Origin: Methylobacter sp.
Lineage (GTDB): Bacteria; Pseudomonadota; Gammaproteobacteria; Methylococcales; Methylomonadaceae
DNA: 41,374 nt
Direction: 5' to 3'
Assembly: GCA_025361585.1 (NCBI GenBank)
Contig: JANYKK010000351.1
Span: forward strand, 1-41,374
The position numbers and the translations under genes are program-made. Each line of letters starts with the position of its first letter. The first letter of the stretch is position 1. Below are positions 1 to 41,374 of this stretch, piece after piece. The notes beneath the pieces were generated by a model. The model saw only the letters and a program-made list of their open reading frames with translations. It was not told the origin of the DNA and did not search any database.

Positions 1-13
1 TTATTGATAATCT

Positions 14-1069
14 GTGATGATAACGAAACGAAAGACATGGATGACTAATATTACGAGCAGCGCCAGCTTTATCTCAGGCATGCTTTTACTCCTGCTCGCA
101 GGCTGCTCGGAACCGACCATTCAAAAGCTCGAAGGCCCGGCTCAGGGCACGACCTACCATATCAGTTACTGGGCCGAAGAGCCGGTGGACGATAAAGCCA
201 TTAAGGCCGACATCGAAAACGAATTTACAGTCATCGATAAGCTGCTGTCCAATTACCGCCCCGATTCAGCGATAGAAATTTTCAATAGCGCCGAGAATAC
301 CGATAGCCAGGAAGTCGGCGGCGAAATCGTATCCTTGGTTAAAATCGCGCAAGTTGTGAGCCAGGCCACCCAGGGTTGCTATGATTTAACCATCAAGCCA
401 TTGTTCGATTTATGGGGCTTTCGCGGCGATGCGCTGACGATTCCTAAAGATACAACCATCCTTAGCACGTTGAAACAAATCGGCATGGAAAAACTGGAAG
501 TCGTGGATGACACGCACTTGCGCAAAAAACAGGCCGACCTGAAAGTCGATTTATCGTCTATTGCCCAAGGCTATAGCGTGGAAAGGATCAGCAAGGTTCT
601 GGAGCAAAAAGGCGTCAGCAATTATCTGGTCGAGATTGGCGGCGAGTTGAAAACCAACGGCCATAAACCGGGCCTTCAACCTTGGCGTATCGCCTTGGAA
701 AGACCGATGCCGGAAGAGCGAGTGATGCACAAGGTTGTTACCATGCCCAAGGATTCGCCGATGGCGGTGATGACTGCCGGCACTTACCGGCATTATTTCG
801 ACGACCATGGGCAGCGTTACAGCCACATTCTCGACGCCCGTAACGGCAGACCGATCACTCATAACCTGGTTTCCGTCACCGTCCTGATCAGCGATCCGAC
901 GGTTGCCGATGCCTGGGATACCGCGCTGCTATGCCTGGGGCAGAAAGACGGCATGGCTGCTGCGAATGCTGCAAAAATCCCCGTGCTTTTCATTGAACTG
1001 CAAGGCAACGAGCTTATCGAATCCCAAAGTGACGCGCTAAATACTTTGAACACTCTCACCATCCATTAA
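14..1069 (+). CDS. apbE: FAD:protein FMN transferase (ApbE family lipoprotein)
   Basis: 351 aa; lipoprotein signal (LLLLLAGCSE); ApbE-like blocks GTTYHISYW, DLSSIAQGYSVE, YLVEIGGELKTNG, DAWDTALLCLG. Confidence 0.9.
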   Translation: MMITKRKTWMTNITSSASFISGMLLLLLAGCSEPTIQKLEGPAQGTTYHISYWAEEPVDDKAIKADIENEFTVIDKLLSNYRPDSAIEIFNSAENTDSQEVGGEIVSLVKIAQVVSQATQGCYDLTIKPLFDLWGFRGDALTIPKDTTILSTLKQIGMEKLEVVDDTHLRKKQADLKVDLSSIAQGYSVERISKVLEQKGVSNYLVEIGGELKTNGHKPGLQPWRIALERPMPEERVMHKVVTMPKDSPMAVMTAGTYRHYFDDHGQRYSHILDARNGRPITHNLVSVTVLISDPTVADAWDTALLCLGQKDGMAAANAAKIPVLFIELQGNELIESQSDALNTLNTLTIH

Positions 1070-1074
1070 CAGTT

Positions 1075-3723
1075 ATGTCATTTAAAACCCGCAGTCACAC
1101 TATCTTCTCCCTTTGGGGAGACTGGACGCTAGGCAACCCGGTTAAGGTGTTGCTAATGATGGTTTTGCTCAGCATTTTGGCTCTGCAATACACGGCCGGT
1201 CATTTGAGCATTAATACCGATACTACCGAGCTGGTGGCTCCTGATGCGCCTTTTCAGCAAAACCGCCGTAATTATGAAAAAGTCTTTTCGCAGGACTTGC
1301 ACACGCTGTTGCTGGTGGTTGAATCCGATACGCCGGAACTGACCAAATCAGCCACTAAACGGTTGTTGCGTCTGATGAGCGCCGATCAAGAGCATTTTAA
1401 TTCAGCCTATATCCCTAACGACAACGAATTTTTCCGTCAGAACGGCCTGCTTTATCTCGAACCCGGCGAGTTACAGAGCTTGTCCAACAATCTGTCGCTG
1501 GCTCAGCCGTTTATCGGCAGGATAGCCCAGGAACCTAATCTGACCGGCTTTTTTTCAATATTTGAAGATGCACTGACCTCTACCGACAAGACTCAGGTCG
1601 TGCCTATCGATTTGACCTCACTGCTTGATAAAGTTGCGCGGGCCTTGCATCAAACGATCAACGGCGGAAACGCGTTGCTGTCTTGGGAGTCGCTGATTAG
1701 CGACAAGAAAACACATTCCAACAACGGCTTTATTATCGTCGCGCCCAAATTTGATTTTACGCAAATCCGTCCAGCCGAAAATGCGATTGAGACTATTCGC
1801 AAAGCCGTTGCCCAAATTCAGGATCCCAACCTGCCTACAGTAAAAGTCTGGGTCACCGGCGAAGTCGGCCTTGAAGACGATGAACTGTCAGGCATGAGCA
1901 CCGGCACTTTTACCGCCAGCATTTTCTCCATTGTGTTGGTGCTGTTTATTTTACTGGTCGCCTACCGTTCCGTTTTGCTGACCGTGGCGACCTTGATGAC
2001 GCTGGCCTTGGGCATGCTGTTTTGCGGCGCGTTTGCGGCTTTTTCGGTAAAAGAATTAAACCTGATTTCAGTGGCTTTTGCGGTATCCAATATCGGCTTG
2101 GGCGTGGAATATGCGATCCATTTTTGTTTGCGCTACCGTGATAATCTGACCCATCATATTCATAAAGATCTGGCGCTACGCAGCACTTTGACGAGCACCG
2201 CCCCTTCGCTGTTACTGTGCGCAGGCACCACCTCCATCGGGCTTTATGCGTTTATACCGACCGATTACAAGGGCGTGTCCGAGCTGGGTCTGCTGGCAGG
2301 CACCAGTCTGTTTATCTGCTTGTTAATTACCTTGATCGCTTTGCCTGCGCTGTTAAAAGTCTTTCCTGCTCCGGCAAAGTTCGAGCAGGATGAAGTTCAA
2401 AACGGACTGGCAAAACTGTCGGAAAAGCTGGCAATATTGCCGCTGCATTACGCCAAGCCGATTGCCATCGCAACCTTGGTTATTGCCGCCATTTCCATTG
2501 TACTGACCTTTAACGTGAAGACCGATTTCAATCCGATTAACCTGCGCGATCCTAATACCGAATCGGTTATCGCGTTCCAGAATCTGATGAAAGACAAGGA
2601 AACCACGCCGATGACTTTGACCGTTCTGGCCAAGGATGAAAACAGCGCCAAAGCCATGGAGCAAAAGCTTTCGAGTTTAGCTTCGGTTGATAAAACCGTC
2701 AGTCTTTTCGATTTTCAGCCGACCAATCAGGACGATAAGCTGGCCTTGATTGAAGAAATGGGCCTGATGCTGGGCGCGCAGACGCAAAACTTTCCTGCAT
2801 TAAAAACCGATAACGATCCGGTTCCCGGCATTAACCGTCTGATCAAAGCCATCGACGCCATCCTGCCTCAAAAAACCGATACTAAAGAGCGTGCCGCGTT
2901 AACCAATTTCAAGCACGAATTGCAGGATATTTTGATCGAGCTTGATGCGCGGCAACAAACCAGCCGAAGCATGTTCATTGATAAAGTCCAAACCACGCTG
3001 CTGGGCACATTACCGGAGGTCATGAACGAATTATCGGACAGCTTTAATGCCAAACAAGTTACCTTGGCTGATCTGCCTGCCGACATCAAGGACAAATGGC
3101 TGAGCAAGGACGGTTCGTACCGCATCCAGATTTTTCCTAAAAAAGACCTGAACGATTTGCCCAGTTTGGTGGAATTTATTACCGAAGTGCAATCGGTCGC
3201 GCCTGAAACCACCGACTTGCCGATCATGTACTGGGAATCGATGAAAGAGGTCGTCTCAGCTTTTCAGGAAGCCATTGTGATCGCATTGGTCACCATCGCG
3301 CTGCTGCTGTTTGCGATTCGGCGCAATATTGTCGATACGCTGCTGGTCATGACACCGCTGATCTTGGCCGGGTTGTTTACTATGGCGAGCGCAGTACTTA
3401 CCAACACGCCGATTAATTTTGCCAACATCATCGCCTTGCCGTTGCTAATGGGGCTGGGCGTCGATAACGGCATCCACATGGTAGAAAAACTGCATCATTC
3501 GCTGTCCGAAGAGCAGAACATCTATCAATCCAGCACCGCCAGAGCCATGTTCTACGGTGCATTAACCACTGCCTCCAGCTTTGCCGGATTGGCATTCTCT
3601 CCGCATCAGGGCATTGCCAGCATGGGCTTGATAATCACCATAGGCATATTCTGGATCATGACCTGTACGTTTGTTGTACTTCCGGCGCTGAGTAAGTTGG
3701 TGCTGAAGGTGAGTGATAAATAG
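1075..3723 (+). CDS. hpnN: RND superfamily (MMPL) exporter, likely hopanoid-associated HpnN-like
   Basis: 882 aa, two RND/MMPL membrane halves with large periplasmic loops; GLGVEYAIHFCLRYRD and GLGVDNGIHMVEKLHH signatures. Confidence 0.7.
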   Translation: MSFKTRSHTIFSLWGDWTLGNPVKVLLMMVLLSILALQYTAGHLSINTDTTELVAPDAPFQQNRRNYEKVFSQDLHTLLLVVESDTPELTKSATKRLLRLMSADQEHFNSAYIPNDNEFFRQNGLLYLEPGELQSLSNNLSLAQPFIGRIAQEPNLTGFFSIFEDALTSTDKTQVVPIDLTSLLDKVARALHQTINGGNALLSWESLISDKKTHSNNGFIIVAPKFDFTQIRPAENAIETIRKAVAQIQDPNLPTVKVWVTGEVGLEDDELSGMSTGTFTASIFSIVLVLFILLVAYRSVLLTVATLMTLALGMLFCGAFAAFSVKELNLISVAFAVSNIGLGVEYAIHFCLRYRDNLTHHIHKDLALRSTLTSTAPSLLLCAGTTSIGLYAFIPTDYKGVSELGLLAGTSLFICLLITLIALPALLKVFPAPAKFEQDEVQNGLAKLSEKLAILPLHYAKPIAIATLVIAAISIVLTFNVKTDFNPINLRDPNTESVIAFQNLMKDKETTPMTLTVLAKDENSAKAMEQKLSSLASVDKTVSLFDFQPTNQDDKLALIEEMGLMLGAQTQNFPALKTDNDPVPGINRLIKAIDAILPQKTDTKERAALTNFKHELQDILIELDARQQTSRSMFIDKVQTTLLGTLPEVMNELSDSFNAKQVTLADLPADIKDKWLSKDGSYRIQIFPKKDLNDLPSLVEFITEVQSVAPETTDLPIMYWESMKEVVSAFQEAIVIALVTIALLLFAIRRNIVDTLLVMTPLILAGLFTMASAVLTNTPINFANIIALPLLMGLGVDNGIHMVEKLHHSLSEEQNIYQSSTARAMFYGALTTASSFAGLAFSPHQGIASMGLIITIGIFWIMTCTFVVLPALSKLVLKVSDK

Positions 3724-3724
3724 A

Positions 3725-4465
3725 TCACGAGGTCTGGAGTGAACGCCGCTCCACGCGGCTGGCATAAACGACAAACCCTACCAGCAAAATCGCGAGTATC
3801 ATCGATGACCCAATGGTGCCGAATCCAAGGCCGCCTTTTTCCAGAGGTTTGGTCAGCAGGTCTCCGAAAGTCGCGCCAAACGGGCGGGTCAGAATAAAGG
3901 CCAGCCAAAACAACATCACCCGGTTCAGCTGGGTGAGGTATGAGGCCAGAGCGATCAGGGCAATAGTTCCGCCAACCAGGGTTGCGCCGCCCAAAAATCC
4001 TAACCCGGAGTCGTCGGCCAGGAAGTCTCCCAAGGCTGTGCCCAAGGTGTTTGAAAATAAAATCGTCAGCCAATAAAAAAGCTCAGCTTGAGTTGATTGG
4101 ATGTTGCTGACGGAAAGGGTTTTTTCGCTAAGACGCCAGATAGCCAGAACTGTCAACAGGCAGGTGACCAGAATCAATGAGCCGTTCGCGTAACCTAATC
4201 CCAGCGTTCGATCCATATAATCGGACATCGTCGTTCCCGCCGTGCTGGTGGTAAGGATGACCGACCAATACAGCGTCGGATGAAAGTTGCTTGAAATGAG
4301 TTGCGCGGCAAGCGTCACCAAGAACAGGCTGATTAAAATAAGGGAGCTTATTGCGTAGCCCACGTTCATCGTCATCGACAAAAGATCGCCTGCGGTCTCG
4401 CCTAAAGTGGTCGCGCAAATCTTCATGATCCAAAAGTAAAGCGTCACTTGAGCGACTTTATTCAT
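3725..4465 (-). CDS. COG4705-type multi-spanning membrane protein with four internal repeats
   Basis: 246 aa hydrophobic protein; repeated T-x-G-x(4)-D-x-L...LG(Y/F) motif four times. Confidence 0.75.
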   Translation of the reverse strand: MNKVAQVTLYFWIMKICATTLGETAGDLLSMTMNVGYAISSLILISLFLVTLAAQLISSNFHPTLYWSVILTTSTAGTTMSDYMDRTLGLGYANGSLILVTCLLTVLAIWRLSEKTLSVSNIQSTQAELFYWLTILFSNTLGTALGDFLADDSGLGFLGGATLVGGTIALIALASYLTQLNRVMLFWLAFILTRPFGATFGDLLTKPLEKGGLGFGTIGSSMILAILLVGFVVYASRVERRSLQTS

Positions 4466-4530
4466 GGCTGTTCGTCTCCAAAGATGGTGATAGGCATCCT
4501 GTAAAAGAGCCTGATGTGGGGTTTAATCGT

Positions 4531-4998
4531 CTATTTTGTCATATCGGCTTTTTCGGTGTTAGCCAGGATTTTTAAGATAAGGTCATTTTGCTGCTCTAAA
4601 TGCAGCAGAATGACTTCAATCTCTTTTTCGGCCCTGACATTCACATCAAAATCCGATTCCGCTCTTTTCTCGGCATGACGGCCTTGAAGGTTTTGGCCGA
4701 TCATAATCAGCGGCATCAAAAATATTTGGATCATGTTCGAAATAAAAAGCCATAAAACAAAAGCCGGAAAGGGATCAAACTTTAAATCATCCGGCGCAAT
4801 GGTGTTCCAGCCCAGCCATAATAAAGTCCAGGTAAATATAACCAGGAAAAATCCGACAGAACCGACAGAGTCAGTCACCTTGACAGCAATGTGTTCTAGC
4901 TGACTTAAGCTTTCCTTATGCTTGGCATTGACGTTATGTATCGGTTTTCTTAACGCCTTTAATTCTTCGTGGGCGGCTTTGAGTTTATTCTGATCCAT
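4531..4998 (-). CDS. DUF1003 family membrane protein
   Basis: 155 aa; VGSVGFFLVIFTWTLLWLGWN ... PFPAFVLWLFISNMIQIFLMPLIMIGQN. Confidence 0.8.
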   Translation of the reverse strand: MDQNKLKAAHEELKALRKPIHNVNAKHKESLSQLEHIAVKVTDSVGSVGFFLVIFTWTLLWLGWNTIAPDDLKFDPFPAFVLWLFISNMIQIFLMPLIMIGQNLQGRHAEKRAESDFDVNVRAEKEIEVILLHLEQQNDLILKILANTEKADMTK

Positions 4999-5116
4999 TT
5001 TTTTCTCCGGTTTAATAGGGCGTTTATTGCTTGCTGGCTAGCTGATAAAGGCGCTGAATTTTGATGTACAGGGAGTATACTGACGGTTCGATAATCTAAA
5101 TTAAAAGGATTAAATC

Positions 5117-5365
5117 ATGAAGAAAGTTTTAGGTGTAATTGTCGTATCAACTTTATTCCTTGCTGGAATGGCACAGGCCGAGAATCGGGCGCAACGTCAA
5201 GCGGCACAAGCGCAGCATGAGGCAGGACAAGCAAGGCGTGCAGAGGGTCAAGCATTGCAGGCGGCAGGACAAGCAAGACGCGCCCAAGAACAGATGCAAC
5301 GAGCGGCGGGGCAAGCAAGACGTGCAGAAGAACAAGCGCAGCGAGCAGCGCATAAAGGCAGATAA
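5117..5365 (+). CDS. small secreted Ala/Gln/Arg-rich repeat protein
   Basis: 82 aa, signal peptide MKKVLGVIVVSTLFLAGMAQA, then 14-aa repeats AGQARRAxxQxxxA; AAAAGGATT ribosome-binding region upstream. Confidence 0.7.
   Translation: MKKVLGVIVVSTLFLAGMAQAENRAQRQAAQAQHEAGQARRAEGQALQAAGQARRAQEQMQRAAGQARRAEEQAQRAAHKGR
5222..5347 (+). repeat. three tandem 42-bp (14-codon) imperfect repeats inside the small secreted ORF
   Basis: translated units AGQARRAEGQALQA / AGQARRAQEQMQRA / AGQARRAEEQAQRA. Confidence 0.85.
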
Positions 5366-5431
5366 TCGGTTTCGCTGGTTCCCGATTTGTAACTTGGGAG
5401 CCAGGAAATTCGGGGTTAGCTAACCCTCTTT

Positions 5432-5716
5432 TTACTTCAGCTGTTCGGATTGCATCTGACCGACCGCCTTTAGCAGTTGCGACAGATCGTCCGAGGTTTG
5501 CGCCACCGGTTGCGGCCCCTCTATTTTTTCCTGGCCCCAGTCCACCATCTCTCCCGCTCCCCACGACACCAAAGAGGCGAGTGCAAACACCAGAGTGCCG
5601 CGTGTCATGCCTTTGGGCAAGCCTTGATCTTCCAGATAACGGCGAAGATGACCGGCCGCGATGAAGAATACAATGGTGGATATGATCAGGTTCCACATCG
5701 AAGGTAGCGTGAACAT
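5432..5716 (-). CDS. small inner-membrane protein of unknown function
   Basis: 94 aa, two hydrophobic segments, coherent start. Confidence 0.6.
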   Translation of the reverse strand: MFTLPSMWNLIISTIVFFIAAGHLRRYLEDQGLPKGMTRGTLVFALASLVSWGAGEMVDWGQEKIEGPQPVAQTSDDLSQLLKAVGQMQSEQLK

Positions 5717-5777
5717 TATTGGGTTTTCTCTTGGGCTGGAATATTATTTGTCATTTGCGCATACCATAATGACTGGT

Positions 5778-5927
5778 CTAGTGATTTTGAGAATCTTGCG
5801 CAGCCTTTGCTGCCGCTTCTTTTTGTTGTTGCGACAGGTAAGTTCCGCCCATCACCACCGTCATTATCAAAATAAAGACCACCGAAACGATGCGTCTGGC
5901 TTTTTTGCTTTGTTCGTAGCTGTTCAT
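5778..5927 (-). CDS. small single-pass membrane protein (49 aa), absent from supplied ORF track
   Basis: MNSYEQSKKARRIVSVVFILIMTVVMGGTYLSQQQKEAAAKAAQDSQNH*; CAGGAGTC Shine-Dalgarno just upstream of ATG. Confidence 0.65.
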   Translation of the reverse strand: MNSYEQSKKARRIVSVVFILIMTVVMGGTYLSQQQKEAAAKAAQDSQNH

Positions 5928-6396
5928 AACTGACTCCTGAAATCTTAATTAATGTTGGAATAATACAATACTTGGCAATTCCACTTATGAAAGAATTTAT
6001 GAATGCCGTGGTATTTTGGGTCTAGGAGCGGATGTTGCGATAAGGGAATGGCGAGTTGTTTGGATGCTTGTGCCTTGATAAAGAAATGGCGCGGGGGGAA
6101 AGGCTTTCTAAAAAACGTAATTATTGACCTTAATATTTCTGCTTTTGGGTTTCTATGTTCAGGAGTCGTCATGAAAAATACATCAATTTGCTGCCGATTC
6201 CATTGTAGCTCCCGAAGTATGGTTGTTTATAGTGCCTTTCGCTCTGACAGTGCGGTTGGAGGGCTGCCGAAGTTTATGGTTGTCAGACTGATGCGGTAAA
6301 CGTTTTTAATAAGGCATTGATTTTGCACATTTAAGAAAGCCTTAAGACTTGTTAAGTTAAGATTGAGCCAGATTTAAATAAAAAAGGCTCTATCCT

Positions 6397-6909
6397 ATGA
6401 ATAAAATCATGTTAGCAGTTCCTGTTTTTTTAATATGCAGTTACTTTCAAATAGCCGAAGCGTTTTGGCCTCACTCGGCTAATGAGGCTTCCAAAGAGGC
6501 GGTAGCGGCGACAGCCCATAAGGCTTCCAAGCACACTGTAGCAACAACGCATAAAACAAAACATCATGCCAATAACCATCGCAGCACGGCTTCCTGGTAT
6601 GGCCCTGAGTTTCACGGCAAAAAAACCGCCAGTGGTCAAACCTATGACATGTATGCGATGACCGCCGCGCATAAATCGTTGCCTCTTTTGTCTTACGCTA
6701 AAGTTACCAACCTGAGAAACCACCGTAGTGTTGTTGTTCGTATCAATGACAGAAATGCTGTTCATGGAAAAAGGGCCATGGATTTATCCTACGCCGCTGC
6801 CCAAAAACTCGGTATTTCAGGGCTGGGGTCTGTAGAAATCACACCGGTGAGCCGTAATGAAGCCTTGTCAGCATTGACTAACGGCAGAAAAACAAGCAAA
6901 CGCGGTTAA
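6397..6909 (+). CDS. septal ring lytic transglycosylase RlpA family protein
   Basis: 170 aa, signal peptide, RlpA double-psi beta-barrel: STASWYGPEFHGKKTASGQTYD...VVVRINDRNAVHGKRAMDLSYAAAQKLG. Confidence 0.85.
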   Translation: MNKIMLAVPVFLICSYFQIAEAFWPHSANEASKEAVAATAHKASKHTVATTHKTKHHANNHRSTASWYGPEFHGKKTASGQTYDMYAMTAAHKSLPLLSYAKVTNLRNHRSVVVRINDRNAVHGKRAMDLSYAAAQKLGISGLGSVEITPVSRNEALSALTNGRKTSKRG

Positions 6910-7172
6910 ATATCCTGAGCGCTCTGAACGAGTCAGCTTAAATCACCGGGGTGGCAGATTGTCACCCAATCAGCGCCAACCTACCTCCCCGATAGGTCAG
7001 TCCGCCGGACTGTCCAAAGCACATTTTTTGTTGCGTATAGTAACGCAGACCCGCTAAATTCGATTTTTTCAGGTTAATGCTGGGAAAATCAGGCTGTATG
7101 CTTATGGCTAGGCTCGTGTAAAATGCAGCGAAATAATCGTCCCACTTGGTTACCAGGAATTTTTAAAATAGC

Positions 7173-8009
7173 ATGTCAGTACCTCATGAAACCCTCGTTA
7201 TTTATCATGATGATTGCCTGGATGGTTTAGGCGCGACATGGAGCGCATTTTGCAAGTTGGGCGATCAGGCTCGCTATATTCCGGCTCGCCATGGTGATGC
7301 TGTTCCCGATTTTGAACCGGGAGCCATCATTTATATATTGGATTTTTCCTATTCTCCGCAGTTATTGGTCGAGATTTCAGCCAAAGCAGGCCAAGTCATT
7401 TTGATCGATCATCACATCACCGCGCTGGAACAATGCGATGATTTTTTCAATGTAAATGACCTTCCTGAAAACTTGTCGCTCCATTTTGATATGTTGCGGA
7501 GCGGTTGCATCTTAACTTGGCAGCATTTTTTCCCCGATCAAGAGCCTCCTCAGATCCTGTTGCATATCGAAGACCGTGATCTTTGGCATTTCAAGCTGGA
7601 TGGTACCCGCGAAATAACGATGGCGCTGTTTGAAAGAATGCCGATTGCGTTTGCCGAAATAGGCGCGCTTGATTTGGCGGAGCTGTTGGCGGTAGGCCGC
7701 ATACAGGTTAGGCAGTTTTCCGGGATGGTGAAAAGGCTCGCCAAATCCGCTCATAGCGTCTCTGTGGCAGGCAAGACAGGTCTTGCCGTTAATGCGCCAT
7801 CATTTTTTTCCAGCGATCTTGGTCATGTGCTGGCCGAACAATCAGGCACATTTGGGTTGATTTATCACTATGACGGCAGAAAGCAGCAATGGGGTTTTTC
7901 GCTACGCTCAATCGGCGATTACGATGTCGGCCATCTGGCAGTCGAATTCGGCGGAGGAGGGCATAAGAACGCTGCGGGCTTTGCGTTGGATAATAATCCG
8001 TTTATATAG
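7173..8009 (+). CDS. DHH/DHHA1 family phosphoesterase
   Basis: 278 aa; HDDCLDGLGA, LIDHH, C-terminal GGGGHKNAAGFAL. Confidence 0.85.
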   Translation: MSVPHETLVIYHDDCLDGLGATWSAFCKLGDQARYIPARHGDAVPDFEPGAIIYILDFSYSPQLLVEISAKAGQVILIDHHITALEQCDDFFNVNDLPENLSLHFDMLRSGCILTWQHFFPDQEPPQILLHIEDRDLWHFKLDGTREITMALFERMPIAFAEIGALDLAELLAVGRIQVRQFSGMVKRLAKSAHSVSVAGKTGLAVNAPSFFSSDLGHVLAEQSGTFGLIYHYDGRKQQWGFSLRSIGDYDVGHLAVEFGGGGHKNAAGFALDNNPFI

Positions 8010-8022
8010 TAGCCCGTACGGG
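8009..8022. repeat. REP-like GTAG + CCCGTACGGG palindrome
   Basis: GTAG followed by a perfect 10-bp palindrome directly after the DHH gene. Confidence 0.4.
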
Positions 8023-8257
8023 TAAATGTTGAATTGATTACTTTATTTATGCTGTTGGAAATTGTTTTTAATAGGTAAAAATAGCTATTGAAATCAATTG
8101 GTTTATGGGGTAACTTTACGGTTGATTTAGGAAATGCTCTGCATTGAAGCTAGACCTTGCTACGCGGCTGGACGCGGTGGTTCTTAATCCATAACTAATG
8201 CTAGTCGGGGTATAATATGCCAACTGAATTTTTAGCAATCCTAGCAGGGAGCCTCCC

Positions 8258-9772
8258 ATGAGCATCATTCGTCAAGACGACCTTATCCAAAGCATTGCCG
8301 ACTCCCTGCAATATATTTCCTATTATCATCCGCTGGACTTTATCAAGTCCATGCATGAGGCTTATCTAAAGGAAGAGAATCCCGCCGCCAAGGACGCTAT
8401 CGCGCAAATACTGATCAACTCCCGGATGTGCGCAGAAGGTCATCGCCCGATTTGTCAGGACACCGGCATTGTTACGGTATTTTTAAAAGTAGGCATGGAT
8501 GTCCGCTGGGATGCAAGCATGAGCGTCACTGATATGATCAACGAGGGCGTCCGGCGCGCCTATCTGCATCCCGATAATGTGTTGCGTGCTTCGATATTGG
8601 CCGATCCGGCCGGAAAACGCATCAACACCAAAGACAACACCCCGGCAGTGATACACATGGAAGTCGTGCCCGGCGATAAGCTCGGCATCGAAATAGCCGC
8701 AAAAGGCGGAGGTTCCGAGGCCAAGGCCAAGTTTGCGATGCTCAATCCTTCTGACAGTATCGTCGATTGGGTGTTGAAAACCGTTCCCACCATGGGCGCG
8801 GGCTGGTGTCCTCCGGGTATCTTGGGGATAGGCATAGGCGGTACGGCTGAAAAAGCCATGCTTTTGGCAAAGCAGGCGTGCATGGGCTCTATAGATATTC
8901 AGGAGTTAATTGCACGCGGCCCCCGCAATGCGCTGGAAGAATTGCGCTTGGAACTGTATGACAAAGTCAATGCGCTGGGTATTGGCGCGCAAGGCTTGGG
9001 CGGCCTTACCACGGTGCTGGACATCAAGATTAATGATTATCCGACCCATGCGGCCAATAAGCCGGTTGCTATCATTCCCAATTGTGCCGCGACCCGGCAT
9101 GTGCATTTTGTGCTGGACGGCAGCGGTGCGGCACAATTTACGCCGCCTCGCTTGGAAGATTGGCCCCAAATCACTTGGCACACCGGTGCGGCTCGCAGGG
9201 TCAATCTGGATACCGTGACTCAGCAGGATGTGGAAAGCTGGAAGACCGGGGAAACCTTATTGCTTAGCGGCACTATGCTGACCGGCAGGGACGCGGCGCA
9301 CAAACGCATGACTGAGTTCTTCGAACGGGGTGAAACTTTGCCGGTCGATTTCACCAACAAATTCATTTATTACGTGGGGCCGGTTGATCCGGTTCGCGAT
9401 GAAGTGGTCGGCCCGGCGGGCCCCACGACTGCAACACGCATGGATAAGTTCACCGAAGTGATGCTGGACAAAACCGGCTTGCTGGGCATGATCGGTAAGG
9501 CCGAGCGCGGGCTGGAAGGGATAGCGGCGATTAAAAAACATAAAGCCGTGTATTTGATGGCGGTTGGCGGTGCGGCCTATTTAGTATCAAAGGCTATCCG
9601 TAAAGCCAGGGTTGTCGCTTTTGACGATCTCGGCATGGAAGCGATACACGAGTTTGTTGTTGAGGATATGCCGGTTACGGTCGCAGTCGATACCCAGGGT
9701 GATTCGGTGCATCAAACCGCGCCTAAGCTATGGCAAATCAGGATCGGCAAGATTCCCGTTGTGCTTGAGTAA
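8258..9772 (+). CDS. class I (iron-sulfur, TtdA/TtdB-type) fumarate hydratase
   Basis: 504 aa; CQDTGIV, KGGGSEAKAKFAMLNPSD, GIGGTAEKAMLLAK, C-terminal GPTTATRMDKFTEVMLDKTGLLGMIGKAERG. Confidence 0.95.
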   Translation: MSIIRQDDLIQSIADSLQYISYYHPLDFIKSMHEAYLKEENPAAKDAIAQILINSRMCAEGHRPICQDTGIVTVFLKVGMDVRWDASMSVTDMINEGVRRAYLHPDNVLRASILADPAGKRINTKDNTPAVIHMEVVPGDKLGIEIAAKGGGSEAKAKFAMLNPSDSIVDWVLKTVPTMGAGWCPPGILGIGIGGTAEKAMLLAKQACMGSIDIQELIARGPRNALEELRLELYDKVNALGIGAQGLGGLTTVLDIKINDYPTHAANKPVAIIPNCAATRHVHFVLDGSGAAQFTPPRLEDWPQITWHTGAARRVNLDTVTQQDVESWKTGETLLLSGTMLTGRDAAHKRMTEFFERGETLPVDFTNKFIYYVGPVDPVRDEVVGPAGPTTATRMDKFTEVMLDKTGLLGMIGKAERGLEGIAAIKKHKAVYLMAVGGAAYLVSKAIRKARVVAFDDLGMEAIHEFVVEDMPVTVAVDTQGDSVHQTAPKLWQIRIGKIPVVLE

Positions 9773-9978
9773 AATTAATTCGTGATGGGCAGGATATTCA
9801 CGCTTGAATTTACAAATATATATCCCCATTACATTTTGCAATTAGGTGGAGTTGGGAAAGCGCAGGATTTGCAAAGCATGAGCTAAAAAATATTCTGAAA
9901 CAGGAGTATTGATTTGTGTTGATTTGTAATTGCAGTTATCTTAATCAATAGTTGTTAAAAATAATAAGGAGAAATCGG

Positions 9979-10224
9979 ATGTCAAAAGGTCAAAACTTAC
10001 AGGACAACTTTTTAAATGCGCTTAGAAAAGAGCATATACCCGTGTCTATTTTTCTTGTTAACGGCATAAAGTTACAGGGCAAGGTGGACTCGTTCGATCA
10101 GTATGTGGTTATGCTGAAAAATACCTCAAGCCAGATGGTTTATAAACATGCCATATCGACCATCGTGCCGAGCAAAGCGGTCAAGATGGCGCATGAGCAT
10201 GATACGGAACACAGTGAAGAATGA
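9979..10224 (+). CDS. hfq: RNA chaperone Hfq
   Basis: [48 protein letters not shown]...[28 protein letters not shown] before the internal ATG at 9979. Confidence 0.97.
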
Positions 10225-10233
10225 TTGGCCTTT

Positions 10234-10252
10234 GGCGTGAGCGCCCTTTTTG
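10234..10252 (+). terminator. short stem-loop plus U tract after hfq
   Basis: GGCG-TGAG-CGCC followed by CTTTTT. Confidence 0.45.
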
Positions 10253-10319
10253 TTCTGTCTGTTTGCAGCACAGCAGGGAAAGAAAAAGTTTTTTATAATC
10301 GCGTCTATGAGGTATTTAA

Positions 10320-11585
10320 TTGTTTGACCGTCCCGAATCAGGTGAGCGAGCCGTCCTTGTCCACCTGACACTCCGTTCCATGCACGAAGATCTTTTAGAA
10401 TTAAAAGAATTGGCTAAATCCGCCGGAACCGACCCCGTCTATGTGGTCACCGGCAGCCGCAAAAAACCCGATCCAAAATATTTTGTCGGCAAAGGCAAGC
10501 TTGATGAGCTCAAAGGCATTATCGAAGCCTACGAAGCTGACATCGTCTTATTTAATCACCCGCTTTCGCCCAGCCAGGAAAGAAACCTTGAAGGCTTTTT
10601 AGGCGTGCGCGTAGTCGATAGAAACGGGCTGATTCTCGATATTTTCGCTCAGCGAGCGCAAACTTTCGAAGGCAAGTTACAGGTTGAATTGGCCCAGTTG
10701 CAGCATTTATCGACCCGGCTGGTTCGCGGCTGGACGCATTTGGAACGCCAAAAAGGCGGTATCGGCCTGCGTGGGCCGGGTGAAACCCAGCTGGAAACCG
10801 ACCGGCGATTATTGGGTTTGCGCATCAAGCAGATTCAACAGCGTCTGGACAAAGTCGATAAACAACGGCATCAAGGGCGCAGCAAACGGAAAAAAGCCGA
10901 AGTACCGGCAGTTTCTCTGGTGGGTTACACCAATGCAGGCAAATCGACCCTATTTAACAGGCTGACGGGCGCCGATATTTATGTGGCGGATCAGCTGTTC
11001 GCAACTCTGGACCCGACCTTGCGCAATTGCCAATTGCCCAATAACACAGAGGTCGTGGTGGTCGATACGGTGGGCTTTATCCGGCATTTGCCGCATGAGT
11101 TGGTCGCGGCGTTTAAGTCCACATTGCAGGAAGCCAGTGAAGCGGATTTGTTGCTGCATGTGATCGATGCCAGTAGCGATGACCGAGCCGAGACTATTTA
11201 TCAGGTCAACCAAGTGCTTGAAGACATTGAGGCCGATAAAGTCAGGCAGCTTGAAGTGTTCAATAAAATTGATTTGATGGAAGGCATTCAGCCGAAGATT
11301 GAACGGGATGATGTCGGCAATCCGGTTCGGGTCTGGTTGTCCGCCGAAACCGGGGCCGGGGTCGATTTGCTTTATCAGGCCTTAGCCGAAATTTTCTCAA
11401 ATACCAAAGTCAAAAGAACCTGTCATTTGCGGCCCGATCAAGGCGATATCAGGGCGAAACTATTTGCCTGCGCCACAATAATCAGCGAGAAAGCCGATGA
11501 TTTGGGTGGCTGTGAATTAGTCGTTGAAATGGATACCAAGTATTTGGGGTTGTTGAAGGCGGTTGAGATTGAGGAAATGCCTTAA
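10320..11585 (+). CDS. hflX: ribosome-associated GTPase HflX (TTG start)
   Basis: GYTNAGKSTLFNRLTGA, DTVGFIRHLPH, FNKIDL; adjacent to hfq and hflKC. Confidence 0.95.
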   Translation: MFDRPESGERAVLVHLTLRSMHEDLLELKELAKSAGTDPVYVVTGSRKKPDPKYFVGKGKLDELKGIIEAYEADIVLFNHPLSPSQERNLEGFLGVRVVDRNGLILDIFAQRAQTFEGKLQVELAQLQHLSTRLVRGWTHLERQKGGIGLRGPGETQLETDRRLLGLRIKQIQQRLDKVDKQRHQGRSKRKKAEVPAVSLVGYTNAGKSTLFNRLTGADIYVADQLFATLDPTLRNCQLPNNTEVVVVDTVGFIRHLPHELVAAFKSTLQEASEADLLLHVIDASSDDRAETIYQVNQVLEDIEADKVRQLEVFNKIDLMEGIQPKIERDDVGNPVRVWLSAETGAGVDLLYQALAEIFSNTKVKRTCHLRPDQGDIRAKLFACATIISEKADDLGGCELVVEMDTKYLGLLKAVEIEEMP

Positions 11586-11684
11586 AAAGGGTGAAAGCAG
11601 CCGGTTTTTAGCCTTTAGCCGATATTTACGATAGAATACCAAACATGAATTGGTAAGTTTAAGTAACCTGAATGGAGCAAAGTT

Positions 11685-12893
11685 ATGTCCTGGAATGAGC
11701 CTGGCGACGATAAGAAAGACCCCTGGAGCGGTCGTGGTGACCAAAAAGGCCCACCCGATCTGGACGAAGCAATACGTTCTTTGCAAGAGAAGTTAAGCGG
11801 TTTTTTTGGCGGTGGCAAAGAAGGCGATGACAACTCTTCCGGCATTCCACCATTAAAAAGTTTGGGTTTGCTGATGGTTGGCGCAGTCGTATTATGGGGC
11901 GCAAGCGGCTTTTACATCGTCGATGAAGGTACTCATGGCGTTGAGACCCGGTTCGGCAAGTATGTTACGACAACCCAGTCGGGTTTGAACTGGCATATTC
12001 CGTCTCCAATCGAGAGTGTTACTGTCGTCGATGTCAAGCAACAGCGTTATATCGAAGTCGGTTACCGTAGCGGCGGGACTGAGCAAGGTTTGGGTTCGGT
12101 GCCGAAAGAAGCGTTGATGCTGACCAAAGATGAAAACATCGTCGATGTGCGTTTGGCGGTGCAGTACCAAGTTAAAGACGCCAAGGATTTTCTCTTTAGC
12201 GTGGTCAATCCCTCTGCGACCTTGAAACAGGTCACCGAAAGCGCACAGCGCGGCGTGGTCGGCAGCAGCAAAATGGATTTTGTTTTGACCGAGGGTCGTA
12301 GCGAAATCGTGGCCCAGATTAAAAAAGAAATTCAGGATGTGATGGACAACTACAAGTCCGGCATCCAAGTGACCAGTGTCAACCTCCAGGATGCACAGCC
12401 GCCCGAGCAGGTACAAAATTCATTTGAAGACGCTATCAAGGCGCGGGAAGATGAACAACGTTTGATTAACGAGGCTGAAGCCTATTCCAACGACGTGGTG
12501 CCGAAAGCGCGCGGTGCGGCAGCCAGAAAAATACAGGAAGCCGAGGGTTATAAAGAACAGGTTATTGCTCAGGCGGAAGGCGAATCCACTCGTTTTTCCA
12601 AATTGCTAACCGAATACACCAAAGCGCCGGATGTGACCCGGAAGCGTCTTTATATCGAATCGATGGAATCGGTATTGTCCGAAACCAATACCGTGATGGT
12701 TGATGTTAAAGGTAGCAATAACATGCTTTACTTGCCTTTGGATAAGCTGATTCAGCAGCAGCAATCTTCGGTTCAACCAGCCAGTGTTCCTCAAAGCACC
12801 GCCGAGCAACCTGCTCCGGCAAAAGCTGAATCGGTGCAACAACAACCTGCCGTGCGAGCTTCAACGCGCGGCCGTGACGCAAGGGGACGCTAA
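11685..12893 (+). CDS. hflK: FtsH protease regulator HflK
   Basis: 402 aa SPFH/band-7 protein, N-term MSWNEPGDDKKDPWSGR; overlaps hflC start by one base. Confidence 0.95.
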   Translation: MSWNEPGDDKKDPWSGRGDQKGPPDLDEAIRSLQEKLSGFFGGGKEGDDNSSGIPPLKSLGLLMVGAVVLWGASGFYIVDEGTHGVETRFGKYVTTTQSGLNWHIPSPIESVTVVDVKQQRYIEVGYRSGGTEQGLGSVPKEALMLTKDENIVDVRLAVQYQVKDAKDFLFSVVNPSATLKQVTESAQRGVVGSSKMDFVLTEGRSEIVAQIKKEIQDVMDNYKSGIQVTSVNLQDAQPPEQVQNSFEDAIKAREDEQRLINEAEAYSNDVVPKARGAAARKIQEAEGYKEQVIAQAEGESTRFSKLLTEYTKAPDVTRKRLYIESMESVLSETNTVMVDVKGSNNMLYLPLDKLIQQQQSSVQPASVPQSTAEQPAPAKAESVQQQPAVRASTRGRDARGR

Positions 12894-13747
12894 TGACACA
12901 GAATAAAATATTGGTAGGCCTGGCAGCATTGTTGATTATCGGCATGATGAGCATGTTTACCGTCAGTGAAACAGAAAAGGCCATCAAGTTCCGTTTAGGC
13001 GAGATCGTAAAGAACGATTACGAGCCTGGACTGCATTTTAAATGGCCGTTTATCAACAATGTAAAAAAGTTCGATAAACGTATCCAAACCATGGAAGCTA
13101 AACCGGAGCGCTTTTTAACCGCGGAAAAGAAAAACGTTATTGTCGATTCTTTCGTTAAATGGCGCATCGGCGATGTGACCACGTTTTACACGGTGGTTGC
13201 AGGTGATGTCGATCAGGCTAATTTGCGGTTGGATCAGATCGTTAAAGACGCTTTCCGGGGTGAATTCGGCAAGCGCAATATCCAGCAATTGGTGTCAACG
13301 GATCGTCAGGCGATTCGTGAAATTTTGATTAAAAACGCCAAGCCTCTTGCGGCAGCTTTAGGCATGGAAATTATTGATGTTCAGGTGATGCGTATCGATT
13401 TGCCTGATGAAGTCAGCAGTTCCGTGTTCCGCAGGATGGAAGCAGAGCGCGAGCGGGTTGCCCGTGAGTTCCGTTCGCAAGGTGCGGAAGCTGCGGAAAG
13501 AATTCGTGCCGATGCAGACAGGCAGCGTGTCGTGACAATGGCGAACGCGTTCCGCGATGCAGAAAAACTGCGTGGCGAAGGCGATGCAAAATCGGCGGAA
13601 ATCTATGCCAAAGCCTATGGCGCGGATACTGAGTTTTTCACCTTCTACCGCAGCTTGAATGCCTATAAGAAGACTTTTACCAGTTCGAGCATGATGGTGC
13701 TTGAGCCTGATTCGGATTTCTTTAGATATTTTAAGCAACAGAAATAG
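12893..13747 (+). CDS. hflC: FtsH protease regulator HflC
   Basis: 284 aa SPFH protein; GEIVKNDYEPGLHFKWPFI, SMMVLEPDSDFFRYFK. Confidence 0.95.
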   Translation: MTQNKILVGLAALLIIGMMSMFTVSETEKAIKFRLGEIVKNDYEPGLHFKWPFINNVKKFDKRIQTMEAKPERFLTAEKKNVIVDSFVKWRIGDVTTFYTVVAGDVDQANLRLDQIVKDAFRGEFGKRNIQQLVSTDRQAIREILIKNAKPLAAALGMEIIDVQVMRIDLPDEVSSSVFRRMEAERERVAREFRSQGAEAAERIRADADRQRVVTMANAFRDAEKLRGEGDAKSAEIYAKAYGADTEFFTFYRSLNAYKKTFTSSSMMVLEPDSDFFRYFKQQK

Positions 13748-13762
13748 ATTAAACTGATTTTT

Positions 13763-13790
13763 GTAGGGACGACCAACCGGTCGCCCTTAT
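13763..13790. repeat. REP-like palindrome (GTAG-GGACGACC...GGTCGCCC)
   Basis: GTAGGGACGACCAACCGGTCGCCCTTAT, related to copies at 16356 and 16805. Confidence 0.7.
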
Positions 13791-13804
13791 AGGAACCCGT
13801 AACC

Positions 13805-13832
13805 AACGCTCCGCATGCGGGGCGTTTTGTTT
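13805..13832 (+). terminator. rho-independent terminator between hflC and hisZ
   Basis: AACGCTCCG-CATG-CGGGGCGTT stem (one wobble) followed by TTGTTT. Confidence 0.75.
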
Positions 13833-13834
13833 GA

Positions 13835-16344
<2,510 letters not shown>

Positions 16345-16355
16345 GTGTTTATGGT

Positions 16356-16385
16356 GTAGGGGCGACCGGTCGGTCGCCCCTTATG
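16356..16385. repeat. REP-like palindrome GTAG + GGGGCGACC-GGTC-GGTCGCCCC
   Basis: 9-bp perfect stem with GTAG at its foot. Confidence 0.75.
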
Positions 16386-16420
16386 AAAATTGAATTCCAG
16401 TATTTTAATCAGGAGATAAC

Positions 16421-16708
16421 ATGGCTGAAACAGTAGACGAATTGACGGTAACATACGAAGACGGCGGCATTGAGACAGTTAAGGAACTGGACAAGAAAGT
16501 GCTGACCAAAGGCGCCTGGGCTACGATCATGTATCGTTACCAGGATTGGAACCGCGCCAAAGAAGAATATGGCCCGGATAAATACACGATCCGCCGTTAC
16601 CAAAAGCAAAACGGCGAGTATAAGCAAAAATCGAAGTTCAATATTTCCAGCAAAGATCAGGCGAAAGCCATTATCGAAGCGCTGGAAGATTGGATTAAAT
16701 TGGAGTAA
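16421..16708 (+). CDS. conserved-looking hypothetical protein
   Basis: 95 aa, AGGAG RBS upstream (aatcAGGAGataacATG). Confidence 0.65.
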   Translation: MAETVDELTVTYEDGGIETVKELDKKVLTKGAWATIMYRYQDWNRAKEEYGPDKYTIRRYQKQNGEYKQKSKFNISSKDQAKAIIEALEDWIKLE

Positions 16709-16804
16709 TTATCCCGTCATTTCGGCGGGAGTGCCGGAACCCAGAGCACATGGATGTGAAAAAACATGCCAAACTGTAGGTTGTTATATAAATGGTGAGG
16801 CCAT

Positions 16805-16832
16805 TGTAGGGCAACCGGCCGGTCGCCCCTAC
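16805..16832. repeat. REP-like palindrome GTAG-GGCAACCGGCCGGTCGCCC-CTAC
   Basis: same family as 13763 and 16356. Confidence 0.7.
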
Positions 16833-16870
16833 GGTAGCTCGTAAATATCAAACCCAACTGATTTTTTAGG

Positions 16871-18145
16871 ATGACCAAAACCGCCCCCTCCGTTACCCGC
16901 ATCGCCTTAGCCAGCTTCATCGGCACCGCTATCGAATTCTACGATTTTTACATCTACGGCATGGCGGCAGCATTGGTTATCGGCCCGGTATTTTTCCCCG
17001 GCGGTAACCCGACCACCCAAGCACTCAACGCCTTCCTCACCTTTTCCGTAGCCTTCCTCGCTCGGCCTTTGGGCGCAACGCTGTTCGGGCATTTCGGCGA
17101 CCGCATCGGGCGCAAAACAACCTTGGTCGCATCGCTGCTGGTCATGGGTATATCCACCACATTGATCGGTTTGTTGCCGGGCTATGACGCTATCGGCGCA
17201 TCGGCTCCGGCGTTGCTGTGCCTGTTGCGATTCGGGCAGGGTATCGGTTTGGGAGGCGAATGGGGCGGCGCGGCGTTGCTGGCGACCGAGAACGCACCGG
17301 TCGGCAAGCGCGGTTGGTACGGCATGTTTCCCCAATTGGGGCCGCCGGTGGGTTTTTTGTTGGCGACCGGCAGTTTTTTGTTGATGGCAGAATGTTTGAG
17401 CGATCAGGAGTTTAAAGACTGGGGCTGGCGCATCCCGTTTCTTGCCAGTTCGGTGCTGGTCATGATCGGTCTGTACGTGCGTCTGGCCTTGGCCGAAACC
17501 CCTGTATTTGCCAAAGTGCTACAGCAACACCAGCAGGTCGGCTTGCCGCTTAAGGAAATAGTTAAATCCCATGCCGCCCCGCTGGCACTGGGAGCGATGG
17601 CGATGGTTGTCTGCTATGCGTTGTTCTATATTTCGACCGTGTTTTCGTTGAGCTACGGCACCACCACGCTACACATCCCGCGTCAGCAATTTCTCGGCAT
17701 GTTATGTGTGGCCGTGCTGTTTATGGCTGCCGCCACGCCGCTATCGGCGTGGGCCGGTGACCGATTCGGACGACGCCCCGTTTTGCTGGTTGCCGGAAGC
17801 GCGGCATTCCTGTCCGGTTTCCTGTTAAAACCGATGCTGGAAAGCGGCTCGCCGGTGCTGATTACCGCCTTCCTGTCCTTGGAGCTGTTCCTAATGGGAG
17901 CCACCTTCGCGCCGATGGGAGCCTTGCTGCCGGAGCTGTTTCCTTCCAAGTTACGCTATACCGGAGCGGGAACCGCCTACAACTTAGGCGGCATACTCGG
18001 CGCTTCGTTCGCGCCCTACATCGCGCAACGACTGGTCGCCGAGGGCGGGTTGGCCTGGGTCGGCGGCTATGTTTCATCGGCTGCGGCTATCAGCCTGCTT
18101 GCTGTATACATAATGCGAGAAACCCGCAATAATCATTGGCTGTAA
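16871..18145 (+). CDS. MFS transporter, metabolite:H+ symporter (MHS) type
   Basis: 424 aa; FIGTAIEFYDFYIYG, RPLGATLFGHFGDRIGRKTTL, RFGQGIGLGGEWGGAALL. Confidence 0.9.
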   Translation: MTKTAPSVTRIALASFIGTAIEFYDFYIYGMAAALVIGPVFFPGGNPTTQALNAFLTFSVAFLARPLGATLFGHFGDRIGRKTTLVASLLVMGISTTLIGLLPGYDAIGASAPALLCLLRFGQGIGLGGEWGGAALLATENAPVGKRGWYGMFPQLGPPVGFLLATGSFLLMAECLSDQEFKDWGWRIPFLASSVLVMIGLYVRLALAETPVFAKVLQQHQQVGLPLKEIVKSHAAPLALGAMAMVVCYALFYISTVFSLSYGTTTLHIPRQQFLGMLCVAVLFMAAATPLSAWAGDRFGRRPVLLVAGSAAFLSGFLLKPMLESGSPVLITAFLSLELFLMGATFAPMGALLPELFPSKLRYTGAGTAYNLGGILGASFAPYIAQRLVAEGGLAWVGGYVSSAAAISLLAVYIMRETRNNHWL

Positions 18146-18200
18146 AGAAATGAGCAATAATATTGCTTAATTCATAGACTATGAACTACGAGGAGTTTTT

Positions 18201-18723
18201 ATGAGACGCACAGTTTTGTTTACGGCATTGGTAATCTTAGGCGGTGTTGCGGTCACAGGATGCGAGAATAGCCCAAAAACGGCAAAAGTGATTCCGGCAG
18301 CGGTAAAAAAATACGCACAAGCCACGACTCTGGAAGGAGTGGTCAGTAATGACAGCGGAGTAGTTAAAGAGGGCAAGGTAGAAGTGAGCGATGAAAACGG
18401 CCGCATAATTACCGGGGGTAACTGTAGATAACGGGCATTACAGCGTGGAAATTCCAGCCGGTACGGTTCTGCCGATTTTATTGACGTTTTCTCCTGCGTC
18501 GGGTGGGGAGAAATTAGTTACCGCCGTCATTCATAATACGATCACGAAATACGAGATTAACCCATTAACTACGGCGATTGCCAAATCAGCAAAAGCGATG
18601 GGCGGATACACCCATGCCAATATGACTCGTGCGGCGGCCGATACGGTATCCACCCCCGATGCCAATAAAACCACTGGCGGCTGGAAAGGCGATCCGACCA
18701 CACAATATGGCGGCTGGCATTAA
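18201..18723 (+). pseudogene. lipoprotein with carboxypeptidase-regulatory-like segment, split by a single-base frameshift
   Basis: ORF 18201..18431 (lipobox VAVTGCEN) reads into ORF 18445..18723 if one G is removed from GGGGG near 18413-18419, giving ...GRIITG-VTVDNGHYSVEIPAGT... Confidence 0.7.
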
Positions 18724-18814
18724 TACTATGTTAAACATTGCTCAAGCCATTCAATAATGTGGTCTTCAATATCATCGTCATATATCGCGTTAGAGCCTAC
18801 AGGAGGCTGAAGAA

Positions 18815-18976
18815 GTGTCAAAAGGAAGTAAAACCTCATTGTTCATAAGTTCTACCTGTTACGATTTAACTCAAATTCGTGCTGACTTACGTGATTTTTC
18901 TGCGTCTATCGGGTTTGACCCTATTATGTCCGAGTATGACACGTTTCCTGTTAACCCAAGTCAAGATACAAGATAC
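18815..18976 (+). pseudogene. N-terminal remnant of a DUF4062-domain protein
   Basis: MSKGSKTSLFISSTCYDLTQIRADLRDFSASIGFDPIMSEYDTFPVNPSQDT matches the DUF4062 N-terminus; similarity ends and an IS-like element follows. Confidence 0.7.
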
Positions 18977-19028
18977 GTGCTGTCTTTACTCATGGTGATT
19001 TATGTGTTGAATAATGGGATATTGTATA

Positions 19029-19088
19029 GAACTATCGTTCTAAAGCAAGAAATTCAATAGAGCAAACTTGGCAATAGAACGAACGTTC
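19029..19088. promoter_or_regulatory. pair of GAAC-N4-GTTC dyads upstream of the transposase
   Basis: GAACTATCGTTC (19029-19040) and GAACGAACGTTC (19077-19088), centre-to-centre 48 bp. Confidence 0.5.
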
Positions 19089-19114
19089 TATATTATCTAT
19101 TCATAGCCTCTTTT

Positions 19115-20148
19115 TTGCATGAGCCGATGCCCCAACATTTCTTACTCTCAGCCAAAGCCCGAACCCTTTCAGTCCGCAAAGTCATGGAACTGACTGACGA
19201 TCAGGCTTTCCATGTCTTTAAGGAAATGCGCTGGGGGGATGGTGAGGACGTGGCTTGCCCGGTGTGCGGCGTAATCGGTCAGCACTACTTCCAGCGCACT
19301 CGTAAGCAATGGCGCTGCAAGGACTGCAAACATACGTTCTCGGTGACTTCCGGCACGATCTTCGCCTTTCACAAGCTGCCATTAAAGGTGTACCTGGGCG
19401 CTATTGCCATCTATTCCAATGCGGTAAAGGCATTTCAGCTTTGCAACTGGCTCGTGATCTTGGCGTTCAATATAAAACCGCTTTCGTGCTGTCGCATAAG
19501 ATCAGGGAATCGCTGATAGAGCATCGGGATAATGCCGCGCTGGCTGGCGAAATCCACATGGACGGTGCTTATGTTAATGGCTACATCCGTCCCAAGAACA
19601 AGAAAGAAGACCGCATAGATCGCCGTTTGGCCGAACATCAACGCCCTGATAAGCGCTGCGTATTCGTGATGCGCCAACGGATTGAAACGGCAGGAAATGA
19701 AATCAAGGGAGCCGACAAAACGCTGACTTTCATCATCAAGTCCGAGAATCAGGCCGACGTAAGCAAACTGGCTACGGACTTTGTGAAAAAAGGCTCAATG
19801 ATTTGCGCCGATGAATCCAACGCCTATGATGTGCTTCACGCCAAATTCGATACCCGCCGCGTGAACCACGCCCTGGAATACCGTAGTGATGCGGGGATCA
19901 CCAACAATCTGGCCGAATCTTACTTTTCCCGATTCCGGCGGATGCAGTACGGCCAAACACACAAGTTCGGCAATATCTATCTGGCTAACTATGCCAATGA
20001 GGCCGCTTACCGGGAAGATACCCGCAGACAGCCCAATGGTGAAATCTTTATGGATATTGTGAAGAAATGCGCCCAGACCCGGACGCATCATGACTGGTGC
20101 GGATACTGGCAGGGAAACAAGCGCCAAGCCGAGCGGCTGGCTGCTTAA
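19115..20148 (+). CDS. IS1595-family transposase in two frames (19115..19516 and 19309..20148)
   Basis: CPVCGVIGQHYFQRTRKQWRCKDCKHTFSVTSGTIF zinc ribbon; GEIHMDGAYVNGYIRP, GSMICADESNAYDVL, GITNNLAESYFSRFRRMQYGQTHKF; -1 shift at GTA-AAG-G (19424-19430) restores AVKGISALQLARDLGVQYKTAF. Confidence 0.85.
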
Positions 20149-20576
20149 ACGATTTTCCAGGTATGCGATACACCTTGGGTATCGCCTTGCTTGACCAGTC
20201 CCTTATCTTCCAGTCTCTTCAACACAGCCAAGGCACTCTTCTGGAACAGATCAATCTTTTCTGAACTCAGCTCCAGCGCCTTGCGCTGAAGCAACTCTGC
20301 CGCGATCTGTCGGCTGGTCAATGCACTCTCCGCCTCACGCAAAATATCCAAAGTCATTCGTTGACATTCCCCTAGCTTGAAATACTGATTACGCTCCCTG
20401 TGTTCTTTGGCACGTAAGGTGCGCAGGTCGAACTCCGGGGCGAACAGCTTGATGGTGGCGTCGATATGGGTAAGATCGCCGGTCATCCGGCTAATCTCGG
20501 TTTGATAGTGCTGAACCAGTCCGGCCAGTTCAGAACGCTTGGCAACGAGGCCGGAAACAACGTGGGATTCTGCCAT
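20145..20576 (-). CDS. IS passenger protein: coiled-coil N-terminus plus winged-helix-like C-terminus
   Basis: 143 aa; MTLDILREAESALTSRQIAAELLQ...SALAVLKRLEDKGLVKQGDTQGVSHTWKIV; stop overlaps transposase stop in TTAA. Confidence 0.75.
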   Translation of the reverse strand: MAESHVVSGLVAKRSELAGLVQHYQTEISRMTGDLTHIDATIKLFAPEFDLRTLRAKEHRERNQYFKLGECQRMTLDILREAESALTSRQIAAELLQRKALELSSEKIDLFQKSALAVLKRLEDKGLVKQGDTQGVSHTWKIV

Positions 20577-20579
20577 GTG

Positions 20580-20609
20580 ACACCTGTTTGGAAGTTAAGA
20601 AACAGGTGT
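20580..20609 (-). promoter_or_regulatory. 10-bp perfect inverted repeat spanning -10/leader/RBS of the passenger gene
   Basis: ACACCTGTTT-N10-AAACAGGTGT; minus-strand promoter candidate TTTACG (20630-20635)-N16-TATAAC (20608-20613). Confidence 0.6.
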
Positions 20610-20800
20610 TATATTAGTGACTTGCTTGGCGTAAAGCTTTGTGCAGTTGCTACATAATACCGACTTTTTGTTTGATTCGGCTGAAGACTTCATGGCCGCT
20701 TTCATGCCGCATGCCGAAGCGCTGCAAGGCGATATGCCCAATTACACCGACATAGAACCGGTTATTCAAATTAGCGAAGTCCTTATTTCCGAATAGATCC

Positions 20801-21445
20801 ATGTATATACCTGCACAGTTTGAACAGCCCGATATTGAGGTCATGCACGATCTGATTCGCAACCGACCGCTTGCGACCTTGGTAACGCTCGGTGCAAACG
20901 GTATTGACGCCAATCACATTCCTTTGCATCTTGAACCGACACCCGAACCGTTCGGCGTGTTGCGCGGCCATATCGCGCGGGCAAATCCGCTCTGGCGCGA
21001 TCTTGCATCGGATGTTGAAACGCTGGCTATATTTCACGGCCCGGATGCGTATATCAGCCCGTCGTGGTACGCGACCAAACGGGAAACCGGAAAGGTAGTT
21101 CCGACTTGGAATTATGCGGTAGTTCATGCCTACGGTTCTTTGCGGATTATCGATGAGGCTGCTTGGGTTCGCACCCAGCTTGAAGCCTTAACACAGCAAA
21201 ACGAAGCCGCTTTTCCTGAGCCGTGGGCGCTGTCGGATGCGCCGGAGGACTTTACCGAAAAGCTACTTGAAGCTGTTGTCGGTATTGAAATGGTTATCAC
21301 GCGGCTAATCGGCAAGTGGAAAGTCAGTCAAAATCAACCGCCGCAAAATCAGCGTAGTGTTATCCAAGGGTTGAATGCCAGCGGTCAAAGCGGGGCGATG
21401 GCAATGGCGGCATTGGTTGATGCCGGGGTTAACAATGTTGGCTGA
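20801..21445 (+). CDS. FMN-binding negative transcriptional regulator, PaiB family
   Basis: 214 aa; MYIPAQFEQPDIEVMHDLI, LPL/HGPDAYISPSWYATKRETGKVVPTWNYAVVHAYG. Confidence 0.92.
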   Translation: MYIPAQFEQPDIEVMHDLIRNRPLATLVTLGANGIDANHIPLHLEPTPEPFGVLRGHIARANPLWRDLASDVETLAIFHGPDAYISPSWYATKRETGKVVPTWNYAVVHAYGSLRIIDEAAWVRTQLEALTQQNEAAFPEPWALSDAPEDFTEKLLEAVVGIEMVITRLIGKWKVSQNQPPQNQRSVIQGLNASGQSGAMAMAALVDAGVNNVG

Positions 21446-21508
21446 AGTTTCCGGCGGCTGGCAGGTCGTGGTAGACTGAGCATTAAACTAAACGCAGGAG
21501 TCAATACC

Positions 21509-21781
21509 ATGACCACCGTTACCTTTGATACCCTTGAACTGGTAGCCAAGCTAAAAACAGCAGGTTTCCCGCAGGCACAAGCAGAGGCTGTTGTGCGGGT
21601 GATTTCCGAGGCGCAAGATACCTTAGTTTCTAATCTGACATTAGACCACCGCTTAAAAGAAACGGAATTACGCCTAGATGCTCGTTTTGAGCGTATTGAC
21701 GGCGAATTAAAGCTAAACAGATGGATGCTCGGCGTATTATTGGCTGGCGTTATATCGCTGGTATTGAAGGCGTTTTTTTGA
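21509..21781 (+). CDS. DUF1640/CCDC90-like coiled-coil protein with C-terminal TM
   Basis: 90 aa; TFDTLELVAKLKTAGFPQAQAEAVVRVI...; C-terminal hydrophobic helix. Confidence 0.8.
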   Translation: MTTVTFDTLELVAKLKTAGFPQAQAEAVVRVISEAQDTLVSNLTLDHRLKETELRLDARFERIDGELKLNRWMLGVLLAGVISLVLKAFF

Positions 21782-21987
21782 TGACAGGTATAAACGATAT
21801 GCCCGGCAGGACTAAGATTAAACCGGATGCGTGATTGCAAGACTTGACCCTGTGTTTCTCAGATTGCGTTTTATCGTGTTAATTTAGTGGAGAGGTTAAA
21901 ATGTCATGACTAATACACGAAGAAAAATTGACCTATACATTTTGTCGTTAGGGTTGCTGTTCTTTTTTTTCATTGTCATTAATATAA

Positions 21988-22630
21988 CTTAGATTCAACT
22001 CATAAGTGCAATCGGCACTAATCGGAAAAGAAAAAGGCTAGCTGCTATAGTCTCAAGCATTTTTCAATCCGACCAAAGACGAGAAAGCGCATGAGAAACT
22101 ATAAACAGCTAAGCCCTGCACAAAGATACCAGATTGCGATATTAAATAAAGCAGGAAAAAACCAGAAAGAGATGTTGGGCGTATCAAGATCAACGATGTG
22201 CCGTGAGCTGAGACGCAATCGAGGCAAAAAAGGATATTTCCCAAAGCAGGCGCAGATAAAAGCGGATAATCGGCGGGCACAGGCGACAAAAGCGCTAAAA
22301 ATGACCGCAGAAGTCATCGTTGAGATTGAAGAAAAAATCCGTTTGGATTGGAGCCCGGAGCAAATCGCAGGGGTGTTAAAAACCCCAATCAGTCATGAAC
22401 GCATTTATCAACATATCTGGGCCGATAAGAGTAATGGCGGCACGCTGCATAAGCATCTTCGACAAAGCAACAAAAAGCGTAAAAAGCGATACGGATCAAA
22501 AGATAAGCGCGGTCAGATTAGAAACCGTATCAGTATTGATAAACGCTCTGAAGTCGTTGCGCAAAAGACCCGTATCGGCGACTGGGAAATCGATACCGTG
22601 ATCGGTAAGAACCATCAAAGCTGTAAGGCG
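21988..22630 (+). mobile_element. truncated IS30-family element
   Basis: left end-like TTAGATTCAACTCATAAGTGCA, then IS30 transposase N-terminus; homology stops at GDWEIDTVIGKNHQ. Confidence 0.7.
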
Positions 22631-22642
22631 GATTCGCGCTAG
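22091..22642 (+). pseudogene. IS30-family transposase, C-terminus lost
   Basis: MRNYKQLSPAQRYQIAIL...SRSTMCRELRRNRG...WSPEQIAGVL...GDWEIDTVIGKNHQ then unrelated SCKADSR*. Confidence 0.85.
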
Positions 22643-22651
22643 CAATCCGCC
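22627..22651. repeat. REP-like hairpin at the IS30 truncation point
   Basis: GGCGGATT-CGCGCTAGC-AATCCGCC, perfect 8-bp stem. Confidence 0.65.
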
Positions 22652-22674
22652 ATGATCGGAGCCTTGAACCTGAA

Positions 22675-22706
22675 CCCTGCTCGGACTTTTTCACGCGGGG
22701 TTTTTT
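22675..22706 (+). terminator. stem-loop followed by T6
   Basis: CCCTGC...GCGGGG (one G-U) followed by TTTTTT. Confidence 0.4.
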
Positions 22707-22739
22707 ATGTCCGGTTGTAGTGGATATTGTGCGTTGAGT

Positions 22740-22764
22740 GGCGGTTTGCTGAAGCGAAACCGCC
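22740..22764. repeat. REP-like hairpin
   Basis: GGCGGTTT-GCTGAAGCG-AAACCGCC. Confidence 0.65.
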
Positions 22765-22794
22765 CTACGAATCTACGGATATGTTAAATCCACC

Positions 22795-22866
22795 GCATCA
22801 GGAACCCCAGCGGGGTTCAAGCCGTTAGCCGGGGGTTGAGCGTAGCGACACCCCCGGATCGGATGG
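22795..22866. repeat. left arm of long inverted repeat flanking the Y1 transposase
   Basis: contains GAACCCC-AGC-GGGGTTC (22802-22818) and CCGGGGGT...ACCCCCGG (22829-22857); reverse complement recurs at 23420..23486. Confidence 0.92.
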
Positions 22867-22882
22867 CATAAACATAAAACCC

Positions 22883-22899
22883 CGACCCCAACGGGGTCG
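22883..22899. repeat. inner left hairpin CGACCCC-AAC-GGGGTCG
   Basis: perfect 7-bp stem; counterpart at 23386-23402. Confidence 0.85.
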
Positions 22900-22929
22900 C
22901 AGAGACACAACATTTAAGCGAAGTTTACC

Positions 22930-23373
22930 ATGGCATCCACCTATCTTAGTCTGCATTATCACATCGTATTTGGAACCAAAAACCGTGCTCCTGTCATCGA
23001 TGCAAAATGGAGTCCCCGGCTTTATGATTATCTCGGTGGAATTGTCCATAGACTGGGCGGGTTTTCAAAACGAATTGGCGGAATCGATGACCACGTCCAT
23101 TTGCTGGTGTTTTTAAAATCCACGCACAATCTTGCCGATCTGATGCGGGAGTTGAAGAAATCATCTTCCGCGTGGGTTCATGATACATTAGGAGAAAAGC
23201 AGTTTGCATGGCAAGAAGGTTATGCGGCTTTCACCGTTAGCGCGTCCGGGCTGGATGCTGTGGCAAGCTATATCGCCAATCAGGAACAACACCATAAAAT
23301 GAAATCGTTCCGGGATGAGTTGGTTGAAATGCTGGAAAAATCCGGTGTCGATTATAACCCGGATTATTTGTAG
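22930..23373 (+). CDS. IS200/IS605-like Y1 transposase (REP-associated, RAYT-like)
   Basis: 147 aa; SLHYHIVFGTKNRAPV, HUH motif DDHVHLLV, YIANQEQHHK tyrosine region. Confidence 0.9.
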   Translation: MASTYLSLHYHIVFGTKNRAPVIDAKWSPRLYDYLGGIVHRLGGFSKRIGGIDDHVHLLVFLKSTHNLADLMRELKKSSSAWVHDTLGEKQFAWQEGYAAFTVSASGLDAVASYIANQEQHHKMKSFRDELVEMLEKSGVDYNPDYL

Positions 23374-23385
23374 CCCGGATTACGG

Positions 23386-23402
23386 CGACCCCGCCGGGGT
23401 CG
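23386..23402. repeat. inner right hairpin CGACCCC-GCC-GGGGTCG
   Basis: perfect 7-bp stem. Confidence 0.85.
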
Positions 23403-23419
23403 ATGTTCTTTGTCACATA

Positions 23420-23486
23420 CCATCCGGGGGTGTCGCTACGCTCAACCCCCGGCTAACGGCTTGAACCCCGCTGGGGTTCTTGATGC
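23420..23486. repeat. right arm of long inverted repeat flanking the Y1 transposase
   Basis: reverse complement of 22795..22866 apart from a 4-base insertion and a few substitutions. Confidence 0.92.
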
Positions 23487-23593
23487 ATTGGGTTTGTTTC
23501 AGCTTTGGCTAAAGCGCCACTGTTAATGCCCAATCTACGCGACCATGAAAAATCGTGCAGTCCTTTACCTCTACGATATGCAATAAGGAAAAC

Positions 23594-24391
23594 ATGAATA
23601 CCTACAGTTGGAATGCTAAAGATTACGAAAGAAACTCACAAGCTCAACAAAAATGGGCAAGGGAACTGATTGCAAATCTGAATTTAACAGGCGCAGAAGA
23701 CATTCTTGATTTAGGTTGCGGCGATGGTAAAGTAACTGCGGAAATAGCTGGGTTAGTCGGTGACGGGGCGGTTGTCGGTGTTGATAACTCGATGCAAATG
23801 ATAGAGCTGGCAAAGGAAAAATATCCGCCAAACGACCATCCTAATCTTTCATTTCAAGTGATGGATGCCAGCGATTTATCATTTGAAGGCTATTTCGATC
23901 TGGTTTTTTCAAATGCGGCGCTACATTGGGTCAAGAATCATAAACCTGTCGTTGAAGGACTCTATAAAGGTCTCAGGGTTGGTGGGAAAATCCTGCTACG
24001 AATGGGCGGCAAAGGCGATGCGGCAGGTATACTTTCGATCATGGATGAGCTTAAAGCTTCACCTAAATGGGCGCAGTACTTTACTGAATTTGAATTCCCT
24101 TTTACTTTTCTTGGCGTCGATGACTATCAAGCGCTATTGAGAGAATCCGGATTTTCTATCATTCGCGTTGAACTCATTCCTAAAGATATGACGCATGATG
24201 GAAAATCTGGGCGGGAAGGATGGATTCGAACAACATGGTTGCCCTATACACAGCGAATCCCAAATGAAAAAAGGGAAGTATTTATCGAGGAGGCTGCTGC
24301 AAAATATCTGGATAAAGTACCGCTAGCAGCAGATGATAAAGCTCATGTGGCTATGATAATGATTGAAGTCGAAGCAGAAAAAATCAGGTAA
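23594..24391 (+). CDS. class I SAM-dependent methyltransferase
   Basis: MNTYSWNAKDYERNSQAQQKWA...DILDLGCGDGKVTAEIA...GGKILLRMGG; internal ATG at 23594 with AAGGAA RBS preferred over 23555. Confidence 0.85.
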   Translation: MNTYSWNAKDYERNSQAQQKWARELIANLNLTGAEDILDLGCGDGKVTAEIAGLVGDGAVVGVDNSMQMIELAKEKYPPNDHPNLSFQVMDASDLSFEGYFDLVFSNAALHWVKNHKPVVEGLYKGLRVGGKILLRMGGKGDAAGILSIMDELKASPKWAQYFTEFEFPFTFLGVDDYQALLRESGFSIIRVELIPKDMTHDGKSGREGWIRTTWLPYTQRIPNEKREVFIEEAAAKYLDKVPLAADDKAHVAMIMIEVEAEKIR

Positions 24392-24444
24392 TATGTCGCT
24401 CAACCTACGCGGTTCCATAACAATAATCGATAATAAGGAACAAA

Positions 24445-24774
24445 ATGAATAAGAAAATTTTAGTGTTTATCGCGGCTTTATGCCTCGGCTTATCTGCATG
24501 TAGTGGCGAGAAGGGTAATGGAGACCTGGTTAAATCAGCTTTCATTAATAACTGTATAACTCAGGAAAGTTCCACGCGTTCTGCGGAACAGGCCAAATCT
24601 TACTGTGATTGTGCGGCTGATTCAGTGTTTAGCAATAGCAGTATTTCCGATGAAACAAAAAATCTGATGCCTACTATCAGTGATAAGGACAGTAAGATTT
24701 ATAAACAAAGTGATATTGCAACGGTCAAGGGACTGCTTATGGCCTGCTACACCAAAAAGTTTTATAAAAAATAA
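24445..24774 (+). CDS. small Cys-containing lipoprotein
   Basis: lipobox LGLSACSG; 109 aa; NNC/YCDC/ACY cysteines; AAGGAA RBS. Confidence 0.7.
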   Translation: MNKKILVFIAALCLGLSACSGEKGNGDLVKSAFINNCITQESSTRSAEQAKSYCDCAADSVFSNSSISDETKNLMPTISDKDSKIYKQSDIATVKGLLMACYTKKFYKK

Positions 24775-24779
24775 ACTTC

Positions 24780-24903
24780 GTCGGGTTACGACTGCATGGA
24801 TGCAGGAGGTAGACAGAAAACCGCTCCCTGCGTTTTCTGCATTCGCCACATCCCTGTGATTTAGCAATGCAGGAGCAATTGCCGAGCGCTAGCGTAACCC
24901 GAC
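24780..24903. repeat. foldback (MITE/REP-like) element
   Basis: terminal GTCGGGTTACG / CGTAACCCGAC (11/11) with internal short palindromes. Confidence 0.65.
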
Positions 24904-24919
24904 CTACATGGCTTATCGG

Positions 24920-25210
24920 CTAAACGCCGTTGGGATAATCGTAGCTGTAATGCTTGCGCAATGGCTTGACTACTTCCCACTGACTATCCAATCCTTTGTG
25001 GAACGATACCAGATCGCCCGGCAGAATTCGTACCGGCTCCCCGCCAGCTGGCGTTACCAAAATTTCGCCTTCCAGAATGTAGGCGCATTCAGTGTCATCA
25101 AAATCTATTGGGAATTTTGAAATTTCTTTTTCCCAGATTTCCCAGTTGGAAACACCCAACTCTTTTAAACGCTCTTCACTAGGATTGTGTTCGATGGTGA
25201 TTTTGCTCAT
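24920..25210 (-). CDS. cupin-domain protein
   Basis: 96 aa; CAYILEGEILVTPAGGEPVRILPGDLVSFHKG. Confidence 0.85.
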   Translation of the reverse strand: MSKITIEHNPSEERLKELGVSNWEIWEKEISKFPIDFDDTECAYILEGEILVTPAGGEPVRILPGDLVSFHKGLDSQWEVVKPLRKHYSYDYPNGV

Positions 25211-25292
25211 GCTCTTCCTAAAAAATTAAACTTATTGAAACGGCAATTTTAGCATCAGGCCTGTCTTGTGTCGCCACCTGTGATTAGTCTTG

Positions 25293-25346
25293 GATGGTGA
25301 GGTACGCCATCAATCGCGAACGATGGGCTTCCTGCGTCAGCCCATC
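25293..25346. repeat. double REP-like hairpin abutting the aminotransferase stop codon
   Basis: GATGG...CCATC (25293-25311) and GATGGGCT-N9-AGCCCATC (25322-25346). Confidence 0.6.
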
Positions 25347-26483
25347 CTATAACTCAACGCTTGAAGCCAGTTTCAGCGCCCGGTCAATTTCTTCCAGCGT
25401 ATTATAAAAATGCGGCGAAAACCGGATGCCGCCGCCGCGTAAGGCGCAAACCACGCCGTTGTCCTGCAAGTGTTTATACAGCACTTCGTTTGCAACTGTC
25501 CGGTGTTTGAAGATGACAATGCCGGATTTGAGCCGACTGCGTTGTCCCGACAATAAAATCAGCTGCGCGTTTTTATCAATCGCATCGATTAAATAGTCGG
25601 ATTTTTCCAAAACCTGCGCTTCGACTGCATCCATGCCGGTGTCCAACAATAACGATAAGCTGGCGGAAAACGCGTGGATGCCCAGCATATTGGGGCTGCC
25701 GCATTCGAAACGGCGGGCAGTGGGGTGAGCTTCCCAGGGCTGGTTTTCATAATTATGGGTGTCTTTCATCATGTGCCAGCCGTACTGGGTCAGCTTCAGC
25801 TTGTCCCTGGCTGTGGGGGTGGTGTAAAAAACGCCCAGTCCTTCGGGGCCGAACATCCATTTATGGCCGTCGGCCATTACAAAATCGGCTTGATAAGCCT
25901 GCACGTCAAACTGCACCGCGCCCAGGCTTTGGATCGCATCGATGCAAAACAAAATGCCGCGTCGCTTGCAGAATTCGCCGATTCGTTTCAAGTCCATGCG
26001 CAGTCCCGAGGCGAATTGTATGGAGCTGATGGTCAATAAGCGGGTGTTGCCATCGACCAGCGCAAATAAAGCATCCTCGGGCGTATTAGCACTGTGCAGG
26101 TCGGCTTGGCGAAATTCCACGCCCTGATCGGCCAGGGATTCCCACGGCAGCCTGTTAGAGGGAAACTCCTCGTGGCTGGATACGATATTGTCGCCGGGCT
26201 GCCACTCTAAGCCGTAGGCGACAAAGGACAAGGCTTCCGAGGTATTTTTAACCAACGCAATATCGTCAGCGGAGGGGGCGTTTAATAAGGCCTGCAATTG
26301 GCTGCGCAGTTCGGTTTCTTTGTGCAGCCAGTCCAGGTAGAAGTGCGAGCCGTAGCGGGTATTTTGCTGAGCAAACTTGATTACAGCTTCCCCGGTTCTT
26401 TTAGGCCAGGGCGCTACGGCGGCATGGTTGAGATAAATTAATTCGTTGGTTAGCGGGAATTCAGGGTGCTGGGTGTTACTCAT
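25347..26483 (-). CDS. class V aminotransferase (PLP-dependent)
   Basis: 378 aa; YLNHAAVAPWPKRT, DAIQSLGAVQFDVQAYQADFVMADGHKWMFGPEGLG. Confidence 0.9.
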   Translation of the reverse strand: MSNTQHPEFPLTNELIYLNHAAVAPWPKRTGEAVIKFAQQNTRYGSHFYLDWLHKETELRSQLQALLNAPSADDIALVKNTSEALSFVAYGLEWQPGDNIVSSHEEFPSNRLPWESLADQGVEFRQADLHSANTPEDALFALVDGNTRLLTISSIQFASGLRMDLKRIGEFCKRRGILFCIDAIQSLGAVQFDVQAYQADFVMADGHKWMFGPEGLGVFYTTPTARDKLKLTQYGWHMMKDTHNYENQPWEAHPTARRFECGSPNMLGIHAFSASLSLLLDTGMDAVEAQVLEKSDYLIDAIDKNAQLILLSGQRSRLKSGIVIFKHRTVANEVLYKHLQDNGVVCALRGGGIRFSPHFYNTLEEIDRALKLASSVEL

Positions 26484-26964
26484 AAAGACAATCGCTCAAA
26501 TCGGGTATTTTAGGTGGTTTGGATAGCTTGCCGTCATGAATCATTTGAAAGGCTTTATCAAAATCCGCGTTGACAAAGCCCCGACTTAAATGAATGCACA
26601 GGCAATAAACGGCTGAATAATCAGCGCTGCTGCCGGAGCTGCAATGGTTGATTTTATCGGACAGGGCGCGCATGACCGATAAGACAAAACCGTCATGCCG
26701 CCATGCTACTAGGGTGTCTGTAACATCGCCGCCCTGCATTGCAACAGCGCCCAACGCGCTATAGGCAAGATTGACTAAACCAGCCAATATTTCAACCATG
26801 TCGCCGGATTTGATTGCTTTTAATGCCGCGCTGCCTTCGTCCATCAGTAACGCTTGGCGCATAACAACGTCCATGTCGGATAGTCGTATGGCTGCCTTAG
26901 GTTCTGCTTGCGGCAAGGAAAAGGCGTCGTGAAATTCTCTGACTAACTTCAGGTGCTTGTTCAT
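26476..26964 (-). CDS. possible all-alpha NTP pyrophosphohydrolase (MazG-like) fold protein
   Basis: 162 aa; VREFHDAF, MDVVMRQALLMDEGSAALKAI, MVEILAGLVNLAYSALGAV layout; catalytic acidic residues look incomplete; overlaps next gene by 8 bp. Confidence 0.5.
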   Translation of the reverse strand: MNKHLKLVREFHDAFSLPQAEPKAAIRLSDMDVVMRQALLMDEGSAALKAIKSGDMVEILAGLVNLAYSALGAVAMQGGDVTDTLVAWRHDGFVLSVMRALSDKINHCSSGSSADYSAVYCLCIHLSRGFVNADFDKAFQMIHDGKLSKPPKIPDLSDCLYE

Positions 26965-26979
26965 GGTTTTTGTCCTCTT

Positions 26980-27186
26980 TTATTCGAGTGCAATTTTATC
27001 TTCGATACAATGGCAGACTCCGATAGTCGGCGCTTCCAGCGTCATTTTGATGTCTATGGTTTCGGAGCCGTTTAACTTCCCGCTTTCGACGGCTTTGAGC
27101 ACTGCATGTTCGAACTCGCGTTGCGAGGTGATGCCGACATGCTTGAGGAATTTTCTGATTTCCAAATTTAAGGTGTCTTCATTCAT
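26980..27186 (-). CDS. DUF6494-like small protein
   Basis: 68 aa MNEDTLNLEIRKFLKHVGITSQREFEHAVLKAVESGKL. Confidence 0.6.
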   Translation of the reverse strand: MNEDTLNLEIRKFLKHVGITSQREFEHAVLKAVESGKLNGSETIDIKMTLEAPTIGVCHCIEDKIALE

Positions 27187-27294
27187 TTTGACCTCCTAAA
27201 GGCAAAGTTTTAGTCGAGTGCGTTGTGAACTGTATTATGTCCTAAAGAAAAAAGGAATAAGTAAGTTCCGCTAATCCTAAAAACAGCAGTTTAT

Positions 27295-27435
27295 CCACGA
27301 AAAGCACGAAAGCCAAAAGTAGGCGCCTCTAGGCGACACGAAATAAATCAATATATTGTATTGATTTAGCGACTTACCCTTTGGGTAACGGCCTACGGTT
27401 TGATAACTTTTTGAAAACTTTTGTGCTTTTCGTGG
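27295..27435. repeat. nested palindromic (MITE-like) intergenic element
   Basis: outer 13-bp IR CCACGAAAAGCAC/GTGCTTTTCGTGG, inner GTAGGC/GCCTAC, core AAATCAATA-TATTG-TATTGATTT and TTACCC-TTT-GGGTAA. Confidence 0.75.
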
Positions 27436-27487
27436 AAGAAATGATTTTTCTAGGTTAATTAAGCCGCATTAAAAGAGCCCCGCCACG

Positions 27488-29044
27488 TTATTGGCAATAT
27501 CGGTCAAATCCAGCCAACAGGGTTTCCAGAGCATTATTGTTCTCGGTATCAACTGTAATTACACCGGACTGCTCTTGTTCCGACAGCGGTTGCGCCGATT
27601 GCAGCTGTTGATGCAACACGGCTACCGTCGCTTCCGACGCATCGTTTTGTCGTTGCTGGATGCGTCTGCATAATTCCTGGTCGGATGCCTGAAAACTAAC
27701 GATATGAAACGGCACGACGCAGTCCGCCGCAAGCTGCCGGAACAGAGAGCGTTGCCCGGCCTTAAGAAAGGCCGCATCGATAATAACCGGGAAACCGGCG
27801 TCAAGCACGACTTTAGCAAGCTTCTTAAGATGTTGGTAGGTTTTTACACTGGCCTCTTGGGTGTAAAGTCCATCGTCCATGCCGCTACCGGTTTGCGCAT
27901 TAGCATCGTAGCCGAACAGCCGTTTGCGTTCTATGTCTGAGCGTATCTGGAATGCACCGATGTGTTCGGCAAGTTGGCCTGCGAAAGTTGATTTTCCTGA
28001 GCCTGAATAGCCGTGGGTGATGATCAGGAAGGTCGGGCAAGGCTTAGTAAAACGCTCAGCCAGACCGGCATAAATCGCGTATTCGCAACGCGCCTGTTTA
28101 GCAATCTTATCGTCGGCGGGTTGCTGCGCCATGCGCAACAAGGCAACTTTAGCCCGAACCAGTGCACGGTAAACCAAGTAATACCGTAGCAATGCCAGCC
28201 CTTGATAATCGCCGCTGCGTTGCAAATAGCGGTTAAGGAAGCGGTAAGCGTAGCGGGCATAGCCAAAGTGCAGCAGGTCGACAAACAAAAAAGCCGCTTC
28301 GCTGATCACGTCGATCCAGCGCAACAGCGGATTAAATTCGATGCAATCGAACAAGGTCACCTTGCCGTTGATCAGCGTCATGTTGCCCAGATGCAGGTCG
28401 CCGTGGCATTCGCGCACATAGCCTTGTTGCTTGCGTTGCTGCATCATATCGGCCAGCTTGTGCCATTCGTTATCGCCCCAGAGTTGGATCTTTTGCAGCT
28501 GCTGTTTTTGACTGTCATCGGCTAGCAAAGGCCGGATATGGTCGAAATTTTCGTCAAACCAATGCTTGATGTTGGCGCTGTCGCCATAGGGGGAGTTTTC
28601 GTCAGTCCGGTCTATCGATTCATGAAAACCGGCGACAATGCCGCTAAGTTGATCGATTGGTTCGGTGTCTAGCTGGCCGCGTTTTGCGTATTCGCTTAGC
28701 AATTGACCCACAGGAAACCGGATCATCTTGACCGCGTACTCAATGGGGTTGCCAGCGCCGCCTAGTTTGGGATGTTCCGGCGTTCCGGTAATCGGCACGA
28801 TCTCAAGATACAGCTCGGCAGCTAAACGCTTGTTCAGTCTTAATTCTTCATCGCAGCAAAGGCGGCGTTTTTCCAGCGTGGAAAAATCCAGGAAACCGAA
28901 GTTAACCGGTTTTTTGATTTTGTAGGCGTGTTGGCCGATCAGCAGTACCCAGGAAATATGGGTTTCAATGATGTTGCAGGCATTAATATCAAATAACGCA
29001 TTAATCAGGGTGAGGCTTGAACTTTGTGCTGTATTGTTGCTCAT
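27488..29044 (-). CDS. fused APH-like kinase plus P-loop ATPase protein
   Basis: 518 aa; CHGDLHLGNMTLINGKVTLFDCIEFN (APH) and GYSGSGKSTFAGQLAEHIGAFQIRSDIERKRLFG (P-loop). Confidence 0.88.
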   Translation of the reverse strand: MSNNTAQSSSLTLINALFDINACNIIETHISWVLLIGQHAYKIKKPVNFGFLDFSTLEKRRLCCDEELRLNKRLAAELYLEIVPITGTPEHPKLGGAGNPIEYAVKMIRFPVGQLLSEYAKRGQLDTEPIDQLSGIVAGFHESIDRTDENSPYGDSANIKHWFDENFDHIRPLLADDSQKQQLQKIQLWGDNEWHKLADMMQQRKQQGYVRECHGDLHLGNMTLINGKVTLFDCIEFNPLLRWIDVISEAAFLFVDLLHFGYARYAYRFLNRYLQRSGDYQGLALLRYYLVYRALVRAKVALLRMAQQPADDKIAKQARCEYAIYAGLAERFTKPCPTFLIITHGYSGSGKSTFAGQLAEHIGAFQIRSDIERKRLFGYDANAQTGSGMDDGLYTQEASVKTYQHLKKLAKVVLDAGFPVIIDAAFLKAGQRSLFRQLAADCVVPFHIVSFQASDQELCRRIQQRQNDASEATVAVLHQQLQSAQPLSEQEQSGVITVDTENNNALETLLAGFDRYCQ

Positions 29045-29129
29045 GATGATAACCCCGATGCAATCGATGGTCAGATGGTATTACGTTCGAGGCATCAGGC
29101 GCAATGTCCAAAGGGGAGGGGCGTGCAAA

Positions 29130-29966
29130 TTACGCCGCTGTTTTTGCCATCAGCGTCAAAATAAAATCGGTTTCTATATCAAGCTCCGCAACCTCTTTAA
29201 TAGCTTGCTGAACGTCCTCATTGGCCCGCCAGGCAAAAGGCGTCATTTGTAGAAGGGCGATTCTTTGCTGGGGATTCGGGGCGATTTTATAGCTGATGCG
29301 TTGCGTGTCGATGCGCTCAAAGCCTTCCGGCACCACGCTTTCCAACGCATGTTCTTTTACCTCGGCATAGATAAATTCTTTCAGTTGCCATAAATGTCGT
29401 GGCCCCGGTGTTACCGTTAGCAAAAGTCCTGATGGTTTTAGCGCTCGTCTAAGTTCATCGTCATTTGACGGGGCAAACACCCTCAGCACAAAGTCGAAAT
29501 ACTCGGTTGCATAAGGCAGCCGGTTTGAACTGGCGACTATAAATCGGCCATTGGGCTGTTTTTTGGCTGCTGCGGCTACGGCAAATTTGGCGATGTCGAT
29601 GCCGTGCAGCATCATCGAATTTGAGCAATGTGCCTCAATCATCCGGCTGTAATAACCTTCGCCGCACCCCAGATCCAGCAGATGCTTGGGTTGGCTGGCA
29701 TCGATCACCATCGCCAGCGCTTTAGCCATCGGCTCATAAAATCCGGCCTCCAAAAAATCGCGTCTGGCCTGCATCATTGGCTTGTTATCGCCAGGTTCTG
29801 TGGAGTGCTTAAATTGCACCGGCAACAGATTCAAATAACCTTCCTTTGCAAGATCAAAGTGATGGTTGTTCTCGCAAATATAACTTTTAGCGGATGGACT
29901 CAGCTGTAGCGAGGCCTCGCAAATAGGGCATAAATAACAGGACGTTGGCGGATGAGCTTGGCGCAT
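29130..29966 (-). CDS. rlmA: 23S rRNA guanine-N1 methyltransferase, RlmA family
   Basis: N-terminal zinc site CPIC...C; HFDLAKEGYLNLLPVQFKHSTEPGDNKPMMQARRDFLEAGFY; LLDLGCGEGYYS. Confidence 0.88.
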   Translation of the reverse strand: MRQAHPPTSCYLCPICEASLQLSPSAKSYICENNHHFDLAKEGYLNLLPVQFKHSTEPGDNKPMMQARRDFLEAGFYEPMAKALAMVIDASQPKHLLDLGCGEGYYSRMIEAHCSNSMMLHGIDIAKFAVAAAAKKQPNGRFIVASSNRLPYATEYFDFVLRVFAPSNDDELRRALKPSGLLLTVTPGPRHLWQLKEFIYAEVKEHALESVVPEGFERIDTQRISYKIAPNPQQRIALLQMTPFAWRANEDVQQAIKEVAELDIETDFILTLMAKTAA

Positions 29967-30092
29967 GTAAACAAGGGTTTTTACGCAGTTAGCCGGGTAA
30001 AAATTGTAGAGGGATTGAGCGGTTGATCGCTTTGAAGGAAGACAGGATCAACTTAAGTTAACCCTGCCCCAATTAAAAGTCGGATCTAATGC

Positions 30093-30425
30093 TTAGAGTG
30101 ACTTGTAAAAGCCTAATGCTTTGCTTAATTCAGCAATAGCTTTTGGCTCATCAGCGCTTTTGCCGATTATTTGCGCTTTAATAAGGCTGTCAAGACCTTG
30201 CTTTACGACAGCTTCGTTACCTACGATTTCATCAGAAGCGTTACGTGCAGCTTTTTCATGCGTATAAGCGGCATTGAAATCGTGTTTGTTGATTTCAGCT
30301 ATAGCTTCTTCAATATGCGCTATAACTTCAGCAGCTTTTGCATTTTCTGCGAAAGCAACGGTGCTTGCGCCTAAAGAAATAGCCATAACGAATGTGAGTA
30401 CTGCATTTTTGATTAAATTCATCAT
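30093..30425 (-). CDS. small exported helical protein
   Basis: start at (M)MNLIKNAVLTFVMAISLGASTVAFA more plausible than upstream ATG; Ala/Glu-rich helices. Confidence 0.6.
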   Translation of the reverse strand: MMNLIKNAVLTFVMAISLGASTVAFAENAKAAEVIAHIEEAIAEINKHDFNAAYTHEKAARNASDEIVGNEAVVKQGLDSLIKAQIIGKSADEPKAIAELSKALGFYKSL

Positions 30426-30755
30426 ATACCTATGAGGTGTTTTGGTGTGATTTTCAGGCAATGCCTGAAAATAAATGATTGGAAAGGTAATTGCTTTCCA
30501 AGCGCTATGATATACGAAAAATCTTAAAGTCATCTGAAATAAATTCAGCCGATAAAGGGACAGGCAGCTAATCCTTAAAACCTTTACGATGCGATTCTCG
30601 TCGAGCAGGACGTCAAAACGATGGAAAAATCATTTGGAAAGAAAAAATTATAGACCGAATTTAACTTGAAAGACACTTCTAAAAGATCAGAAGCTGTCAG
30701 GCTGCACGTAGCTGTGGCGAGGCTCCCAATTGGGTGGATTGGGAGCCAGCGTAAA

Positions 30756-31163
30756 CTATTCGCTAACCTGGGTAATCCAGTCTTGCAGGTTGTAGTAGTT
30801 GGTAATGCGGGCAACTTTGTTGTCGCGGATTTCAAAAAAAGCACCGGCTGGCAGGCGGTATTTTTGCCCTTGTGCGGCAGGTAAGCCTTCGTCGGTTTTG
30901 ATGTATTCGCCCAATACGACAAATTCGGCAGCGGCGCGTTTGCCGTCAGCTGTCGCCATGATGACCATTTCGACCAGCTGTTCTTTGTAATTGTTATTCA
31001 TGCAGGCCATGAACTGGGTGAATGCGTCTTTGCCGATTTCTCGTCTGCCTTGGTTGATGTCGTGGATGACGTCGTCAGTCAGCAGATTAAGGAAGGTCTT
31101 CATGTCGCCGCCGTTGAATGCGGCATAGTATTGTTCTATCAGGTTGATGCTATCTTGGTTCAT
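30756..31163 (-). CDS. NTF2-like / SnoaL-like steroid-isomerase-fold protein
   Basis: 135 aa; LIEQYYAAFNGGDMKTFLNLLTDDVIHDINQGRREIGKDAFTQFM. Confidence 0.82.
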   Translation of the reverse strand: MNQDSINLIEQYYAAFNGGDMKTFLNLLTDDVIHDINQGRREIGKDAFTQFMACMNNNYKEQLVEMVIMATADGKRAAAEFVVLGEYIKTDEGLPAAQGQKYRLPAGAFFEIRDNKVARITNYYNLQDWITQVSE

Positions 31164-31208
31164 AGTGGTTTCGTAGTCAAATATAGTGTTTAAATCTCCT
31201 CTCCCTAA

Positions 31209-31228
31209 CCCTCTCCAGCAGGAGAGGG
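31209..31228. repeat. intergenic stem-loop CCCTCTCC-AGCA-GGAGAGGG
   Basis: perfect 8-bp stem between glnS and the NTF2-like gene. Confidence 0.6.
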
Positions 31229-31263
31229 GACAGAGGCGTTGAATTTCGGTTTGCGGTGGAATA

Positions 31264-32928
31264 TCAATCTCTTTCCCAATTATCCCGCAAGGTCACAGTG
31301 CGGTTAAATACCAGTTTGCCATTAACGCTGTCTATCGCATCAAAGCAAAAATAACCGGTGCGTTCGAATTGGTAGCGGCTTTCCGGTTGCGGATTAGCCA
31401 AGCTGGCTTCCACTCGGCAATCGGTCAGGACTTCTAGCGAATCAGGGTTTATTACGTCCAGGAAGTTAGGTTCATTGTCCGGGGCAGGCACGCTGAACAG
31501 GCGGTTATACAGGCGCAGTTCCGCCGGCTTAGAGTGCGGCTCGGAAACCCAGTGGATAACGCCTTTGACTTTACGGCCTTCGGGATTTTTTCCCAAGGTG
31601 TCGGGGTCGTAGCTGCAACGCAGTTCGGTGATGTTACCGCCTGCATCCTTGATGATTTCGTTGCACTGGATAACGTAAGAGCCGCGCAAACGCACTTCGC
31701 CGCCTTCCACCAGACGCTTGTATTTCGGCGGTGGCACTTCGGCAAAGTCGTCCTGTTCGATCAGTATGACTTTGGAAAAAGGCACGATGCGTTTGCCCAG
31801 CTCAGGTTTTTGCGGATGATTGCTGACTTCCAGTTGTTCGGTTTGGTCTTCTGGATAATTCTCGATGACCACACGTAGCGGCTGTAAAACCGCCATGGCT
31901 CTGAGCGCATTCTCGTTTAAATCTTCGCGGATGCAGTATTCCAGTACGCCCATTTCTATCCATGAATTTTGTTTGGTCAGGCCAATGCGCTCGCAAAAAT
32001 CGCGTATCGATTTAGGCGTAAAACCGGCGCGGCGAAGTCCTGCGATGGTCGGCATGCGCGGGTCGTCCCAGCCGTGGACATGTTTTTCCATGACCAATTG
32101 GTTGAGTTTGCGCTTGCTGACGATGGTGTATTCCAGCTGCAAGCGGGCAAATTCGATTTGCTGCGGATGGCTGGGTGTTTTAACTTGATCCAACACCCAG
32201 TCGTAAAGCGGCCGGTGGTCTTCAAACTCCAGCGTACATAGCGAGTGGGTGATGCCTTCTAGCGCATCGGAAATGCAGTGGGTGTAATCGTACATCGGAT
32301 AGATGCACCAGTCGTCGCCGGTGCGTTGGTGATGCACGCGGCGAATTCGGTACAACGCCGGGTCGCGCATGTTGATGTTGGGCGAGGCCATGTCGATTTT
32401 GGCGCGCAATACATATTGACCGTCGGCAAATTCACCGGCGCGCATGCGTTTGAATAAATCGAGGTTTTCCGCGATCGGGCGGCTACGGTCTGGGCTTTCC
32501 TTGCCGGGTTGGGTTAGTGTGCCGCGATATTCCCTGATTTGTTCGGCGGACAGGCTGTCGACATAAGCTTGGCCTTGTTCGATCAGTTGTACAGCATAGT
32601 CGTAAAGTTGTTCAAAATAATCCGACGCGTGGCGCAGTTCAGACCATTCAAAGCCCAGCCACTGTACGTCGCGCTTGATTGATTCCACATACTCATCGCT
32701 TTCTTTTTCGGGATTGGTGTCGTCAAAACGCAGATTGCAGCGGCCGTTGTTTTCGGCGGCGATACCGAAATTCAGGCAGATTGATTTTGCATGACCGATA
32801 TGCAGGTAGCCGTTAGGTTCGGGGGGGAAGCGGGTGACGATTTTGCCGTTGTTTTTGTTGTCTTTGAGATCGTTGGCGATGATCTGGCGGATAAAGTTTG
32901 ACGCAGGTTGGGTATCGTTTGTGGACAT
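31264..32928 (-). CDS. glnS: glutaminyl-tRNA synthetase
   Basis: [32 protein letters not shown]; 554 aa. Confidence 0.97.
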
Positions 32929-32985
32929 TGGGTTTGTTAGTAAAGTGAATTTGTATCAATTATACATTGAATGGCCGTTACGGGG

Positions 32986-33828
32986 CTATTCGGCGACCAG
33001 TGTCTGTATCCGGTAAAAGCCCTCGCCGTTATTGCCTAGAACATCGGCCAGCCAGGGCAAAACCTGGTTCATTTCAGCCGCCAAAGTCCACGGCGGATTG
33101 ATCACGATCATGCCGCTGGCAGTCATGCCGTGTTCGTCGCTGTCTGCGCGTATGCCGAGTTCAAACAGTTGTACGTTTTTGATGCCGCTGGTTTTTATGG
33201 CTAACTCCAGCTTTTGGTTACGGCTGCGCTCGATGACCGGATACCAGAGCGCATAAGTGCCAGTGGCGAAACGTTTGTGCATGGCAATAAGCGACTCAAC
33301 CACCTGCTGGTAATCGGTTTTCATTTCATAAGAAGGATCGATTAGCACCAGTCCCCGGCGCTCGGTCGGCGGCAACAACTTTAAGCAGCTGGTTAAACCG
33401 TCGGCATGAAATACGCTGATACGCTTGTCTTTATGGGCTTCGGCGGTTAATAACTTTATTTCGGTGGTATGCAGTTCAAATAAACACAGTCGGTCTTTGT
33501 CGCGCAGCAATTGTTTGGCGATTAACGGCGAGCCGGGATAGCGGGTTAATTGGTCGGTGCTATTAAACCGTTTGATCAGGCTGACATAGCGGGCAACGCA
33601 TTCCGGCAAATCGTTGCGATGCCATAATTTACCGATGCCGCTGTCAAATTCCCTGTTTTTTAAGGCGTAGTCGCCATCCAACTGATATTTTCCGGGGCCT
33701 GCATGGGTATCGATGCAGCAGAAAGGTTTGTCTTTTGTTCTTAAATATTCAAGGCTTTGCATCAGGACGATGTGTTTTAAAACATCGGCAAAATTGCCTG
33801 CATGGAAGGAGTGTCGGTAGCTGAGCAT
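32986..33828 (-). CDS. rlmJ: 23S rRNA adenine(2030)-N6 methyltransferase
   Basis: MLSYRHSFHAGNFADVLKHIVL; IDTHAGPGKY; LVLIDPSYE. Confidence 0.95.
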   Translation of the reverse strand: MLSYRHSFHAGNFADVLKHIVLMQSLEYLRTKDKPFCCIDTHAGPGKYQLDGDYALKNREFDSGIGKLWHRNDLPECVARYVSLIKRFNSTDQLTRYPGSPLIAKQLLRDKDRLCLFELHTTEIKLLTAEAHKDKRISVFHADGLTSCLKLLPPTERRGLVLIDPSYEMKTDYQQVVESLIAMHKRFATGTYALWYPVIERSRNQKLELAIKTSGIKNVQLFELGIRADSDEHGMTASGMIVINPPWTLAAEMNQVLPWLADVLGNNGEGFYRIQTLVAE

Positions 33829-33843
33829 GATCGGTTTGATGGT

Positions 33844-34638
33844 TTAGAATACTTTGTCGAATATTGTCATGCCTATTTCAAAAGCAATCAGCCAGATAAT
33901 AATCCATTCCAGTATCGTTGAATGTCTGTGTTTTTGCTCGTCTGCCAGCATTTCAAATAACTCATGGATAGTCTCCAGCTTTTTTGACAATACCTCGGTT
34001 CGTTGAGCAATTTCCAGGTATTTTGCGGTGACCCCGTAAAAGGCCTCATATTCCGGGTATTCCCAAAAGAAATCAGGCGTATCCAGCAAGTCGTAATTCA
34101 AAATAATGTCGCTTTTGGTTAAAAACAGTTGTCCGCGGATCTTCGCTATTTTATTGCGGCTTAACTTGATTTTGCCGTTTTCAGCTAATGACTTGGGAAT
34201 GTAGCTGGTGTTGTTGATGGTTGTGAGCGCATTGGTTTCAAAAGAGGTCAGCTTAATCGATTGCGCCATGCCTTGGGATAATGCAAATATCAGAATGGGA
34301 TCCGAAGACTCAATTTCAATATGATCTTCAATAATGCGGGTACTGGGACAGTCGAGAGCGAAGGTAAAGTTGTCTTCCTCTGGGAAAGTCAGCGGATTTT
34401 CTGCATGATCCAATAATAGCTGATGCAGCTTGGCCTGCTGCTCTAAGTCGACATTCCAGTGCACAACAGCGCCATAAGCAAAGACAATAGACCAGCATTG
34501 ATCGTCTTCAATCAATAATGCGCCTTTAATAATCCGTATCAGCGTCGAGTCTGATAGCAACCTTGCCAATGCACTGATGTCAAAACCTTGCGCCAAACAA
34601 TAGGCTACGCATTTCTTAATGGACTGATTCTCAGACAT
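33844..34638 (-). CDS. RMD1/DUF155 family protein with C-terminal membrane anchor
   Basis: VVHWNVDLEQ, IEIESSDPILIFALSQGMAQSIKL, RGQLFLTKSDIILNYDLLDTPDFFWEYPEYEAFYG, terminal TM. Confidence 0.85.
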   Translation of the reverse strand: MSENQSIKKCVAYCLAQGFDISALARLLSDSTLIRIIKGALLIEDDQCWSIVFAYGAVVHWNVDLEQQAKLHQLLLDHAENPLTFPEEDNFTFALDCPSTRIIEDHIEIESSDPILIFALSQGMAQSIKLTSFETNALTTINNTSYIPKSLAENGKIKLSRNKIAKIRGQLFLTKSDIILNYDLLDTPDFFWEYPEYEAFYGVTAKYLEIAQRTEVLSKKLETIHELFEMLADEQKHRHSTILEWIIIWLIAFEIGMTIFDKVF

Positions 34639-34759
34639 AAAGCGCCCTCAAAAGTTAATATTCAAGGTAACTGTGGGGTGACAAGCTTTCGTTTATGTAT
34701 CGCATTGTGGTATCAGTAGACCTGCCTCCATCTGTTGATACCACTGAAAATAACGGTTA

Positions 34760-35191
34760 TTACTCTGCAATTTTTATCAGCCAGCCATTCTCGGCATTAC
34801 ATTTTGGATTTTTGACGGTAACCTTGATATTGATTCTTGCTGCTGTATTAAGTAACTCGGCAGGTAATTTACCTTTGACCAGATAAAAACCTTCTTTATT
34901 TTCGGCAGTCACGTCAACGGGGATCGATTTTATGGTGACTTTGATTTGCTCGGGTTTTTCCACATTAAAAGCCCAAAAAGAGAATGCTGATCCCGGTGCA
35001 ACGGTTGCCAGATTGGCGGGCAAAAATTTGTTTAGCTGTGCTTTTAAACAGCCACCTTCGCTACCGCCACCACCGCCGGCCATATTGTGTCCGCTATGAT
35101 GCTCTGAGGCATAAGCTGCGCTGACATTAAAGCAAGAAACTATAAAAAGAATGGCGAGTAGTCTTGGTATTTTCATCAGTTTACCTTTCAA
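34760..35191 (-). CDS. exported small protein with His-rich N-terminus and Gly run
   Basis: signal peptide ...SCFNVSAAYA then SEHHSGHNMAGGGGGSEGGC. Confidence 0.6.
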   Translation of the reverse strand: MKGKLMKIPRLLAILFIVSCFNVSAAYASEHHSGHNMAGGGGGSEGGCLKAQLNKFLPANLATVAPGSAFSFWAFNVEKPEQIKVTIKSIPVDVTAENKEGFYLVKGKLPAELLNTAARINIKVTVKNPKCNAENGWLIKIAE

Positions 35192-35303
35192 TTATTATTT
35201 TTGTTATGACCCGCATAATGCGAGTTTTGAATCGTGGCTAAGGCTGGAAGATTTGTCGGTGAAATCACCCGTATCGCTAATTATATTCATAAATGACGAT
35301 TCA

Positions 35304-36596
35304 TCATAAAACATTGGCATAGTCCTGTTCCAGTTGCTTGAAATTCATTGACGACATGAAGCGACTGAAACTCAGCCAGGAGGAAAGCCCCATTAAGTCT
35401 TTGAACTGCGGCGGCAGGAAGCGCGGCGCTATCACTGTGCCTTCATCAACCAAATCGAACAGCACCTTCATGTCCTCAATCATGGTTTTACCGCAAAACA
35501 GCAACGGGATGCGGTCGGGCTTGCCCTTGTTGACCGCAAGACGCATGAAATTGTAGGTTAGCACGAAGCCTTTGATATAGGTCAGGTCTTTGGTAAACGG
35601 CATGCCGTCGGAACTGCTGCCCCTGAATACCCGGCTGCTGAGTGTATAGCTTTCTTCTTTGTCCAGGCCTTTTTCCCTAAAGAAATCGAATATGTCCAAA
35701 AAGTCGGCGCCTTCTTCTGCCAGCGTGATTGCACGCACCCGGTTAATTAGGCGCATCAGTCGGTTGGGCGTGGAGCTGAAAGTCAATATTTCCATCAATA
35801 CCGCTAACCCTTCCTGGGTGACGGTTGCTGACGGCGGCCCTTTGCCGAGAAAGGTGCAATAAGGTTGAGCCAAGCCGTTCAAGGTGGTGCCCAGATGCAC
35901 CCATATTTCGTGAACTTCAAGCACGCGCAGATCGCGCATGTTGAACAGCGCATCGGTGCGTAATTTGATGTAATCGGTGCCGGCTGCAGCATCGGCGACA
36001 ATACCGTCGCTGAGCATGGCGCGTAGGCCTTCGCCGGGGAACACGGCTTGGATTTTCTCGTTAAGGATGTCGACAGCATCCTTGGCATTGATGGTCTTGG
36101 GTTCCTCGACCAGAAAATCCAGTTGTAATAATTGCGACAGGGTTCCTTCCATCATGCTGCCCAGATCGGCAATGGTCGGGTCGCCGACATGAAAAACGTC
36201 CTGAGATGAGCCGTATAATTCCTGGGAAATATTGGCGAAGGTCGGTTTCCCTCTGGTTTCCAGCATACGCACGACATCCAGGTATTCTTTGCAGATTCGG
36301 CGCATGATTACGCTAAGCGGGTTGAGCTGGCCGAGCTTGCGCATTAAGTCGCGCTCAATCTGGTAAAACTCGTGTTTCTTTTCGTTCGGGTCAAAGCCTA
36401 AGGGGCGTTTTTGATAATAGTCCGGCGTGACGATAGGCGATTTTTTGCAGTTGCTCTCGAAAAAAGCCTGCTTGATATTATCGTCCCATTTGATTGCGTC
36501 AAGTATCCGTATCGGTTGTTGAGCCTTGACGATCCGATCCGACAGCGCTTTGACTTCGGTCAGGTAAGCGGAGGGTTTAATGGCTTTTTTGCGCAT
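35304..36596 (-). CDS. flavohemoglobin expression-modulating QEGLA motif protein (DUF1704)
   Basis: 430 aa; HEIWVHLGTTLNG ... TQEGLAVLMEILTF. Confidence 0.85.
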   Translation of the reverse strand: MRKKAIKPSAYLTEVKALSDRIVKAQQPIRILDAIKWDDNIKQAFFESNCKKSPIVTPDYYQKRPLGFDPNEKKHEFYQIERDLMRKLGQLNPLSVIMRRICKEYLDVVRMLETRGKPTFANISQELYGSSQDVFHVGDPTIADLGSMMEGTLSQLLQLDFLVEEPKTINAKDAVDILNEKIQAVFPGEGLRAMLSDGIVADAAAGTDYIKLRTDALFNMRDLRVLEVHEIWVHLGTTLNGLAQPYCTFLGKGPPSATVTQEGLAVLMEILTFSSTPNRLMRLINRVRAITLAEEGADFLDIFDFFREKGLDKEESYTLSSRVFRGSSSDGMPFTKDLTYIKGFVLTYNFMRLAVNKGKPDRIPLLFCGKTMIEDMKVLFDLVDEGTVIAPRFLPPQFKDLMGLSSWLSFSRFMSSMNFKQLEQDYANVL

Positions 36597-36904
36597 GTAT
36601 ATCGTCCATTAGCGGTGCAGTGTTTAAGGTTAACCGTAAAAATAACGAAACCTCATCCAGTATAGCAACAGATTGACAAAGCCCAACGGGATTCCAATCC
36701 GGGTAAATTCGAAAATTGAAAGAGGCTTCATATTTTTAGCGTGTTGAAGCCGACATTGTTGCCGATACATTCATTATCATCCAAAAGATGATGGATGATT
36801 TTACCGCTTGGCTGTAAATAAATGCTAAATAACCCACATATTGATTACTAGAACAGTATTTTATATAGAATAGTTAAGGTCAATTAAGACTATTTTAAGG
36901 TTAA

Positions 36905-36970
36905 ATGATGAGAATAGAATCATCAGTATTATTACGTATGAAATATGAACAACGAGTACAACCGACATGA
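36905..36970 (+). CDS. candidate 21-codon upstream ORF, ATGA-coupled to the DUF882 gene
   Basis: MMRIESSVLLRMKYEQRVQPT*; AAGG RBS-like upstream; stop TGA overlaps DUF882 ATG. Confidence 0.4.
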   Translation: MMRIESSVLLRMKYEQRVQPT

Positions 36971-37692
36971 ATGAAAGCGACATCATTTCAACACGACGCA
37001 AGTTCCTGAAAAATATGGCTTATGGTTCCCTGTTGATGGTAGGGGGGATCGGAGTCGCAAACGCAAAAGTCAAGCATATAGCTTCACATGCAGTCCTTAC
37101 TTCCCATAAAACACGTGTTCATGACACGCTACATCGGCATTTGTCTTCAAACGAGTTTACAAACGAGTTCTCGCACATTCCTCCCCAGCACAGGTCTTCG
37201 CCCAAGATAGATACCCCTAGGGGGCTTGATCTGAACTCACCTTCGCATAAGGTGCTTGCCTTCCATAACACCCATACTGGCGACCAGTTAAAACTGACTT
37301 ATTTTGAGCAGGGTCGTTATATCGAAGGTGCGCTTCACGAAATTAATCATTTGTTTCGCGACTATCATGACGGTAGTGTCCACCCCATCGATCCCGCGTT
37401 ACTGGATCAGTTGTATGATTTAAAGCATGTGCTGGAAGCCAGAAAGCCGTTTCATATCGTCTCCGGGTATCGGTCACCGGCCACCAACGCCGATTTGCGT
37501 AAACACAGCGATGGCGTCTCTAAAAATAGCCTGCACATGCAGGGTAGAGCGATCGATATACGCATTGAGGGTTTAGATTCCAGAAGGATTAGAAATGCGG
37601 CTCTGGCTATGCGCCGTGGCGGCGTTGGTTATTACGCAAAATCCGATTTTGTGCATTTGGACACCGGCAGTGTTAGAACTTGGGCTGGCTAG
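36967..37692 (+). CDS. DUF882 / YcbK-like M15 family peptidase, Tat-type signal
   Basis: STRRKFLKNMAYGSLLMVGGIGVANA; HIVSGYRSPATNADLR...KNSLHMQGRAIDIRIEG. Confidence 0.9.
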   Translation: MNESDIISTRRKFLKNMAYGSLLMVGGIGVANAKVKHIASHAVLTSHKTRVHDTLHRHLSSNEFTNEFSHIPPQHRSSPKIDTPRGLDLNSPSHKVLAFHNTHTGDQLKLTYFEQGRYIEGALHEINHLFRDYHDGSVHPIDPALLDQLYDLKHVLEARKPFHIVSGYRSPATNADLRKHSDGVSKNSLHMQGRAIDIRIEGLDSRRIRNAALAMRRGGVGYYAKSDFVHLDTGSVRTWAG

Positions 37693-37710
37693 AGGTTCTA
37701 GCGAACCTCT
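37691..37710 (+). terminator. stem-loop at the end of the DUF882 gene
   Basis: AGAGGTTC-TAGC-GAACCTCT followed by TCTT. Confidence 0.6.
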
Positions 37711-37724
37711 TCTTAATACATGAA

Positions 37725-37755
37725 ACCACGAAGGACGCGAAGTTTCCTTCGTGGT
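37725..37755. repeat. hairpin ACCACGAAGGA-N9-TCCTTCGTGGT
   Basis: 11-bp perfect stem; shares CCACGAA edge with the element at 27295. Confidence 0.65.
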
Positions 37756-37806
37756 AAATACATTGGCAGTCGTCGCCCATTCCAATTCTTCCGCGCAACA
37801 AATCGT

Positions 37807-39567
37807 CTATTTGATTAGCGCTTCCTGTGCAGTATTGGTGCTGATAAATAGCGACTGATCTGACAGGTCATCCGGCTTACTTAGCGCCCCCAGCAATACC
37901 GCATCATGGCCATAAATATCAGGGTAAAACTCTAGATTATCAAATTGGTCGAAAAAAGCAGTGATATAAAAAAACAACACCGGTATCGGCTTCTTCAAGA
38001 TGACTCGCTGCGTTTTTGGCGTGCTCATGGCGAGTTGTATAGTTTCCGGGTTCCAGTCGTCCTGATTTTTAAGCGCAAACTCAGCCAGTTTTTCAGGGTT
38101 TGCAACCCGCACGCAGCCATGACTGAAATCCCTGCGTGATTTGCTAAACAAGGCATTGGCTGGCGTATCATGGAGATACACATCATCCTTGTTGGGGAAG
38201 ATGAACTTCACCCGGCCTAAAGAATTCTTTCCGCCCGGACGCTGTCTGATCCTTAACTTGCCTTCTTTGAGCAGATTCATTGTTTCTGCGTTAAGCGCTG
38301 TAGGTTTTTCCCCGTCGCGAAAAACAGAAACCAGCTCCATATTTTCCTTATCAAGATAATCCTTGTTTTGAATTAACTTGGGTAATATTTCATTCTTTAT
38401 GATGCTGTAAGGTACATTCCAATAAGGCATAAAATCGATAAAGTGCATTTCCGCCATCAACACCGGGGTTTGAGTTTTTAGTGCATTGCCGACTACAACC
38501 CTCATATTAATAATATTGGCATCTGGCTGATCAATGGCATCAAACGCCCATAATTGGAAGGCTGGAATATTAACAATAACGAAAGCTCCGCTACTGAGTT
38601 CCGGCAACCAGCGCAGTCTTTCCATAGCCAGTTCGATTTGTGTTACGCGTTCGCTTAAGGGTACGTTGAGTGCGGCTACGGTGCCTGTTCCAATATATCC
38701 ATCAGCAGTGAGTCCATGCCGTTTTTGAAACTTTTTAACCCCGGTAACGATAGCATCAGTGTATAACGAGGATTTTTTAGGGTTGCTAACCGATTTATCT
38801 TCGGGCAAATCACCTAGGGTGGTTAAAAATTGGCGTAACTCGGCGATTTGAGGGTGATTGTCACCAGGATGCAACGTTTTTGTAGCGTCTAATTTGAAAA
38901 ACGGAGCGTTCAAGGCAAGCTGGCGGTAATTAGCCAAGGCTATTTTTAATTTTTGATATTGTTTTAACTTAGGTTCAATCGATAGCGGCAATTCAGCCAG
39001 CGTATTTTGCGCTAGGCTGTTTTTAATTGACAAGGGTAAATCAATCAGCTTTTTTTCTCTTAACTTTAAGTTAAAATTGATGCCCTGAGGATTGACTCTA
39101 CCATAATGTAAATCATGCAAGAAGCGTAGCAGTGAGATACTGACTGCTGTGTCGTATAGCGCTAATTCTTTGTACGCATCCGATTTTAACTTTAAGGTAG
39201 GCTGTAGTTTTTGTTGGAGCGTGTTCGTGTCGTAATTCTTAGGATTTAAGCCGTGGATAGTCGCGTTCGTCAACAGATTAAGTGCAGCGTTGATGTTTTT
39301 TTCTGAGTCCCCATTGCCTAGCCAAAGCAATTGATGGTTCGACATTGTGTAGAGGGATTCAAGATCGTCGGTACGATTTGGAAAGTTAGGCAGCATCAGA
39401 TAAGGGTGCTGTTTGGTTGTAATAATGGTGGTAATTTCCTGGGCTACGCCGGGTTCCTGATTAGCTGTTTCTTCGGCAAGTAATGCCTGCATGGGTAGAC
39501 TCAAGAGTAGGCCCAAAAAGAAAAATATTGGCAATTGGGGAAGAGCGCGTCTTATAGTCTTTTTCAA
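37807..39567 (-). CDS. L,D-transpeptidase (LdtD/YcbB type) with peptidoglycan-binding domain
   Basis: 586 aa; KKFQKRHGLTADGYIGTGTVAALN; YLHDTPANALFSKSRRDFSHGCVRVANP. Confidence 0.92.
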   Translation of the reverse strand: MKKTIRRALPQLPIFFFLGLLLSLPMQALLAEETANQEPGVAQEITTIITTKQHPYLMLPNFPNRTDDLESLYTMSNHQLLWLGNGDSEKNINAALNLLTNATIHGLNPKNYDTNTLQQKLQPTLKLKSDAYKELALYDTAVSISLLRFLHDLHYGRVNPQGINFNLKLREKKLIDLPLSIKNSLAQNTLAELPLSIEPKLKQYQKLKIALANYRQLALNAPFFKLDATKTLHPGDNHPQIAELRQFLTTLGDLPEDKSVSNPKKSSLYTDAIVTGVKKFQKRHGLTADGYIGTGTVAALNVPLSERVTQIELAMERLRWLPELSSGAFVIVNIPAFQLWAFDAIDQPDANIINMRVVVGNALKTQTPVLMAEMHFIDFMPYWNVPYSIIKNEILPKLIQNKDYLDKENMELVSVFRDGEKPTALNAETMNLLKEGKLRIRQRPGGKNSLGRVKFIFPNKDDVYLHDTPANALFSKSRRDFSHGCVRVANPEKLAEFALKNQDDWNPETIQLAMSTPKTQRVILKKPIPVLFFYITAFFDQFDNLEFYPDIYGHDAVLLGALSKPDDLSDQSLFISTNTAQEALIK

Positions 39568-39782
39568 TTTATTTATTCGCTGAATGTTCGTGATGTGAAG
39601 TTTTGCGGTTGAGGGTTGGATAAGCCTCTTTAAAATCAGGATGATTGGTTTTTTGTTACATCCCTTAGCGGTAGAGGAATTTTAACATTAACTATATCAT
39701 TCGAGGAAATTTTGACGGCTTGTCCGGATATTTTCCGAGAGACGCATCACTAAATGAATTTCGTTTACTACAAGGCAATGCT

Positions 39783-41186
39783 ATGGCAAATCTTACTTTT
39801 TTAGGCGCAACTGGACAAGTTACCGGTTCCTGTTATTTGGTGGAAAGCGATTCCAGCCGTATTTTGCTTGATTGCGGAATGTTTCAGGGTTCAAGAGAAA
39901 CAGAAAAACAAAATGAAGCCGATTTTCCGTTTTCCCCGGCGGATATTGATGCGGTGGTGTTATCTCATGCTCATCTTGATCATTGCGGGCGCTTGCCCAA
40001 GCTGGTTAAAGATGGATTCAATGGGCCGGTGTTTCTGACTGAGGCCAGTTTTTCGCTGTTGGAATTGATGTTGATGGATGCTGCTCATCTGCAATTACGG
40101 GATACGGAGTGGGAAAACAAGCGTCGGGAGCGAGCCGGTAAGCCGCTGCTTGAACCTTTATATACCGAGGCGGATGTTAAAGCGTTGCTGGCGTTACGTC
40201 AGCCGATAGCCTATGGCGTAGAAACTAAAATACTGCCTACTCTAAGCGTTTCTTTTCATGAAGCCGGACATATACTCGGTTCGGCTATAGTGCGTTTGCG
40301 TATCAACGATAAAGATAAAGTCAAAACACTGGTTTTTTCCGGTGATTTGGGCAATCCGAGTTCGCCATTATTGCGCGATCCGACAATTTTAACCGAAGCC
40401 GATATATTGTTGCTTGAATCTACTTACGGCGACCGCGACCATAAGCCGCTGGAAAGCACCTTAGATGAATTGCGTGTGGCATTGGCGGAGGCAGCAGAGA
40501 GTGGTGGCAATGTCATTATTCCGGCTTTTGCGGTGGGCAGAACCCAGGATCTGATTTACTGGCTAGGCAAAATTCAGCGTCAGGGAGGATTGCCACAGCA
40601 ACAAATTTATCTGGATAGCCCGATGGCAATCAGCGCCAGTAATATCTACGCTGAAAATGTGAGCTTATTCAATATAGATGATCCTGAATTTACCGAAGTT
40701 GCCCCCGGTGGCTGGCAAGCTTGGCTGCCGGGACTGATTTATTCTCAGGCAGCTGAAGAGTCCATGGCCGTTAACCGTATTGCCGGTGGCGTGGTAATTA
40801 TTGCCGGTAGCGGCATGTGCAATGGCGGGCGCATTCGCCACCATCTTAAATACAATTTATGGCGGCGCAATGCGCATATTATCATCGCAGGCTTTCAGGC
40901 CGAGGGCACTTTAGGCCGGGCTATTGTTGACGGTAAAAAGTCGCATTTGAAAATTTTGGGTGCTGAAGTCAGTGTGGCGGCCAAGGTGCATACCCTGGGC
41001 GCATTAAGCGCCCATGCCGATCAAAGTCAGTTGTTAGACTGGGCTAGTCATTTTAAAGAGCCCAAGCCTAAGCTTTATCTGATTCATGGCGAAAAAACGG
41101 CCACATTGTCATTGCAGACTTGCTTCAAACGAGTGGGATGGCATGCCAATATACCTGCTGTGGGAGAGAAAGTTGCTATTTGTTAA
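39783..41186 (+). CDS. MBL-fold, beta-CASP RNA-processing exonuclease-like protein
   Basis: MANLTFLGATGQVTGSCYLVES; LSHAHLDHCGRLPKL; FSGDLG; STYGDRDH; internal ATG at 39783 preferred. Confidence 0.92.
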   Translation: MANLTFLGATGQVTGSCYLVESDSSRILLDCGMFQGSRETEKQNEADFPFSPADIDAVVLSHAHLDHCGRLPKLVKDGFNGPVFLTEASFSLLELMLMDAAHLQLRDTEWENKRRERAGKPLLEPLYTEADVKALLALRQPIAYGVETKILPTLSVSFHEAGHILGSAIVRLRINDKDKVKTLVFSGDLGNPSSPLLRDPTILTEADILLLESTYGDRDHKPLESTLDELRVALAEAAESGGNVIIPAFAVGRTQDLIYWLGKIQRQGGLPQQQIYLDSPMAISASNIYAENVSLFNIDDPEFTEVAPGGWQAWLPGLIYSQAAEESMAVNRIAGGVVIIAGSGMCNGGRIRHHLKYNLWRRNAHIIIAGFQAEGTLGRAIVDGKKSHLKILGAEVSVAAKVHTLGALSAHADQSQLLDWASHFKEPKPKLYLIHGEKTATLSLQTCFKRVGWHANIPAVGEKVAIC

Positions 41187-41294
41187 TGGCTTGACGCCGA
41201 TTGATTAATCGTCCGATGCTCCCTCTTTATTGTAGAGTAAATTCTTTGTGAATTGTTAGCCAGTAAATAGCGGTAAATAAAGTTGGCATGGCTG

Positions 41295-41322
41295 TTGACT
41301 GGAAAGTTGGATTGGTTATAAT
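41295..41322 (+). promoter_or_regulatory. near-consensus sigma70 promoter near the window edge
   Basis: TTGACT-N16-TATAAT. Confidence 0.65.
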
Positions 41323-41374
41323 GGTCGGCTTCTTCGGGGCTTGGTAGCAGGCTTTGACAGGAATGGAAAGCGAA

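Follow-up and report, generated by a model that had tools for sequence, protein, structure and literature searches.

A gene for an HUH/Y1 transposase in the window (the whole stretch of 41,374 nucleotides of Methylobacter DNA that was analysed) lies between two inverted arms of three hairpins each. We consider it likely that the gene and its arms form a REPtron-like unit built on a subclass 1.2 Y1 transposase, whose enzyme would read single-stranded TAG-hairpins and which is resident, not mobile, in Methylobacter. The unit looks like a variant of the partnership between a Y1 enzyme and dispersed palindromes that is so far unrecognised in open-licence papers (supplements apart). The route by which a transposase turns into a resident enzyme for dispersed palindromes has so far been studied in RAYTs; a group nearer to IS200 TnpA that shares this DNA architecture would allow an independent comparison and supply a ready substrate on which the guide-hairpin model could be tried.

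Arms and hairpins around the gene

The coordinates of all features are given in Table 1. The sequence-only reading had placed the Y1 gene between mutually inverted arms, each with two palindromes and an inner GACCCC/GGGGTC hairpin, and both points were borne out. A repeat search of the window recovered the arms, and comparison of the two gene flanks (250 nt each) gave a top inverted match of 126 bits (maximum of 200 shuffles: 22.9). All the arm hairpins were located and folded as drawn, and both arms run towards the gene from the outer hairpin through TTAG and the large hairpin to the inner hairpin. The proposed extent (22795-23486) fell slightly short of the inverted match, which runs about 9 nt further outward on each side. 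A second, weaker inverted pair was present further in (22872-22900 and 23385-23413). The near-symmetry of the arms is a local trait, other copies having two different outer hairpins. A search of the window against Rfam gave no match.

Table 1. Positions of the Y1 gene, its arms and their hairpins in the window
Feature	Positions	Strand	Details
5' arm	22786..22872	+	inverted repeat with 23409-23495, 87 nt, 90% complementarity
Outer hairpin, 5' arm	22801..22818	+	GGAACCCC-AGC-GGGGTTC
REP-like core, 5' arm	22825..22857	+	TTAG foot and large hairpin CCGGGGGT..ACCCCCGG; stem covaries across genomes
Inner hairpin, 5' arm	22883..22899	+	GACCCC/GGGGTC; about 30 nt ahead of the start codon
HUH/Y1 transposase gene, 147 aa	22930..23373	+	Pfam Y1_Tnp 1.7e-23; DDHVH, YIANQEQHH
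Inner hairpin, 3' arm	23386..23402	-	GACCCC/GGGGTC
3' arm	23409..23495	-	inverted repeat with 22786-22872
REP-like core, 3' arm	23424..23456	-	hairpin and CTAA (TTAG foot on the minus strand)
Outer hairpin, 3' arm	23463..23479	-	

The Y1 protein and its class

Proteins of this superfamily were classified with the signatures of Quentin 2018, in which Y---Q--HH and WQ with a length near 148 aa mark subclass 1.2, Y[IV]ENQ marks IS200 (subclass 1.1) and Y---NP marks RAYTs (PMC6006769). The Methylobacter protein combines the catalytic motifs listed in Table 1 with WQ, and all the subclass 1.2 traits (Y---Q--HH, DH[IV]H, WQ, ~148 aa) were present; on motif, length and tree it fits TnpA-Y1 subclass 1.2. 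The pattern Y---Q--[HR]H was found in 69 of the 81 proteins examined (controls included), and 17 alignment columns were invariant in 28 members, among them both HUH histidines, the tyrosine, the glutamine and WQ. In the tree, which included four RAYTs, a branch with support 80/97 set the Y-Q-HH proteins apart from IS200 subclass 1.1 and the RAYTs, and the RAYTs formed a group of their own (support 100/100). The grouping with ordinary IS200 TnpA that the sequence-only reading had named as one outcome against it was thus not seen.

A RAYT identity was rejected for this protein, which that reading had called IS200/RAYT-like: it has Y---Q--HH instead of Y---NP, and scored 25 bits with the NCBIfam model REP_Tyr_transpos (NF047646), below the cut-off of 80 (E. 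coli RayT: 179). With NCBIfam transpos_IS200 it scored 64 bits (cut-off 55). An IS200/IS605 subclass 1.1 identity was also rejected, on account of WQ and Y---Q--HH in place of Y[IV]ENQ and W[TS] and of the separate position in the tree; the multiple near-identical copies characteristic of that subclass were absent, with one copy in the host's own genome (81% complete). A structure model of the protein (pLDDT 88) had its best E-value matches with the ISDra2 and IS608 TnpA structures and matched TnpA-REP 4er8 with an E-value of 5.5e-6. The fold comparison was rejected as a sign of a RAYT-like (cis) arrangement, because a monomer model cannot reveal domain swapping.

A conserved locus in Methylobacter

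The host draft genome is 81% complete, and the nearest relatives of the gene belong to Methylobacter. The gene unit occupied the same neighbourhood in eight genomes, that of the window included, close to an FMN-binding gene (20801-21445) and a lipoprotein gene (24445-24774); in two of the eight the alignment at the locus covered no more than the first third of the lipoprotein region. Against the relatives that could be scored dN/dS was 0.07-0.16, and the gene is under purifying selection in Methylobacter; one copy had an in-frame stop (L037). From the conserved locus and these ratios it follows that the gene is kept in place in the genus, as a vertically retained resident, rather than jumping. 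No empty site for the unit was found: the lipoprotein gene of the gene-less genomes G129 and G065 has other neighbours, and these genomes therefore give no insertion boundary. Searches of phage records returned only partial, IS-type matches.

A decayed or atypical IS200/IS605 insertion sequence, with its real ends elsewhere and the arms incidental, would account for a class 1 protein that exceeds the transpos_IS200 cut-off and has ISDra2 and IS608 TnpA as its nearest solved folds by E-value. This explanation is very unlikely in view of the shared locus in eight Methylobacter genomes, the purifying selection, the position of the protein outside the 1.1 group and the conservation of the arms across phyla (next section).

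One genome carried a second copy of the gene, 89% identical (L144, G015:C27). The outer hairpins of this copy were unlike each other, one of the GCAACCC type and one of the GGAACCCC type, a combination also seen in arms carried by MITEs.

Arms in relatives outside Methylococcales

Relatives were examined in Verrucomicrobiota, Planctomycetota, Bacteroidota, Acidobacteriota, Lentisphaerota, Balneolota, KSB1 and Geobacteraceae. Inverted arms (at least 35 bits) were found in 42 of the 56 relatives outside Methylococcales with enough flank, a set that includes two duplicates (L225 = L068, L226 = L067); the controls gave 4/168 for mismatched flank pairs and 0/168 for other places. The remaining 14 had no clear inverted arms. 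The same arm layout was present in a Bacteroidota plasmid member (L221), and a Bernardetia plasmid member (L222) had other inverted repeats, without the TAG layout. The lack of REPs reported for subclass 1.2, which does not define that subclass, is thus not borne out in these 42 relatives and L221.

Of 58 flanks, 29 had TAG directly before the hairpin; the second commonest trinucleotide reached 12, and the opposite strand gave 6. The foot, GT[AG]G in the inverted hairpins beside RAYT genes, is TTAG in the window; it was GTAG in L053, L059, L072 and L073, and varied among members as (T/A/G)TAG or CAG, with AG as its steadiest part. Across 33 distinct hairpins the stem showed 17 double-change cells, with 0/500 shuffles as high (score 0.187 versus 0.058), although a pattern was used to collect these hairpins, so that their diversity is restricted, and sequences that share ancestry can score above shuffles of this kind. 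The TAG foot beside a covarying hairpin is a REP-like architecture in the relatives.

Hairpins of this kind might instead be bidirectional terminators or translation-control hairpins that insulate the gene (compare the regulation of IS200 and ISPpu9) and have no substrate role. GC-rich hairpins do lie near both gene ends, the inner one about 30 nt before the ATG, but the TAG foot is conserved on one strand, the large stem covaries and inverted pairs are dispersed without the gene, which makes this explanation highly improbable.

Gene-less pairs in Planctomycetota and Verrucomicrobiota

The searches of relatives that the sequence-only reading had suggested recovered the arm both alone and as gene-less inverted pairs. 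Convergent gene-less pairs were present in five Planctomycetota genomes (G204, G205, G242, G247, G270) and two of Verrucomicrobiota (G211, G213), all of which also carry the Y1 gene. These distant copies, retrieved by patterns close to just two types of arm, mostly measured 155-217 bp from hairpin to hairpin; of 20 neighbouring hairpin pairs in distant genomes, 13 were convergent, 1 divergent and 6 tandem. The convergent gene-less pair that marks REPINs is thus present in distant genomes; none was seen in the host's own genome (81% complete). Up to 22 arm motifs were counted per genome, far below classical REPs. In a planctomycete family of 61 genomes, a relative of the gene was present in 7/7 genomes with the REP pattern and in 31/61 overall (p 0.006, uncorrected for relatedness). 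Several gene-less copies in G270 were near-identical over all or nearly the whole of the unit, whereas their flanks were unrelated. The enzyme plausibly serves these gene-less pairs in trans; in Planctomycetota recombination or another element may instead have dispersed them.

At L264, in G270, a gene-less unit apparently lies inside the hairpin of another arm, suggesting a nested insertion.

Arms without the gene in Methylobacter

Arm copies elsewhere in the host genome, which the sequence-only reading had looked to, were not found in the 81% of it that is available; the gene locus was the sole occurrence. The arm motif was present in 9/9 Methylobacter genomes with a gene at least 80% identical. 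Among 14 genomes without such a gene, one had two or more arms (G162, 12 copies) and another a single weak match (Fisher 1e-5, on counts that ignore relatedness).

Twelve gene-less Methylobacter pairs were inspected. The terminal inverted repeat (TIR) CTCATCGTTATACACAAGT, 19 bp long, was found with mismatches allowed at both ends in 10/12 and at one end in 2/12; most pairs were flanked by 9-10 bp direct repeats, and many sat in the loop of a GTTCCCA...TGGGAAC palindrome. The Tn5 outside end, CTGACTCTTATACACAAGT, is identical to this TIR at 15/19 positions. The TIR family occurred in 19 of 23 genomes, several without arms among them, and an autonomous 466-aa frame of the Tn5 family (PF02281) had the same TIRs and the same kind of target (G156:C55). 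None of the Methylobacter gene units L137-L144 lay between paired TIRs; L140 and L144 each had two weaker TIR matches, all on one strand, as were the TIRs of L041.

The gene-less Methylobacter arms are MITE cargo, probably moved by a DDE transposase. With IS50-type TIRs and direct repeats around them there is therefore little evidence of Y1 activity in their spread, and these pairs were rejected as a sign of Y1 mobility. They also serve as a warning that an unrelated transposon can be responsible for scattered copies. Taken further, the TIRs, the direct repeats and the autonomous PF02281 transposase would make the arms mere passengers, spread only through capture by IS50/Tn5-type MITEs. As a general explanation this is quite unlikely, since it applies just to Methylobacter and one near neighbour: no IS50 TIR (up to 5 mismatches) was found at the Planctomycetota and Verrucomicrobiota loci L202-L208 or around most of the gene-bearing units tested.

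The IS50/Tn5-like MITE family with TIR CTCATCGTTATACACAAGT was seen at L115-L124, L133 and L214 in Methylobacter relatives, with up to 146 TIR matches per genome.

Proposed working of the unit

We infer binding, cleavage and mobilisation by the Y1 enzyme as follows. The enzyme would bind the arm in single-stranded form, for instance where it lies in the lagging-strand template, take the large hairpin together with the TAG tetranucleotide at the 5' foot of that hairpin as its guide, and cleave and rejoin near the foot. Both IS200/IS605 elements and RAYTs use the tetranucleotide 5' of the hairpin to direct cleavage, and in the proposed model A3G4 selects CT and T2G4 selects CA (PMC8266576). Because AG is the steadiest part of the foot, cleavage at CT is predicted here. 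Since the arms are inverted, each strand would offer one arm in readable orientation, as in REPs and REPINs and unlike the ends of IS608; with a TAG foot 5' of the hairpin in only one arm per strand, the layout does not predict IS608-like excision through two ends on the same strand. In certain Planctomycetota and Verrucomicrobiota the enzyme would act in trans on dispersed gene-less pairs, and in Methylobacter the gene would stay resident while dispersed arms travel within IS50-type MITEs.

Relation to known systems

Of the self-contained REP/REPIN-type unit first proposed, the frame stands, being of that type and not of the IS200/IS605-end type; the protein is not a RAYT, and the gene-less Methylobacter copies proved to be MITE-borne. 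The unit resembles the REPtrons and REPINs of RAYT/TnpA-REP (Quentin class 2) in its low-copy Y1 gene, inverted REP-like hairpins (GTAG-type in theirs, TTAG-footed here) and dispersed gene-less inverted pairs, and differs in the Y---Q--HH protein, the three hairpins per arm, the (T/A/G)TAG or CAG foot and the few copies. With TnpA-Y1 subclass 1.2 as described (PMC6006769) it shares the protein signature and length, low copy number and lack of typical IS ends; Quentin 2018 gives no REP for that subclass and places it mainly in Cyanobacteria and Bacteroidetes (PMC6006769), whereas arms were found here and members occurred in Pseudomonadota, Planctomycetota, Verrucomicrobiota, Acidobacteriota and others. 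TIRtrons/TIRYT likewise have a Y1 gene between long inverted repeats, some bearing double palindromes and some dispersed (De Nocera 2013, PMC3733652), but their proteins were mapped by Quentin to subclasses 2.1, 2.2 and 2.5, and their consensus is GGGGWSAS, not a TAG-hairpin. IS200/IS605 elements (IS608, ISDra2; subclass 1.1) share the HUH/Y1 fold, Y---Q and the guide tetranucleotide 5' of the hairpin; they have same-strand guides at their ends and are mobile and multi-copy, unlike the inverted arms and fixed locus here. The IS50/Tn5-type MITEs that carry arms in Methylobacter are TIR/TSD elements expected to move by a DDE transposase, whereas the Y1 gene unit lacks paired TIRs.

Opinion is evenly balanced on a broader reading, in which subclass 1.2 would be a further REP-type system across several bacterial phyla, whose distinct arms have three hairpins and a TAG foot and whose gene-less units resemble REPINs. 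Transposases on the IS200 side of the family would then have a REPtron lifestyle, through a domestication of their own or as a link that joins IS200 to RAYTs.

Other transposase sequences in the window

Directly upstream of the 5' arm lies a short transposase fragment (22091-22642, 183 aa) that is IS30-like by eye and comprises the N-terminal HTH part only. An IS1595-type transposase extends over two overlapping frames at 19115-20148 and is probably disrupted.
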